A stretch of DNA of 61,651 nt from Candidatus Kuenenia stuttgartensis (GTDB taxonomy: Bacteria > Pseudomonadota > Alphaproteobacteria > SMXS01). The notes beneath the pieces were generated by a model that saw only the letters and a list, made by a program, of their open reading frames with translations, did no database searches and was not told where the DNA came from. The translations under genes and the position numbers were made by a program. The stretch covers positions 1 through 61,651 of the forward strand of contig CALQFM020000016.1 of assembly GCA_943329845.2 (NCBI GenBank), written 5' to 3'. How positions within the stretch are numbered: the stretch's first letter is position 1; the number at the start of each line of letters is the position of its first letter. This document shows, one piece after another, positions 1-61,651 of the stretch.

Positions 1-475
1 ACTACCGCAGCCGCTGCTCGTTCCCGAAGATCATTCGAATAGGGTCTCGCCATCCCGGCTGGCCTCCATCCCCAGCCAACAGGTTGAATCAGAATTCAAC
101 CGACTTGGGAATCCCCTTTCGATTCAATCATTCAGGAATCGAGTCTAGGCGCCAGTGGAAAATCACCTGGCGGCCAGTTGTCGGCATGCAAGCGTCGCTC
201 TGTGCTGTGGCTCAGTTGGAGATCTGAAGGCTCCCGCGGCCTTACGGAATGGCCGCATCAGCAACGCGGGCTTATCAGTAGGTGGAGGCGGCACGGGCAT
301 GATCATGCTCCGCGGGGGCGGGAGCACTATTCTCTCTCAGCCGGCGGTGCCAAGGTACTGCTCGCCGATAGCCCACCATGCGCCATATCCCGTGGGCTAG
401 CGAGTCCAATGTACGATTACGTACAATTTAAAAATGGAACCCTTTACGAGGATTTCCTCATCGACACGCCCCTCG
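1..475. other. Non-coding region with GANTC cluster and hairpins
   Basis: No convincing gene lies here; the small plus-strand frames have no family match that I recognise and one runs antisense into queA. The stretch downstream of queA is structured. Five GANTC sites fall in 86-145. GCATGATCATGC at 297-308 is a perfect palindrome. CTCGC (361-365) and TAGCCCAC (369-376) pair with GTGGGCTA (392-399) and GCGAG (400-404), giving a 13-bp stem with a 3-nt bulge and a 15-nt loop. TGTACG-ATTA-CGTACA lies at 410-425. No DnaA-box cluster, tRNA, tmRNA, RNase P or SRP RNA signature was recognised. In many relatives tgt follows queA; it does not here. Confidence 0.5.
86..145. promoter_or_regulatory. Cluster of five GANTC (CcrM-type) sites
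   Basis: GAATC occurs at 86-90, 109-113 and 136-140, GATTC at 121-125 and GAGTC at 141-145. GTTGAAT-CAGA-ATTCAAC, an inverted repeat with 7-bp arms, overlaps the first site (83-100). GANTC is the methylation target of the cell-cycle methyltransferase CcrM in alphaproteobacteria and is usually sparse, so five in 60 bp is notable. A regulatory role for a gene to the left of the window is inference. Confidence 0.35.
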
Positions 476-1534
476 TCACCGGGAAGATGGCGCTGGAAAT
501 ATCAGGGTCGAATCCCCATAGGAATAGAACCGGTAACCCGACTCGATGGCGTGTGAATACGCTTCCTTCATCACGTCCAGGCCGGCGAAGGCGCAGACAA
601 GCATGAACAGCGTGCTTTTCGGCAGGTGGAAATTGGTCATCAACACGTCGACGGCCCGGAATCGGTAGCCCGGCGTGATGAATATCTCGGTCTCATCCGC
701 GAAGGGCCGGATCAGACCGCTCTCATCCGCCGCGCTCTCCAGCAGCCGCAGCGATGTGGTGCCGACAGCGACGATCCTGCCGCCCTTGCGCCGCACCTGG
801 TTGAGCCGATCGGCGGTTTCGGCGGTGATCTCGCCCCATTCCGCGTGCATCCGGTGGTCCGCGGTGTCCTCCGCCTTCACCGGCAGGAAGGTGCCCGCAC
901 CGACATGCAGTGTCAGCGTCACATGGCCGATCCCCGCCTCGCTCAATCGGCCCATCAGCCCTTCGGTGAAATGCAGGCTGGCGGTCGGCGCGGCGACGGC
1001 GCCGTCACGGGCGGCGAACATGGTCTGGTAGTCGGCGTGGTCGCCTTCGTCGGTAGCGCGCTTGCCGGCGATATAGGGCGGTAGCGGCATCTCGCCCAGT
1101 TCCAGAATGGCGAGATCGAGTTCACGTCCCGACCGGTCGAACCGGACCAATAGCTCGCCGCCCTCGCCCTTCATCATCACCTTGGCGACGAGATCGCCGA
1201 TATGGATGTCGTCGCCCGGCCGCAGACGCTTGCCGGGACGCGCGAAGGCCTGCCATTCCCTGTCGTCGGCCCGCTTGTGCAGCAGCAACTCGATGCGAGC
1301 CTCGCCACGGCTGCCGTCCGCGCGGCGGACGCCACGGAGACGCGCCGGGATTACCCTGGTGTCGTTGAACACCATGATGTCGCCTGCGCATAGCAGGCCC
1401 GGCAGGTCGGCGACGCCGGCGTCGATCAACCCGTCATCGCCGATCACCAGCATGCGGGCCGCGTCGCGCGGCCGGGCGGGTCGCAGGGCGATGCGGTCTT
1501 CGGGCAGGTGGAAGTCGAAATCAGAGACTTTCAT
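476..1534 (-). CDS. queA: tRNA preQ1(34) S-adenosylmethionine ribosyltransferase-isomerase QueA
   Basis: The product is 352 residues, the usual QueA length. It transfers and isomerises the ribosyl group of S-adenosylmethionine onto 7-aminomethyl-7-deazaguanine at the tRNA wobble position, giving epoxyqueuosine in the cytosol. Family sequence is visible throughout: [20 protein letters not shown] at the start, [11 protein letters not shown] near residue 57, [12 protein letters not shown] in the middle and [17 protein letters not shown] near the C terminus. The ATG start matches the family N terminus. It is the last member of the ssb-gyrA-coaD-cyclophilin neighbourhood on this strand, but is separated from it by an opposite-strand DUF2239 gene, so it probably has its own promoter. 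A TATAAT hexamer on the minus strand at 1616-1621 is a candidate. Confidence 0.96.
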
Positions 1535-1569
1535 GGCGGCACGTCAATGCCGGAACGGCTATTGGAAGG

Positions 1570-1632
1570 GAAGAATATTCTTCATAAATTTTACCCGGAT
1601 GATATTGACGATATGATTATACCCGGGTAAAT
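1570..1632. promoter_or_regulatory. Operator-like palindromes between queA and the DUF2239 gene
   Basis: GAAGAATATTCTTC (1570-1583) is a perfect 14-bp palindrome. TTTACCCGG (1590-1598) is inverted as CCGGGTAAA (1623-1631), and the second arm forms its own palindrome TACCCGGGTA (1620-1629). This second palindrome overlaps a perfect minus-strand -10 hexamer TATAAT (1616-1621) directed to queA. A plus-strand TTGACG (1605-1610) with TAAATA (1628-1633) at 17-bp spacing could serve the other gene. The arrangement is typical of a repressor operator in a divergent promoter; the regulator is unknown. Confidence 0.45.
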
Positions 1633-1634
1633 AA

Positions 1635-2267
1635 TTGAAGCCCTATCGGAGACGATTCCTGAACACGACCGAACGACACACCTGCACTGCTTTCATCGGC
1701 GCAACCCGCATCGCCACCGGCGACCTGACCTGGGTGGCACTGGCGGTCAAGGAGGCGCTGGAGGCCGACGACACGGCGCAGGCGCTGATCTTCGACGACC
1801 GCACCAGCGGGGTCATCGAGATCGACTTTCGCGGCACCCGCGACGACGTGCTGCGCAGCGTCGCGGCGCGCGACCTTGCCGAGGAGGCCAGCCTGTCGCC
1901 CGAACCTTCGCTAAGGCGGCCGGGCAGGCCCAAGCTGGGTGTGGTGTCGCGCGAGATTACCCTGTTGCCGCGGCACTGGGACTGGCTGAACAGTCAGCCC
2001 GGCGGCGCGTCGGTCACCCTGCGTCGTCTGGTCGAGGAGGCGCGCCGCGCGTCCGACGGCAAGGACCGCGTCCGGCAGGCGCAGGATGCCGCCTACCGCT
2101 TCATGATGGTGATGGCCGGCGACCGGTCCGGCTTCGAAGAAGCAACCCGTGGCCTGTTTTCAGGCGATCTGGAGCGGTTCCGGCGCGAGACGGGCGAATG
2201 GCCCGTCGACGTACGCGACCATGCCTACAAGCTGGCCGCGCCCGCCTTCGAGCAGCGTGCGGCCTAG
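1635..2267 (+). CDS. DUF2239 family protein
   Basis: The 210-residue product carries the conserved DUF2239 layout: an N-terminal CTAFIGATRIATGDLTWVAL segment, then VIEIDFRG, a GRPKLGVVSREITLLPRHW block near residues 95-115, and a C-terminal region rich in Arg and Glu. The family has no established function. The GRPKLGV...LPRHWDWL...LRRLVEEARR stretch suggests a small basic helical domain. The only long start is TTG at 1635, which lies very close to the predicted promoter and operator; the true start could be a few codons downstream, since family similarity begins around residue 10. The 3' end overlaps the convergent cyclophilin gene by 4 bp. It interrupts an otherwise minus-strand housekeeping cluster. 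Confidence 0.75.
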   Translation: MKPYRRRFLNTTERHTCTAFIGATRIATGDLTWVALAVKEALEADDTAQALIFDDRTSGVIEIDFRGTRDDVLRSVAARDLAEEASLSPEPSLRRPGRPKLGVVSREITLLPRHWDWLNSQPGGASVTLRRLVEEARRASDGKDRVRQAQDAAYRFMMVMAGDRSGFEEATRGLFSGDLERFRRETGEWPVDVRDHAYKLAAPAFEQRAA

Positions 2268-2740
2268 ACCGTATCGCTGGCGATGGTCGCCTTCAGGATC
2301 GTGTCAGGGCTGCTGACCGAGCCGTTGGCGCGGCTGTCACCCTTCTTGATGGCGTCCACATGCTCCATGCCGTCGGTCACCTGGCCCCACGCGGTGTACT
2401 GGGCGTTGAGGTGCGGCGCGTTGGCGAAGCAGATGAAGAACTGGCTGTCGCCGCTGTTCGGGTCCTGGGCGCGGGCCATGGACACGGTGCCGCGCACATG
2501 CGGCGTGTCGTTGAACTCGGCCTTCAGCTTGCGGCCCGAGCCGCCGGTGCCGGTGCCGTGCGGGCAGCCGGTCTGGGCCATGAAACCGTCGATCACCCGG
2601 TGGAACTTCAGTCCGTCATAGAAGCCCTGGCGGACCAACTCCTTGATGCGCGCGACATGGCCGGGCGCCTTGGCCGGCAGCAGCTCGATGGTGACACGGC
2701 CACCCTTCAGGTCCAGGTACAGCGTGTTCTCGGCGTCCAT
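2264..2740 (-). CDS. Cytosolic cyclophilin-type peptidylprolyl isomerase
   Basis: The 158-residue product is a single cyclophilin domain with no signal peptide. It catalyses cis-trans isomerisation of Xaa-Pro bonds. Diagnostic segments are FHRVIDGFMAQTGCPHGTG (catalytic Arg in FHRV), RGTVSMAR, DSQFFICFA and YTAWGQVTDGMEHV. It lies 39 bp downstream of a second, exported cyclophilin on the same strand. The pair follows gyrA and coaD, an order seen in many alphaproteobacteria, and is probably cotranscribed. PpiB-like cytosolic enzymes are the closest functional analogues. Confidence 0.94.
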   Translation of the reverse strand: MDAENTLYLDLKGGRVTIELLPAKAPGHVARIKELVRQGFYDGLKFHRVIDGFMAQTGCPHGTGTGGSGRKLKAEFNDTPHVRGTVSMARAQDPNSGDSQFFICFANAPHLNAQYTAWGQVTDGMEHVDAIKKGDSRANGSVSSPDTILKATIASDTV

Positions 2741-2779
2741 GATGTCTCTCCTGTTCTGCGGCGCGATGGCGCCATGGTT

Positions 2780-3400
2780 CTATTGGGGCGCGGCCGGAGC
2801 CGGCACGGGTGCTGGTAGCGTCGACGGCCCACGCTCGTCGGCCGTCATGTCGGCGGCGACCCTCAGCGACGAGATCGTGTCGGGAAAGTCGACCGTGCCA
2901 TTGTTCTCCTCGGTGCCCTGGCGGATCTTGTCCACGTTCTCCATGCCTTCGATCACCCTGCCCCACACCGTGTACTGGTTGTCCAGCGATCGCTTGGCGT
3001 TGAGCATGATGAAGAACTGGCTGTCGGCGCTGTCCACGCTGCCGCCTTCGCGGGCCATGGAGACGGTGCCGCGAAGATGCCGCAGGCTGTTGAATTCGTT
3101 CTTCATCTCCTTGCCGGAGCCGCCCGTGCCGTCGCCTTTTGGATCGCCGGTCTGGGCCATGAAGCCGGGGATCACCCGGTGGAACTTGAGGCCGTCATAG
3201 AAATGCTGGCGCACCAGTTCCTTGATCCGGGCCACATGGTTGGGCGCCTTGTCCGGGCGCATCTCGATAATCACGCGGCCATATTGCAGCTCCAGGACCA
3301 GGGTGTTCTCCAGGTCGAGCTTTTCCCACTCGACGGCGTGGGCTGGCAGGCCGAATGCCGCCATCACCGCCGCCAGCAGCAGGGTACGGACCATGCGCAT
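2780..3400 (-). CDS. Exported cyclophilin-type peptidylprolyl isomerase
   Basis: The 206-residue product has an N-terminal signal peptide (MRMVRTLLLAAVMAAFGLPA, likely cleavage after AHA near residue 23), so it should act in the periplasm. The cyclophilin core follows: FHRVIPGFMAQTGDPKGDG with the catalytic Arg, RGTVSMAREG, DSQFFIMLN and YTVWGRVIEGMENV. A proline- and alanine-rich tail of about 20 residues (PSTLPAPVPAPAAP) ends the protein. It starts one base after the coaD stop codon region, so translation is probably coupled with coaD. It and the neighbouring cytosolic cyclophilin look like a duplicated pair serving two compartments. Confidence 0.94.
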   Translation of the reverse strand: MRMVRTLLLAAVMAAFGLPAHAVEWEKLDLENTLVLELQYGRVIIEMRPDKAPNHVARIKELVRQHFYDGLKFHRVIPGFMAQTGDPKGDGTGGSGKEMKNEFNSLRHLRGTVSMAREGGSVDSADSQFFIMLNAKRSLDNQYTVWGRVIEGMENVDKIRQGTEENNGTVDFPDTISSLRVAADMTADERGPSTLPAPVPAPAAPQ

Positions 3401-3401
3401 G

Positions 3402-3905
3402 CTATTTCTGCTCCTTCAGCCGCGCCAGGGTGCGGGCCTTCACGTCCGGCGGCACGAAGTGGCTAATCTCACCGCCCAGCATGGCGATCTCGCGGATCAG
3501 CTTGCCGGCGATGGACTGCAGGCCGTTGCTCGCCGCCAGGTAGACCGTCTCCACCTTCGGGTTAAGCTGGGCGTTCATGCCGTTCATCTGGAATTCGTAG
3601 TCGAAGTCGGTGACGCTGCGCAGCCCGCGGAACAGCACCGTGGCGCCCACCTCGTCGGCGAACTGGACGACCAGGCCGCTGAATGGCCGCACATCGACGG
3701 CACCGTCGGCCTGCAGCCGGCTGGTCTCGCGCCGGACCATCTCGACCCGTTCCTCGAGCGAGAACACCGGGCCCTTGCCGGCATTGATCGCCACGCCGAT
3801 CACCAGTCGGTCCACCAGCCGCAGCGACCGGCCGATGATGTCGATGTGGCCGTTGTGGATCGGGTCGAAGGTGCCCGGATAAAGCCCCACGCGTTCCTTT
3901 GTCAT
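3402..3905 (-). CDS. coaD: Phosphopantetheine adenylyltransferase CoaD
   Basis: The 167-residue product has the full CoaD length. It adenylates 4'-phosphopantetheine with ATP to make dephospho-CoA, the penultimate step of coenzyme A synthesis. The nucleotidyltransferase motif GLYPGTFDPIHNGHIDII (T/HxGH) is at residues 7-24. The RGLRSVTDFDYEFQMNGMN block and the substrate-binding SIAGKLIREIAMLGG segment are intact. It sits 11 bp downstream of gyrA and one base upstream of the exported cyclophilin gene, so it is probably read from the gyrA transcript. Confidence 0.97.
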   Translation of the reverse strand: MTKERVGLYPGTFDPIHNGHIDIIGRSLRLVDRLVIGVAINAGKGPVFSLEERVEMVRRETSRLQADGAVDVRPFSGLVVQFADEVGATVLFRGLRSVTDFDYEFQMNGMNAQLNPKVETVYLAASNGLQSIAGKLIREIAMLGGEISHFVPPDVKARTLARLKEQK

Positions 3906-3916
3906 GCCGTCCCCGT

Positions 3917-6679
<2,763 letters not shown>

Positions 6680-6710
6680 CAAGTCCTGGGACTGCCTTCC
6701 AGAAATGCAG

Positions 6711-6732
6711 TGCGCCGCGCATGCGCGGCGCA
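6711..6732 (-). other. Perfect 22-bp palindrome in the gyrA leader
   Basis: The half-site TGCGCCGCGCA is followed by its exact complement, giving a 22-bp perfect palindrome about 32 bp upstream of the gyrA start. In RNA it can fold as a 9-bp GC stem with a CATG loop. It lies inside the predicted 5' untranslated region (transcript start near 6750). No U tract follows, so it is not an ordinary intrinsic terminator. Confidence 0.7.
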
Positions 6733-6756
6733 ACATGTGGTAGCGATGAGGTTTTC

Positions 6757-6785
6757 ACTATACCAGTCCGGGGGTGGCGGGACAA
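6757..6785 (-). promoter_or_regulatory. Sigma70-type promoter of gyrA
   Basis: On the minus strand TTGTCC (6785-6780) and TATAGT (6762-6757) are separated by 17 bp, five of six matches to the -10 consensus and four of six to the -35. The predicted transcript start is near 6750, giving a leader of about 70 nt before the gyrA ATG. It indicates that gyrA is transcribed separately from the DUF4139 genes upstream. Confidence 0.6.
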
Positions 6786-6837
6786 GGATTCCCGCTTCAC
6801 TTAACCAATTGATATAACTCTTGTTTCTGCCCGAGAT

Positions 6838-8271
6838 TTACTCTGCCGCGCGCATCCGCACCGTATAGGAGAACGTTGTCTGTCCCCCGGCCGGTACGTG
6901 CACGGTCCAGACCGCCTCCGTGGCCGACTCTTTCCTGTGCGGGAGACTCTCTGCAGTAATGGTCCAGTCACCGTCCATATTCTCCACCACACGCACGTCG
7001 ACAGGTTCTTTCTTCGCGTTCTTGACGGTGACTTCCCAGGACGAGGTGGCTTCGGTATCCTCGTCATCCCGCTTGAGTGATTGTTTGTAATCGGTTTGCT
7101 TGTGGGCAACCGTCACATCGAAAGCCCCTCCGATATCGAGACTGACCTGCTCGTTGCGCGGCGTAGACCTGATATCGTCCTGGCCGACCAATTGTGTCTG
7201 CCCTCGTGAATCGTCCTTGTAGACACGGATCGAGCCTGCGGGCAGCGGCTTGCCGAGCCCGTCCTGCTCCCGATTGTCGAACTTGATGAACACAGCCACC
7301 GGCCGGGCTCTCAACTCTCCAACCCTCGACGTGTACCAATAGTCTTCGCCACGGCTCTCTAGCACGGGCCTCACGGCGATATGCGGCGCTTCGAGCAAAG
7401 CTATCTGTTTGGTTTGGCCTTCAGCGAGGGTAACCGGGCCGGGCAATGTGTAGAGGTGGTAAGCGAAAAAGTCCTCTTCGGCAGTTTCAGCCTTCCTCGC
7501 CGAGACCACGATGGCCTCAAGTTGTCTTCCGCCCGCGCCGCGAGACCGTCGAACGTCGAGGCTGACCTCGCCAGCGATCACCTGGACCTGTGCGTTCTCA
7601 TATGGAGACCCGCTCGTATTGGTTATGGTGATCCAGCCCTGCAGTGACAGGGATTTGTCGTCCGGAGCGAGGGTGGCGACGTAGTCCGCTTTCCAGTCAA
7701 GGCCGGCGGTTAGGTAGGTCAGCATCAGGTCTCGGCTGACCGGAGCGTTTGCATCGATCACCATGGACAGCGTCGGCCGGGAGCGAAGGTTCGTGGGCAG
7801 GCTGTCAAAGGTGATCCGGCGGCTGGCATCGGAAATGCCGCTCATGGCCTCGATGTGGTCGCCAGCCTTGAGTACGACCCCGTCATTGACGCCGAGGATC
7901 GTAGCATCCTGCACAGTCTCCTGTCCGTTTGCGCCAATGCTGTGCAGCCGCACCGAGCGGCCGACGGACTTCTCCAGCAGCTTGGCCGGAGTTAGCAGGT
8001 CGAAGTCGAAATTCTGCTCCAGAATGTCGAACGGTGCGTCCTTGAGCAGCGCCGTCTCGGCGTTGATCTCGGCCGAGACGTCGACGAACGACAGCGTACT
8101 GCGTCCGGCGGACACGCTGACCGTGCGGGTGTCGCGAACAAGGCCGCCGCCATTGTAGACGGTCAGGCTGAGCGCCTTGCGGCTTTCTGGCGAAATGGAC
8201 ACATTGTCGGCCTGCGCCGCCCCAAATCCGGCGAAAGCCAAGGAAGCCGCTATCACTGCACTGAACCTCAT
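6838..8271 (-). CDS. DUF4139 domain-containing exported protein (copy 2, TonB-box-like insert)
   Basis: The ATG at 8271 is preceded by GGGAGGGGAC and opens a signal peptide (MRFSAVIAASLAFAGFGAAQ, cleavage near residue 21), giving 477 residues. The body is a DUF4139 protein: RKALSLTVYNGGGLVRDTRT, GLDWKADYVATLAPDDKSL, QGWITITNTSGSPYENAQVQ and a C-terminal SSWEVTVKNAKKEPVDVRVV. The role of DUF4139 is not established; the repeated beta-strand pattern suggests a periplasmic or cell-surface beta-rich protein. Residues 251-264 read LEAIVVSARKAETA, very like the TonB box of outer-membrane receptors, and are absent from the paralogue upstream. The two copies are collinear along their whole length, so this is a tandem duplication. 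Confidence 0.85.
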   Translation of the reverse strand: MRFSAVIAASLAFAGFGAAQADNVSISPESRKALSLTVYNGGGLVRDTRTVSVSAGRSTLSFVDVSAEINAETALLKDAPFDILEQNFDFDLLTPAKLLEKSVGRSVRLHSIGANGQETVQDATILGVNDGVVLKAGDHIEAMSGISDASRRITFDSLPTNLRSRPTLSMVIDANAPVSRDLMLTYLTAGLDWKADYVATLAPDDKSLSLQGWITITNTSGSPYENAQVQVIAGEVSLDVRRSRGAGGRQLEAIVVSARKAETAEEDFFAYHLYTLPGPVTLAEGQTKQIALLEAPHIAVRPVLESRGEDYWYTSRVGELRARPVAVFIKFDNREQDGLGKPLPAGSIRVYKDDSRGQTQLVGQDDIRSTPRNEQVSLDIGGAFDVTVAHKQTDYKQSLKRDDEDTEATSSWEVTVKNAKKEPVDVRVVENMDGDWTITAESLPHRKESATEAVWTVHVPAGGQTTFSYTVRMRAAE

Positions 8272-8357
8272 TGTCCCCTCCCAATGGTTGAAAAGGCACA
8301 GAGTAGCCCAGGCGGCGGCGTCCGGCAGCGCCCGTTTGGCGAAGAAACAGCCGAAAC

Positions 8358-9800
8358 TTATGGCGTGTTGCGGGTCAGCACCGTGTAGGTGAAGGTGGTC
8401 TGTCCCTCGGCAGGCGCCCGCACCGTCCAGACCGCCTCGTTGGCCGACTCCTTCTTGTGCGGCAGGCTCTCGGCGGTGACGGTCCAGTCGCCCTGCATGG
8501 TCTCGACCACGCGGACGTCGACCGGCTCCTTCTTGCCGTTCTTCACGGTGACTTCCCATGATGATGTCGCCTCGGAAAGCTGGCCTTCCGGCGTGTTCAC
8601 CTGCTTGTAGTCGGTCTGCTTGCGGTTGACGGTCACGTCGAAGGCCTGGCCCAGGTTCAGCGTGACCTCCTCGTTGCGCGGCGTGTGGCGGATGTTGTCC
8701 TCGCCGACAAACTGGGTCTGGCCACTCGAATCGTCCTTGTAGACGCGCACCACGCCGCCCGGCAGCGGCTTGCCGAGGCCGGCGGCCTCCTTGTTGTCGA
8801 ATTTCAGCGAGATCGAAGCGGGTTGCGGCTGCATCTGGCCGACGCGGGACATGTACCAGTAGCCGCCGCCACGGCTTTCCAGCACCCGCGTCGCGGCGAT
8901 CCGTGGCGCTTCCAGCATCGTCACCTGCTTGGTCTGGTTCTCCGCCAGGCTGACGGCGCCCGGCAACGTGTAGAGGTGATATTCGAAGAACGATTCTTCC
9001 GTCGCTTCCTGCTTGGCGGCGCGCATCGGAGCGGGCGCCGCCATGGCCACCATATCACGGGAATAGTTCTGCGAGACGCGGTTCACCTGACCCGCGACCA
9101 CCTGGACACGGGCATTGTCGTAGGGCGTGCCGCTGGTGTTGGTGATGGTGATCCAGCCCTGCAGCGACAGCGACTTCTCGTCCGGCGCCAGATTGGCGAC
9201 GTAGTCGGCCTTCCAGTCCAGGCCGCCGGTCATGTAGGTCAGCATCAGATCTCGGGTGACGGGACTGGCGGCGTCGATGGTCATGGACAGCGTCGGCCGC
9301 GACCGGAGGTTGGCGGGCAGGCTGTCGAACAGCAGTCGCGTGTTCAGGCTGTTGGCGCCGGACATGGTCTCGACCCGGTCGCCGATCTTCAGCACCACGC
9401 CGCCGGTCGCGCCCAGCACGGTCGCGGTCTCGGTGGTCTCCGCGCCGGTGCCGGGATTGGTGCGGACCAGCCTGACGGTCCGGCCGACGGACTTCTCCAG
9501 CAGCTTTTCGGGACTGAGCAGGTCGAAGTCGAAGTTCTGTTCCAGCACGTCGAACGGCGCGCCTTTCAGCAGCGCTGTCTCGGCCTGGATCTGGGCGGCC
9601 ACGTCGACGAAGGCCAGCACGCTGCGCCCGGCGGGTACGGCAACGGTGCGGGTGTCGCGCACAAGGCCGGTGCCGCCATTGTAGACGGTGAGACTGAGCG
9701 CCTTCCTGTCCTGCAGGGTGACGCTGGCGTCCTCAGCCCATGCAACACCGCCACAGGCGGCCGATACCAGCAGAGCCGCCGTCAAAGCCTTCGCGCGCAT
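8358..9800 (-). CDS. DUF4139 domain-containing exported protein (copy 1)
   Basis: The ATG at 9800 follows GGGAGAAC, giving 480 residues with a signal peptide (MRAKALTAALLVSAACGGVA, cleavage after WAE or nearby). It matches the next gene segment by segment: RKALSLTVYNGGTGLVRDTR, LRSRPTLSMTIDA, GLDWKADYVANLAPDEKSL, TNTSGTPYDNARVQVVAG, FFEYHLYTLPGAVSLAENQT, GGVVRVYKDDSSGQTQFVG and SSWEVTVKNGKKEPVDVRVV. The segment before FFEYHLYTLP is a Met- and Ala-rich linker instead of the TonB-box-like sequence of copy 2. No enzyme motif is visible. It lies 99 bp downstream of ssb on the same strand and 86 bp upstream of copy 2, so the pair may be cotranscribed. Confidence 0.87.
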   Translation of the reverse strand: MRAKALTAALLVSAACGGVAWAEDASVTLQDRKALSLTVYNGGTGLVRDTRTVAVPAGRSVLAFVDVAAQIQAETALLKGAPFDVLEQNFDFDLLSPEKLLEKSVGRTVRLVRTNPGTGAETTETATVLGATGGVVLKIGDRVETMSGANSLNTRLLFDSLPANLRSRPTLSMTIDAASPVTRDLMLTYMTGGLDWKADYVANLAPDEKSLSLQGWITITNTSGTPYDNARVQVVAGQVNRVSQNYSRDMVAMAAPAPMRAAKQEATEESFFEYHLYTLPGAVSLAENQTKQVTMLEAPRIAATRVLESRGGGYWYMSRVGQMQPQPASISLKFDNKEAAGLGKPLPGGVVRVYKDDSSGQTQFVGEDNIRHTPRNEEVTLNLGQAFDVTVNRKQTDYKQVNTPEGQLSEATSSWEVTVKNGKKEPVDVRVVETMQGDWTVTAESLPHKKESANEAVWTVRAPAEGQTTFTYTVLTRNTP

Positions 9801-9899
9801 GATTGTTCTCCCGTCCATGACCTGTGCAATGGACTAAACCTATTGCGGTTTACCGCTACCGCAACGGTTGACCGGGACTTTCCGGAAAACGGGCCGTGA

Positions 9900-10391
9900 T
9901 CAGAACGGAATTTCGTCGTCGAGGTCGCTGGCGCCGCCACGTCCGCCGCCACCGCCCGATGACGAGCCGCCGCCGGCATAGCTGTCCTCGCGGCTGCCGA
10001 AGCCGCCGCTGCCGCCACTGCTGGCGCCGCCGCCCTCGCCCTTGCCGTCGAGCATGGTCAGTTCGCCGCGGTAGCGCTGCAGCACCACTTCGGTGGTGTA
10101 CTTCTCGGCGCCGTCCTTATCGGTGTATTTGCGGGTCTGCAGCTGGCCTTCCACATAGACCTTGGAACCCTTGCGCAGGAAGCGCTCGGCGACGTCGGCC
10201 AGGTTCTCATTGAAGATCACCACCTTGTGCCATTCGGTGCGCTCCTGGCGGTCACCGCTCTGCTTGTCGCGCCAGGTTTCCGACGTGGCGAGATTGAGCT
10301 GCACCACCTTGCCGCCGTTGTTGAGCGTGCGCACTTCGGGATCGCGGCCCAGATTGCCGACGAGGATGACTTTGTTGACGCTTCCGGCCAT
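9900..10391 (-). CDS. ssb: Single-stranded DNA-binding protein
   Basis: The 163-residue product has the bacterial SSB plan. The N-terminal OB fold covers about residues 4-110 ([52 protein letters not shown]). A flexible Gly/Ser-rich linker follows at about 118-155, and the conserved acidic tip DLDDEIPF ends the protein and recruits partner repair and replication proteins. It binds single-stranded DNA as a tetramer. It diverges from uvrA, and a LexA-like box lies in the shared promoter region. Confidence 0.97.
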
Positions 10392-10446
10392 GTGACGAGC
10401 CTTTCTTTGATTGAAACTCAGGATACGCTAGTGTAAACCGGAACGA

Positions 10447-10461
10447 GAACAAAAAGTAAAC
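10447..10461. promoter_or_regulatory. Candidate LexA (SOS) box between ssb and uvrA
   Basis: GAACaaaaagtAAAC matches the alphaproteobacterial LexA site GAAC-N7-GAAC at seven of eight fixed positions. A further GAAC at 10441-10444 lies just outside. On the minus strand it overlaps the region where a -35 element for ssb would fall (TACACT as a possible -10 near 10431-10436). Control of uvrA and ssb by LexA is common in bacteria; the match here is imperfect. Confidence 0.4.
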
Positions 10462-10669
10462 ACTCGGATTCGCGGACACCATGAATCGGGTAACGCTGCT
10501 ATACCAGATCGGCGCGCGGCCCCGCCACCAATGCTTGCCGGATCGCAGGGCATCGGCGCGAAAAAAGAGCGGGATTTATCGCCGCCACGACACCATGTAA
10601 CCTCGCCCCCGCCGGCCACAGGCCGTCGCGGGAAACCCTAGCACACGGCAGAAGCGGCAACGATCCTCG

Positions 10670-13528
10670 ATGAACAAGAACATCACCATCCGCGGCGCCC
10701 GCGAGCACAACCTCAAGAGCATCGACGTCACGCTGCCGCGCGACCAGCTGATCGTGATCACCGGCCTGTCCGGCTCCGGCAAGTCGTCGCTGGCGTTCGA
10801 TACGATCTATGCCGAGGGGCAGCGCCGCTACGTGGAGAGCCTGTCGGCCTATGCGCGCCAGTTCCTCGAGCTGATGCAGAAGCCGGACGTGGACCACATC
10901 GAGGGCCTGTCGCCGGCCATCTCCATCGAGCAGAAAACCACCTCGCGCAATCCGCGCTCGACCGTCGGCACCGTGACCGAGGTGCACGACTACATGCGCC
11001 TGCTGTTCGCGCGCATCGGCGTGCCCTACTCGCCCGCGACCGGCCTGCCGATCGAAAGCCAGACCGTCAGCCAGATGGTCGACCGGGTGATGGCGCTGCC
11101 GGAAGGCACACGGCTCTACCTGATCGCGCCGGTGGTGCGCGGCCGCAAGGGCGAGTACCGCAAGGATCTGGCCGACTACCAGAAACGCGGCTTCCAGCGG
11201 GTCAAGGTCGACGGCGTGATGTACGAGATCGACGACGTGCCGGCGCTGGAGAAGAACATCAAGCACGACATCGATGTCGTGGTGGACCGCGTGGTGGTGC
11301 GCGACGGGCTGCAGCAACGCCTCGCCGACAGCTTCGAGACCGCGCTCAGCCTTGCCGACGGCTTGGCCATCGCCGAATTCGCCGACCAGCCGGACGAGCG
11401 CACCGTGTTCTCGTCCAAGTTCGCCTGCCCGGTCTCCGGCTTCACCATCGAGGAGATCGAGCCCCGGCTGTTCTCGTTCAACAACCCCTTCGGCGCCTGC
11501 CCGGTATGCGACGGCCTGGGCAGCAAGCTGACCTTCGACCCGAGCCTGGTGATTCCCGACGAGGAGGTCACCATCAAGGGTGGCGCCATCGCACCTTGGT
11601 CGCGCACCGCCGTGCCGTCGCCCTACTACAACCAGACCCTGGACAGCCTGTCGAAGCACTTCGGTTTCCGCATGACCGCGCGCTGGATGGACCTGCCGGA
11701 GGAGGCGCGCAACGTCATCCTCTATGGCTCGGGCGGCAAGGCGATCCCGATGGTCTACGAGGACGGCAAGCGCCGCTACGAGACCACGCGGGCCTTCGAA
11801 GGCGTCATCCCCAACCTGGAACGGCGCTGGCGCGAGACCGACAGCGCCTGGATCCGCGAGGAGCTGAGCCGGTTCCAGAACGCCACGCCCTGCGAGGCTT
11901 GCGGCGGCTACCGACTGAAGCCCGAGGCGCTCGCGGTGAAGATCGACAGCCTCCATATCGGCCAGGTGTCCGAAATGTCGATCCATCACGCCCATGCCTG
12001 GTTCAGCGGCCTCAACGAGAAGCTGCGGCCCAAGGACCGCGAGATCGCCGCGCGCATCCTGCGCGAGATCGTCGAGCGGCTGGGTTTCCTCAACAATGTG
12101 GGTCTCGAGTACCTGACCCTGTCGCGCCAGTCCGGCACCCTGTCGGGCGGCGAATCCCAGCGCATCCGCCTCGCCTCGCAGATCGGCTCGGGCCTGACCG
12201 GCGTGCTCTACGTGCTGGACGAGCCCAGCATCGGCCTGCACCAACGGGATAATCACCGGCTGCTCGAGACGCTGCGCAATTTGCGCGACATGGGCAACAC
12301 GGTGATCGTCGTGGAGCACGACGAGGACGCCATCCGCACCGCCGACCACGTCGTCGACATGGGACCGGGCGCCGGCGTGCATGGCGGCACCATTGTGGCT
12401 CAGGGCAAGCCCGAGGACATCATGGCCAGCCCGGACAGCATGACCGGGAAGTACCTCATCGGCCTGGAGCAGATTCCGGTGCCGGCCGACCGCCGCGAAA
12501 CCAAGAAGGCCAAGAAGATCGTCCTGCGGGGCGCCCGTGCCAACAACCTGAAGAACGTCACCGCCCATTTCCCGCTGGGTACCTTCACCTGCGTTACCGG
12601 CGTGTCCGGCGGCGGCAAGTCGACGCTGGTGATCAACACCCTATACGAGGCGCTGTCGCGCACCCTCAACAGGAGCCGGACCCATCCGGGCGAGCACGAC
12701 CGCATCGACGGCATCGAGCACATCGACAAGATCGTCGACATCGACCAGTCGCCCATCGGCCGCACGCCGCGGTCCAACCCGGCCACGTACACTGGCGCAT
12801 TCTCGCCGATCCGCGACTGGTTCGCCGCGCTGCCCGAAGCGCAGGCGCGCGGCTACAAGCCGGGCCGCTTCTCGTTCAACGTCAAGGGTGGCCGTTGCGA
12901 GGCGTGCCAGGGCGACGGCGTCATCAAGATCGAGATGCACTTCCTGCCCGACGTTTACGTGGAATGCGACGTCTGCCACGGCAAGCGCTACAACCGCGAG
13001 ACGCTGGAGGTGCATTACCGCGACAAGAGCATCGCCGACGTGCTCGACATGACCGTCGATGATGGCGCCGAGTTCTTCAAGGCGGTGCCGGCGATCCGCG
13101 ACAAGCTGGTGATGCTGCAGAAAGTCGGCCTGGGATATGTCAAGGTCGGGCAGCAGGCGACCACCTTGTCTGGCGGCGAGGCGCAGCGGGTCAAGCTGGC
13201 CAAGGAACTGTCGCGCCGGGCGACTGGCCGCACCCTGTACATCCTTGACGAGCCGACCACGGGCCTGCACTTTCATGACGTCAAGAAACTTCTGGAAGTC
13301 CTTCACGCTCTTGTGGAAACCGGCAACACGGTGTTGGTGATCGAGCACAATCTGGACGTTATCAAGACCGCCGACTGGATCATCGATATGGGTCCCGAAG
13401 GCGGCGACGGCGGCGGTCAGATCGTCGTGGAAGGCACCCCCGAGGACGTGGCCGCCTGCCCGGAAAGCTACACCGGCCAGTTCCTCGCGCCGCTGCTCAA
13501 GATGAAGGATCGCCGCAAGCGGGCGTGA
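10670..13528 (+). CDS. uvrA: Excinuclease ABC subunit UvrA
   Basis: The 952-residue product is a full UvrA, the damage-recognition ATPase of nucleotide excision repair. Walker A of the first ABC module is GLSGSGKSS at residues 32-40. The second is GVSGGGKST near residue 645. ABC signatures [16 protein letters not shown] and [16 protein letters not shown] are both present, as is the insertion-domain zinc module CEACQGDG...CDVCHG near residues 743-770. In the first zinc module, the second Cys of the usual CPxCGF is Ser ([16 protein letters not shown]), leaving CPVCDGLG downstream intact. It is divergent from ssb, and its stop lies 4 bp from the convergent VapC gene. Confidence 0.98.
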
Positions 13529-13532
13529 CGAT

Positions 13533-13922
13533 TCAGCCAGACTTGGCGAACAGCAGAACGTCTGGCAATCCCTCGAAGTGTCCATCGCAGGTAAGCAGTT
13601 CCGCACCTTGGTGGCGTGCCGTCGCGTAGACGATGGCGTCGGCGGTGGCCAGCTTGTGTTGGCGGTGCAGGTCCGCGGCCAGCAATGCGATGGTGGTGTC
13701 CAGCGGAACCACCACACATTTCTGGGTGTAGGCGATCACCTCATCGGCCTGCTCCTCGCCCACTTCGCGGGTCATCCACTTCGACAACTCCAGTTGCACG
13801 ATGGTCGGCACGATGCATTGCTGTTTGTCCGGAATCCGTTCGCCGAGTTGCTTGCCGAGCGCACTGCCGGTGAGCCACTCGACCCAGGCCGAGGTATCGA
13901 CCACGCGCAATGCCGCCGCCAT
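13533..13922 (-). CDS. PIN-domain toxin (VapC family)
   Basis: The 129-residue product begins MAAALRVVDTSAWVEWLTGS, with the first PIN acidic residue in VVDTSAW. A conserved Glu (QLELSKW), Asp in LATADAIVYATA and Asp in LTCDGHF complete the four-acid metal site. VapC toxins are Mg-dependent ribonucleases that cut tRNA or rRNA; the target here is unknown. The antitoxin stop and this ATG share one base (TGATG), so translation is coupled. The longer frame upstream is the antitoxin gene in another frame and was rejected as an extension. Confidence 0.88.
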   Translation of the reverse strand: MAAALRVVDTSAWVEWLTGSALGKQLGERIPDKQQCIVPTIVQLELSKWMTREVGEEQADEVIAYTQKCVVVPLDTTIALLAADLHRQHKLATADAIVYATARHQGAELLTCDGHFEGLPDVLLFAKSG

Positions 13923-14134
13923 CAATATCGATCCTCGCGATCGCGGTAGTCGCCCTTGCGCGCGCCCTTGGCGATACCGGCCAACTGGTCGAGGTCGGGA
14001 ACCGGCATCACCAGCACCCCCTTGCCCTTGAGAATGAACACGAATTCCTGTCCCGCCTCCCACTGCTGCTCATCGCGCACGGCCTTGGGAATGGAAATCT
14101 GGTACTTGCTGGACAGAGTGGCGGTTGAGGCCAT
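13922..14134 (-). CDS. AbrB/MazE-type antitoxin (VapB)
   Basis: The 70-residue product starts at the ATG at 14134, after a GAGGG ribosome site. It has a SpoVT/AbrB swapped-hairpin fold: MASTATLSSKYQISIPKAVR followed by WEAGQEFVFILKGKGVLVMP. Its C-terminal tail, rich in Arg and Asp (GARKGDYRDREDRY), would bind the toxin. It should neutralise the downstream PIN toxin and repress the operon. An imperfect palindrome CTATAGATCGATAG (about 14144-14157) just upstream is a candidate operator. Confidence 0.85.
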   Translation of the reverse strand: MASTATLSSKYQISIPKAVRDEQQWEAGQEFVFILKGKGVLVMPVPDLDQLAGIAKGARKGDYRDREDRY

Positions 14135-14270
14135 TGTCGTACCCTCTATAGATCGATAGTTGATTGGTAAGAATATAGCTGTCTTTTCGTAAAGGCCAGC
14201 GCAGCGACGTTTGTCACTCCTTGCCGTCCGGCAGGATGACAATCCCGAAGCGATGGGCTAAATCAGCCCC

Positions 14271-15629
14271 ATGACCAAACCCATTCATGTCATCGGCGGC
14301 GGATTGGCAGGCAGCGAGGCGGCGTGGCAGATCGCGCGCGCCGGCGTGCCGGTGATCCTGCACGAGATGCGGCCCGTGCGCATGACCGACGCGCACCAGA
14401 CCGACGGCTTGGCCGAACTGGTTTGCTCCAACTCGTTCCGTTCCGACGACATGGAGAACAACGCCGTCGGCCTGCTGCACGAGGAGATGCGGCGCTGCGG
14501 CTCGCTGATCCTGTCGTCGGGCGATGCCAACCGCGTTCCGGCGGGCGGCGCGCTCGCCGTTGACCGGGAGGCGTTCAGCGCCGCGGTCGAGGCCACGATC
14601 CGCGCCGAGCCGCTGATCACCATCGAGCGGGGCGTGGTGGAAACCCTGCCGCCTGAGGATTGGGGCAGCGTGGTCATCGCCACGGGGCCGCTGACCGCCG
14701 CGCCGCTGGCCGAGGCGATCCGCGCCGAGACCGGCACCGACTCCCTCGCCTTCTTCGACGCCATCGCGCCCATCGTCTATAAGGACAGCATCGACTTCTC
14801 GAAAGCGTGGTTCCAGTCGCGCTACGACAAGGGTGACGGCGCCGACTACATTAACTGCGCCATGAACGAGGAGCAGTACCGCGCCTTCGTCGCCGCGTTG
14901 ATCGACGCACCCAAGACCGAGTTCAAAGAGTGGGAGAAGGACACGCCCTATTTCGAGGCGTGCCTGCCGGTCGAGGTCATGGCCGAACGCGGCCCGCTCA
15001 CCCTCGCCTATGGCCCGCTGAAGCCGGTCGGCCTGACCAATCCCAACGATCCGACGAAGCGGGCTTTCGCCGTGGTCCAGCTTCGCCAGGACAACAAGCT
15101 GGGCAGCCTCTACAACATGGTCGGCTTCCAGACCAAGATGAAGCATGCGGCGCAGACCGAGGTGTTCCGCACCATCCCCGGCCTGGAGAACGCCCAGTTC
15201 GCCCGTCTCGGCGGCATCCACCGCAACACCTTCCTGAACAGTCCGGCATTGCTGGATCGCCAGCTCCGGCTGAAGGTGAAGCCGCATATCCGCTTCGCCG
15301 GCCAGGTGACCGGCGTCGAGGGCTATGTCGAGAGCGCCGCCATCGGCCTGTTGGCCGGCCGGTTCGCTGCCGCACAGGCGCTGAGCACGGACGCGACCCT
15401 GCCGCCCGAGACCACGGCGCTCGGCGCGCTGCTCAACCACATCACCGGCGGCCACACGACGGGCCGCGACGTGCCGGACAGCTTCCAGCCCATGAACATC
15501 AATTTCGGCCTGCTGCCCCCGCCGGACGAGCGCGTCCGCAAGAACGAGCGCAAGCGCTGGGTGGCGCACCGGGCGCTACGGGATCTCGATGCGTGGCTGG
15601 GTGTGACGGCGCGCGACGCCGCCGAGTAA
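14271..15629 (+). CDS. trmFO: Folate- and FAD-dependent tRNA (uracil-54-C5)-methyltransferase TrmFO
   Basis: The 452-residue product has TrmFO length and sequence. It uses methylene-tetrahydrofolate and FADH2 to make ribothymidine at position 54 of the tRNA T loop. The FAD-binding glycine motif [14 protein letters not shown] is at residues 7-20. The diagnostic [20 protein letters not shown] block follows, then [11 protein letters not shown] with Cys52 and [13 protein letters not shown] with Cys231, matching the two cysteines used in catalysis. The C terminus holds [10 protein letters not shown]. The stop is 7 bp from the convergent squalene-synthase-like gene. Confidence 0.96.
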
Positions 15630-15636
15630 GGCCGGC

Positions 15637-16485
15637 CTAGAACTTCCGCGTGAGACCCGCCCAGGTGAGCCGCAGTTGTCGGCCCAGTGCGCCCCGCTCG
15701 TAATTGACGTGGTCGGGCACGTAGTCGCTGCGCTCCAGGCACGCCAGGTAGCCGTCGGCCAGGCAGGCGAGGCGCAGGATCGGTTTGACCTCGGGCCCCA
15801 CCGACTGGCCCTTCTTCCGGGCGCAGATCAGGTGCGCGCGCGCCCGGTCGCCGATGCGCTGCAGGATGCGCGACAACGCCTGGGTTTGCTCCAGGTCCGG
15901 CAGCAACGGGTCCACCAGCCCTTCCTCGCGCATCAGGTCGGCGGGCACGTAGATGCGGCCGTGGTGCAGGTGCCAGGGCAGCGCCCGCACCAGACCGGTC
16001 AGCGCCCAGGCGATCCCCACGTGCCGGGCCGCCTCGAGCGCGCCATTGGTGGCGCCGACGCTCAGCGCGGCCAGCGCCTGGATGCCGCCGCCGGTGCGCT
16101 CCGCGTAGACCTCGAGCTGCTGCAGGGTCTGCGGCTGCTCGTCGTAGAGATCGCCCTCGCGGGCGTCGATCAGGTCGAGCAGCGCCTTCTCGGGCAGGTC
16201 CCGGCGGTGCAGCAGGTCGGCCAGCGCCTTGACCACCTCGTGCTCGCGGCACTGGCCGCGGTAGAGCTGCTCGATGGTCTCGCGCCACCATTGCAGGCGG
16301 ATCTCGCCCAGCGCCGGTTCGGTCACCACTTCGCGGGTCTTGGCGACCTCGACATTGAACGCATAGAGCCCGAACAGCCCGGGACGGTCCTCGGTGCGCG
16401 CATGCAGCACGGTCAGATAGCGATCGTGATCGTTCCGCCGAACGATGGACGCGCACTGATATGTATGGTTGGCCAGAGCCTGCAT
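15637..16485 (-). CDS. Squalene/phytoene synthase-fold protein, NDUFAF6-like
   Basis: The 282-residue product has the trans-isoprenyl synthase fold pattern (HARTEDRPGLFGLYAFNVEV, LQWWRETIEQLYRG, GIAWALTGLVRAL) but not the catalytic aspartates. Where squalene and phytoene synthases have DxxxD in the first motif it reads YAFNVEVAKTREVV. In the second it reads RALPWHLHHGRIYVP, with no Asp pair. Loss of both metal sites is a feature of the NDUFAF6 (C8orf38) group, which in mitochondria is needed for assembly of respiratory complex I. A non-enzymatic assembly role here is inference from that similarity, supported by the Mth938/NDUFAF3-like gene nearby. It is divergent from the PuuD-like gene. Confidence 0.8.
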   Translation of the reverse strand: MQALANHTYQCASIVRRNDHDRYLTVLHARTEDRPGLFGLYAFNVEVAKTREVVTEPALGEIRLQWWRETIEQLYRGQCREHEVVKALADLLHRRDLPEKALLDLIDAREGDLYDEQPQTLQQLEVYAERTGGGIQALAALSVGATNGALEAARHVGIAWALTGLVRALPWHLHHGRIYVPADLMREEGLVDPLLPDLEQTQALSRILQRIGDRARAHLICARKKGQSVGPEVKPILRLACLADGYLACLERSDYVPDHVNYERGALGRQLRLTWAGLTRKF

Positions 16486-16636
16486 GCGTGCTTTTTAATC
16501 CGATTTCGCGCGGCCGCGAAGGGCCTCATTAGGGGTCATGCGCCTTGTTCCCCCATCATCTTGTGTTATCATCCCGCGACGAGAGGCAACAGTCGCTCAG
16601 CGCCTCTGATCTAGCGCCAAAAAGGGGAGAGACAAT

Positions 16637-17242
16637 ATGTCAAAAATAACCGACTCGTTACCAGTCACTATCGTCTGCGGCATCATCCTGACGATCATCA
16701 TGGTTTTCGTCGGTCAGCATACCATTACGGGCTCCATGTCCATGGGCCCGGCACTCGACGTGCCCATGTATGTTTCGTTCCTTGATCGCTGGCTGCATGT
16801 GATCAGCGGTGTCATGTGGATCGGCCTGCTGTGGTACTTCAATTTCGTCCAGATCCCGACCATGCCGAAGATCCCCGACGAGCTGAAGCCGGGCGTCTCC
16901 AAGCACATCGCGCCCGAGGCGCTTTTCTGGTTCCGTTGGGGCGCCATGGCGACCCTGATCACCGGCCTGCTGCTGGCGCTGCTCAACGGCTATCTGCTCG
17001 ACGCCCTCGCCCTGCGCCACGGCATCGGCTACGGCATGTGGTTCGCCATGATCATGTGGTTCAACGTCTGGTTCATCATCTGGCCGAGCCAGAAGATCGC
17101 GCTGGGCCTGGTATCCGCGGACGCCGCCGCCAAGCCGAAGGCCGCTGCCCGCGCCAAGATGTTCTCGCGCATCAACACCCTGCTCTCGATCCCCATGCTG
17201 TACGCCATGGTGGGCCAGATGCACGGCGGTTTCGACTTCTGA
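16637..17242 (+). CDS. Urate_ox_N / PuuD-like membrane protein
   Basis: The 201-residue product has about five hydrophobic segments (first at residues 9-25). It carries the pattern of the N-terminal membrane domain of PuuD-type urate hydroxylases: RWLHVISGVMWIGLLWYFNF, EALFWFRWGAMATLITG, MWFNVWFIIWPSQKIALG. His in the first segment may bind haem or metal. Real PuuD proteins are about twice this length and end in a cytochrome c domain; no CxxCH motif is present here. The start follows AGGGGAGAGACAAT. No purine-degradation genes are near, so urate as substrate is unproven. A strong terminator follows. Confidence 0.7.
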   Translation: MSKITDSLPVTIVCGIILTIIMVFVGQHTITGSMSMGPALDVPMYVSFLDRWLHVISGVMWIGLLWYFNFVQIPTMPKIPDELKPGVSKHIAPEALFWFRWGAMATLITGLLLALLNGYLLDALALRHGIGYGMWFAMIMWFNVWFIIWPSQKIALGLVSADAAAKPKAAARAKMFSRINTLLSIPMLYAMVGQMHGGFDF

Positions 17243-17263
17243 GCGACGTTTCATCCGGAACGG

Positions 17264-17290
17264 AAAGGGCGCCTTCGGGCGCCCTTTTTC
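17264..17290 (+). terminator. Intrinsic terminator after the PuuD-like gene
   Basis: GGGCGCC (17267-17273), a TTCG tetraloop (17274-17277) and GGCGCCC (17278-17284) form a 7-bp GC hairpin, followed by TTTTT and preceded by AAA. It ends the plus-strand PuuD-like gene. The A run on the other side is short, so activity toward the convergent Mth938 gene is likely weaker. Confidence 0.85.
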
Positions 17291-17319
17291 GTTGTAGGAG
17301 ATATCCGCCAGAGCGGACG

Positions 17320-17700
17320 CTATTCCACCGGAATCAGCCCGGCCGCCACATGGCGGCCGTCCGTCAGCAGGACGTTGAAGGTGCGGCACGCGGCGCCGGT
17401 ATCCATGACGTCGATGGCGATGCCATGTTCGTCGCGCATGCGCTGGATCAGCGCGCGGTCGACGGGCGAGATGCGGGTGCCGCTGCCCAGCAGCAGCACG
17501 TCGATGTCACCGGCGGCATCGATCGCCGGCCGGAAACTCTCATAGGTGATGTCGGATACGCTTGCGGCCGTCCACGGCAGGATTCCGCCGGGCAGGACCA
17601 GGATCGGGCCCTGGAAACGCTTGCCGGCAATGCGGAAGCCACCGTCGCCATAGCCCTGGATCAGGAACCGGCCGCCTTGTGCCTGTTCCTCGAGCCGCAT
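17320..17700 (-). CDS. Mth938-like (DUF498) protein, NDUFAF3 homologue
   Basis: The 126-residue product is a single Mth938-like domain: GGFRIAGKRFQGPILVLPGG, DVLLLGSGTRISP and IDVMDTGAACRTFNVLLTDG RHVAAGLIP are the typical segments. The mitochondrial member NDUFAF3 is a complex I assembly factor. Bacterial members often sit beside yajC-secDF. The yajC stop lies one base upstream of this ATG, so the two are translationally coupled. Biochemical function in bacteria is not established. Confidence 0.88.
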   Translation of the reverse strand: MRLEEQAQGGRFLIQGYGDGGFRIAGKRFQGPILVLPGGILPWTAASVSDITYESFRPAIDAAGDIDVLLLGSGTRISPVDRALIQRMRDEHGIAIDVMDTGAACRTFNVLLTDGRHVAAGLIPVE

Positions 17701-17701
17701 G

Positions 17702-18019
17702 TCACTCGGCGTCGTTGGCTGGCTTCTTGGTCGCCACGGGCTCCTTCACCGGCTCGCCCTTGGAGCGCACGTCGGCAACGGTGGAGGTGACGATACGGAC
17801 CTGGGTGTTGGGAGCGATCTCGACGACCACTTCCTCGGCACTCTCGACCTTGACGACCTTGCCGATAACGCCGCCGGCGGTAACGACCGTATCGCCGCGG
17901 CGCATGGCGGCCAGCCGCGCCTTGTGCTCCTTCATCCGCTTCTGCTGCGGCCGGAAGACGATGAAGTAGAACACCGCGAACATCAGGATGATGAAAAAGA
18001 ACGGTTCGAGCTGCTGCAT
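17702..18019 (-). CDS. yajC: Preprotein translocase subunit YajC
   Basis: The 105-residue product has one N-terminal membrane span (FFFIILMFAVFYFIVFRPQQ, residues 7-26) followed by the YajC cytosolic domain (KRMKEHKARLAAMRRGDTVV, AGGVIGKVVKV, VEIAPNTQVRIVTSTVADV) and a short charged tail. YajC associates with SecDF and the holotranslocon. Unusually, secD and secF do not follow; the next gene is Mth938-like. The longer upstream frame lacks a signal and crosses the divergent DUF815 gene, so the ATG at 18019 is used. Confidence 0.93.
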   Translation of the reverse strand: MQQLEPFFFIILMFAVFYFIVFRPQQKRMKEHKARLAAMRRGDTVVTAGGVIGKVVKVESAEEVVVEIAPNTQVRIVTSTVADVRSKGEPVKEPVATKKPANDAE

Positions 18020-18197
18020 TCCATGCTCCTGCTGGCGGTGTGGCCGGACTATACCCACGGGTGGGACAATTGCAAACGAGTCGTCCGTCCGTGGCAGACG
18101 CTGGCGATTGGCCAGTCTGGTTGGTCGTGGGACGACGCGCGTGCTAACGTCCCGCCGCCCAGGCACCAACCGTATTGCGTCCATGTGGGGAGTGACC

Positions 18198-19067
18198 GTG
18201 ACCGAAACAAGCGACGCCCGCGAGATTCTAGCCACGCTCCGGCGCATTGCCGACGCGCTCGAACGCCGGTCGCCGCCGCCGGTCGAGGCGCTGTCGCTGG
18301 ACGCCGCCGACGCGTTCATCTGGCACCCCGATCCGGACCGGCTGACGCCCGTGCCGGTCGTCAACCGGGTCGACTTCGACCTGCTGCGCGGCATCGACCG
18401 GGTGCGCGACATCCTGCTCGACAATACCACGCGCTTCGCCGGCGGTTTCCCCGCCAACAACGCGCTGCTATGGGGCGCGCGCGGCATGGGCAAGAGCTCG
18501 CTGGTCAAGGCCGTCCATGCCCAGGTCAACCGGGAGAGCCCGGGCGCCCTCGCCCTCGTCGAGATCAACCGCGAGGACATCCCCACCCTGCCCCGTCTGC
18601 TGCACGGCCTGCGCGGGCAGGCGCGGCGGTCGGTGCTGTTCTGCGACGACCTGTCGTTCGATCACGACGACACCACCTACAAATCGCTCAAGGCGGTGCT
18701 TGAAGGCGGCCTCGAAGGCCGGCCTGAGAACGTGATCTTCTATGCCACCTCGAACCGCCGCCACCTGATGCCCCGCGACATGATCGAGAACGAGCGCTCG
18801 ACCGCCATCAACCCGGCCGAGGCCGTCGAGGAGAAGATCTCGCTGTCCGACCGCTTCGGCCTGTGGCTCGGCTTCCACACCTGCAGCCAGGACGACTACC
18901 TGGCCATGATCGCGGGCTATTGCGTTCGTTACTGCCTGGCGGGCAACGACGAACAGATCCGCGCCGACGCGCTGGAATGGTCGGTCACCCGCGGCGCCCG
19001 CTCCGGCCGCGTCGCCTGGCAGTTCATCCAGGACCTGGCGGGGCGGATGGGCCGGACGCTGGGCTGA
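18198..19067 (+). CDS. DUF815 family AAA-type ATPase
   Basis: The GTG at 18198 is preferred because GGGGAG lies 7 bp upstream; an in-frame ATG at 18183 lacks such a site. This gives 289 residues. The AAA core is clear: Walker A WGARGMGKSSLVKA near residue 95, Walker B VLFCDDLSFD near residue 150, and the sensor segment VIFYATSNRRHLMPRDM. DUF815 proteins are uncharacterised P-loop ATPases, widespread in proteobacteria and commonly found next to yajC in this class. It diverges from yajC and ends 3 bp from the convergent PQQ dehydrogenase gene. Confidence 0.88.
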   Translation: MTETSDAREILATLRRIADALERRSPPPVEALSLDAADAFIWHPDPDRLTPVPVVNRVDFDLLRGIDRVRDILLDNTTRFAGGFPANNALLWGARGMGKSSLVKAVHAQVNRESPGALALVEINREDIPTLPRLLHGLRGQARRSVLFCDDLSFDHDDTTYKSLKAVLEGGLEGRPENVIFYATSNRRHLMPRDMIENERSTAINPAEAVEEKISLSDRFGLWLGFHTCSQDDYLAMIAGYCVRYCLAGNDEQIRADALEWSVTRGARSGRVAWQFIQDLAGRMGRTLG

Positions 19068-19070
19068 GAC

Positions 19071-20999
19071 CTACTTCTTCGGCAGCGCGTAGGCGATGAT
19101 GTAGTCGCCGAACGGGCTCTGCAGCGCCAGATGGCCGCCGGCGGCGATCACCACGAACTGGCGGCCGCTGGCGGGCGAGATATAGGTCATCGGCGTCGCG
19201 TGGCCGCCGACTGGCAGCCTGGTCTTCCACAGGATATCGCCGGTCTTCTGGTCCACCGCGCGCAGCGTCCGTTCCATGCTGGCGCCGATGAACACCAGAC
19301 CGCTCCTGGTGCTGACCGAGCCACCGATGGCCGGCACGCCCATGGTCAGCGGCAGCATGGAGCGCATGCCCCACGGGCCGTTGTCCCTGGCATCCCCGAA
19401 TGGCTCCGACCAGATCACCTTGCCGGTGTTGAGGTCGACAGCGGTCAGCGAGGCATACGGCGGATTGACGCAGGGTACGCCGAGCGGCGACAGGAATGCG
19501 CCTGTCCTTGCCGCGTAAGGCGTGCCCGCCTGAGCCTGGGGCTTGCCGGGCATGTAGCCCTCAGGGCCGGGCTTCAGGCCCATCCGGTCGGCCTTCTCGC
19601 GCGGAATGAGCCGGGTGTAGTTGGGCATGCGGCTCCAGTTGACGATCATGATCTGGCGTACCGGATCGACCGACACGCCGCCCCAGTCGATGCCGCCCAG
19701 ATATCCAGGATTGGTGATGGTCGGCTTGGTGCCCGGCGGGGTCATCGGGCCGTCGTAGCGCGCCTTCCTGAACTTGATGCGGCACCAGAGCTGGTCGAAC
19801 GGCGTCAGGCCCCACATGCTCCTTTCGGTCAGGTCCGGCCCGGCGAAATCGGGCATGCCGGTGGAGAACGGCTGGGTCGGCGACAGCCAATCGCCCTCGA
19901 CCGGACGCTGCGGCACCTTGCGCTCCTCCACGGGCTTCAGGGTCCGCCCGGTGCGCCGGTCGAGCACGAAGATCTGCCCGCGCTTGGTCGGCTGGATCAA
20001 CGCCGGCACCGGCTGGCCGCCGATCTGCAGGTCGACCAGCGTCGGCTGGGAGGCGAGGTCATAGTCCCAGACATCGTGATGGACGGTGCGGTAGAGCCAG
20101 CGCAGCGCGCCGGTCTCGGCATCGAGCGCCAGCACGGCGCTGGTGAATTTTTCGGACTCCGGCGTGCGGTGCGCGCCGAAATAGTCGGGCGTGGCGTTGC
20201 CCATGGGTGCGTAGACCAGCCCCAGCGTTTCGTCGGCGCTCATCGGCGCCCACGAATTCGGCGTGCCCAGCGTGTAGGTTTCGCCGGGGAGCGGTTCCCC
20301 GTGATATTCGGGCCGCCCCGGATCGAACGCCCACGAGAACGCGCCGGTCATGGCGTCATAGGCGCGGATCACGCCGGGCGGCTCGTTCACGTGCTGGTTG
20401 TCGGCCACCCAGCCGCCCATCACCACCCGCCCGCGGATGATGACCGGCGCCGAGGTGACGTAATAGTAGTTCGGCTTCACCTCGCCCATCCCGGTCTTCA
20501 GGTCGACCAGGCCGGCGGTGCCGAAGCCCTCGCAGGGCTTGCCCGTGCGCGCGTCTAGCGCCACGAGCTGGGCACGCGCGGTGGTGCTGAAGATGCGCTC
20601 GGCGCAGGCGCCGACGCCGTTCGGCACCTTGTAATACGTGACGCCGCGGCAGGTGCGGCGGCGGTCGTTGGGGGCGGGCGGTTCCCAGCGCCAGCGCTGG
20701 GCGCCGGTTTCGGCGTCGAGCGCGATGACCTGGTTGGTTGCCGTGCAGACATAGAGCGCATCGCCGACCATCAGCGGCGTGACCTGCAGATGGGTCTTCA
20801 GGGTCTCGCCCGGATTGGTCCGGTAGACCCAGGCCTGCTTCAGCCCGGACACGTTGGCCGGCGTGATCTGGTCGAGCGGCGAGTACCGGCTGCCGCCCAG
20901 GTCGTTGCCGTAATGGAGCCACTCGCCGTCGGCCGCCCAGGCGGATGCGGCAAGCAACGGCAGGGAAAAAAGGCCAACAAGGAAGCTGATCATGCGCAT
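19071..20999 (-). CDS. PQQ-dependent dehydrogenase, catalytic subunit (SldA/mGDH type)
   Basis: The start at 20999 is chosen because GGAG lies 6 bp upstream; an ATG four codons earlier (21011) is possible. The protein has a signal peptide (MRMISFLVGLFSLPLLAASA) and the beta-propeller of quinoprotein glucose dehydrogenases: GGSRYSPLDQITPANVSGLK, WDYDLASQPTLVDL with the catalytic Asp, PTKRGQIFVLDRRTGRTL with the PQQ-contacting Lys, and WGGVSVDP. It oxidises a sugar or polyol in the periplasm and passes electrons to ubiquinone. The membrane domain normally fused at the N terminus is encoded by the preceding gene, one base upstream, as in the SldB/SldA polyol dehydrogenase. No PQQ synthesis genes are in the window. 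Confidence 0.88.
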   Translation of the reverse strand: MRMISFLVGLFSLPLLAASAWAADGEWLHYGNDLGGSRYSPLDQITPANVSGLKQAWVYRTNPGETLKTHLQVTPLMVGDALYVCTATNQVIALDAETGAQRWRWEPPAPNDRRRTCRGVTYYKVPNGVGACAERIFSTTARAQLVALDARTGKPCEGFGTAGLVDLKTGMGEVKPNYYYVTSAPVIIRGRVVMGGWVADNQHVNEPPGVIRAYDAMTGAFSWAFDPGRPEYHGEPLPGETYTLGTPNSWAPMSADETLGLVYAPMGNATPDYFGAHRTPESEKFTSAVLALDAETGALRWLYRTVHHDVWDYDLASQPTLVDLQIGGQPVPALIQPTKRGQIFVLDRRTGRTLKPVEERKVPQRPVEGDWLSPTQPFSTGMPDFAGPDLTERSMWGLTPFDQLWCRIKFRKARYDGPMTPPGTKPTITNPGYLGGIDWGGVSVDPVRQIMIVNWSRMPNYTRLIPREKADRMGLKPGPEGYMPGKPQAQAGTPYAARTGAFLSPLGVPCVNPPYASLTAVDLNTGKVIWSEPFGDARDNGPWGMRSMLPLTMGVPAIGGSVSTRSGLVFIGASMERTLRAVDQKTGDILWKTRLPVGGHATPMTYISPASGRQFVVIAAGGHLALQSPFGDYIIAYALPKK

Positions 21000-21012
21000 G
21001 GGCCGCTCCATC

Positions 21013-21363
21013 TCAAACGAGCCCGCGACGCGCCCATGGCGTCAACAGCCATAGGCCCAGCACTGTCAGCAGTAGAACCCGGGGCATCAGCTGCCAGCCG
21101 TCCAGCCCCACTTCCCAGATCGCCCATCCCCATGTGCCGAGGACGATCAGCAGCAGCAGCCACGCGCCCATGCGGCGGCCACGCCAGAGCAGGATGGTGG
21201 CGACGATCAGCGCCACGCCGGCGACGACGTAGTAGAGCGACCCGCCCAGCAGGGCGAGCTGGATACCGCCTGCCGCCAGCGCTGCCCCGACGAGGAGCAC
21301 CAACGCGGCGAAGATTCGCGGCGGCCTCGCGGCACGGTTCGCAGGCCCTGCCATTTCGATCAT
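21013..21363 (-). CDS. Small membrane subunit of PQQ dehydrogenase (SldB-like)
   Basis: The 116-residue product has four to five hydrophobic segments (IFAALVLLVGAALAAGGIQL, GSLYYVVAGVALIVATILLW, AWLLLLIVLGTWGWAIWEVG, VLLLTVLGLWLLTPWARR). This corresponds to the N-terminal membrane domain of membrane-bound glucose dehydrogenase, including the GSLYYVVAG and W-EVGLDGWQLMPR pattern. The ATG at 21363 follows GGGGGGA. It should anchor the PQQ subunit encoded directly downstream and provide the quinone site. The separate-gene arrangement is the one found in SldBA polyol dehydrogenases. Confidence 0.82.
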   Translation of the reverse strand: MIEMAGPANRAARPPRIFAALVLLVGAALAAGGIQLALLGGSLYYVVAGVALIVATILLWRGRRMGAWLLLLIVLGTWGWAIWEVGLDGWQLMPRVLLLTVLGLWLLTPWARRGLV

Positions 21364-21473
21364 GGATCGTCCCCCCAGCTTCAACGCTGCGCGCTTGATT
21401 CCGCGCGCTTGTCGACGCAGCCACTGTAGCCAGATTGACCGGTAACCCGCTACGAAATCCTGCGATAATACCG

Positions 21474-23009
21474 TCAGGCCAGTCTGGGACCGGGCCTGCC
21501 ATCCTCGACCACGAACCGCTGGAGCGAGCGGCTGGGCGACGCTGGGTTGGCCTGGTCCTCGATCATCCGCATGTCGGCCTCGATCCCGGCCGCGCTGAAC
21601 GTGACCCTGACATAGCCCTGGTGGGCGGTGTCGGAGAACCGGATATGCGCGTGCTCCTTGCCGGGCGCGTAGAGGCCGGGCGGCAATTTGCCGCCGGCCA
21701 GCGCGCTGGTGACGAACTCGCTGGCAATGACCGGAGACGCCGGATCGTTGAAATCCGCCTTCACGTCGCACGCCCAGAAGGAATGCAGGTCGCCGCCCAG
21801 GAATACCGGGTTGCGCGGCGCCGCCCGGCGCAGAGACGCGGTGAGGCGCCTGCGCGCGGCACCGTAGCCGTCCCAGCCCTCGGTCGAGATCATCTCGCCC
21901 GGCCCAGGCTGCAGGTCCAGACGGCTGAAGCCGGTCTGCTGGGCCAGCACGGTCCACCGGGCCTTGTCGGCGGCGAGGCCCTCATCCAGCCACCGCTCCT
22001 GGACTGGCCCCAGCATAGTCCGCTCCTCGGCATCGATCTCGGGGCAATCCGACACCCTTCGGCCGCCCAGCTTGCCGGGCATCGGGCAGGCCTGGTCGGA
22101 ACGGTATTGCCGGTCGTCGAGCACATGGAACGTGGCCAGGTCGCCCCAGGCCAGCCGCCGGTAAATCTGCATGCCGCCCTCGCCCAGCATGGCGCTGGGC
22201 CGCAGCGGCATGTGCTCGAAATAGGACTGGTAGGCGGCGGCGCGGCGCCGGCCGAACGCTTCGGGCGTCGTGCCGTCCTCGGGTATGAGGCCGGCATAGT
22301 CATTCTGCACGTCGTGGTCGTCCCAGGTGACCAGCCATGGCGCGGCGGCATGGGCGGCGCGCAGGTCGGCATCGGACTTGTAGAGCGCGTGACGGGCGCG
22401 GTAGCCGGCGAGGTCGACGGGCGTATCGGCGCCGAATTGCCGCACCGCCTTGCCGTGTGAGGGCGATTCGTAAATGTAGTCGCCGGCGTGGACGATCAGG
22501 TCCGGCGCGCCGGCAATCATGTCGCGGTAGGCCGCGAAATAGCCGTTCTCCCAGTGCTGGCACGAGGTGAGCGCCACCTTCAGCCGCTCGGGCCGTTCTG
22601 GAACCGTCAGCGTGCGCCCAGTAGGGCTGACGGCCTTGCCCGCGTGGAACCGGTACCAGTAGGGCCGGCCGGGCCGCAGCCCGCCGATCTCTGCATGGAC
22701 GGAATGAGCCAGATCGCGGATCGCCATGGCGCCGCCCCGGTTGACGATCCGGCGGAAGCCCTCATCCTCCGACACCTCCCAGCCGACCGGAAGCTCCGGC
22801 TCGTCGAGCAGCGCCAGGTTCTCGCCAACCAGGCGAGTCCACAGCACGAATCCGTCGGTGGAGGGTTCGCCGGAGGCCACGCCCAGCGCGAATGGATCGG
22901 CCCTGAAGCGCGGTGATCCCAGCGCCAGCGCGTCTGCCGGCCGCAGCATGGACCACGCCACCGCCGCCGACAGGCCGCTGATCACATTCCTGCGCGTGTA
23001 ACCGTTCAT
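21474..23009 (-). CDS. PhoD-like alkaline phosphatase/phosphodiesterase
   Basis: The 511-residue product starts with a twin-arginine signal (MNGYTRRNVISGLSAAVAWS), so it is probably folded in the cytosol and exported by Tat. The PhoD N-terminal domain (FALGVASGEPSTDGFVLWTR) precedes the metallophosphatase core: TSCQHWENGYFAAYRD, HAGDYIYESPSHG, VTWDDHDVQNDYAG and LGGDLHSFWACDV carry the Fe/Ca ligands. Such enzymes release phosphate from mono- and diesters outside the inner membrane. It lies upstream of the PQQ genes on the same strand, 110 bp from the membrane subunit gene, and 61 bp downstream of the nlpD-like gene. No Pho box was identified. Confidence 0.94.
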   Translation of the reverse strand: MNGYTRRNVISGLSAAVAWSMLRPADALALGSPRFRADPFALGVASGEPSTDGFVLWTRLVGENLALLDEPELPVGWEVSEDEGFRRIVNRGGAMAIRDLAHSVHAEIGGLRPGRPYWYRFHAGKAVSPTGRTLTVPERPERLKVALTSCQHWENGYFAAYRDMIAGAPDLIVHAGDYIYESPSHGKAVRQFGADTPVDLAGYRARHALYKSDADLRAAHAAAPWLVTWDDHDVQNDYAGLIPEDGTTPEAFGRRRAAAYQSYFEHMPLRPSAMLGEGGMQIYRRLAWGDLATFHVLDDRQYRSDQACPMPGKLGGRRVSDCPEIDAEERTMLGPVQERWLDEGLAADKARWTVLAQQTGFSRLDLQPGPGEMISTEGWDGYGAARRRLTASLRRAAPRNPVFLGGDLHSFWACDVKADFNDPASPVIASEFVTSALAGGKLPPGLYAPGKEHAHIRFSDTAHQGYVRVTFSAAGIEADMRMIEDQANPASPSRSLQRFVVEDGRPGPRLA

Positions 23010-23070
23010 GCAATCCCCTCCCCGACTATGAGGCGCAGCCTAGCACGCGAGGGTGACGGTTGATGAGGAG

Positions 23071-24192
23071 TCAGGCGGGCGGAAGATACTGCGCGGGATC
23101 GACCGCCCGGGCGCCCTGGCGCAACTCGAAATGCAGCTGCGGCTCGCCGACCTGGCCGCTCGATCCGGCTCGGGCGATGGGCGCGCCCCGGTTCACCGCC
23201 TGGCCGCGGCTTACGAGGATATCGTCGTTGTGGGCATAGGCCGACACCCAGCCCTGGTCGTGGCGCAGCAGGATCAGGTTGCCGAAGCCCTTCAGCTCGT
23301 TGCCGGCATAGGCCACGGTACCGGCGGCAGCGGCCACCACCTGGGTGCCGCGCTTCACGCGGATGTTGATGCCGTCATTGCGCATGCCGCCGTCCTTGCC
23401 GCCGAAGCCCGAGATCACCGGGCCGCGCGCCGGCCAGATGAAGCCGCCGGCCAGGGCCTTCACGGCGGGAGCGGTTTCGGTGGCGGCGGGCAGCACGTCG
23501 GCGACCGAGGTGGCGGGCTCGAGCGCGCCGCCGGAGCGCGCCGGGATCGCCAGGATCTGGCCGATGACGATGCCGTGGGACTGGTCGATGCCGTTGGCCG
23601 CCATCAGCCGGGCAATATCGACCGAATAGCGGCGCGAGATGCTGTAGAGCGTATCGCCCGGAATCACCGAATGATGGTCGCCGCCGGGGATCTTCAGCTT
23701 CTGGCCGATCTTCAGCGCGTAGGGCGGCTGGAGACCATTGAGCTCGATGATCTCTTTGGCGTTCACGTTGTGGCGCCGGGCGATGCCGAACACCGTATCG
23801 CCTTGCTCCACCGTGACGGTCTTGCCGACCAGCACGCCGCCCGCTGTCGACGGCTTGGGCGCGCCGGGCGCCGCCTCGGCCGGCTTTGGCGGTGCGAAGG
23901 ACTTGCCGCCATACCCAGGCCGCTTCGGCGGCGGCGCCATGCTGCCGCCGCCAGGGACATCGTCCAGCGTCGTGACGCCCACTTCCTTCTTGCCCGCCGC
24001 CGGGGCGTCGATGGGATAGGCCGCTTCGGGCTTGTCGGTGGGTTCCGGCACCGGAAACGGCGCGTTCGGTCCGCGCGCCTCCACGACCGGCGGCACGTAA
24101 CGGTATTCGACATCACGGCTTTCGCACGCGGCCAGGGCGGCCGTGGTCACGGCCATGGCGATCCCGCAAAACCTTCTGAAATTCAATCGCAT
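23071..24192 (-). CDS. LysM/M23 (LytM) lipoprotein, NlpD/DipM-like
   Basis: Starting at the ATG at 24192 gives 373 residues with a lipoprotein signal whose lipobox is LAAC (Cys23). Two LysM peptidoglycan-binding domains lie at about 125-170 and 173-217 and a LytM domain at about 250-370. The LytM zinc site is incomplete: the first His position is Arg271 (GGMRNDGINI), and the first His of the HxH motif is Gln352 (PQLHFEL), while His321 and His354 remain. Degenerate LytM proteins such as NlpD and EnvC activate amidases rather than cut peptidoglycan themselves. It follows surE and pcm, the classical surE-pcm-nlpD order. Confidence 0.9.
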   Translation of the reverse strand: MRLNFRRFCGIAMAVTTAALAACESRDVEYRYVPPVVEARGPNAPFPVPEPTDKPEAAYPIDAPAAGKKEVGVTTLDDVPGGGSMAPPPKRPGYGGKSFAPPKPAEAAPGAPKPSTAGGVLVGKTVTVEQGDTVFGIARRHNVNAKEIIELNGLQPPYALKIGQKLKIPGGDHHSVIPGDTLYSISRRYSVDIARLMAANGIDQSHGIVIGQILAIPARSGGALEPATSVADVLPAATETAPAVKALAGGFIWPARGPVISGFGGKDGGMRNDGINIRVKRGTQVVAAAAGTVAYAGNELKGFGNLILLRHDQGWVSAYAHNDDILVSRGQAVNRGAPIARAGSSGQVGEPQLHFELRQGARAVDPAQYLPPA

Positions 24193-24253
24193 GGCATTGA
24201 TCTTAGGTTCGATGGGCCGAGGCTTCAATGACCGCCATGCCGGTTTCATCCGC

Positions 24254-24886
24254 CTATCCCTCGGTGCCGTCCAGCATCGGGACGAAACGCACGGGCAGCA
24301 GCGGCGAGGATTCGAACGAATCGCCGCGCCTGACTACCCGCGTAATGGTCTGGTTGCCCGACAGGCCGACGGGAATGATCATCACGCCGCCCTCGGTGAG
24401 CTGCTTGACCAGGTTCATGGGCACGACCGGCGCGGCGGCGGTGCCGATGATCCGGTCGAACGGCGCCACTTCAGGCCAGCCCTTGAAGCCGTCGCCGAAG
24501 CGGGTCACGACGTTGGTCAGTTTCAGTTCCCGGAAGCGGTCGGAGGCTTCCTTCAACAGGTCGCGCTGCCGCTCGATTGTGTAGACGCGGCGCACCAGCG
24601 GCGACAGCACGGCGGTCTGGTAGCCCGAGCCGGTGCCGATCTCCAGCACCAGCATGCGCCGTTGCAGCTCGAGCGCGGTCGTCATGAACGCGACCACATA
24701 AGGCTGCGAGATGGTCTGGCCGCAGGCGATGGGCAGCGCCGTGTCCTCATAGGCCCGGTCGCGGAAGCCGTCGGGCACGAACATGTCGCGGGGCACACCC
24801 TCGACCGCGGACAGCACCGCGGTGTCGTTGATCCCGGCGCGGCGCAACTCCATCAGCAACCGGATCTTCTTCGATGGGTCATACAC
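24254..24886 (-). CDS. pcm: Protein-L-isoaspartate O-methyltransferase
   Basis: The 210-residue product is a typical Pcm. It methylates isoaspartyl residues with S-adenosylmethionine so that damaged proteins can be repaired. Motif I VLEIGTGSGYQTAVLS, the GQTISQPYVVAFMT substrate segment near residue 55, and FDRIIGTAAAPVVP are intact. Its start overlaps the end of surE by 8 bp, and the nlpD-like gene begins 61 bp downstream. A more divergent PIMT-family gene occurs at 52105-52758. Confidence 0.95.
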   Translation of the reverse strand: MYDPSKKIRLLMELRRAGINDTAVLSAVEGVPRDMFVPDGFRDRAYEDTALPIACGQTISQPYVVAFMTTALELQRRMLVLEIGTGSGYQTAVLSPLVRRVYTIERQRDLLKEASDRFRELKLTNVVTRFGDGFKGWPEVAPFDRIIGTAAAPVVPMNLVKQLTEGGVMIIPVGLSGNQTITRVVRRGDSFESSPLLPVRFVPMLDGTEG

Positions 24887-25700
24887 GGCCGGCGACCTCC
24901 CCGGCCGCCTTGGTCAGGCGCTGGCGGTCGCGTTCATGGGTCAAGTCGAGGTGCAGCGGCGTGACCGACACGCGGCCCTCGCGCACCGCCTTGATGTCGG
25001 TACCGTCGACCAGGTGTTCGCGCGAGCGGCGGTAGCCGATCCAGTAATAGGTCTCGCCGCGGGTGTCGACACGCTGGTCGAACTGGATGTCGGCCGGGTC
25101 GCGCTGGCCCTGGACGGTGATCTCCATCTCGGTGACCTCGCCGCGCCGTGCGTCCGGGAAATTGACGTTCATCAGGATCTCGGGCGCCCAGCCGACCGAG
25201 ACCAGCCAGCGGATCATCCGCTCCATGGCGACCTCGGTCCCCTGCCAGTCGATCTCGGTGGCGCCGGGAAACACCGACTGGCTGAGCGCGATGGACGGGA
25301 TGCCCAGCAGCGTGCCTTCCATGGCGGCGGCGACCGTGCCCGAATAGGTCACGTCCTCGCCCATGTTGGCACCCCGGTTGACGCCGGACAGCACCAGCGT
25401 GGGGCGCTTGCCCGGGATCACCCGGTTGACGCCGAGCAGCACGCTGTCGGTGGGCGTGCCGCGCACGGCGAATCGGTGGTCTCCGACTTGCCGGAACCGC
25501 AGCGGCTGGGTCAGGGTGAGCGAATGACCGGTGCCGCTCTGCTCGTATTCGGGGGCGACCACCCAGACGTCGTCGCTGAGCCGGCGCGCGATCCGCTCGA
25601 GAATCTCGATGCCGGCCGCGCTGTAGCCGTCGTCATTGGTAACAAGGATCCGGTGCTGGGAGAGGTCGAAGGCGACATCTGGCAACGGGAAGAAGGTCAT
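24879..25700 (-). CDS. surE: 5'/3'-nucleotidase SurE
   Basis: The 273-residue product is a SurE nucleotidase, which removes phosphate from nucleoside monophosphates with a divalent metal. The metal-binding Asp pair is in RILVTNDDGYSAAGI near residues 18-30. VVAPEYEQSGTGHSLTL and LSGVNRGANMGEDVTYSGTV follow. Its N terminus is about ten residues longer than usual (MTFFPLPDVAFDLSQH). It starts one base after serS and overlaps pcm, so the serS-surE-pcm chain is translationally linked. Confidence 0.96.
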   Translation of the reverse strand: MTFFPLPDVAFDLSQHRILVTNDDGYSAAGIEILERIARRLSDDVWVVAPEYEQSGTGHSLTLTQPLRFRQVGDHRFAVRGTPTDSVLLGVNRVIPGKRPTLVLSGVNRGANMGEDVTYSGTVAAAMEGTLLGIPSIALSQSVFPGATEIDWQGTEVAMERMIRWLVSVGWAPEILMNVNFPDARRGEVTEMEITVQGQRDPADIQFDQRVDTRGETYYWIGYRRSREHLVDGTDIKAVREGRVSVTPLHLDLTHERDRQRLTKAAGEVAGRV

Positions 25701-25701
25701 C

Positions 25702-26979
25702 TCAGCGTCCCGCTCCGATCACTTCGAGCCCGCCCATATAGGGCCGCAGCGCGTCGGGAATGGTGATGCTGCCGTCGGCGCGCTGGTAGTTCTCCATCAC
25801 CGCGATCAGCGTTCGGCCGACAGCGAGGCCCGAACCGTTCAGCGTGTGGACGAAGCGGGTCTGCTTGCCACCGTCGTCGCGGAACCGCGCCCTCATGCGG
25901 CGAGCCTGGTATTCGCCCGTATTCGAGCAGGACGAGATTTCCCGGTAGCGCGATTGTCCGGGTAGCCAGACCTCCAGATCGTAGGTCTTGCGTGCGCCCG
26001 TGCCGGTGTCGCCCGAGCACAGGATCATCACCCGGTACGCGAGCCCGAGACGCTTCAGCACCTCCTCGGCGCAGGCGGTGAGGCGCTGGTGCTCGGCCTC
26101 GGACTCTTCCGGCCGGGTAATGCTGACCAGCTCGACCTTCTTGAACTGGTGCTGGCGGATCATGCCGCGCGTGTCCTTGCCGGCGGCGCCCGCTTCCGAA
26201 CGGAAGCACGGCGACAGCGCGGTGACGCGGATCGGCAGATCGGCGGCGTCGAGAATCTGCTCGCGGACCAGGTTGGTCAGCGTCATCTCCGAGGTGGAGA
26301 TCAGCCAGAAATCGTTCGTCGTGTGGAACATGTCCTCGGCCGCCTTGGGCAGCTGGCCGGTGCCGTATGCCGCTTCGGTCCGCACCATCAGCGGCGTGTC
26401 GCACTCGGTGTAGCCGGACTCGGTGGTGTGCAGGTCGAGCATGAAGGCGCCGATGGCGCGCTCCAGCCTGGCGAGTTGGCCTTTCAGCACCACGAAGCGC
26501 GAGCCGGACATGCGCGCGGCGGCGTCGAAATCCATCAGGCCCATGGCTTCGCCCAGCGCCGCATGATCCTTGGGCTCGAAATCGAATACGGGCGGCACGC
26601 CGATCCGGCGCAGCTCGACGTTGGCGTTCTCGTCCGGTCCGTCGGGCACGTCGTCGTCCAGATGGTTCGGAATGGCGGCCAGCACGTCGTCCAGTTCGGC
26701 CTGCAGGGCGCGCTCGCGCTCTTCGCCGTCCTGGATCTCGGTTTTCAGCGCACCGACCGCGTCGAGGACAGCCTGGACGTCCTCGCCCCTCGACTTGGCG
26801 ATGCCGATTTCCTTCGACTTGGCGTTGCGCTCCGCCTGGGCTTCCTGCAGCCGAGTCTTCAGCGCCCGGAGCGACGAATCGAGCGCGATAACCTGCTGCG
26901 ACAGCGGCTGGCGGCCACGGCGCGCGAGGCCCTTGTCGAAGATTTCAGGGTTCTCCCGGATCCATTTGATATCGAGCAT
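25702..26979 (-). CDS. serS: Serine--tRNA ligase
   Basis: The 425-residue product is a class II seryl-tRNA synthetase. The N-terminal antiparallel coiled-coil arm that grips the tRNASer long variable arm spans about residues 28-105. The catalytic core shows motif 2 ([25 protein letters not shown]) and motif 3 ([19 protein letters not shown]). The start [12 protein letters not shown] is the family consensus. It sits between tatC (73 bp upstream) and surE (one base downstream). Confidence 0.97.
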
Positions 26980-27052
26980 GGAGGCGCGTTTCGCTTGGCG
27001 GTGGACAGCCTGTATAGCCGGGCGGGTGCGCCCCGTCCAGCCACGCTCCCGG

Positions 27053-27853
27053 TTAAATTTCGGCCGCCGCCGCCCGCCTCTTTTCGGTCAGGCGGACCAT
27101 GATGATCGAGGCCTCGTAGAGCAGGCAGACCGGCAGCGCCAGCGCGCACTGGCTGAACACGTCGGGCGGCGTCAGCACCGCGGCGACGATGAAGATCAAC
27201 ACGATGGCGTACTTCCGCTTGTCGCGCAGCCAGCCCGAACTGATGATCCCCACATAGCCCAGCAAGGTCAGGGCAACGGGCATCAGGAACATGACCCCGA
27301 ACGAGAAGATCAGCTTCATCGACAGGTCGAGATACTCGTTGACCTTGCCCTCGAACTGGATCGGTAGGCCGCCGCTGCCAGCGCCCATGGTCTCGAAGCT
27401 GAGAAAGAACGACCACGCCAGCGGAAACACCACGTAATAGGCCATGGCCGCGCCGGCGGTGAACAGGATCGGTGTGGCGACCAGGAACGGCAGGAAGGCG
27501 CGGCGCTCGTTCTTGTAGAGGCCGGGGGCCACGAATGCCCACACTTGCACGGCCACGATCGGGAACGACAGCATGATCGCGGCGAAGAACGCCACCTTGA
27601 TCTGGGTCAGCATGGCTTCGGTCAGGCCGGTGTAGATCAGCCGCCTGCCGGGATGGTCCTTCAGCGCGTTGGACAGCGGCCGCACCAGGAACTCGTAGAT
27701 GTCCACGGCGAAATAGAGGCACACCGCAAATACGATGACGAAGCCAAGCACCGAATAGATCAACCGCTTGCGCAGCTCGATGAGGTGCTCGACCAGTGGC
27801 GCGCGCGAGCCCTCCAGTTCATCCTCTTCCCCGGTCGCGGCGTTCTCGCTCAC
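27053..27853 (-). CDS. tatC: Sec-independent translocase subunit TatC
   Basis: The 266-residue product has six membrane spans and the conserved TatC N-terminal region ([19 protein letters not shown]) where the twin-arginine signal docks. Other markers are [20 protein letters not shown] and the periplasmic loop ahead of [10 protein letters not shown]. Together with TatA and TatB it exports folded proteins, one likely client being the PhoD-like protein encoded at 21474-23009. The start overlaps the tatB stop by 4 bp. Confidence 0.97.
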
Positions 27854-28290
27854 GGCGTTCCCTGCCCTTCAGGCTTGGACGCCGGTTCGCGCGCCGCTGG
27901 ATCGGGATTTGCCGGATCGGTCACCACGTCGGTCACGGGAGGCGGCAGTTCCGGCGCCGTCTCGGCCGCTGCCGGTTCCGGCGACGCCGGCGCAAGCTTC
28001 GGATCGTTGACGACCACCGGCTTGCCGACCCCGACAGGATCGAGCAGGTCGTCGAAGTTCCCCTGTCCCTTCATGGCGCGGCGGGTCTTTTCGACGGCGT
28101 CGCGCAGCTCCTGCAGCTCGGATTCGCGGACGTAGTCGTTCACCGTGCCCATGAACTCGTCGACCATGCGCCGCATCTTGGCGATGGTGCGCGCGAAGCC
28201 GCGGACGACGCGAGGCAAATCCTTTGGCCCGACCACCACGAGCGCGACGATCACGATCACCAGCAGTTCGGGGAGGCCGACGTCAAACAT
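27850..28290 (-). CDS. tatB: Sec-independent translocase subunit TatB
   Basis: The 146-residue product begins MFDVGLPELLVIVIVALVVV, the single TatB membrane helix with its conserved Glu8. GPKDLPRVVRGF then leads into an amphipathic helix (TIAKMRRMVDEFMGTVNDYV) and a proline- and acid-rich tail. TatB forms the signal-recognition complex with TatC. It lies 20 bp downstream of tatA. Confidence 0.95.
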   Translation of the reverse strand: MFDVGLPELLVIVIVALVVVGPKDLPRVVRGFARTIAKMRRMVDEFMGTVNDYVRESELQELRDAVEKTRRAMKGQGNFDDLLDPVGVGKPVVVNDPKLAPASPEPAAAETAPELPPPVTDVVTDPANPDPAAREPASKPEGQGTP

Positions 28291-28310
28291 GGATCAAGGT
28301 TGCGCCTGGT

Positions 28311-28550
28311 TCAGGTCTTGGCCGCATCGTCCTTGCGCGGCGCTACGTCGGTCAGCGAGGCATCCTGGTTGAGCTGCCGGGCGTCCTGCGCCTTCGCGGA
28401 CGGCGCCTCATCGTCCTCCGCCATGCCCTTGCGGAAGCTTTTGATGCCTTTGGCGACGTCGCCCATCATGCCCGAGATCTTGCCGCGTCCGAAAAGCAGC
28501 ACCACGATCAGGACGATGATGAGGATTTCTGTCCAGCCCAGATTGAACAC
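28311..28550 (-). CDS. tatA: Sec-independent translocase subunit TatA
   Basis: The 79-residue product shows a short N-terminal helix ([20 protein letters not shown]), then the [20 protein letters not shown] amphipathic helix with the conserved FGRGK hinge, and a charged tail. TatA oligomers form the pore of the twin-arginine pathway. It is the first gene of tatABC, 90 bp downstream of scpB. Confidence 0.95.
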
Positions 28551-28640
28551 GCTCTACTCCGGTTGCCGAGGAACGGCGGCGTCCTTGCGCCAGTTAGCAG
28601 ACAAATAGGCTCGAAAAGCCGCCAGCACAAGTTGAACCCG

Positions 28641-29273
28641 TCAGCCGCGACCGGTCTCGACGGGATCGTCGAACGGCAGCAGCACGTCTTCCTCGGTATC
28701 TTCGTCCGCCTCGTCGACGGGCAGCAAGCGATAGCTGTCGGGCGGCTCGGCGTCCAGCAGTCCGGCGGCCTTGAGTTCGTCGATGCCGGGCAGATCTTTC
28801 ACCGACTCCAGCCCAAACTCGATCAGAAACTGCTCTGACACGCCGTAGGTCACCGGCTTTCCGGGCGTCTGGCGCCGGCCCATGACCCGCACCCAGCCGA
28901 TCTCCATCAGCAGATCGACGGTACCCTTGCTGACGGTGACGCCACGGATGTCCTCGATCTCGGCGCGGGTGGCCGGCTGGTGATAGGCGATGATCGCGAG
29001 CGTCTCCTGCGCCGCGCGCGACAGCCGGCGCTCTTCCTGCACCTCCTGCTGCAGCAGGAACGCCAGGTCGGGCGCGGTCTGGAACATCCACTTGCCGGCG
29101 CGTCGCACCAGGTTGACGCCGCGCCTGGAATACATGTCCTGCAACTCGGCCAGCAGCGGACCGACTTCGGGGTGGCCTGGCAGGCGCTGGACGATGCTTT
29201 CCTCGTCGAGGGGCTCTGCGGCGGCGAACAGCAGCGCCTCGACCATGCGGAGATGTTCCAGATGTTCGGTCAT
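28641..29273 (-). CDS. scpB: Segregation and condensation protein ScpB
   Basis: The 210-residue product has the two winged-helix domains of ScpB: LRMVEALLFAAAEPLDEESI at the start, and ETLAIIAYHQPATRAEIEDI RGV in the middle. It binds ScpA and the SMC ATPase in the condensin-like complex that organises the chromosome. The acidic C-terminal tail is a common feature. The start overlaps the scpA stop by 4 bp. Confidence 0.96.
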   Translation of the reverse strand: MTEHLEHLRMVEALLFAAAEPLDEESIVQRLPGHPEVGPLLAELQDMYSRRGVNLVRRAGKWMFQTAPDLAFLLQQEVQEERRLSRAAQETLAIIAYHQPATRAEIEDIRGVTVSKGTVDLLMEIGWVRVMGRRQTPGKPVTYGVSEQFLIEFGLESVKDLPGIDELKAAGLLDAEPPDSYRLLPVDEADEDTEEDVLLPFDDPVETGRG

Positions 29274-30073
29274 TCGTCCTGTCCCGCCGCGCGGACGCGC
29301 GACCGTATCAGCAGCGGCCCGAAACTCTCGGTCTGCCGCAACTCGAGCTTGCCCTGGCGGGTATATTCCAGCGCCGCCGCGAAGGTCGAGGCCAGCGCCG
29401 ACTTCGACAGCGCCTTGTCGGTCATGGACGGCGGCAGGAACTGCTGCAGGCTGGTCCAGTCGGGGACAAAGCCGACCAGCCGCTCCAGCCGGCGCATTGC
29501 GTCCTCCATGGTGAACACGGGCCGGCGGCGGATCTGGTAATCGTCATTGCCCTCGCTGCGCGCCTTCTGCGCCGCATAGGCCCGCAACAGGCCGTAGAGA
29601 TCGGCGACATAAGCCGACTTACGGATCACCCGGATGCCTTCCGGCAGGCCGCGCAGGAATACGTCGCGGCCGACCCGATGACGCGACATCAGCACCGAGG
29701 CGCGGCCGCGCATGGCTTCCAGCCGGCGCAGGCGGAATGCCAGATGCGCGGCAAGCTCCTCGCCGCTCGGCTCCTCGCCGGTTTCCTCGGCGGGCAGCAG
29801 CAGGCGGGATTTCAGGTAGGCCAGCCACGCCGCCATCACCAGGTAGTCGGCGGCCAGTTCCAGCCGGATGCGACGGGCGGCGGCAATGAACTCCAGATAT
29901 TGCTCGGCCAGCTGCAGGATCGAGATCGCCGACAGGTCGACCTTCTGGTTGCGCGCCAGCATCAGCAGCACGTCGAGCGGCCCTTCCCAGCCGTCGATGT
30001 TCAGCAGGAACTGGTCCGCCACCGGGCGGGACGGTTCCTCGAAGGATATGATGCTGCCCGAAGGGTCGCTCAC
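29270..30073 (-). CDS. scpA: Segregation and condensation protein ScpA
   Basis: The 267-residue product (GTG start at 30073) is the kleisin of the SMC-ScpAB complex. The N-terminal SMC-neck-binding segment WEGPLDVLLMLARNQKVDLS, DYLVMAAWLAYLKSRLLLP, and a C-terminal winged helix (TFAAALEYTRQGKLELRQTE) are all visible. It follows the M50 protease gene by 7 bp and overlaps scpB. Confidence 0.95.
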   Translation of the reverse strand: MSDPSGSIISFEEPSRPVADQFLLNIDGWEGPLDVLLMLARNQKVDLSAISILQLAEQYLEFIAAARRIRLELAADYLVMAAWLAYLKSRLLLPAEETGEEPSGEELAAHLAFRLRRLEAMRGRASVLMSRHRVGRDVFLRGLPEGIRVIRKSAYVADLYGLLRAYAAQKARSEGNDDYQIRRRPVFTMEDAMRRLERLVGFVPDWTSLQQFLPPSMTDKALSKSALASTFAAALEYTRQGKLELRQTESFGPLLIRSRVRAAGQDE

Positions 30074-30080
30074 TCAGGCC

Positions 30081-30758
30081 TCAGACGAACAGGAACACTT
30101 GGTCGATGGCATTATACAGGAATTTCACCGCTGGTTGGATGATAGCCCAGACCGGGTGAAAGTTGGTGCCGAAAGCCGCATTGATCAGCGATGGCACGAG
30201 AAGCATGCCGAAGATGATGAACAGGCCATATCGTTCGACACGCGCCAGGGGCCGGGCCAGCGCGACAGGCAAGAGGCCGACGGCGACACGTCCGCCGTCG
30301 AGCGGCGGCAGCGGGATCATGTTGAACACCATCAGCACCACGTTCGCCGCGATGCCGATCTGGGTTACGTCCGAGAACCAGATCTGGAAACCGCCCGACA
30401 GGTAGGCTCCCAGGTTGGACAGGATCGCCCAGCCGATGGCCATGAACAGGTTCACCGCTGGTCCCGCCGCGGCCACCCAGACCATGTCGCGCTTGGGATT
30501 GTCGAGATTCATGAAATTCACCGGCACGGGCTTGGCGAAGCCAAAGGGCGGCAGACCGGTGAGCAGCAGGATCCCGGGCAGGATGACCGTTCCGAACGGA
30601 TCCACATGCTTCAGCGGATTGAGGGTCAGCCTACCCGCCCGCGCGGCGGTATCGTCGCCGTGCTGCCGGGCGACGTAGCCATGGGCTACTTCATGCACGG
30701 TAATCGCCAGCACCACGGGAATGATGGCGGCCGAGATCATGTAGAGGGTTTCGTTCAT
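30081..30758 (-). CDS. Site-2 protease family (M50) membrane metalloprotease
   Basis: The 225-residue product is a short rhomboid-unrelated, all-membrane M50B protease. The zinc motif HEVAH (AITVHEVAHGYVARQ) lies near residue 22, and the third ligand region is FNMIPLPPLDGGRV near residue 145. No PDZ domain is present, unlike RseP. Members of this YwhC-like group occur in many bacteria without a known substrate. It overlaps nagZ by 4 bp (ATGA) and is followed by scpA. Confidence 0.93.
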   Translation of the reverse strand: MNETLYMISAAIIPVVLAITVHEVAHGYVARQHGDDTAARAGRLTLNPLKHVDPFGTVILPGILLLTGLPPFGFAKPVPVNFMNLDNPKRDMVWVAAAGPAVNLFMAIGWAILSNLGAYLSGGFQIWFSDVTQIGIAANVVLMVFNMIPLPPLDGGRVAVGLLPVALARPLARVERYGLFIIFGMLLVPSLINAAFGTNFHPVWAIIQPAVKFLYNAIDQVFLFV

Positions 30759-31789
30759 CCGCCTCCGACGCGGGCCAGCAACGCGTCCCTTTCCCAGACG
30801 CCGGCTTCGCGGTCGAACGGCTTGGGCGCCGCCAGCCAGCTCATCGCCCGAGTCAGCCGCCGCAGCGTGGCGGGCGATGCGTGCTCAAGTCCGCTGGCGA
30901 CGGCGACCATGTCGTCATACTCGCCGTTGCAGTGGAGCGCTAAGTCGCAGCCTGCCTGCTGCGAGGCGAAGGCGCGTTCCGCCAGGGTGCCGCTGAGCGC
31001 CTGCATGTTGAGGTCGTCCGACATCAAGGCGCCGTCGAATCCAATGGTCTTGCGGATGACGCCGTCGATCACCGTCCGCGACGTGGTCGCCGGGAAATCC
31101 GGGTCCAGATCAGCATAGATCACATGGGCAGTCATGGCGAACGGCGCGTCACGCAGGGCCTTGAACGGCGCGAAGTCGGTCCGCCGCAAGGTAGCTGCCT
31201 TCGTCGTCACGGTCGGCAGCTCGACATGGGTGTCGGCCGCCGCGCGCCCGTGGCCGGGAATATGCTTGATCACCGGCAGGACGCCGCCATCGATCAGGCC
31301 GGCGCAGGCTTCGCGGCCAAGCTGCGCGACGGTATCGGCGTGGCGGGCATAGGCGCGGTCGCCGATAACGTCATGGCCACCGCGCGCCGGTACGTCGAGA
31401 ACCGGCAGGCAATCGACGGTGATGCCGAGGTCATGGAGGTCAGCCGCGATCAGCCGCGAGTTCAGGTAGATGGCGCGCTTGGCCTCCGCTGGATCGAGGT
31501 CGAACAGCCTGCCGAACACCACGCCGCGCGGATAGTCGGGCCAGTGCGGCGGCCGGAGCCGGGCCACGCGGCCGCCCTCCTGGTCGATCAGGATAGGGCA
31601 CGGATTGGCCGCCGCGAGCGGCTTGAGGGACTCGGTGAGCGCCCGGACCTGGTCGGGATCGCCGATGTTGCGCGCGAACAGGATGAAGCCGAACGGTTTG
31701 ACCTCCTGAAAGAACGCGCGCTCGCGGTCGGTCAGGGTCTTGCCGAAAACGCCGAAGATGGCGGGACAGAGCGACGGATCAATTGGCAT
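30755..31789 (-). CDS. nagZ: Beta-N-acetylhexosaminidase NagZ
   Basis: Starting at the ATG at 31789 gives 344 residues; an upstream extension of 26 codons lies inside the SPOR gene and has no family match. NagZ (glycoside hydrolase 3) removes N-acetylglucosamine from muropeptides in cell-wall recycling. Motifs include GFILFARNIGDP, ILIDQEGGRVARL, the KHIPGHGRAAADTHVELP loop with the catalytic His, and DGALMSDDLNMQAL with the nucleophile Asp. It overlaps the SPOR gene by 11 bp. Confidence 0.94.
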   Translation of the reverse strand: MPIDPSLCPAIFGVFGKTLTDRERAFFQEVKPFGFILFARNIGDPDQVRALTESLKPLAAANPCPILIDQEGGRVARLRPPHWPDYPRGVVFGRLFDLDPAEAKRAIYLNSRLIAADLHDLGITVDCLPVLDVPARGGHDVIGDRAYARHADTVAQLGREACAGLIDGGVLPVIKHIPGHGRAAADTHVELPTVTTKAATLRRTDFAPFKALRDAPFAMTAHVIYADLDPDFPATTSRTVIDGVIRKTIGFDGALMSDDLNMQALSGTLAERAFASQQAGCDLALHCNGEYDDMVAVASGLEHASPATLRRLTRAMSWLAAPKPFDREAGVWERDALLARVGGG

Positions 31790-32726
31790 TGACGATACAA
31801 TCCCGTCCCTGGGCCTTGAGCTGGGCACAGATATCCGTGGCGGCGCTGCGGTCGGCGAACGGGCCAATCACCAGCCGGTAAAGGTCGCCCTTCCCCGGCG
31901 CGTTGAACTTGATGACCTGCGGGGTCAGTCCGCCGACGACGGAACCCTGCTTGCGTTGCACCTGGGCCCACGACTCCATGGCGCCCGCCTCGCTGCCATA
32001 GGCGCCGAGCTGGACCACCGGCGACTTGGCGCCTGCCGGCTTGGGCTCGACGATCTGGGGCGTGAGGGGCTTGGACTCGGTACCTGGCGCAACCGGGAGC
32101 GGCGCTACCGCCGGAGCGGGCGCAGGCGCGGGCTGCTGCACGATGACCCCGGTCGCCTTCGCCGCAGAATTGGTCTTGGCGGTGGGCGCGGCTTTCGTCG
32201 GATCAACCGGCTGGGCTGGTGTTGCCGGCGGCACGGCGGTGGGTTTGGCGTCGGCAGGCTGCTGGGTGGGATCAACCACAGGTGGCGCAGCCCCGGGCGG
32301 CGCGGCCTCTTGTGCCGGTTCCGGAGCGGGCGGCGGCTTGGGCGTGGGCGGGATGAATTTGCCGACGCGCACCGGTTCCGGCTTGGACTGGGGTGCTTCG
32401 GGTTCGTCGCCCAAAATGTCCTCGGTGTCCGTGGTCCGGCCTACGGCCTCGTTGAACACCAGCTTGTCCTGGTCGGGAATGATCTCGCCGCCCGGATTCT
32501 CGGGCTTCGCCTTGTAGGGCTCGGGATTGGCCTCCACGGTGCGCACGGGGCCGATGGGACCGTTGGTGCCGCTTGTGTAAGCGTACCAAACGACTCCGCC
32601 GAACAGTGCCAGGCTGAGCACCGCGACGGCCCATTTCCACCAGGCGCCGCCTTCCGGCTCCTCGGGCGCGTCATCCCAGCGCGACTCGTCGTCCTGCAGG
32701 AAGTCGCCGTCGGGCCGGTATGGCAC
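31779..32726 (-). CDS. SPOR domain-containing membrane protein
   Basis: The 315-residue product (GTG start) has a cytosolic acidic N terminus, one membrane span (WWKWAVAVLSLALFGGVVWY, about residues 29-48), a long proline- and alanine-rich periplasmic linker, and a C-terminal SPOR domain at about 238-315 (VVQLGAYGSEAGAMESWAQV, LYRLVIGPFADRSAATDIC). SPOR domains bind denuded glycan strands at the septum, so a role in division or envelope remodelling is likely. The argS stop and this start share one base (TAGTG). Confidence 0.9.
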   Translation of the reverse strand: MPYRPDGDFLQDDESRWDDAPEEPEGGAWWKWAVAVLSLALFGGVVWYAYTSGTNGPIGPVRTVEANPEPYKAKPENPGGEIIPDQDKLVFNEAVGRTTDTEDILGDEPEAPQSKPEPVRVGKFIPPTPKPPPAPEPAQEAAPPGAAPPVVDPTQQPADAKPTAVPPATPAQPVDPTKAAPTAKTNSAAKATGVIVQQPAPAPAPAVAPLPVAPGTESKPLTPQIVEPKPAGAKSPVVQLGAYGSEAGAMESWAQVQRKQGSVVGGLTPQVIKFNAPGKGDLYRLVIGPFADRSAATDICAQLKAQGRDCIVNAN

Positions 32727-34480
32727 TACCGCATCTCCTCCGCGGGCGTCACGCCGAGCACACCGAGTCCCGACGCGATCGTCAGCGCCGCCGCCTGGAT
32801 CAGGGCAAGCCGGGCCGCCGTCAGCGCGGGTTCGTCTGTGCGGATGAATCGCAGGGTCGGGTCCTCCTTGCCCTTGTTCCAGTAACTATGGAAGGAAGCA
32901 GCAAGGTCATAAAGATAAAACGCAATTCGGTGGGGTTCGTGGGCCAGAGCGGCTGCCTCGACGGCGCGCGGCCAGTCGGCGAGCGTCTTCATCAGCGCCA
33001 GTTCGGCCTCATCGGACAGCAGGCCGAAGTCGGCCGCGCCCAGCGCCGCATCGCTCAGATCCGCGCCCGGCAAGTATTCGGCGACGTTGCGGAAAACCGA
33101 CCGGATCCGCGCATGGGCATACTGGACGTAGAACACCGGGTTGTCGCGCGACTGCTCGACCACCTTGGCGAAGTCGAAATCCAGCGGCGCGTCGTTCTTG
33201 CGGGTCAGCATGATGAAGCGGACCACGTCCTTGCCCACTTCGTCGACCACCTCGGCCAGGGTCACGAAGCTGCCGGAGCGCTTGGACATCTTCACCGGCT
33301 CGCCGTTGCGGGTCAGCCGCACGAGTTGGCACAGCCGCACGTCCAACTCGCCCTCGCCGCCGGTGATCGCGGTGACCGCCGCCTTCATGCGCTTGACGTA
33401 GCCGCCATGGTCGGCGCCCCAGACGTCGATCATCTGGCGGAAGCCGCGGTCGAACTTGTCCTTGTGGTTGGCGATGTCACTGGCGAAGTAGGTCCAGGAA
33501 CCGTCGGACTTCTTCAGCGGCCGGTCCACGTCGTCGCCGAACTGGGTCGCCCGGAACAGGGTCTGGGGGCGCTCCTCCCAGTCGTCTGGCAGCTTGCCCT
33601 TGGGCGGATCGAGCACACCGGTATAGATGAGCTGCCGCGCCGAAAGCTCCTCAAGCACACTCTCGACCTGCCCCTTCTCGACCAGCGCCCGCTCGGACGT
33701 GAATACGTCGAAGCGGATGCCGAGAGCGGCGAGATCGTCGCGGATCATCGCCATCATGGCGTCGATCGACGCCTCACGGATGCCGGGAAGCCATTCTTCT
33801 TCGGATGCGTTCAGCCAGCGGTTGCCGTGCTGTTTGGCCAGCGCTTGTCCGACGGGCACCAGGTAGTCGCCCGGATAGAGCCCCTCCGGTATCTCGCCGA
33901 TCGGCTCGCCAAGTGCCTCGCGATAACGCAGATACGCTGAACGCGCGAGCACGTCGACCTGGGCGCCGGCGTCGTTGATGTAGTATTCCCGGGTGACATC
34001 GAAGCCAGCCTTGCGCAGCAGCGAACAGAGCGCGTCGCCGAACACGGCGCCACGGCAATGGCCCACATGCATGGGGCCGGTCGGATTGGCCGAAACATAC
34101 TCGACATTGACCTTCTCGCCGCCGCCTGCCTGGCTGTCGCCATAGGACTGACCAGCGCCAAGAATGTGTTCAACCACTGTATGATAGAGGCCGTTCTTCA
34201 ACCTGAAATTGATGAACCCCGGGCCGGCGATCTCGGTCGACACAACGTCTGCGTCGTCGGCGAATCCGGCGACGATCAACTCCGCCAGGTCGCGCGGCTT
34301 CATGCCCGCGTCGCGCGCCAGCACCATGGCCGCGTTACACGACATGTCGCCATGGGACGCCTCGCGCGGCGGTTCGGTGACGATGCGCGACGTGTCGAGG
34401 CCGGGCGGCAGCGCGCCGTCGGCCGCGAGAGCCTCGATCCGGGCGGCGATCCGTTCGCGGAAGGTGTTGAAGATGTTCAT
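32726..34480 (-). CDS. argS: Arginine--tRNA ligase
   Basis: The 584-residue product is a class I arginyl-tRNA synthetase. The HIGH-type motif is [20 protein letters not shown] near residue 120-138, and [20 protein letters not shown] carries the KMSKS loop. The N-terminal Add-1 domain and the C-terminal DALR anticodon-binding domain ([20 protein letters not shown]) are present. The start overlaps dgt by 4 bp (ATGA), forming a dgt-argS-SPOR-nagZ chain. Confidence 0.97.
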
Positions 34481-35679
34481 GCTCGGGGCGTTCCGAAAAG
34501 GCGTTCGTGTTCCATCAGCGCGAAGCGGTCGGTCATGCCGGCGATGAAATCGGCGATGGCCCGCGCGGCGACGTCGGCGTTGTGGCCCATCACCGCGGCC
34601 TCGTGCTCCGCCGGCAGTTCGCCGGGTTCCGCCATATAACGGTGAAACAGGTCGCCCACAACATGCTTGGCGCGCTTGGCCTCGGCCGCCACATGCGGGT
34701 GCCGGTACATGTGCGACATCAGGAAGTCCCGCAGCACCTTCTCGTGGGCCTTCATGTCGTCCGAGAAGGCGATCACCGGCGTGTCGAGTTCGCGGACCTG
34801 CTGCGCGGTGCGCACGCCGGCGTCGTCGAGGCGGCGGCAGGATTCACGCAGCAGGTCGCTGACCATGAGGTCGATCATGCGCCGGACCATCTCGTGCTTC
34901 AGCCGCGAGCCTTCGAGGCCCGGATAGCGCTGCCGCAAGCCCGCCAGCACCGGCCCGATCAGCGGCAGTTCCTTCAGGTCGTCGATCTGGAACAGCCCGG
35001 CGCGCAGGCCGTCGTCGATGTCGTGGTTGTTGTAGGCGATGTCGTCTGACAGCGCCGCCACCTGCGCCTCGGCGCTTGCATAGGTATGGATTTCCAGATC
35101 CTGCTTCTTCAGATACTCGAGCAGCAGCGGGTCGAGGAATTCCTCTTCTCCCTTCCGGCACAGCGGGCCGTTGTGCTTGGCGATGCCTTCCAGCGTCTCC
35201 CAGGTCAGGTTGAGCCCGTCGAACTCGGCGTAGCGTTGCTCGATACTGGTCAGCAACCGCAGCGAATGGATGTTGTGGTTGAAGCCGCCGAACGGCCGCA
35301 TCACGGCCGACAGGCCGTCCTCGCCGGAGTGGCCGAAAGGCGGATGGCCGAAATCGTGCGCCAGCGCCAGCGCCTCGGCCAGGTCCTCGTTCAGTCCCAG
35401 GAACCGGCAGATCGACCGGGCGATCTGCGACACTTCCAGGCTGTGGGTCAGGCGCGTGCGGTAATAGTCGCCCTCGTGATAGACGAAGACTTGGGTCTTG
35501 TGCTTGAGGCGGCGGAACGCCTTGGAATGGATGATGCGGTCGCGGTCGCGCTGGAAAACGGTCCGGAACGGGCTCTCGTCCTCCGGATACAGCCGGCCGC
35601 GCGTGTCCTCGGGACGTGACGCGAATGGCGCGATGTCGCCGTACGGCTTTACGATCCGGTCCAAAACGGGCTTCGCCAA
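34477..35679 (-). CDS. dgt: Deoxyguanosinetriphosphate triphosphohydrolase-like protein
   Basis: The 400-residue product is an HD-domain dNTPase of the Dgt type 2 family, which converts dGTP (or other dNTPs) to the nucleoside and triphosphate. HD metal ligands are in [20 protein letters not shown] and [48 protein letters not shown] is the conserved lead-in. It is the first gene of the chain to argS and is divergent from erpA. Confidence 0.93.
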
Positions 35680-35692
35680 AAAAGCACTCCGA

Positions 35693-35720
35693 TTGACAAC
35701 CGGCCAAGTGCGCCTACATT
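35693..35720 (+). promoter_or_regulatory. Promoter of erpA
   Basis: TTGACA (35693-35698) is a perfect -35 hexamer and TACATT (35715-35720) a four-of-six -10 hexamer, 16 bp apart. The predicted start lies about 30 bp ahead of the erpA ATG, which is preceded by AAGGGA. No IscR or RirA site was recognised with confidence. Confidence 0.55.
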
Positions 35721-35757
35721 AGGCACGCAGCGAGTTAGAGACGTTCTAAGGGACAAG

Positions 35758-36093
35758 ATGAGCGAGTCGCAACTGGTATCCGTCACGGACAGCGCCGCCC
35801 GGCGTATCGCCACCCTGATCAAGGATGACGGCGGCGAGATCGCGCTGCGCGTGGCGGTCAATGGCGGCGGCTGCTCGGGCTTCCGCTACGACTTCACCTT
35901 CGACGACGCGCGACAGGACGACGACCTGGTCATCGAGAAGGACGGCGCCGTGGTGCTGATCGATTCCATGTCCCAGCTCTATCTGGCCGGCGCCGCCATC
36001 GACTTCGTCGAGGACGTGATCGGCTCCAGCTTCCAGATCACCAATCCCAACGCCACGTCCTCCTGCGGCTGCGGCAGTTCGTTCTCGATCTAA
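35758..36093 (+). CDS. erpA: Iron-sulfur cluster insertion protein ErpA
   Basis: The 111-residue product is an A-type iron-sulfur carrier. The three cluster-binding cysteines are in [12 protein letters not shown] near residue 39 and the C-terminal [31 protein letters not shown] is the usual central block. It passes [4Fe-4S] clusters to target enzymes such as those of isoprenoid synthesis and respiration. In many relatives xth is the next gene; here an accessory block of about 4.6 kb lies between. Confidence 0.94.
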
Positions 36094-36133
36094 CCCTGCC
36101 GGCTGCGGTTACCGGCGTGCGTGCTGCCAGTCC

Positions 36134-36835
36134 CTAGAGGGTCTTGCCCACTAGCGCGCCGATACCGGCGGTGAGAGCCATCGCCAACGCCCCCCAGAAA
36201 GTTACCCTTGCCGTCGCCTTGAGCACGTTGGCGCCGCCCGCCCGTGCGCCAAGCGCTCCCAAGACGGCCAGAAAAACCAGGGAAGCGGCCGACACAAGCG
36301 GAACCAGCAGGCCAACCGGCGAAATGACGACCATCAGCAGCGGCATCGCCGCGCCGACCGAAAAGGTTGCCGCCGACGTCAGGGCCGCCTGCACCGGGCG
36401 CGCGGTGGTTGCATCGGAAATCCCCAGTTCGTCGCGCGCATGGGCGCCCAGTGCATCCCTGACCATCAATTGATCGGCGACCTTCAGCGCGAGCTCGTCG
36501 TCCAATCCCCGCTTCCGGTATATACCCGCGAGTTCTTCCCGCTCTGACTCTGGACTATCGGCCAGTTCCTTGCGCTCACGCGCGAGGTCGGCCTGCTCGG
36601 TATCGGACTGCGAACTGACCGACACATACTCACCGGCGGCCATGGACATGGCGCCGGCGACCAGGCCCGCGACCCCGGTGATCAGCACGTCGTTCGCCGC
36701 CGCCGCCGCCGCCGCGACACCGACGATCAGGCTTGCGGTTGAGACGATGCCGTCGTTTGCTCCCAGGACAGCCGCCCGGAGCCAGCCCACGCGCGATACG
36801 AGGTGACGTTCGGTGTGGAGGCGAAGGCGACTCAT
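36134..36835 (-). CDS. VIT1/CCC1 family divalent metal transporter
   Basis: The ATG at 36835 is chosen because AGAGGAG lies 6 bp upstream; a TTG six codons earlier has no such site. This gives 233 residues. The VIT/CCC1 pattern is complete: GWLRAAVLGANDGIVSTASL in the first span, GLVAGAMSMAAGEYVSVSSQ SD, a Glu-rich cytosolic metal-binding region (QADLARERKELADSPESERE), and three more spans at the C terminus. Such proteins move Fe(II) or Mn(II) out of the cytosol. It may respond to the FNR/FixK-type box at 37057-37070, but the distance is long. Confidence 0.9.
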   Translation of the reverse strand: MSRLRLHTERHLVSRVGWLRAAVLGANDGIVSTASLIVGVAAAAAAANDVLITGVAGLVAGAMSMAAGEYVSVSSQSDTEQADLARERKELADSPESEREELAGIYRKRGLDDELALKVADQLMVRDALGAHARDELGISDATTARPVQAALTSAATFSVGAAMPLLMVVISPVGLLVPLVSAASLVFLAVLGALGARAGGANVLKATARVTFWGALAMALTAGIGALVGKTL

Positions 36836-37278
36836 GCGGCGCTCCTCTGGCAATTTGGTTGAACGGATCGATCAACGACTGGAATGACCCGCGACGTCGT
36901 TGGGCCGCGCCGTCTTCAACGCCGCCCATTCGATTTATTTCCGGTTCATGGATGAGCAGGATGATTGCGCGATGTTACATTTATCCGGCTCAATTCACAC
37001 AGTGCACTTGCGTGCATTGCCGTCTGTCGAACTTACCAAACTCGACTATTGATAAATTGATCTCGGTCAATAGCTGCGATGTCCTTGTGGGGGCCGTTCA
37101 ACTTCCGGTCGCGGCTTGCCCCCGATGGGTCCCGTACACGGCCGCTCCACCCGAGCCATAACTCCGACAATTTTTTTGACGATAAGACGCGTGGACAGGG
37201 AACGAACCATCCCATCGGAAGGTTATCGCACCACGTCGCGCTTACCCGGCGTATGGCGTCGAGCACGGGGAACACAGC
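36836..37278. other. Intergenic region with FNR/FixK-like box
   Basis: This gap of about 440 bp between the divergent VIT gene and the small plus-strand gene is richer in A and T than its surroundings. It holds an FNR/FixK-type box (37057-37070), an inverted repeat CTATTGA/TCAATAG (37046-37052 and 37067-37073) around it, and a T7 run near 37172. A 67-codon plus-strand frame at 37079-37282 has no ribosome site and unlikely composition. No RNA gene was recognised. Confidence 0.5.
37057..37070. promoter_or_regulatory. FNR/FixK-type box
   Basis: TTGATctcgGTCAA fits the alphaproteobacterial FixK/FNR consensus TTGAY-N4-RTCAA at all fixed positions. It is also nested in CTATTGA...TCAATAG. The site would place nearby transcription under oxygen- or redox-responsive control. 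Which neighbour it serves, the VIT transporter or the small gene at 37279, is not resolved. Confidence 0.55.
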
Positions 37279-37566
37279 ATGAGCAACGGGGACAGCTTCG
37301 GGGGCGCGATTTCGCATTGGTTGATCGAACCGCGCGCCGCCCTTCCTGGGGGCACACGGAGCCCGTTTCGCCGCATGATCGTCGCCGCCGACAGCGCGGC
37401 CGCGGCGCGGCAATTTGCCGAACACTGGCGGATGTCGCGTCCCTATGCCATCACCGGGCCGTTTACCGACCAGCACCACTATCTGGTGCGCCGCCTGCCC
37501 GATCAGGCGGTCGATGAGCCGGGAAATCGTGCCGGAGTCGTCCATTCCGAATTGCTGCGGTCGTAA
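37279..37566 (+). CDS. Hypothetical protein
   Basis: I do not recognise this 95-residue product. The ATG follows GGGGAAC at 9 bp. The sequence has a glycine-rich start (MSNGDSFGGAISHWLIEPRA), a central alanine-rich helix (MIVAADSAAAARQFAEHWRM) and a basic stretch (FTDQHHYLVRRLPDQAVDEP). No signal peptide, membrane span or Cys motif is visible. A 170-codon frame on the other strand overlaps it and cannot be excluded. It ends one base before the convergent Rieske gene. Confidence 0.45.
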   Translation: MSNGDSFGGAISHWLIEPRAALPGGTRSPFRRMIVAADSAAAARQFAEHWRMSRPYAITGPFTDQHHYLVRRLPDQAVDEPGNRAGVVHSELLRS

Positions 37567-37567
37567 C

Positions 37568-37882
37568 CTAGGGCGTCAGGTCAACATAGACGTCATCCCC
37601 CTCGATCCGGGCCGGGTACACCGGCAGCGGGCCAGTGGTCGGACCTGAGATGAGCCGCCCGGTAGCGATTTCGAACACCGCGTAATGCAGCGCACACTCG
37701 ACGGTGCCGTTCTCGACGAAGCCGCTATCCAGGCACTCGCCCTCATGCGGGCAATGGCTGCTGGTCGCGCGGATGCTGTTTCCGAGGCGGTAGAGGGCGA
37801 TCGTCATGGCGCCGACCGCGACGATATTGGCCCTGTCCTCGGCCACGTTGGCCAGCCGCGCCGCCCACACCCAGTCACTCAC
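37568..37882 (-). CDS. Rieske [2Fe-2S] ferredoxin
   Basis: The 104-residue product is a stand-alone Rieske ferredoxin of the type that feeds oxygenases. Cluster ligands are C44 and H46 (SSHCPHEGECLD) and C63 and H66 (VECALHYAVFEIATG), with the usual 16-residue spacing. It has no signal peptide and is cytosolic. It overlaps the TetR gene by 8 bp, so the two are cotranscribed. The divergent P450 gene makes it a candidate electron donor in the same pathway, though no reductase is encoded nearby. Confidence 0.92.
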   Translation of the reverse strand: MSDWVWAARLANVAEDRANIVAVGAMTIALYRLGNSIRATSSHCPHEGECLDSGFVENGTVECALHYAVFEIATGRLISGPTTGPLPVYPARIEGDDVYVDLTP

Positions 37883-38495
37883 GCGCAGGCCCCTCGCCGT
37901 CCATGCGCAAGAGATGGCGCACCGCTCCTGCGACGAAACGGGCCCATGCCGGATCGCCCACTAGGTTCCCGGCCAGGGTTTCGTGATGCGCCAGCCCCGC
38001 CATGAAAATATGGATGAAGCTCTGCATGTAGACGGGGTGTAGATCCGCCGGCAGATCACCGTCGGCGATACCAGCTGCGAGTCCGAGCTTCAGCCGTTCG
38101 GCCGTGCCGGCCACGAAGCCGCGGGCCAGCGCGGCCACGTCCGGGTCGATGGCGGCAGCCGAGTACATTTCGGCGATCAGCCGACGCAGCATGTGGAACT
38201 CCGTCGCAGTCAGAAGCGCCGCGGATTCCGGCAGCGCCTCGACCGCGCCACGGTCGTCATGGCGCGCCAGCGGCGAACGGGCGACCGCGTCGGTGAACAC
38301 CGTGACCAGCAACTGGGCCTTGTTTTCGAAATGACGGTAAACCGCCGGCTCGGTCACGCCGACGCGCTCGGCGACGGCCTTCATCGTGGTCTCGCGATAG
38401 CCGCGTTCGGCGATCAGCCGGCTGGCTTCGTCAATGATCCGCTGCCTGGTTCCCGCACCGCGCGAAACGGGTTCGATTGCACGTGTCATGGCCAT
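37875..38495 (-). CDS. TetR/AcrR family transcriptional regulator
   Basis: The 206-residue product has an N-terminal helix-turn-helix (TRQRIIDEASRLIAERGYRE TTMKAVAERVGVTEPAVYRHF, about residues 16-56) and a variable ligand-binding domain. An alternative start two codons downstream is equally possible. It is divergent from the P450 gene with a palindrome in between, the classic layout for a local repressor released by a pathway substrate. The ligand is unknown. Confidence 0.92.
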   Translation of the reverse strand: MAMTRAIEPVSRGAGTRQRIIDEASRLIAERGYRETTMKAVAERVGVTEPAVYRHFENKAQLLVTVFTDAVARSPLARHDDRGAVEALPESAALLTATEFHMLRRLIAEMYSAAAIDPDVAALARGFVAGTAERLKLGLAAGIADGDLPADLHPVYMQSFIHIFMAGLAHHETLAGNLVGDPAWARFVAGAVRHLLRMDGEGPARE

Positions 38496-38505
38496 CCCGA
38501 CTGTT

Positions 38506-38521
38506 GTTAGTTATTACTAAC
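38506..38521. promoter_or_regulatory. TetR-type operator palindrome
   Basis: GTTAGT-TATT-ACTAAC is a perfect inverted repeat with 6-bp arms in the 68-bp gap between the TetR gene and the P450 gene. Position and symmetry fit the operator of the adjacent TetR regulator, controlling both directions. Confidence 0.6.
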
Positions 38522-38563
38522 TCAATTAGGATGTCTGTCAATGCGAACGCGGGGAGGCGATCG

Positions 38564-39772
38564 ATGGCCACGGACTGGAAGCATTACACGCCGCACCTGC
38601 CGGAGCTGATCGACGACCCCTACCCCGCCTATGACTGGCTGCGCGCGCATTCGCCGGTGCATCATGTCGAAAGCGAGGGCATCTGGGCCGTCAGCCGATA
38701 TGCCGACATCGCCGAAGTGGTCCGCGACGACAAGGTGTTTTCCAACGACGAAGGCGTCGGCTACGCCCGCAACAAGGCCGGCCTGGGCCTGACCAGCATC
38801 GACCGGCCGCATCACACCACCCTGCGCCGCCAGATGCTGCAGCATTTCTCGCGCGGCTCGGTCGGCCAACACAAGGCGCGCGCCGAAGCGCTGCTCAACG
38901 AACTGCTGGACGAGGTCATCGATGTGCCGGGCGCCAACCTGGCGCAAAAAGTGTCGATGCCCTTCCTCGCCCGGCTGGTCGGTGAGTGGATGGGCATCCC
39001 GCCCGGCGACATCAAGTTCGTCAACGACGGCGCCACCGCCGCCTCGCTGGTCATGGCCGGCGATTTCTCCGAGGAGCCGGTGAAGCAACTGGCAAGCTTC
39101 GGCCAGTACTTCGACGCCATGGCGCTGCGGCAGGAAGCGGCGCGGGACGCCGGCGCGTTTTGTCCCGGCCAGCTCCGCACCCTGAGCGACGCGCTGTTCA
39201 CGCCCACGCCGGACGGCTACGAACTGACCCACGATGAGACAACCCAGATGCTCGCCCTGCTCGCCGTCGGCGGCAACGAAACCACCGCGCAGTTCCTGTC
39301 GGCGGTTGCCAATTTCCTCGCCGAGCGGCCGGACATCTTCGAGACCATCCGCGGCGACCGTAGCCTAGTGCCCGCCGCCACCGAGGAGCTGCTGCGCTAC
39401 CTGTCGCCGGTGCAGGGCCTGTTCCGCAACACCCTGTCCGCCTACGACCTGAACGGCACGGTCATCCCCGCCGACGTGAAGGTGCTGCTGCTCTACGCTT
39501 CCGGCAATCACGACCCCAGCCACTACGAGAACCCGGGCGAGTTCAGGCTGAACCGCTTCCCGCGCGGCGTCGGCGACGCCGACCACCTCAGCTTCACCGA
39601 GGGCATCCACAAATGCCTGGGCGCCCACCTGGCGCGGCTGATGATCGGCGTGTTCATCAACGGCCTGTGCGACCGGGTGAAGACCATCGAGCTGACCGGT
39701 CCCATGGGACGCTCGCACAACGCCCTCGTCCGGTGTATCGAAACCCTGCCCGTGCATCTGCACGCCGCATGA
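38564..39772 (+). CDS. Cytochrome P450
   Basis: The ATG at 38564 follows GGGGAGGCGATCG and gives 402 residues, the size of soluble class I bacterial P450s. The haem-ligand loop FTEGIHKCLGAHLAR places the axial thiolate at Cys351. The I-helix motif is LAVGGNETTAQF and the ExxR motif is EELLRYLSP. The N-terminal PAYDWLRAHSPVHHV is typical of the CYP100-series bacterial enzymes. It hydroxylates an unknown, probably hydrophobic, substrate and needs a ferredoxin and reductase. The stop overlaps the next start by 4 bp (ATGA), coupling it with an LLM flavin oxidoreductase. Confidence 0.95.
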   Translation: MATDWKHYTPHLPELIDDPYPAYDWLRAHSPVHHVESEGIWAVSRYADIAEVVRDDKVFSNDEGVGYARNKAGLGLTSIDRPHHTTLRRQMLQHFSRGSVGQHKARAEALLNELLDEVIDVPGANLAQKVSMPFLARLVGEWMGIPPGDIKFVNDGATAASLVMAGDFSEEPVKQLASFGQYFDAMALRQEAARDAGAFCPGQLRTLSDALFTPTPDGYELTHDETTQMLALLAVGGNETTAQFLSAVANFLAERPDIFETIRGDRSLVPAATEELLRYLSPVQGLFRNTLSAYDLNGTVIPADVKVLLLYASGNHDPSHYENPGEFRLNRFPRGVGDADHLSFTEGIHKCLGAHLARLMIGVFINGLCDRVKTIELTGPMGRSHNALVRCIETLPVHLHAA

Positions 39773-40677
39773 GGACAACCGTGGAGTTCTACGCCAACCT
39801 GCCCATGCCGCTCGCCGGCAACCCGGCTGACTGGGCGCGCGAGCGCGAGGCCGAGGGCTGGCACGGCATCTGCGCCAGCGACCACCTGTGGGTCGGCCAG
39901 ACCGTCTATCCGCATGTGTTCGTTGTGCTGGCGACGATGGCCGCAGCCACGACGCGCATCCGCCTGACCTCGTCCTTCGCCAACAACCTGTTCCGCTCGC
40001 CGGTGGAGTTCGCCCAGGCCAGCCTGACGCTCAACATGCTGTCGGGCGGCCGCTTCGAGCCGGGACTGGGCGCCGGCTGGATGGGCCAGGAAATGGTCGC
40101 TACCGGCCGCGTGTTTCCCGATGGGCCGACTCGCGTCAGCATGTACCGCGAGGCGCTGACCATCGTCCGCGACCTGTTGCGCACCGGCACCTGCCGCTTC
40201 AAGGGCGAGCATTACAGCGTCGACATCACCGATCCGCCGATGGCCTGCGTGATGGATCCTCCGCCCGACCTGATCGGCTCGGCGAGCGGTCCGCGCGCGC
40301 TGCGCGAGATCACGCCGCTGGTCGACCGGCTGGAGATCACCGCCAGCGGCCGGGCGCTGCGCGGCGGCGCGCTGGACATGGCGGTCTATGCCAGCATCAC
40401 CGAGGACGAGGTGCGCGATGCCGTCGCCCGGGCCCGCGCGGTGCGCGAGGACGTGCCGATCGGCACCTACATCATGATCGCCGCCGGCGACGATCCCAAG
40501 GTGCGCGGCATGGAAACGGCGTTGGGCGACAACTTCTTCTCGCGCTTTGTCGGTCGCCCGGAAAACGTCGCGCAGGCGCTGCTCGACCTGGAGGGCCTGG
40601 GCTTCGACCGCATCCAGCTGACGCCGGTCTCACCCGGCTCGCTCACCTCGGTCGGCCCTTATTTGAAGCTACGCTGA
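39769..40677 (+). CDS. LLM class flavin-dependent oxidoreductase
   Basis: The 302-residue product belongs to the luciferase-like (bacterial luciferase/F420) TIM-barrel family. Family segments are ATTRIRLTSSFANNLFRSPV, LNMLSGGRFEPGLGAGWM, and a C-terminal VGRPENVAQALLDLEGLGFD RIQ. Members use FMN or F420 for monooxygenation or hydride transfer; the cofactor cannot be fixed from sequence. It is translationally coupled with the P450, so both probably act on one pathway. An internal GTG four codons in is an alternative start. Confidence 0.88.
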   Translation: MRTTVEFYANLPMPLAGNPADWAREREAEGWHGICASDHLWVGQTVYPHVFVVLATMAAATTRIRLTSSFANNLFRSPVEFAQASLTLNMLSGGRFEPGLGAGWMGQEMVATGRVFPDGPTRVSMYREALTIVRDLLRTGTCRFKGEHYSVDITDPPMACVMDPPPDLIGSASGPRALREITPLVDRLEITASGRALRGGALDMAVYASITEDEVRDAVARARAVREDVPIGTYIMIAAGDDPKVRGMETALGDNFFSRFVGRPENVAQALLDLEGLGFDRIQLTPVSPGSLTSVGPYLKLR

Positions 40678-40712
40678 CCTTCTCCGTCCGGATATCTGCC
40701 TCTATAGTTCCT

Positions 40713-40781
40713 TGTCATCCCGGCGAAAGCCGGGACCCAGATCGGCGCTGGTCCTGGGTCCCGGCTTTCGCCGGGATGACA
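40713..40781. repeat. REP-like long palindromic repeat
   Basis: Two perfect 28-bp inverted arms (40713-40740 and 40754-40781) flank a 13-bp centre. Each arm begins or ends with TGTCATCCCGG or its complement and contains CCCGGC-GAAA-GCCGGG, itself a GAAA-loop hairpin. Similar dispersed elements (GTCATCCCGGCGAAAGCCGG) are common in alphaproteobacterial intergenic regions. In RNA it would form a very stable hairpin between the LLM gene and xth. I saw no second copy in the window. Confidence 0.85.
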
Positions 40782-40802
40782 GTTTTCCTGTTGGAGACAG
40801 TC

Positions 40803-41573
40803 ATGAAAATAGCCACCTGGAACGTGAATTCGGTGAAGGCGCGCCTGCCGCGCCTGCTGGAATGGCTGAAGGAGGCCAGTCCGGATGTGGCCTTGCTGCA
40901 GGAGATCAAGGTGGTCGACGACGGCTTTCCGGCCATGGAGATCGCCGACCTGGGCTACAACATCGTCACCCACGGCCAGAAGACCTATAACGGCGTCGCC
41001 ATTCTGTCGAAGCACCGGCTGGAGGACGTCTCCATGGGCCTGCCCGGCAACGACGGTTCGGACGTGCAGGCGCGCTACCTGGAAGCCTTCACCGGCGGAG
41101 TCCGCGTCGGCTGCATTTACCTGCCCAACGGCAACCCGGCGCCCGGCGAGAAGTACGACTACAAGCTGGCCTGGATGGACCGGCTTGTCGCTCACGCCCG
41201 CGAGCTGCTGACCTGGGAGGAGAACCTGGTGCTGGGCGGCGACTACAACATCTGCCCGGCCGACGAGGACGTGTGGAGCCCGGCCGCCTTCGCAGGCGAC
41301 GCGCTGTGCCTGCCGCAGAGCCGCAACCGGTTCCGGCAACTGTTGAATCTGGGCTACACCGACGCCATCCGCACCTTCCATCAGGGCCCGCTCTATTCCT
41401 ACTGGGACTACCAGGCCGGCGCCTGGGAGAAGGACCACGGCCTGCGCATCGACCATTTGCTGCTGTCACCGCAGGCGGCGGACCGGCTGACCGCCGCCGG
41501 CGTCGACCGCGCGCCGCGCGGCCGGGAGAAACCGTCCGATCACACGCCGGTGTGGTGCGAGCTGGACGTTTAG
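40803..41573 (+). CDS. xth: Exodeoxyribonuclease III
   Basis: The 256-residue product is an Xth-type AP endonuclease and 3'-5' exonuclease for base-excision repair. Active-site motifs are MKIATWNVNSVKARL at the start, VALLQEIKVVDD with the metal-binding Glu, LVLGGDYNICPADED, and the C-terminal IDHLLLSP...KPSDHTPVWCEL. The ATG at 40803 follows TTGGAGACAG. It is normally found near erpA in this class but is separated from it here by the accessory block. Confidence 0.95.
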   Translation: MKIATWNVNSVKARLPRLLEWLKEASPDVALLQEIKVVDDGFPAMEIADLGYNIVTHGQKTYNGVAILSKHRLEDVSMGLPGNDGSDVQARYLEAFTGGVRVGCIYLPNGNPAPGEKYDYKLAWMDRLVAHARELLTWEENLVLGGDYNICPADEDVWSPAAFAGDALCLPQSRNRFRQLLNLGYTDAIRTFHQGPLYSYWDYQAGAWEKDHGLRIDHLLLSPQAADRLTAAGVDRAPRGREKPSDHTPVWCELDV

Positions 41574-41637
41574 CGTTTCTTTTCTTGCGGCCTCATCTCT
41601 CTCCCGTAATCTGGCCGGGGCAAGAGGGAGACTTCAC

Positions 41638-42639
41638 TTGAACGGATTGCGTTTGATCGCCGTGGCGTGCCTGGGCCTGCTCGCCGCCGCCTGCTCCGAG
41701 CAGAAGAAGGCCGATGTGCCCGCCGAACCCGGCAGGACCCGCATCACCTTCGCCACCGACTGGCGCGCCCAGGCCGAACAGGGCGGCTTCTACCAGGCGC
41801 TGGCGACCGGCGAGTACGCGAAACGCGGGCTCGACGTCACCATCATGCAGGGCGGGCCGGCAGTAAACGTGCCGCAGCTTCTGGCCGCCGGATCTGTCGA
41901 CATGGGCATGGGCTCGAACAGCTTCATCGTCCTTAACCTTGCCGCCGAGAAGGTGCCGGTGAAGGCGGTCGCTGCATTCATGCAGAAGGACCCGCAGGTG
42001 CTGATGGCCCATCCGGACCAGGGCATCAAGTCCATCGCCGACATGAAGGGACGGCCGATCCTGCTCAGCGACGCCTCGGTTACCGCCTTCTGGGTTTGGT
42101 TGAAGGCGAAATACGGCTTCACCGACGACATGGTGCGCAAATACACCTTCAATCCCGCGCCGTTCATCGCCGACAAGAAGGCGATCCAGCAGGGCTACGT
42201 GACCAGCGAGCCCTACACCATCGAGAAGGAGGCCGGGTTCAAGCCCGAGGTGTTCCTGCTCGCCGACGAGGGCTATCCCGGCTATGCGACGATGGTGCTG
42301 GTGCCCGACGCGTTCATCGCGAAGAACCCGGAAGCGGTGCGCGCCTTCATCGAGGCGTCGGCGGCGGGCTGGCAATCCTACCTGAACGGCGACGCCGCGC
42401 CCGGCGACGCGCTGATCCTGAAGGACAACCCGGAAGCGACACAAGACCTGCTCGCCCAGGCCCGCGAGAAGATGAAGTCCTACGGTATCGTCGAGTCCGG
42501 CGACGTCGGCGTCGGCACCATGACCGACGCGCGATGGGCCGAGTTCTTCAAGGTCGCGTCCGAGCAGGGTGTGTATCCGAAGGACATGGACTACAGACAC
42601 GCCTACACGCTCGACTTCCTCAAGCCCGCCGCTCCCTGA
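41638..42639 (+). CDS. ABC transporter substrate-binding lipoprotein (NitT/TauT, NMT1-like)
   Basis: The TTG at 41638 is the start: it follows GAGGGAG at 7 bp and opens a lipoprotein signal with lipobox LAAAC (Cys near residue 20), giving 333 residues. The NMT1/THI5-like fold is suggested by FATDWRAQAEQGGFYQALAT, YAKRGLDVTIMQGGPAVNVP QLL, and AAGSVDMGMGSNSF. Relatives bind nitrate, sulfonates, taurine or pyrimidine precursors of thiamine; none of these is indicated by the neighbours, and no TPP riboswitch precedes the gene. The stop and next start share one base. Confidence 0.88.
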   Translation: MNGLRLIAVACLGLLAAACSEQKKADVPAEPGRTRITFATDWRAQAEQGGFYQALATGEYAKRGLDVTIMQGGPAVNVPQLLAAGSVDMGMGSNSFIVLNLAAEKVPVKAVAAFMQKDPQVLMAHPDQGIKSIADMKGRPILLSDASVTAFWVWLKAKYGFTDDMVRKYTFNPAPFIADKKAIQQGYVTSEPYTIEKEAGFKPEVFLLADEGYPGYATMVLVPDAFIAKNPEAVRAFIEASAAGWQSYLNGDAAPGDALILKDNPEATQDLLAQAREKMKSYGIVESGDVGVGTMTDARWAEFFKVASEQGVYPKDMDYRHAYTLDFLKPAAP

Positions 42640-43385
42640 TGAGCGTCGCCTCCCTCGCCGCCGTCGAGGTCGAGTATCCGGGCCGGGGCAAGGCGCTGGG
42701 GCCATTCGACCTTGCGGTGGCGGAAGGCGAGATCGTCGCGCTTGTCGGGCCATCGGGCTGCGGCAAGAGCACCGCGCTGCGGCTGCTGGCCGGCCTGGAG
42801 CAGCCGACCCGCGGCACGGTCAGCCGCACGCCGGGCCGGGGCGAAACCTCGGTGGTGTTCCAATCCCCTACCCTGATGCCCTGGGCGTCGGCGCTGGCCA
42901 ACGTGGCGCTGCCGCTCGACCTCGCGGGGGTCGACAAGGACGAGGCGCGCAGGCAAGCCGCGGACGCACTGGCGCGCGTGGGTCTGTCCGGCGCAACCGC
43001 CGCCAAGCCGGCGCAGCTTTCCGGCGGCATGGCCATGCGCGTATCGCTGGCGCGGGCGCTGGTGACCGAGCCCAAACTGCTGCTGCTCGACGAGCCGTTC
43101 GCGGCGCTCGACGAGATCACGCGTCGCGACCTGGCCGCGGACATCCATCTCCTGTGGGCCGAGACGCGGCCGGCGGTGATCTTCGTCACCCACAATGTTG
43201 AAGAGGCGGTGTACATGGCCTCGCGCGTCGTGGTGATGAGCGCGTCACCCGGCCGCACCTTCAACATCACTTGGACCGACCCGGTGATGCCCCGGCCTGC
43301 GCATTTCCGTACGACGCTGGAGTTCCGGTCGGCGGCGGAAGCCATCTCCCGCGACCTGGCGGCCAGCATGGGCCGTGCCGCATGA
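42639..43385 (+). CDS. ABC transporter ATP-binding protein (NitT/TauT type)
   Basis: The 248-residue product is a complete ABC ATPase. Walker A is [20 protein letters not shown] near residue 38, the Q loop VVFQSPTLMPWASALANVAL, the signature LSGGMAMRVSLARAL, and Walker B LLLLDEPFAALDEITRRDL, followed by VIFVTHNVEEAVYMASRVVV. It begins in a TGATG overlap with the binding-protein gene and ends in an ATGA overlap with the permease gene, so all three are one operon. Confidence 0.94.
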   Translation: MSVASLAAVEVEYPGRGKALGPFDLAVAEGEIVALVGPSGCGKSTALRLLAGLEQPTRGTVSRTPGRGETSVVFQSPTLMPWASALANVALPLDLAGVDKDEARRQAADALARVGLSGATAAKPAQLSGGMAMRVSLARALVTEPKLLLLDEPFAALDEITRRDLAADIHLLWAETRPAVIFVTHNVEEAVYMASRVVVMSASPGRTFNITWTDPVMPRPAHFRTTLEFRSAAEAISRDLAASMGRAA

Positions 43386-44152
43386 ACCGGGCCATTGTCG
43401 ACATCGCCGCGCCGCTGGTGCTGATCGCCGTGCTGCTGGCGGGCTGGGAAGCGGCGTGCCGGATCATGTCGATCCCCAGCTATTTCCTGCCGCCGCCGTC
43501 CGAGATCGCCAAGGCTGCGGTCAACAGCGCACCGATCCTGTTCATGTCGGCCTGGAACACGCTGTTCATGGCGCTGAAGGCGCTGGTGGTGGCCAGTGTC
43601 CTTGCGTGCGGCGTGGCGCTGGTCGTCGCGCTGAACCAGACCCTGGAAAAAGCCGTGCAGCCACTCGCCGTGGCGCTGCAGGTAACGCCGGTGATCGCCA
43701 TCGCGCCGCAGGTGGTGATCTGGGCCGGCCTCGCGCATCCGGAACGGGCCATCGTCGCGCTGGCGGTCATCGTCGCGTTCTTCCCGATCTTCTCCGGCGC
43801 CCTGACCGGCTTGAAATCGACGGATCCGGACCTGGAACGGCTGTTCGACCTCTATGGCGCGACCCGCTGGCAACGCCTGCGGCGGCTGCGTATCCCGTCG
43901 TCGATCCCCTTCGTCCTGGAGGGCCACAAGGTTGCCGGCGGCCTGGCGGTGATCGGCGCGGTGGTAGCGGAGTTCGTAGCCGGTTCAGGCGGTGCACAGG
44001 GCCTGGCGTGGCGCATCCTCGAATCGAGCAACCGCCTGCAGACCGCCCGGACCTTCGCGGCGGTGATCGTGCTGGCGATCATGGGCGCGCTGCTGCACGC
44101 GGTGCTGCGCTATGCCGAGCGGGCGATCCTGAAGCGGCTGCGTGGCCGCTAG
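43382..44152 (+). CDS. ABC transporter permease (NitT/TauT type)
   Basis: The 256-residue product has about six membrane spans and the EAA-type coupling loop DLYGATRWQRLRRLRIPSSI near residue 155-175. The periplasm-facing PSYFLPPPSEI motif at the N terminus is typical of SsuC/TauC-like permeases. It completes the importer with the two preceding genes. The 3' end overlaps the convergent unknown gene by 4 bp. Confidence 0.93.
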   Translation: MNRAIVDIAAPLVLIAVLLAGWEAACRIMSIPSYFLPPPSEIAKAAVNSAPILFMSAWNTLFMALKALVVASVLACGVALVVALNQTLEKAVQPLAVALQVTPVIAIAPQVVIWAGLAHPERAIVALAVIVAFFPIFSGALTGLKSTDPDLERLFDLYGATRWQRLRRLRIPSSIPFVLEGHKVAGGLAVIGAVVAEFVAGSGGAQGLAWRILESSNRLQTARTFAAVIVLAIMGALLHAVLRYAERAILKRLRGR

Positions 44153-45063
44153 CTGTTGTCCTGGCCGGGCTTGCGGCGGGTCAGGAAGAAGCCGACCAGG
44201 CCGCCCGCGAGTACGACGCCGACGCCAAGGACGATGACCAGCAGGGTTTTGCTGCTGTCCGCGCCGGTCGTGGCGCCGGCGTCCATGCTGGGCGTGAAGC
44301 CCGGGATAGGAGAGGCCGACGCCGCGGGCGGCGCGACCACGCCGCCATTCGCGCTAACCAGCGCGGCCATGTCCGCCTGCATGTCCGCGACCATGTCGGT
44401 ATAGGTCTCGGTGTTCACATAGGGGCGGTAGATGTTCACCGTCACCACGTAGCCATTGATCAGCGTCATGCCGATGACGCAGGCGATCTGCTCGGGCACG
44501 CCTGCCAGTGTCTGGCTCATCAGCAGGCCGGAATAGATCCCGGCGTCGTCCTTCGCGAGAATCCCCAGGCTCTTGAGCTGGCCCATCTGATACCCGCCCT
44601 GCATCGTTTCGTTGATCCGTTGCTGGATCGAGCCTTTCTGGCCGTCGAGATAGGCCTGCATGTCGGCGCCGGCGGCGGCCTTGCTCATCTCCTCGATGAC
44701 CTGGGCGCGCGTGTAGCCGGCCGCGGACATCACCTGACCGCCAGATAGCGGCAGCAGCACGATGGTCCAGTAGGTGATCGGCTGGGCGATGCCCTGGCGC
44801 ATGCTGGCAAGGACGTTGCAGTCGATGAACAGCGCGAGCAGGTTGTTCGTGCCCACATACATCTTGTTCATGGTGGCGAAATATGCGGCGTCGAACTGGT
44901 TCACCGAAGGCTCGATCACGCACTGGCCGTCCGGTGCTTGCATTTCCATGGTCGTGCCGGGAACGATCTGGATCGTCGCCGCGGACGCGGGCAGCGCCGC
45001 GGCCATCGCAAGGCCGCAGAGCACGCTTCCGGCCCATGACGTGAAGGATCGCGGCTTGCCCAT
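44149..45063 (-). CDS. Unknown secreted protein with C-terminal membrane anchor
   Basis: I do not recognise this 304-residue product. The ATG at 45063 follows a near-perfect AGGAGGTGA, and a GTG nine bases upstream overlaps that site and is unlikely. A signal peptide ends near ALPASAA (residue about 29). The mature part has three Cys (GQCVIEPSV, FIDCNVLAS, QIACVIGMTL) and repeated aromatic patterns (FDAAYFATMNKMYVGTNNLL). It ends with a Pro/Ala/Gly linker, a single span (TLLVIVLGVGVVLAGGLVGF) and a short basic tail (LTRRKPGQDNS). The topology is periplasmic domain with the tail in the cytosol. It stands alone between the ABC operon and ilvD. Confidence 0.75.
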   Translation of the reverse strand: MGKPRSFTSWAGSVLCGLAMAAALPASAATIQIVPGTTMEMQAPDGQCVIEPSVNQFDAAYFATMNKMYVGTNNLLALFIDCNVLASMRQGIAQPITYWTIVLLPLSGGQVMSAAGYTRAQVIEEMSKAAAGADMQAYLDGQKGSIQQRINETMQGGYQMGQLKSLGILAKDDAGIYSGLLMSQTLAGVPEQIACVIGMTLINGYVVTVNIYRPYVNTETYTDMVADMQADMAALVSANGGVVAPPAASASPIPGFTPSMDAGATTGADSSKTLLVIVLGVGVVLAGGLVGFFLTRRKPGQDNS

Positions 45064-45115
45064 GTCATTCACCTCCTGAAACGCCCTGCAGGCAGTGTAA
45101 CACGCAGTCCGCGCG

Positions 45116-46840
45116 TCAGATATCCGCGTAGACGTGGGTTTCGGCCGCAGCGCCCGGATGGGTCACCGCGCCCTTCCAGGCCGGTCCGACGAGCTGGGCA
45201 TACTTCCACAGCGCGCCCGACTGGTATTGGTTGGAGCGTGGCCTCCACGCCTTGCGGCGGGCGTCCAACTCCGTCTCGGACAACTCCACATCGAGCGTCC
45301 CGGCCTCGGCGTCGATATGGATGACGTCACCATCCCGCAGCAGGCCGATCGGACCGCCCAGCGCCGCTTCCGGTCCCACATGGCCGATGCACAGGCCGCG
45401 GGTGCCGCCGGAGAAGCGGCCGTCGGTGACCAGCGCCACCTTGGAGCCCATGTCCTGCCCGACGATGGCGGCGGTGGTCGACAGCATCTCGCGCATCCCC
45501 GGACCGCCTTTCGGCCCCTCATAGCGGATGACGATGACGTCGCCCTCGCCATAGGCCCGGTTCTGCACCGCCTCGAACGCGGCTTCCTCGCCGTCGAAGC
45601 AGCGGGCGCGACCGGTGAATTTCAGGTTCTTCATGCCGGCGACCTTCACGATCGCCCCTTCCGGCGCCAGGTTGCCGGACAACCCAACCACGCCGCCGGT
45701 GGGCGTGATCGGGTTCGTGTAGGGCCGCATCACGTCCTGGCCGTCGTCCCAGCGAACGTCCTCCAGGTTCTCGGCGATGGTCTTGCCGGTGACGGTCATG
45801 CAGTCGCCGTGGATGAAGCCGCCATCGAGCAAGGTTCTCAGCAGCATCTGGATGCCGCCCGCCTCCCACATGTCCTTGGCGACGTATTTGCCGCCGGGCT
45901 TCATGTCGGCCAGGTAAGGCGTGCGCTTGAAGATTTCGGCCACGTCATGCAGCGTGAACTCGATGCCCGCCTCATGGGCGATGGCCGGCAGATGCAGGGC
46001 GCCATTGGTCGAGCCGCCGGTCGCCGCGACGACGACGGCGGCGTTCTCCAGCGATTTCCGCGTGACGATATCGCGCGGCCGGATGTTGCGGGCGAGCAGT
46101 TCCATGACCGCGACGCCGCTGTCATAGGCGAACTGGTCGCGGGATTCATAAGGCGCCGGCGCGCCGGCCGAACCGGGCAGCGCCAGGCCGATCGCTTCCG
46201 ACACGCAGGCCATGGTGTTGGCGGTGAACTGGCCGCCGCACGATCCCTCCGACGGACAGGCGACGCATTCCAGCTTGAACAGCTCCTCATCGGACAGATT
46301 GCCGGCCGAATGCTGGCCGACCGCCTCGAACACGTCGACCACGGTCACGTCGCGGCCGTGGAACTTGCCGGGCAGGATCGAGCCGCCATACATGAACACG
46401 GACGGCACGTTGAGCCGGACCATGGCCATCATCAGGGCCGGCAACGACTTGTCGCAGCCGGCGAAGCCGACCAGCGCGTCATAGCAGTGCCCGCGCATGG
46501 ACAGTTCCACCGAATCGGCGATCAGGTCGCGGCTGGGCAGCGACGAGTACATGCCCGCATGGCCCATGGCGATGCCGTCGGTGACCGTGATGGTGGTGAA
46601 CTCGCGCGGCGTGCCGCCCGCCGACCAGACGCCGTCCTTGGCGACCTTGGCCTGGCGCATCAGCGCCGAGTTACAGGGCGCCGACTCGTTCCAGGTGCTG
46701 ACCACGCCGACCAATGGCTGGTGGATCTGCTCGTCGTTCAGCCCCATCGCGTAGTAATAGGACCGGTGCGGCGCCCGCGTCGGCCCTTCCGTCACATGGC
46801 GGCTGGGCAGCCTGGATTTGTCGAAACGATGCGCGTCCAC
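45116..46840 (-). CDS. ilvD: Dihydroxy-acid dehydratase
   Basis: The GTG at 46840 is preferred because GGGAG precedes it and the family N terminus begins here (VDAHRFDKSRLPSRHVTEGP), giving 574 residues. IlvD dehydrates dihydroxy acids in valine, isoleucine and leucine synthesis using an iron-sulfur cluster. Cluster cysteines are in NESAPCNSAL, VGFAGCDKSLPAL and EGSCGGQFTANTM. The carbamylated-Lys segment and the C-terminal TDGRFSGGTRGLCIGHVGPE are present. The short-chain family member could also act on sugar acids, but the IlvD signature and length favour the amino-acid enzyme. Confidence 0.93.
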   Translation of the reverse strand: MDAHRFDKSRLPSRHVTEGPTRAPHRSYYYAMGLNDEQIHQPLVGVVSTWNESAPCNSALMRQAKVAKDGVWSAGGTPREFTTITVTDGIAMGHAGMYSSLPSRDLIADSVELSMRGHCYDALVGFAGCDKSLPALMMAMVRLNVPSVFMYGGSILPGKFHGRDVTVVDVFEAVGQHSAGNLSDEELFKLECVACPSEGSCGGQFTANTMACVSEAIGLALPGSAGAPAPYESRDQFAYDSGVAVMELLARNIRPRDIVTRKSLENAAVVVAATGGSTNGALHLPAIAHEAGIEFTLHDVAEIFKRTPYLADMKPGGKYVAKDMWEAGGIQMLLRTLLDGGFIHGDCMTVTGKTIAENLEDVRWDDGQDVMRPYTNPITPTGGVVGLSGNLAPEGAIVKVAGMKNLKFTGRARCFDGEEAAFEAVQNRAYGEGDVIVIRYEGPKGGPGMREMLSTTAAIVGQDMGSKVALVTDGRFSGGTRGLCIGHVGPEAALGGPIGLLRDGDVIHIDAEAGTLDVELSETELDARRKAWRPRSNQYQSGALWKYAQLVGPAWKGAVTHPGAAAETHVYADI

Positions 46841-46904
46841 GTCATTCTCCCGCTGTGCCGGCAATGGCGCAGCGTATCACGCGCGGCGTACGAAGTGTGA
46901 TCCG

Positions 46905-49562
46905 CTAGGCCAGCGCGTCGAGACGAGCAATGGCCTCGTTCAGCGTGCCGACGAGCTGGGCCATTTCCTCGCGGCGCTCGCGCTGCTCCTCGACCACGGC
47001 CTCGGGCGCCTTGGCGACAAAGCCGGGGTTGTTGAGGCGGCCGTCGAGGCTGGCCATTTCCTTGCTGGCCTTCTCGATCTCCTTGCGCAGCCGGGTCTTT
47101 TCCGCGTCAAAGTCGATCACGTCGGCGAGCAGCAGGCCCAGCGTGGCGTCGCCCACGGGAATCTGCACCGTGCCCCGCGGGAATGACGCGACCGTGTCGA
47201 CCCGGTCGATGCGCGCAAGGCGGGCGATCACCGGCTGCAGCACCTCGGTCGTATCGATCAGCGCCTTGAAGGCACCGGTTTCGGCCTGCTGGACGGCGAC
47301 GGCGATCTTGGCGCCCGGCGGCACGTTCATCTCGGTGCGCACGGTGCGGACGCGGGTGATCAGGTCGATGACGGCCTCGATCTCGCGGCTCGACGCGGCA
47401 TCGGCCAGGTCGGTGCGTGGCGCGGGCCAGTCGGCGAGGATCAGCAGGTCGTCGTGGGTCTGGCCCCATAGGTGTTCGGTGATGAACGGCATGAACGGAT
47501 GCAGCAGGCGCAGGATCTGCTCCATGGCCCACGCGGTCGTACCGCGCGTCTCGGCCTTCACCGCGTCGTCGGTGCCACCCAGCAGCGGCTTGGTGAATTC
47601 CAGGTACCAGTCGCAGAAGTCGCCCCAGACGAACTGGTAGAGCGCGCCCGCCGCCTCGTTGAAACGGTAGGCTTCCAGCGCCTCGGTGACGGCGGCGGCG
47701 GTCGCGGCCACCCTTCCCGCCAGCCAGCGGTTGACCGGCTGCTTCGCCGTCGCCGGATCGAAGCCCGACGCATCGAGCGCGTCGTTCATGCCGCAATAGC
47801 GGTACGCGTTCCAAAGCTTGGTGCCGAAGTTGCGGTAGCCTTCCACGCGCTGCTTCGACAGCTTGATGTCGCGTCCTTGCGCCGCCATGGCGGTCAGGGT
47901 GAAGCGCAGCGCGTCGGCGCCGTACTCCTCGATGAGCTGCAGCGGGTCGATGACGTTGCCCTTGGACTTCGACATCTTCTGGCCCTTCTCGTCGCGGACC
48001 AGCGCATGGATGTAGACCGTGTGGAACGGCACCTCCTGCATGAAGTAGATGCCCGACATCATCATCCGGGCCACCCAGAAGAAGATGATGTCGAAGCCGG
48101 TGACCAGGACGTCGGTCTTGTAGTGGCGTTTCAGTTCCGGCGTCTGTTCGGGCCAGCCCTGGGTCGAGAACGGCCAGAGCTGCGACGAGAACCACGTATC
48201 GAGCACGTCTTCGTCGCGTCTGAGCACTTCGTCCCTGCCGTAATGGGCGCGTGCCTCGGCGGCGGCCTCATCCTCGGTCAGGGCGACGAACACCTTGTTG
48301 TCCGGGCCGTACCAGGCCGGAATCTGGTGGCCCCACCACAACTGGCGCGAGATGCACCAGGGCTGGATGTTGCGCAGCCATTCGAAATAGGTCTTTTCCC
48401 AGTTGCGCGGAACGAACACGGTCTGGCCGCGCTCGACGGCCTCGAGCGCCGGCTTGGCCAAGGTCGCCGCGTCCACATACCACTGGTCGGTCAGCCAGGG
48501 CTCGATGACCACGCCGCTGCGGTCGCCGTGCGGCACCGAATGGACGTGATCCTCGATCTTCTCGACCAGGCCGAGCGCATCCAGATCCTCGACCACCTTG
48601 GCGCGCGCCTTGAATCGCTCCATGCCGCGATAGGCTTCGGGAACGTTCTCGTTCAGGTGCGCCGACGCGTCGAGAATGTTGATCATCGGCAGGTTGTGGC
48701 GCCGGCCGACCTCGAAATCGTTGAAATCGTGGGCGGGCGTGATCTTCACGGCGCCGGAGCCGGTTTCCGGATCGGCATAGGAATCGCCGACGATGGGGAT
48801 CTGGCGCCCCGTCAGCGGCAGATCGACCATCTTGCCAATCAGGTCCCTGTAGCGCTCGTCGTCCGGATGAACGGCGACGGCGGTATCGCCGAGCATAGTC
48901 TCGGGCCGCGTCGTCGCGACGACGATGAACCGCCCGGGCTCGCCCGCGATCGGATAACGGAAGTGCCAGAGATGGCTCTTCACTTCCCGCGGCTCGACCT
49001 CCAGGTCGGAAATGGCGGTCAGCAGCTTGGGGTCCCAGTTGACCAGCCGCTTGTCCTTGTAGATCAGGCCGGCGCGGTACCACTCGACGAACACCTTGAG
49101 CACGGCCTCGCTGAGGCCTTCGTCCATGGTAAAACGCTCGCGCGACCAGTCGCAGCTGGCACCCAGGCGGCGCAGCTGGTTGATGATGGTGCCGCCGGAT
49201 TCTTCCTTCCAGGTCCAGACCCGTTTCAGGAATTCGTCGCGGCCCAGGTCCTGCCGGCGGATGTTGCCCTGTTCGGCGAGCTGGCGCTCGACGACCATCT
49301 GGGTGGCGATGCCGGCGTGGTCCGTGCCCGGCTGCCAAAGCACGTCGCGGCCGCGCATGCGCTCGAAGCGCACCAGCACGTCCTGCAGCGTGTTGTTGAG
49401 CGCATGGCCCATGTGCAGGCTGCCGGTGACGTTGGGCGGCGGGATGACGATGGTATAGGGCTTGGCGTCAGGCCGCCGGCCGGCGGCGAACGCGCCTGCG
49501 TCTTCCCACTGGGCGTAGATTTCGGGTTCGACCTCGGCGGGCCGAAAGACTTTATCCTGCAT
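46905..49562 (-). CDS. valS: Valine--tRNA ligase
   Basis: The start at 49562 ([20 protein letters not shown]) fits the family; a GTG three codons earlier is possible. At 885 residues it has full ValRS length. The HIGH motif is [20 protein letters not shown], the KMSKS loop [16 protein letters not shown], and [18 protein letters not shown] is present. A CP1 editing domain lies between them. The C-terminal coiled-coil arm ([20 protein letters not shown]) ends the protein. It follows popZ, a linkage usual in alphaproteobacteria. Confidence 0.97.
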
Positions 49563-49634
49563 CGCGGGCACGCTTCTCGACAGAACTGGGATTCGGCCGG
49601 GGTTTTACCGGTAAATGCGCCGCGATTCCAGCGA

Positions 49635-50513
49635 TCAGCGGGCCAGCCGCCGGATTTCCGCCTGGACGATGTTCTCGACGATCTGCGGCAGGTTGGCGTC
49701 GAGCCATTCCTTCAGCAGCGGCTTGAGCATGGCGCGCACGACACCTTCCAGGGTGTTCGCGTCACCGTCATACCCGGAGATCAGCGTTTGGGCGAGCTGG
49801 TCGAAGGCCGCGCTGGTCTTGACGGCGGCCTCGGGTGACAGGATCCGTTCCTTCGGGGCGTCCATGGATGCAACCTCCTCGTGCGGTTCGTGGGCCATGC
49901 CGTCGGGCGGATCCGCCAGGTCACTGGCGGTGGGCTCGGCGACGCTGTCGTCCGGCTCGTCAAAACTGGTCGCCACGGCGACGGCCTGGCCCGGTTCGTC
50001 GATGAACCGCGGGATGTCCCCCAGATCAGGCTCGCCCGGCTCCCGTTCCACCGGCTCCGAAACGATGTTCAGCCCCACCAGAATAGGCTCCTGCGGAGAT
50101 GGCGCCTCGTCGATCGGTCCCCAGGCGGTTTCTTCCACCGGCTCGGATGCCGCGGTGGTCTCGAGCGGGGGCGCGCTTTCCTCGATGGCGAACTCGGTTT
50201 CCAGGTCCAGCGGATCATCGCTCTGGCCATCGGTGAGGTCGGCGACATTTTCCTCGGGCGGCGAGTCCCAGACCGGCGGCGCATCCGAGGCGGGAGACGT
50301 GTCGTCCTGCACCGTGACGCCGTCTTCCGGCAACTCGTCGATGAGGTCGAGAACCTCGTCGTCGCGCGCCTGCTCTTCCGACGGCAGGCCGGAATTGCGA
50401 TCCTCGCGTGTCGTGTCCATGATGTCCTGATCCTGGGCGATCATCTTTCGGATGGACGCCAGGATATCCTCCATCGACATTTCTTCCGCAGGCCTGTTTT
50501 CAGTTTTGCTCAT
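49635..50513 (-). CDS. popZ: DUF2497 polar organising protein PopZ
   Basis: Starting at the ATG at 50513 gives 292 residues. The N-terminal helix EEMSMEDILASIRKMIAQD (about 11-29) is the client-binding region of PopZ. A long acidic, proline-rich linker (about residues 35-220) follows, and the C-terminal oligomerisation helices are LAQTLISGYDGDANTLEGVV RAMLKPLLKEWLDANLPQIV ENIV. PopZ forms polar condensates that anchor chromosome origins and cell-cycle proteins. The linker is clearly longer than in the 177-residue Caulobacter protein. It precedes valS. Confidence 0.9.
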   Translation of the reverse strand: MSKTENRPAEEMSMEDILASIRKMIAQDQDIMDTTREDRNSGLPSEEQARDDEVLDLIDELPEDGVTVQDDTSPASDAPPVWDSPPEENVADLTDGQSDDPLDLETEFAIEESAPPLETTAASEPVEETAWGPIDEAPSPQEPILVGLNIVSEPVEREPGEPDLGDIPRFIDEPGQAVAVATSFDEPDDSVAEPTASDLADPPDGMAHEPHEEVASMDAPKERILSPEAAVKTSAAFDQLAQTLISGYDGDANTLEGVVRAMLKPLLKEWLDANLPQIVENIVQAEIRRLAR

Positions 50514-50660
50514 GACCAATCTCGTGGACGACTGATACCGCGGCGAGGTGCCCGCACACTATACGCCGGGATGGCGGCCGCCGGCACGGAAAACATTCAA
50601 AAACCCGCAGTTTCGACCGTTTAGTGCGTGATCCGGAGTCTTACGATGAAGTGCCGGGCG

Positions 50661-52028
50661 TTACTCTCCCGTACCCCAGCCGAACCAGCTTCCCGTGGCA
50701 TGATCATAGTACTTCGTCGGATCGTAACGCTCGACGGGCAGGTTTAGTGCCTCGGCGGTGGCCCGGCCCATGGCAGACAGCAACTGGAACGACGCCACAT
50801 ACTCCTCGCGCCGCGCGCGAACCAGCTGCACTTCGGCGCCGAGCGCTTCCTGCTCGGCATCCAGAACGTCCAGGGTGGTTCGGGACCCTACCTCCTGCTC
50901 CTGACGCACGCCTTCAAGCGCGATCCTGTTGGCATCCACCTGCGCCTTGCTCGACGCAATGATGTCCCGTGCCGCGCGCAGGCGCTCCCAGGCGATGCTG
51001 ACCGCCTCGCGAATCTCGCGTTCGGTTTCGATCGCCTGCATGCGGCGCTGGGAATTGATCTGCTTGGCCTGGCGGATGCGCGAGCTGGTCACGCCGGCGG
51101 CGTAGATCGGCACCTTCGCCCGCGCCATGATGCTCGTCGTGCCGGCGGAGAAACCGCTGACGAACTGGTCCTCCTGGTACTCGTACTGCGCGACGATACT
51201 GAATTCCGGGCCGAGCTCGGACTTGGCGGTGCTGATCGCCTGGCGCGCGGCTTCTTCCTCCAGCCTCGCGGCCTTCAGTTGTGGATTCTCCGACAGCGCA
51301 ATCTCGATCGCGCGCGCCTCGGAATCGGGCATCACGCCCATGGGCGCGGGCTGCTCCAGGCTGCCCGGCGCGTTGCCGACGACACGCTCATAGGCGGCGC
51401 GGCTTGCAGTCAGGTCGGCTTCGGCCGCCGTCCGGCTGGAAATTGCGCCCGACTTGCGGGCTTCGGACTGGGCCACGTCGGTGCGGGTGATCTCGCCCAC
51501 CTCGAAGCGGTCGCGCGACGCGCCCAGCTGGCGGTCGAGCACCTGGACGTTGTTGCGGCGCAATTCCAGCACCGCCTCGTCACGCAGCACGTCCATATAG
51601 GACGCCACCGTGTTGAGCAGCACATCCTGCTCGGTCGCGGTGAGGCCGCTGCGGGCGGCCTCGACCCTGGTCTTGGATTCCTTGACCGCGTTGTAGGTCC
51701 GGAAGCTGCGGAAAACCGGCTGCTCGACCCCGACCGACGCGGCGATGGGCGTCAAGGTCGACTTGCCGCCGGTGGGCGAGAAGAAGTTGCGGCTGCGTTC
51801 CTTGGCGATGCTGGCCTGGCCGCTGACCGTCGGGCGGTAGCCGGACAGCGCCTGGGAGACGTTTTCATCGCCGGCCCGTACACCGGCGCGCTCGGCCTCG
51901 AGCATCGGATTGTTCTGGTAAGCCGTTGCCAGCGCTTCCTTCAGCGTCTCGGCCTGCGCGGGCGCCCAGCCGAGCGCGATGGCGGCGGCGCCCAAGGCAA
52001 GCCGCTTTCTCAATCCAGCCGTCGTCAA
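50661..52028 (-). CDS. tolC: TolC family outer membrane protein
   Basis: No ATG suits the start; a TTG at 52028 follows GAGGAGTGGGG and opens a signal peptide (TTAGLRKRLALGAAAIALGW, cleavage after AQA), giving 455 residues. The two-repeat outer-membrane efflux protein structure is clear: TLKEALATAYQNNPMLEAER at the start of repeat one, EIALSENPQLKAARLEEEAA in repeat two, long coiled-coil stretches, and SRTTLDVLDAEQEALGAEVQ near the end. It forms the exit duct for type I secretion or RND efflux. It lies 76 bp downstream of a PIMT-family gene. Confidence 0.92.
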   Translation of the reverse strand: MTTAGLRKRLALGAAAIALGWAPAQAETLKEALATAYQNNPMLEAERAGVRAGDENVSQALSGYRPTVSGQASIAKERSRNFFSPTGGKSTLTPIAASVGVEQPVFRSFRTYNAVKESKTRVEAARSGLTATEQDVLLNTVASYMDVLRDEAVLELRRNNVQVLDRQLGASRDRFEVGEITRTDVAQSEARKSGAISSRTAAEADLTASRAAYERVVGNAPGSLEQPAPMGVMPDSEARAIEIALSENPQLKAARLEEEAARQAISTAKSELGPEFSIVAQYEYQEDQFVSGFSAGTTSIMARAKVPIYAAGVTSSRIRQAKQINSQRRMQAIETEREIREAVSIAWERLRAARDIIASSKAQVDANRIALEGVRQEQEVGSRTTLDVLDAEQEALGAEVQLVRARREEYVASFQLLSAMGRATAEALNLPVERYDPTKYYDHATGSWFGWGTGE

Positions 52029-52104
52029 ATCACCCCACTCCTCATTGGCCCGCTTCGGTTCTCGCACGGACTTCGTACCATACCATACGAGGCCTTGAGC
52101 CCGG

Positions 52105-52758
52105 CTAAAACACAAAACCGGCTTCGCGGGCGAACCCCGGCAGCAGCGGCAGGCCGGCGTCGAACAACTGGCGGTGGCCGACGACGCCATCCTTGCGGGT
52201 ATAGAGGGTGGCCTTGCCGATGCCCCGCCCGGCGAGCACCACGACCAGCCGTCCGCCCTCGGCCAACTGGTCGAGCAGCGGGACGGGGACGTCCTCGACC
52301 GCACCTTCGATCACGATGGCGTTATAGGGCGCCTGCGCGGGATAGCCCGCATTCAGCGGCGCCGTGGTCACGGCGGCGTTCTCCGCGCCGTTCGCGGCCA
52401 GGTTGGCCGATGCCTGCGCGGCAAGGCCGGCATCCTCCTCGACGGCGACGACGACGCCGGCGAGCCTGGCCAGGACGGCCGCGGAATAGCCGCTGCTACA
52501 GCCCAGGTCGAGCACCGTGTCGGTATCGCGGATCGCGGCCGCCTGCACCAGCCGGGCGAACACCATGGGCGCGATCACGTAACGGCCCGGCGCCACCGGC
52601 AGGTCCTCGTCCATATAGGCCAAGCCGCGCAGCGATTGCGGCAGGAACGCCTCGCGCGGCACGGCGCCCATGGCCTCGACAAGGCGGGCATCTGTCACCT
52701 TGTTGGGCAGCAGCTGGGAATCGACCATCTGCTTGCGCGCGGCTGCGAAGTCGGTCAT
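52105..52758 (-). CDS. Protein-L-isoaspartate O-methyltransferase family protein
   Basis: The 217-residue product is PIMT-like but more divergent than the Pcm encoded at 24254-24886. It begins MTDFAAARKQMVDSQLLPNK, a group-specific N terminus. Motif I is VLDLGCSSGYSAAVLARLAG instead of GTGSGYQ, and the later region reads NAIVIEGAVEDVPVPLLDQL. Members of this group stand beside tolC in many alphaproteobacteria; whether they methylate isoaspartate is not established. The ATG at 52758 is chosen because upstream sequence runs into the tRNA-Cys gene. Confidence 0.88.
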   Translation of the reverse strand: MTDFAAARKQMVDSQLLPNKVTDARLVEAMGAVPREAFLPQSLRGLAYMDEDLPVAPGRYVIAPMVFARLVQAAAIRDTDTVLDLGCSSGYSAAVLARLAGVVVAVEEDAGLAAQASANLAANGAENAAVTTAPLNAGYPAQAPYNAIVIEGAVEDVPVPLLDQLAEGGRLVVVLAGRGIGKATLYTRKDGVVGHRQLFDAGLPLLPGFAREAGFVF

Positions 52759-52909
52759 CGGCGTTTCCTGCTCAGGGTATGCGGTTCCGGGCTGGAGCCG
52801 TGCCGCATCGTCGGTTGCGCGGGATTTATATCGTCGGCGCCGCGGGCTGACAATCACACGATTGTCGGGCCTGCCCTGCTCTGCTATAGACCCCGCCTGC
52901 ACCACAGGC

Positions 52910-52983
52910 GGCGACGTGGCGGAGTGGTGACGCAGCGGACTGCAAATCCGTGTACGCCGGTTCGATTCCGGCCGTCGCCTCCA
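52910..52983 (+). tRNA. tRNA-Cys (GCA)
   Basis: The acceptor stem GGCGACG pairs with CGTCGCC. The D stem is GCG/CGC, the anticodon stem GCGGA/TCCGT with loop CTGCAAA (anticodon GCA), and the T arm GCCGG-TTCGATT-CCGGC. The discriminator is T, as required for tRNA-Cys, and CCA is encoded at 52981-52983. Confidence 0.97.
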
Positions 52984-53063
52984 ACGCTCCTTCAAGGGCT
53001 TAAAATCCGGCGAAGGGGTAAAACGTGCTTTGCAAAGCCGGCATGGCTTGCTAAACACACGCC

Positions 53064-53085
53064 GCTCCGGGCACCACCCCGGAGC
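53064..53085 (+). other. Hairpin between tRNA-Cys and tRNA-Asn
   Basis: GCTCCGGG (53064-53071) and CCCGGAGC (53078-53085) form an 8-bp stem with a 6-nt loop, ending 10 bp before tRNA-Asn. No T run follows, so it may guide processing of a joint tRNA transcript rather than terminate it. Confidence 0.45.
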
Positions 53086-53095
53086 TGACCACTGG

Positions 53096-53171
53096 TCCCC
53101 GGTAGCTCAGCTGGTAGAGCACGCGACTGTTAATCGCTAGGTCGTTGGTTCGAGTCCGACCCGGGGAGCCA
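53096..53171 (+). tRNA. tRNA-Asn (GTT)
   Basis: The acceptor stem TCCCCGG pairs with CCGGGGA. The D stem is GCTC/GAGC, the anticodon loop CTGTTAA (anticodon GTT), and the T arm GTTGG-TTCGAGT-CCGAC. The discriminator is G and CCA is encoded. The outermost anticodon-stem pair (C with T) is mismatched; the rest of the cloverleaf is sound. Confidence 0.96.
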
Positions 53172-53178
53172 TTTCGAG

Positions 53179-53209
53179 AAGGGGTCAGCCGCAGGGCTGG
53201 CCCCTTTTT
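53179..53209 (+). terminator. Intrinsic terminator after tRNA-Asn
   Basis: GGGGTCAGCC (53181-53190) and GGCTGGCCCC (53195-53204) form a 10-bp stem with one G-T pair and a GCAG loop, followed by TTTTT and preceded by AA. It ends the tRNA transcript. Confidence 0.85.
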
Positions 53210-53224
53210 CGTGTGCGTAGCCAA

Positions 53225-53617
53225 TCAGGGGCCAAGGAGCGCGCTTTGAACGTCGGTGCGCGCGAAATCATTGCCAACATAGAGCAGTTGGCAGTTGTGT
53301 GTCCTGGCAGCCTCATAGGCGAAACAGTCGCCAAAATTCAATGACGCCGGGTTCATGCCTTTCCCCCAACGGCGATATCCGTCGGCCATTCGCCGGACGG
53401 ATGCGGCCGTCACAGGCACGATCTCGACGCCAAGGTCATAGATCAGAGCCAGTGCAACGTCGTGCACCTTGCGGCCCATGGAAACGACGAGGATCTCCGC
53501 GAAGGTTCCAGCCGACATCACCGGCCGATCCTCGGCTTCAAGCGCCGCCATGCAGGCTTCGGCTGCTGGCTCGTCCAGTACGATGGCCATGATCGCCGAC
53601 GTATCGACGACGATCAT
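53225..53617 (-). CDS. PIN-domain toxin (VapC family)
   Basis: The 130-residue product begins MIVVDTSAIMAIVLDEPAAE and has the four-acid PIN site: Asp in VVDTSA, Glu in TFAEILVV, Asp in LNFGDCFAYEAAR and Asp in VGNDFARTDVQ. The segment MNPASLNFGDCFAYEAARTH is common in rhizobial-type VapC proteins. Its start overlaps the antitoxin stop by 4 bp. It is probably a ribonuclease of unknown target, unrelated in pairing to the PIN toxin near uvrA. Confidence 0.9.
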   Translation of the reverse strand: MIVVDTSAIMAIVLDEPAAEACMAALEAEDRPVMSAGTFAEILVVSMGRKVHDVALALIYDLGVEIVPVTAASVRRMADGYRRWGKGMNPASLNFGDCFAYEAARTHNCQLLYVGNDFARTDVQSALLGP

Positions 53618-53871
53618 TTCGGCAGTCCGTTTTCGTCGTAGAGAAAGTCCTGGCTGTGGGCTGCATCAGGTCCGGGCGTGGCCTTAGCTCCCCCGGCTTT
53701 CCTTGCAGCCTCCAGAATGGCGCGACGAGATTGCTTGTCCGGAACTGCAGTGACAGGCACTAGCCGAACAGCGGGATGGCCATGGCGCGTCAGGATGATT
53801 TCGTCGCCTGCTTCCGCACGCCTGACCAAATCGGTTAGTTGACCTTTGGCGTCGGTCACGGATATTCGCAT
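53614..53871 (-). CDS. Phd/YefM-type antitoxin (VapB)
   Basis: The 85-residue product has the Phd/YefM N-terminal DNA-binding fold (MRISVTDAKGQLTDLVRRAE AGDEIILTRHGHPAVRLVP) and a flexible C-terminal half (GPDAAHSQDFLYDENGLPK) that would cap the PIN toxin. The ATG follows AGGTGCGGTA. Operator-like repeats lie directly upstream. Note that the other toxin-antitoxin pair in this window uses an AbrB-type antitoxin. Confidence 0.9.
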   Translation of the reverse strand: MRISVTDAKGQLTDLVRRAEAGDEIILTRHGHPAVRLVPVTAVPDKQSRRAILEAARKAGGAKATPGPDAAHSQDFLYDENGLPK

Positions 53872-53886
53872 TACCGCACCTATTTA

Positions 53887-53933
53887 ATGGACCATAATCA
53901 AGTCCATAAAAAATAGACTAGAGCATGGTCCAT
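53887..53933. promoter_or_regulatory. Operator repeats upstream of the Phd/VapC pair
   Basis: ATGGACCAT (53887-53895) is repeated in inverse orientation as ATGGTCCAT (53925-53933), and a further half-site GTCCATA lies between (53902-53908). Such spaced palindromes fit autoregulation by the antitoxin and toxin-antitoxin complex. Confidence 0.5.
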
Positions 53934-53994
53934 ATCAACTGGCCAAGCGCCTATCCGATAACAAAATCCAACTAAGTCCTATCGCCGCCTTCGT

Positions 53995-54411
53995 TCAGGC
54001 CGACCGCTTTCTTCCCAGGCCGATCTTCATGGCCAGTTCCCGGCGGCGGGTCGCGTAGTTTGGCGCCACCATGGGATAGTCGGCCGGCAGGTTCCAGCGC
54101 TGGCGATACTGATCCGGCGTCAGATTGAACGCCGTGTGCAGATGCCGCTTGAGCATTTTCAGTTTCTTGCCGTCTTCCAGGCAGATGATGTAGTCCGGCG
54201 TGACCGAACGGCGCGGATTGACGGCGGGCTTCAATTCATCGGCCGGCGCCTCGGCAGGCGCATTGCCTAGCCCGGTAAGCGTCGCGTACACGATCTCGAC
54301 GAGACGCGGCAAATCGGCGGCGGAAACGGCGTTCTTGACCACATGCGAGGAAACGATCGCCGACGTCAGTCCAAGCAATTCCAAGTGCTCTACTTCATTA
54401 TGATCGGACAT
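53995..54411 (-). CDS. MucR/Ros family transcriptional regulator
   Basis: The ATG at 54411 follows AGGAGCGCC, giving 138 residues; the longer frame adds 21 codons without family match. The zinc-finger domain is PDYIICLEDGKKLKMLKRHL HTAFNLTPDQYRQRWNLPADYPMV, with Cys, His and His in place but only one of the two usual Cys, as in most MucR proteins. A basic C terminus (YATRRRELAMKIGLGRKRS) follows. MucR proteins are nucleoid-associated global regulators that bind AT-rich DNA. The AT-rich gap upstream (54412-54600) is a likely autoregulatory target. Confidence 0.93.
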   Translation of the reverse strand: MSDHNEVEHLELLGLTSAIVSSHVVKNAVSAADLPRLVEIVYATLTGLGNAPAEAPADELKPAVNPRRSVTPDYIICLEDGKKLKMLKRHLHTAFNLTPDQYRQRWNLPADYPMVAPNYATRRRELAMKIGLGRKRSA

Positions 54412-54620
54412 GGCGCTCCTGGGGTTGAATTTTTCTCTATCGAGAGGGCTATCATTGTGTGTCAGTAGATACACCTATATTTGCCTTTGGCACACTTTAT
54501 TAATAATTATATTGTCCATACTCTGGCTGGGTTACAGATTAACCCACGCAGATTGATGACGAATCGATGGTTTGGCCGCCTGCTGCCAATGCCGAACACA
54601 CTTGAATCCCGAACCAAAAT

Positions 54621-54635
54621 GTTCCTATTTGGTTC
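54621..54635. promoter_or_regulatory. LexA (SOS) box of dinB
   Basis: GTTCctatttgGTTC is a perfect match to the alphaproteobacterial LexA site GTTC-N7-GTTC, 28 bp upstream of the dinB start. An inverted GAAC lies just before it (54611-54614). It predicts DNA-damage induction of dinB. Confidence 0.8.
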
Positions 54636-54663
54636 CTGACGCGCAACTTCCGGCGAGCGGCCG

Positions 54664-55746
54664 ATGACTCACCGCATCCGCAAGATCATTCACATCGACA
54701 TGGACGCGTTCTATGCGTCGGTGGAGCAGCGCGACGACCCGGCATTGCGCGGCAAGCCGGTCGCCGTGGGCGGCCCCAACAAGCGAGGCGTCGTCGCGGC
54801 GGCCAGCTACGAGGCCCGGGCATATGGGGTGCGGTCGGCCATGCCATCGGTCACCGCGGCGCGCAAATGCCCGGACCTGGTATTCGTGAAGCCGCGCTTC
54901 GACGTCTACAAGCAGGTGTCCCGGCAGATCAGGGACATTTTCGCCGAGTTCACCCCGCTGATCGAACCGCTGTCGCTCGACGAGGCCTATCTGGACGTCA
55001 CCGACAACCTGAAGGACAACCCGTCGGCAACACTGATCGCCCGCGAGATCCGCGCCCGCATCCTCGAGGAAACCGGGCTGACCGCCTCGGCCGGCGTGTC
55101 CTACAACAAGTTCCTGGCCAAGATCGCATCCGACTACCGCAAGCCCAACGGCCAGTTCGTCATCACGCCGGGGACGGGCGAGGCGTTCGTCGGCGAATTG
55201 AAGGTTGGCAAGTTTCACGGCGTCGGCCCAGCGACGGCCGACAAGATGAACAGGCTGGGAATCTTCACCGGCGCCGATCTGCGCGCATTGCCGCTCGACG
55301 TGCTGCAGCAGCACTTCGGCAAGTCCGGGTCCTGGTACTACGCCATCTCCCGGGGTGAGGACCACCGGCCGGTGAAGCCCGACCGGCAGCGCAAGTCGAT
55401 CGGCTCGGAGACCACGTTCTTCGACGATCTGGGCGAGCCGGCGGAGATCGAGGACGGGGTCATCGCCATGCTTGACGACGTGTGGAGCCATTGCCAGAAG
55501 GGCGGCATCACCGGCCGGACGGTCACGGTGAAGATAAAATTCGCTGATTTTCAGATCATCACCCGGAGCCGCACCCTCGCCTGGCCGGTCACGGCGCGCG
55601 GACAGCTCGAGCAGGCAGCCATCGCGCTGGTGCGCGGCGTCTATCCCCTGCCCAAGCGCGTTCGGCTGCTGGGCGTCACGCTGTCAAACCTTGAACGGGA
55701 CGAGGCGCCCGCGCCGACGCCTCAGCTGGATCTGGGGCTGCTCTAG
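54664..55746 (+). CDS. dinB: DNA polymerase IV
   Basis: The 360-residue product is a Y-family translesion polymerase. Catalytic carboxylates are in IIHIDMDAFYASVEQRDDPA and EPLSLDEAYLDVT. The KFLAKIASDYRKPNGQ fingers/thumb segment and the steric-gate Phe-Tyr (DAFYASV) are intact. The extreme C terminus PQLDLGLL matches the beta-clamp-binding peptide. A LexA box lies just upstream. The last 71 bp overlap the convergent sensor-kinase gene. Confidence 0.96.
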   Translation: MTHRIRKIIHIDMDAFYASVEQRDDPALRGKPVAVGGPNKRGVVAAASYEARAYGVRSAMPSVTAARKCPDLVFVKPRFDVYKQVSRQIRDIFAEFTPLIEPLSLDEAYLDVTDNLKDNPSATLIAREIRARILEETGLTASAGVSYNKFLAKIASDYRKPNGQFVITPGTGEAFVGELKVGKFHGVGPATADKMNRLGIFTGADLRALPLDVLQQHFGKSGSWYYAISRGEDHRPVKPDRQRKSIGSETTFFDDLGEPAEIEDGVIAMLDDVWSHCQKGGITGRTVTVKIKFADFQIITRSRTLAWPVTARGQLEQAAIALVRGVYPLPKRVRLLGVTLSNLERDEAPAPTPQLDLGLL

Positions 55747-57094
55747 GGAAGGTCAGCACGACGCGAAGTCCCGGAGCGGCGTCTTCCAGCGCGATCTGGA
55801 TGTTGTGCAGCTTGGCGATCGCGGCGACAAGGCTGAGGCCCAGACCATTGCCCGGCGTGGTGCGGCTCGCTTCCAGCCTGACGAAGCGATCGAACACCCG
55901 GTCGCGGGATTCGGCCGGAATGCCCCTGCCCCGGTCCTCGATCACGATGCTCACCCTGCCGGCCGCGCGCTTCAGCCGTAGCCCCACGGGAGTTCCCTCC
56001 GGCGTATGCTTCATGGCGTTTTCGATCAGGTTCGACAGCATCTGCAGGATCAGGGCCCGGTCACCGCGCACCTCGATTCCGGGGGGAATGTCGAGTTCGA
56101 AACGGCGCCCCTCCTCCTCCGCCAACGCGCCATAGGCCTCGCCGAGCGTACCGAGCATGTCCGACAGTTTCACGGTGGTGAAGGTCTTCGCCGACATGGC
56201 GCCCTCGACCTGGGCAATGCCGAGGATGGCGTTGAATGTCTCCAGGATACCGGCGCTTTCCTCGATCGCCAGATCGAGCGCATGGGCACCTTCCTCGGTC
56301 TCGGTGCCGGCCTCGCGCGCTTCCTCCAGCCGGCGGCCGAGCCGGCTCAGCGGGGTGCGCAGATCGTGGGCGACGCTGTTGGTCACCTCGCGGGTTTCCG
56401 TCACCAGGAAGTCGATGCGGTCCAGCATGGCGTTGAGGCTGGCGGCGAGCCGGTCCAGTTCGTCATTGGTGTCACGGGTATCCACGCGGCTGTGGAGCTG
56501 GCCGCCCATGATATCGACGACCGTCGAGGTGATGCCGTCGATCCGGCTGAGAAACCGGCGCGTCATCAGCGCGCCGATGGCGCCACCCAGCAGCACGGCG
56601 GCCACCAGCGTGCCAAGGGCGGCGCGCACGAACAGGCTGTCGATGGCCTCGCGCCAGACCGGCTCCATACCGACCGTGAGCGTTGCCTCGCCCATCTTGA
56701 CCGTGCGGGCTGCGACCTGGATCCGTTCCGGCGTGCCCTGGACGTTAACCTCGGCACTGAGCTTCTGACGGCCGAGGACAACCGGGACATCGGGCAAATT
56801 CCCGGCGAGGTCATGTCCGGTTGAATCTGTCAGCCGGTAAAAGGTACGCAGCTTGACGTGTGACCGCCGCCGCGCGTCGATGTCCTCGATCACTTCGCTC
56901 ATGCCGCCGAAGGTATAGGCATCCTGCAGTTCCTCGATGCGGGCGTCGACCCGGTCGCGAATGTCCTGGTCGAGGCTGCGGGCCTCGATCAGGTAGAGCG
57001 TTACGAGAAGGACAACGGTCGAAAGCAGGTAGAGCGCGACATACAGCAGCGTGAAGCGGACGCCGGTGGAGCGTAGGAAGTCACTCCGGCGCAT
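55676..57094 (-). CDS. Sensor histidine kinase
   Basis: The 472-residue product has an N-terminal membrane span (residues about 12-35), a periplasmic sensor region of about 120 residues, a second span (ALGTLVAAVLLGGAIGALMT), a HAMP domain and a kinase core. The H box is NSVAHDLRTPLSRLGRRL, the N box MLSNLIENAMKHTPEG, and the G boxes EDRGRGIPAES and GNGLGLSLVAAIAKL. It is an OmpR-partner type kinase and overlaps its response regulator gene by 14 bp. The C-terminal tail (PDPAEASARAPRPVQGLTA) lies in the overlap with dinB. Confidence 0.93.
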   Translation of the reverse strand: MRRSDFLRSTGVRFTLLYVALYLLSTVVLLVTLYLIEARSLDQDIRDRVDARIEELQDAYTFGGMSEVIEDIDARRRSHVKLRTFYRLTDSTGHDLAGNLPDVPVVLGRQKLSAEVNVQGTPERIQVAARTVKMGEATLTVGMEPVWREAIDSLFVRAALGTLVAAVLLGGAIGALMTRRFLSRIDGITSTVVDIMGGQLHSRVDTRDTNDELDRLAASLNAMLDRIDFLVTETREVTNSVAHDLRTPLSRLGRRLEEAREAGTETEEGAHALDLAIEESAGILETFNAILGIAQVEGAMSAKTFTTVKLSDMLGTLGEAYGALAEEEGRRFELDIPPGIEVRGDRALILQMLSNLIENAMKHTPEGTPVGLRLKRAAGRVSIVIEDRGRGIPAESRDRVFDRFVRLEASRTTPGNGLGLSLVAAIAKLHNIQIALEDAAPGLRVVLTFPRAAPDPAEASARAPRPVQGLTA

Positions 57095-57758
57095 AGATGC
57101 TGTAGCCGGCCCCTCTGACGGTATGGATCAGCGGGGTATCCGAATCCCTGTCGATCTTGGACCGCAGGCGGCTCATATGGGTCTCGATGATCTTGGTCTT
57201 GGGGTCGAAGTGGAAGTCCCAGACGTGCTCGAGCAGCATGGTGCGCGTCACGACGTCGCCGGCGTTGCGCATCATGTATTCCAGCAGCTTGAACTCCTGC
57301 GGCTGCAGGTCGACCACACGGCCGGCCCGCTTCACCTGGCGGCGGCGCAGGTCCATCTCCAGGTCGCCCACCTTCAGCACCGGTTCGACCTTGGCCAGCA
57401 CCGGGCGGCGGCCGAGCGCATGCACGCGCGCCGCCAGTTCGGAGAACGCGAACGGCTTGACCAGGTAGTCGTCGGCGCCGGCGTCAAGGCCGGCTACGCG
57501 TTCGTTGACCCCGTCGAGCGCGGTCAGGAACAGCACCGGCGTCTTCACGCCGGCGACCCGGATGCTCTTGAGGATCGTCACACCGTCCAGTTCGGGCAGC
57601 ATGCGGTCAAGGACGATAACATCGTAAGGGCTGTTGGTGGCCATGTGCAGGCCCTCGCCGCCGCTTTCGACCTTGTCGACCGTGTGGCCCAGCTGGCCAA
57701 GGCCGCGGGCTACATAGGTCAGGGTGTCGGCGTCGTCTTCGACTACGAGAATTTTCAT
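57081..57758 (-). CDS. OmpR-family response regulator
   Basis: The 225-residue product has a receiver domain (MKILVVEDDADTLTYVARGL, phospho-acceptor Asp51 in DVIVLDRMLPELDG, Lys in DYLVKPFAFSEL) and a winged-helix DNA-binding domain (VDLQPQEFKLLEYMMRNAGD VVTRTMLLEHVWDFHFD). It most resembles the CusR/CopR/QseB group rather than PhoB. It is translationally coupled to the kinase gene and lies 134 bp downstream of pstB on the same strand. TGACATTGTCA (57841-57851) and GGCGCAT/ATGCGCC (57805-57830) in that gap are possible control sites. Confidence 0.94.
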   Translation of the reverse strand: MKILVVEDDADTLTYVARGLGQLGHTVDKVESGGEGLHMATNSPYDVIVLDRMLPELDGVTILKSIRVAGVKTPVLFLTALDGVNERVAGLDAGADDYLVKPFAFSELAARVHALGRRPVLAKVEPVLKVGDLEMDLRRRQVKRAGRVVDLQPQEFKLLEYMMRNAGDVVTRTMLLEHVWDFHFDPKTKIIETHMSRLRSKIDRDSDTPLIHTVRGAGYSIYAPE

Positions 57759-57892
57759 CGGCTGCCAATTCCTCTGGAGGTTCTTGGCGTACAGATAGGC
57801 TCCCGGCGCATTAAACTCAATATATGCGCCGAGATTTCCGTGACATTGTCATAGGTTGCCGATGGTTGTCCAAGTATTTGGACAGAATCAAC

Positions 57893-58708
57893 CTAGCCGA
57901 AACGTCCGGTGATATAGTCCATGGTGCGCTGGTCCTTCGGCGCCGTGAACATCTCCTCGGTGTTGCCGAATTCCACCAGCGTGCCCAGATACATGAACGC
58001 CGTGAGCTGCGACACGCGCGCGGCCTGCTGCATGTTGTGGGTGACGATGACGATGGTGTAGTCGGTCGCCAGTTCGTCGATCAACTCCTCGATCTTGGCG
58101 GTCGAGATCGGATCGAGCGCCGAGCACGGCTCGTCCAGCAGGATCACTTCCGGCTTCGTGGCGATGGACCGGGCGATGCACAGGCGCTGCTGCTGGCCGC
58201 CCGACAGGCTAAGGCCGCTTTCATTCAGCTTGTCCTTCACCTCGTTCCAAAGGCTGGCTCGGGTGAGCGCCTGTTCCACCCGCTCCTGCATCTCGCGTTT
58301 GCCCAGCTTCTCGTACAGACGGATGCCGAAGGCAACGTTCTCGAAGATGGTCATGGGGAACGGCGTCGGCTTCTGGAACACCATGCCGACATTAGCCCGC
58401 AAAATATTGACATCGTTGGGCTTTACCAAAATGTTCTTGCCGTCGAGCATAACTTCGCCCTCGGCGCGCTGGCCGGGATAGAGCTCGTAGATCCGGTTGA
58501 GCACGCGCAGCAGGGTCGACTTACCGCAGCCCGACGGGCCGATGAAGGCCGTAACCTTGCGATCGTAGAGCGGCAGCGAGACCTCCTTCAGCGCCTGTGA
58601 AGCGCCATAGTAGAAGTTCAGCTTGTTGATCTCGACCTTGATCTTGTCTTGCGGCACCGCGGGCTCCATTCCCACCTTGGGGTTAGCGAACTGCATATCT
58701 TGCGCCAT
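57893..58708 (-). CDS. pstB: Phosphate ABC transporter ATP-binding protein PstB
   Basis: The ATG at 58708 follows AAGGAAATAG and gives 271 residues; an upstream extension lies inside pstA. Walker A is [19 protein letters not shown] loop [20 protein letters not shown], signature [16 protein letters not shown] and Walker [17 protein letters not shown]. The [20 protein letters not shown] segment is PstB-specific. It powers high-affinity phosphate import. The start is 2 bp after pstA. Confidence 0.97.
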
Positions 58709-58710
58709 GT

Positions 58711-59556
58711 CTATTTCCTTTCCGCGCCGAGGAGCCGGGCGAGGATGCTTACGCCAAGCACGGCAACGGTGATGATGAGCGCTCCGCCCCATGCCAACTC
58801 GTGCCAGGCTTCATAGGGGCTCATGGCGAATTGGAAGATGACGACCGGCAGGCTCGCCATGGGCTCGCTGAGATCCAGCGACCAGAAGCTGTTGTTGAGT
58901 GAAGTAAAGAGCAAGGGCGCGGTTTCGCCGCTGATGCGCGCCACCGCCAGGAGAACGCCCGTGATGATCCCGGCACGCGCCGATTTCCAAGTGACGTGAC
59001 GAATCACGTAGGCCGACGGCGCTCCGAGCGCCGCAGCCGCTTCACGGAGGCTGTTCGGTACAAGCAGGAGCATGTTCTCCGTCGTCCGGACGACCACGGG
59101 AATGACGATGACGGCGAGCGAAACAATGCCCGCGTAGGCGGAGAAATGTCCCGTGCTCATCACCAGGGCCGTGTAGATGAACAGGCCGATGACGATTGAC
59201 GGCGCACTGAGGAGGATGTCGTTCAGGGAACGCAGGATGTAGGCCAGCTTGGTGTGTCGCCCATATTCGGCGAGATAGGTCCCTGTCATGATTCCGATCG
59301 GAGTCCCCACGATCACCGCGAGCACCACCATGATCAGGCTGCCCACGATGGCGTTTGCAAGGCCGCCCATTTCACCCGGCGGGGGCGTGATTTCGAAGAA
59401 CAGCGATGGTTTGATCGCGGCAATCCCGTTGATAAGCAGCGTGGAGAGGATCAATACCAGCCAACCGATTCCGATGAGCGCGGCTATGATCGACAGCAGC
59501 TTGAACGCCTGATTGCGCAGGCGGCGACCCGTATAGAGCGACGACGCTTGTGTCAT
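58711..59556 (-). CDS. pstA: Phosphate ABC transporter permease PstA
   Basis: The 281-residue product has six membrane spans and the PstA motifs [33 protein letters not shown] and the coupling loop [20 protein letters not shown]. It ends [19 protein letters not shown]. The start overlaps pstC by 4 bp. Confidence 0.96.
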
Positions 59557-60557
59557 GCCCTGTTGCCTCCGGTGCTTTTGTCGAGCCGCCTCAGCATGAG
59601 CTGCGCAGCGGCCAGGACGACAAAGGTAATGATGAAGAGGAAGAAGCCGGCAGCGAGCAGGGACGAGATGTACAGATCGCCAACGGCCTCGGAGAATTCG
59701 TTCGCGATCGCGGCCGAGATGGTCGTGCCGGGCGCAAACAATGACGTCGATAGTCTGTGCGCGTTGCCGATCACAAAGGTAATCGCCATCGTCTCACCGA
59801 GCGCACGGCCGAGCGCAAGCATGGCGCCGCCGACAATACCGGTCCGGGTATAGGGAATGACTACATTCCAGATGACCTCCCACGTCGTGCAGCCGAGGCC
59901 GTAGGCGGCCTCCTTGAGCATGGGCGGCACCGTCTCGAACACGTCGCGGGTGATGGAGGCAATCAGCGGCAGGATCATGATCGCCAGGATCAGCGACGCC
60001 GTAAACATGCCGATGCCATACGGTGGACCCGCGAACAGCATTGACAGCCCGGGGACGTCGGCGAACACGTCGATGATCCAGGGCTGGATATTCGCCTGGA
60101 AGAACGGCGCGAAAACGAACAGACCCCAGATGCCATAGATGATGCTGGGGATGCCGGCGAGCAATTCTATGGCGATGCCAATCGGGCGACGCAACATCCG
60201 CGGGCACAATTCGGTGAGGAAGATGGCAACGCCGATACCCAGCGGCACCGCTGCGAGCATGGCGAGAAATGACGTGATGAGCGTGCCGCCGATTGGCGCA
60301 AGGATGCCGAAGCGCTCCTTCACCGGATTCCATATCTCGGTGAAGAAGAAGTCGAAGCCAAACTGGTGGAGTGCTGGCCAAGCGCCTTCGAACAGCACAC
60401 CGAACATGGCTACGAAAGTGAGAAGCACCAGAACTGCCGCGCCGAGGCTGAGGGCCCGGAACAAGCGGTTGGCGCTGTGCAGACGCCGGCCGCCCGCGAC
60501 CTTGTCGCTGGGGCCGCCGATGCCCGTCGCAGTAGTACTATTCATCGTGCTGGCCAT
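59553..60557 (-). CDS. pstC: Phosphate ABC transporter permease PstC
   Basis: Starting at the ATG at 60557 gives 334 residues; two further in-frame ATGs within 10 codons leave the exact start open. Six spans follow a hydrophilic N terminus. Conserved PstC segments are [40 protein letters not shown] and the coupling loop [20 protein letters not shown]. It forms the membrane channel with PstA. A hairpin separates it from pstS. Confidence 0.95.
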
Positions 60558-60582
60558 CACTCGCATCCTGGTTGACGTGGAT

Positions 60583-60609
60583 GCGGGATGATCCTTTCGA
60601 TCATCCCGC
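60583..60609 (-). other. Hairpin between pstS and pstC
   Basis: GCGGGATGATC (60583-60593) and GATCATCCCGC (60599-60609) form a perfect 11-bp stem with a 5-nt loop in the 87-bp gap. No T run follows on the minus strand. Such structures can protect the 3' end of pstS mRNA and lower expression of the downstream transporter genes. Confidence 0.65.
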
Positions 60610-60644
60610 ACACCAGCTATTCCTGCTGGAAGACCGGAGAAGAA

Positions 60645-61651
60645 CTACTGCAGGACAGGATTTCCGGACTGGTCCTTGATGCTCTTGGACCAGCTTGCGT
60701 AGATCAGTTGGTGCACACTGTCCGGAAGCGGCACGTAGTCCAGGGCCTTGGCCATTTCGTTGCCCTTGTCGAACGCCCACTTGAAGAACTTGAGCGCCTC
60801 GGCGGATTCGGCCGGGTTACCCGGCTGCTTTTGCATCAGGATGAATGTGGCGCCTGAGATCGGCCACACGCCCTGTCCATCTTCATCCGTCAGCACCAGG
60901 AAGAAATCCTTTGCGCTGGCCCAGTCGGCATTGGCACCTGCCGCCGCGAAGCTCTCCAGGTTCGGCTGCACTTTCCCGCCGGCCTTGTTGATCATGGCGG
61001 TATAGGTGAGCTTGTTCTGGGTCGCATAGGCCAGTTCAACGTAACCGATGGCACCGGAGGTCTGCACGACGTTGCCGGCTACACCTTCGTTGCCCTTGGC
61101 GCCGAGACCGACCGGCCACTCGATCGAAGTGCCGAAGCCGACCCTGTCATCCCAGTCCTTGCTGACTTTGGAGAGGTAGTTGGCGAACATGAAGGTCGTG
61201 CCCGAACCATCCGAGCGGTGAACCACCGCGATGGCCTGCTTCGGCAGCTTGAGACCAGGATTGAGTTTGGCGATCGCGGGGTCATTCCAATTCGTGATCT
61301 GGCCGAGGAAGATGCCTGCGAGCGTGGACCCGTCGAGGACCAACTGGCCAGGCCCGACCCCCTTGATGTTCACAACGGGGACCGTACCGCCAACCACCGT
61401 GGGAAACTGGGTAAGGCCCGCCTGCTGCAATTCCTTGGGCTTCAACGGCATGTCCGAGGCGCCGAAGGTCACGGTCTTGGCCTTGATCTGTGCGATACCG
61501 CCGCCCGAGCCAATGGACTGGTAGTTAAGGCTCTTGCCGGTGGCTCCCTTATAGGCCGAAGCCCATTTGGCGTAGAGCGGATAAGGGAACGTCGCGCCGG
61601 CGCCGGTGATGTCGGCGGCGGAGGCGGCGGTCGCCATGCCGGCGACGGCCA
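60645..61651 (-). CDS. pstS: Phosphate-binding protein PstS (5' end beyond the window)
   Basis: The reading frame runs off the right edge; the visible 335 codons include the end of a signal peptide ([11 protein letters not shown], cleavage before ADITGAG). The mature protein is a Pst[61 protein letters not shown] and [11 protein letters not shown] contain the phosphate-binding residues. The internal Met at 61637 is within the signal peptide and is not the start. It is the first gene of pstSCAB. Confidence 0.95.

Follow-up and report, generated by a model that had tools for sequence, protein, structure and literature searches.

What kind of protein is encoded on the reverse strand at 44149..45063 of the window, the whole stretch of 61,651 nucleotides analysed here? 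In an earlier note it was described as an unknown secreted protein with a C-terminal membrane anchor, belonging to no family that could be recognised. The questions are thus whether the gene is real, whether its product has relatives, and what the exported part may do at the membrane.

The gene and its product

The open reading frame was confirmed at this place and codes for 304 amino acids, with an ATG start and the stop codon included. It is a real gene under purifying selection, since orthologs (64, 76, 77 and 80% identical to the window protein) occur at the same site in four of six other members of the genus, with a whole-gene dN/dS of 0.25-0.37 against the window gene. All five genus copies are located between ilvD and an ABC permease; in the window ilvD (45116..46864, reverse strand; open reading frame listing and NCBIfam) is the upstream neighbour, 52 nt away. 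At the other end, the stop codons of the gene and of the convergent permease overlap (44149-44152). Not every member of the genus has the gene: one congener (G003) retains ilvD and the importer genes, separated by just 60 nt that hold no gene, and in another (G006, 84% complete) neither ilvD, at E 1e-100, nor an ortholog was found. In a genome of another genus (G007) the same site holds a different secreted-looking open reading frame beginning MGKSRG (L102:3302-4225, reverse strand); fragments of it match ABC-transporter ATPases, and it may be a chimera.

The start codon is likely the ATG at 45063, because the Shine-Dalgarno sequence AGGAGGTGA (45069..45077, reverse strand) overlaps the alternative upstream GTG at 45072 and places its AGGAGG 8 nt ahead of the ATG. 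High expression had been proposed from this optimal ribosome site, a weak argument given that AGGAGGTGA, present once in the window, appears at least once in 26 of 100 shuffles and that the four orthologs carry AGGAGGGGA or GGAGGGGA instead. A promoter and terminator scan of 43900-45500 gave none on the strand of the gene.

The layout given in the earlier note was borne out by hydropathy and sequence. It consists, on the reverse strand, of (i) by eye, a signal peptide, residues 1-28 (44980..45063), ending in ASA and without a lipobox; (ii) a periplasmic domain, residues 29-243 (44335..44979), for which models of this protein and a homolog predict a Mog1/PsbP-like fold; (iii) a low-complexity linker, residues 244-272 (44248..44334); (iv) a C-terminal transmembrane span at about residues 273-294 (44182..44247); and (v) a tail, TRRKPGQDNS, residues 295-304 (44152..44181), with a basic RRK and a predicted cytoplasmic location. 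Hydropathy analysis finds a single strong internal span, residues 274-292, with a mean KD of 2.7. Across the orthologs, identity is 67-84% in the domain, 76-85% in the span and tail, and 33-42% in the linker, the fastest-changing part. The three cysteines noted before are present in the mature protein as C48 (44920..44922), C82 (44818..44820) and C195 (44479..44481), a further one, C16, falling within the signal peptide. Family-wide conservation holds for the first two only, as the conservation of C195 does not extend beyond the five genus orthologs (ortholog alignment and the 31-member set described below).

A sparse family with one domain and several tethers

The window protein stayed below every curated cut-off of Pfam-A and NCBIfam; its sub-threshold matches include DUF6750 (18 bits, cut-off 27) and the tail model GVDTG_CTERM (15.1 bits, cut-off 29). 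Seventeen family members scanned jointly gave no coherent family either, with best E values of 0.0029 in Pfam and 0.011 in NCBIfam. The commonest weak matches among these 17 were GVDTG_CTERM (5/17) and LPXTG_anchor, ssl2009 and DUF4148 (3/17 each), at best E values of 0.0099-0.025. A profile of seven rows searched against PDB sequences had a best E of 0.15, to an unrelated entry, and a scan of the genome's contigs with the window protein produced 19 pattern matches, none of them confirmed. The sensitive profile search that the earlier note proposed led to no clear hit to a characterised family in Pfam-A, NCBIfam or PDB sequences.

The protein is nevertheless not isolated. Judging from profile similarity, it belongs to an unnamed, sparse and mainly alphaproteobacterial family. 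Successively broader profiles of 7, 12 and 18 rows matched in 11, 13 and 17 of 385 genomes of the class, and the 18-row profile also matched in 8 of 398 genomes of the phylum, including two that lie outside the class. A scan of named genomes gave four loci, every one in Zavarzinia. In profile-profile comparison, the five genus orthologs were linked to an adjacent gene pair of G271 (probability 98.0), to Zavarzinia (94.8) and to a second Zavarzinia paralog group (77.0, over 81 columns only). The window's own genome holds three copies: the window gene, a soluble copy on contig C15 and an anchored copy on C13. Among the titles and abstract openings listed in literature searches none describes the family, which on that basis appears to be unpublished.

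For further comparison a set of 31 members was assembled, omitting hits in three genomes (G721, G075 and G449) for want of clean open reading frames, and including rows from weak hits (G153, 1.5e-4; G593, 2.1e-4; G264, 5.8e-7; G628, 1.3e-7; and G168, 1.9e-7, where the match spans the first 50 positions). In the family tree the window protein groups with the four orthologs in a single clade (support 100/99); the deep forks are mostly weak, and 10 of 28 inner branches are well supported. Gene neighbourhoods in the wider family, inspected by eye with a crude GC3-based caller of open reading frames, showed no context common to all members. D-glutamate genes lie near two distant members, L059:6071-6763 (G264) and L063:3239-4159 (G079): DgcN near both (NCBIfam), and DgcA in G264 by NCBIfam and in G079 by eye. 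The second paralogs of Zavarzinia marina and of G348 (L061:5684-6607 and L057:5982-6776) are, by eye, divergent from a glcD-like gene.

A cysteine pair 29-35 residues apart is found in all 31 members, although the search profiles include both cysteines and so favour members that have them. Neither varies in the 18-row alignment, and no other residue is invariant in the family; a disulfide between C48 and C82 is probably formed. The means of anchoring varies. A C-terminal span is detected in 16 of the 31 members at a KD threshold of 1.9, and by eye in three more (G101, G272_B and G348_B); the other 12 include soluble forms and the members of G204, G168, G458 and G628. The G204 member is a probable lipoprotein, and that of G168 has an apparent two-domain form. 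The G458 protein (L093:1060-2088), from a genome outside the class, is N-terminally anchored; of the members scanned it alone came close to a Pfam cut-off, that of T2SSM_b (E 0.00027, 21.2 bits, cut-off 21.7), with a match over part of its own domain. The G628 member (L095:1498-2469, reverse strand) carries an extra N-terminal part, which we take to resemble the C-terminal domain of TolA; no TolA/TonB-type match to it was present in Pfam (E up to 0.1) or NCBIfam (E up to 0.001). With 16 members (and three by eye) set against soluble, lipoprotein, N-anchored and fused forms, the C-terminal span is the most frequent of the ways in which this domain is tethered; within the family, at least, the layout that the earlier note called rare in Gram-negative bacteria is common.

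Predicted fold of the periplasmic domain

For AlphaFold2 prediction the window protein was aligned with four Zavarzinia rows, five rows in all. Its model has a mean pLDDT of 64.1, with 60-85 through most of the domain and poor values in the linker and span; over the five runs the mean fell from 64.1 to 31.6. The domain of a Zavarzinia homolog was modelled at pLDDT 89.7 and pTM 0.87 (five runs, 89.7 down to 45.6). Both models have the element order beta-beta-beta-alpha-beta-alpha-beta-alpha-alpha-beta-beta-beta-beta-alpha, and the two domains are about 21% identical; the models are not independent, since each five-row alignment contained the other's sequence.

Structure prediction, also proposed in the earlier note, yielded suggestive matches at mostly low scores. 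In Foldseek the window model is led by PsbP, Mog1, PknH, DcrB and MTC28 (E 0.002-0.02, best 0.0018), with class D beta-lactamases lower in the list, and the Zavarzinia model by PsbP (best E 0.0058); scattered through the latter list are START/PYR-type chains of low probability. For neither model was an E at or below 0.001 obtained, and TM-scores were mostly 0.2-0.4. VIA-align likewise places Mog1/PsbP-like chains first for the window model, with a best Z of 7.6, under the caution line of Z 8 and inside the tool's stated background for models without a clear match. For the Zavarzinia model the best Z is 9.2, 16 chains stand at Z 8 or more, and the top rows are nearly all PsbP or PsbP-like, Mog1, MTC28, DcrB and PknH. 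With VIA-align, Foldseek alone being weak, the overall fold of the homolog model can be classed as Mog1/PsbP-like. The PsbP, Mog1, PknH and LpqN/MTC28 entries presumably form one superfamily. DcrB has been placed in the Mog1/PsbP-like superfamily, as stated in PMC7716261.

The domain could also be some other alpha/beta sandwich, or a fold outside the PDB, the matches then reflecting a common arrangement. The low Foldseek scores and the Z of 7.6 agree with this, as does the Bacteroides protein 3hlz, which ranks level with PsbP in the VIA-align of the Zavarzinia model. However, the same superfamily comes out on top for both domains despite their low identity, and most clearly for the better model. 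Moreover, PMC7716261 links the solved structure of PA1624 to DcrB with a DALI Z of 8.5, a comparable value. Another fold is accordingly unlikely, and the Mog1/PsbP-like fold is the probable one for the domain of the window protein. The earlier label of an unknown secreted protein is thus right at the level of the family, while the domain itself is probably of known fold.

The closest known systems differ from the window protein in anchoring, origin or sequence. The Mycobacterium proteins LpqN and MTC28 (6e5d and 4pws) are likewise exported to the envelope and score similarly in the fold comparison (Z 6.8-8.3), but they come from another phylum, have no sequence match to the window protein and are anchored differently. 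PsbP and its cyanobacterial counterpart (2xb3 and 4rth), among the top Foldseek rows for both models, reach Z 7.5 and 6.8 with the window model and 7.6 and 8.1 with the Zavarzinia homolog; unlike the window protein they are photosystem II subunits, and no sequence match joins them to it. DcrB (PF08786; Salmonella 6e8a, Z 6.8 for the window model and 8.2 for the homolog) is, like the window protein, periplasmic and membrane-anchored. Its anchor, according to PMC7716261, is an N-terminal lipid, whereas the window protein has a C-terminal span and by eye an ASA-AT signal peptide end without a lipobox. PF08786 was absent from the Pfam matches of the 17 members even at a limit of E 1, its profile had no match in the window's genome, and hhalign against DcrB-family proteins gave probabilities of 0.1 and, with the genus profile, 0.25, the DcrB alignment having three rows only. 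PA1624 of Pseudomonas aeruginosa is described in the same paper (PMC7716261) as periplasmic and without a sequence family, as is the window protein, and its N-terminal domain as only distantly Mog1p/PsbP-like; it carries a second, OmpA-like domain.

A possible role at the membrane

Several other destinations and duties were considered for this domain. The tail might be a C-terminal sorting signal, cut by a dedicated protease so that the domain goes to the cell surface. As outlined in PMC3237569, GlyGly-CTERM and PEP-CTERM proteins share the plan of signal peptide, passenger, C-terminal span and basic end, and the window protein fits the tripartite order of motif, span and basic end. The tail models mentioned above matched some members weakly (LPXTG_anchor at a best E of 0.015), and GGGGG precedes the span in one ortholog. 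In contrast to the GlyGly-CTERM and PEP-CTERM proteins, however, the five orthologs have no conserved motif ahead of the span, all sorting-tail models stay below cut-off for the window protein, several Zavarzinia homologs run well past the basic cluster, and neither an exosortase nor a rhombosortase over cut-off was found in the genome. The exosortase model PF09721 had no match there, its control matching in only 1 of 14 cases; two rhombosortase matches (37.5 and 30.1 bits, cut-off 84) look like ordinary rhomboids, since 14 of 14 controls were likewise matched below cut-off. A GVDTG search gave no match but carries no weight, as its control also matched nowhere. A sorting signal is consequently improbable.

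A periplasmic sensor, whose domain binds a ligand while the span signals its state to a cytoplasmic partner, is just as doubtful: the fold matches include PknH, a kinase, through its extracellular domain (Z 6.6 and 8.1), but only about 10 residues follow the span and no kinase or regulator is seen adjacent to the gene in the window listing. The gene might instead encode an accessory part of the adjacent SsuA/TauC-like importer, or be tied through ilvD to branched-chain amino acid synthesis. The constant position of the five genus copies, and the short distance to ilvD on the same strand, speak for such a tie. The importer, however, is encoded on the opposite strand, and the tie is very unlikely in view of the arrangement in G003, which keeps both neighbours without the gene, and of the different neighbours of relatives elsewhere.

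The reading preferred here, with a probability of about one half, is a bitopic inner-membrane protein whose tethered Mog1/PsbP-like periplasmic domain has a non-enzymatic role in binding or assembly. The protein would be exported by the Sec pathway and its leader removed by signal peptidase I, after which the chain would halt at the C-terminal span and RRK as a stop-transfer signal, so that a domain of about 215 residues would hang in the periplasm from a flexible linker. The predicted alpha/beta domain, held by the putative C48-C82 disulfide, may bind an envelope protein or a ligand and retain the bound partner at the membrane surface, in the manner of an assembly factor or an accessory subunit; a comparable role has been proposed for other envelope proteins of the Mog1/PsbP-like kind. 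The evidence is better for topology and fold than for function and partner, which we infer. Non-enzymatic action is the likeliest kind, because the invariance of only two cysteines in the family argues against an enzyme, but this binding or assembly function at the membrane surface is put forward tentatively, with the odds somewhat against it.

For the family as a whole, a reading a little short of even odds is that of an undescribed Mog1/PsbP-like periplasmic family in which the domain is kept while its tether changes freely, with C- or N-terminal spans, lipoproteins, soluble and tandem forms, and fusions to a further part. Such a pattern, with three copies in the window's genome, would point to an envelope module for assembly or retention that serves several clients per cell. 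If this is right, a protein so far without a family is lifted out of the uncharacterised share of alphaproteobacterial genomes, and the superfamily, which counts bacterial envelope proteins among its members, gains a branch not described before, marked by two cysteines and in many cases by C-terminal anchoring. The stake is modest, and the aligned members could seed a model of the new family.
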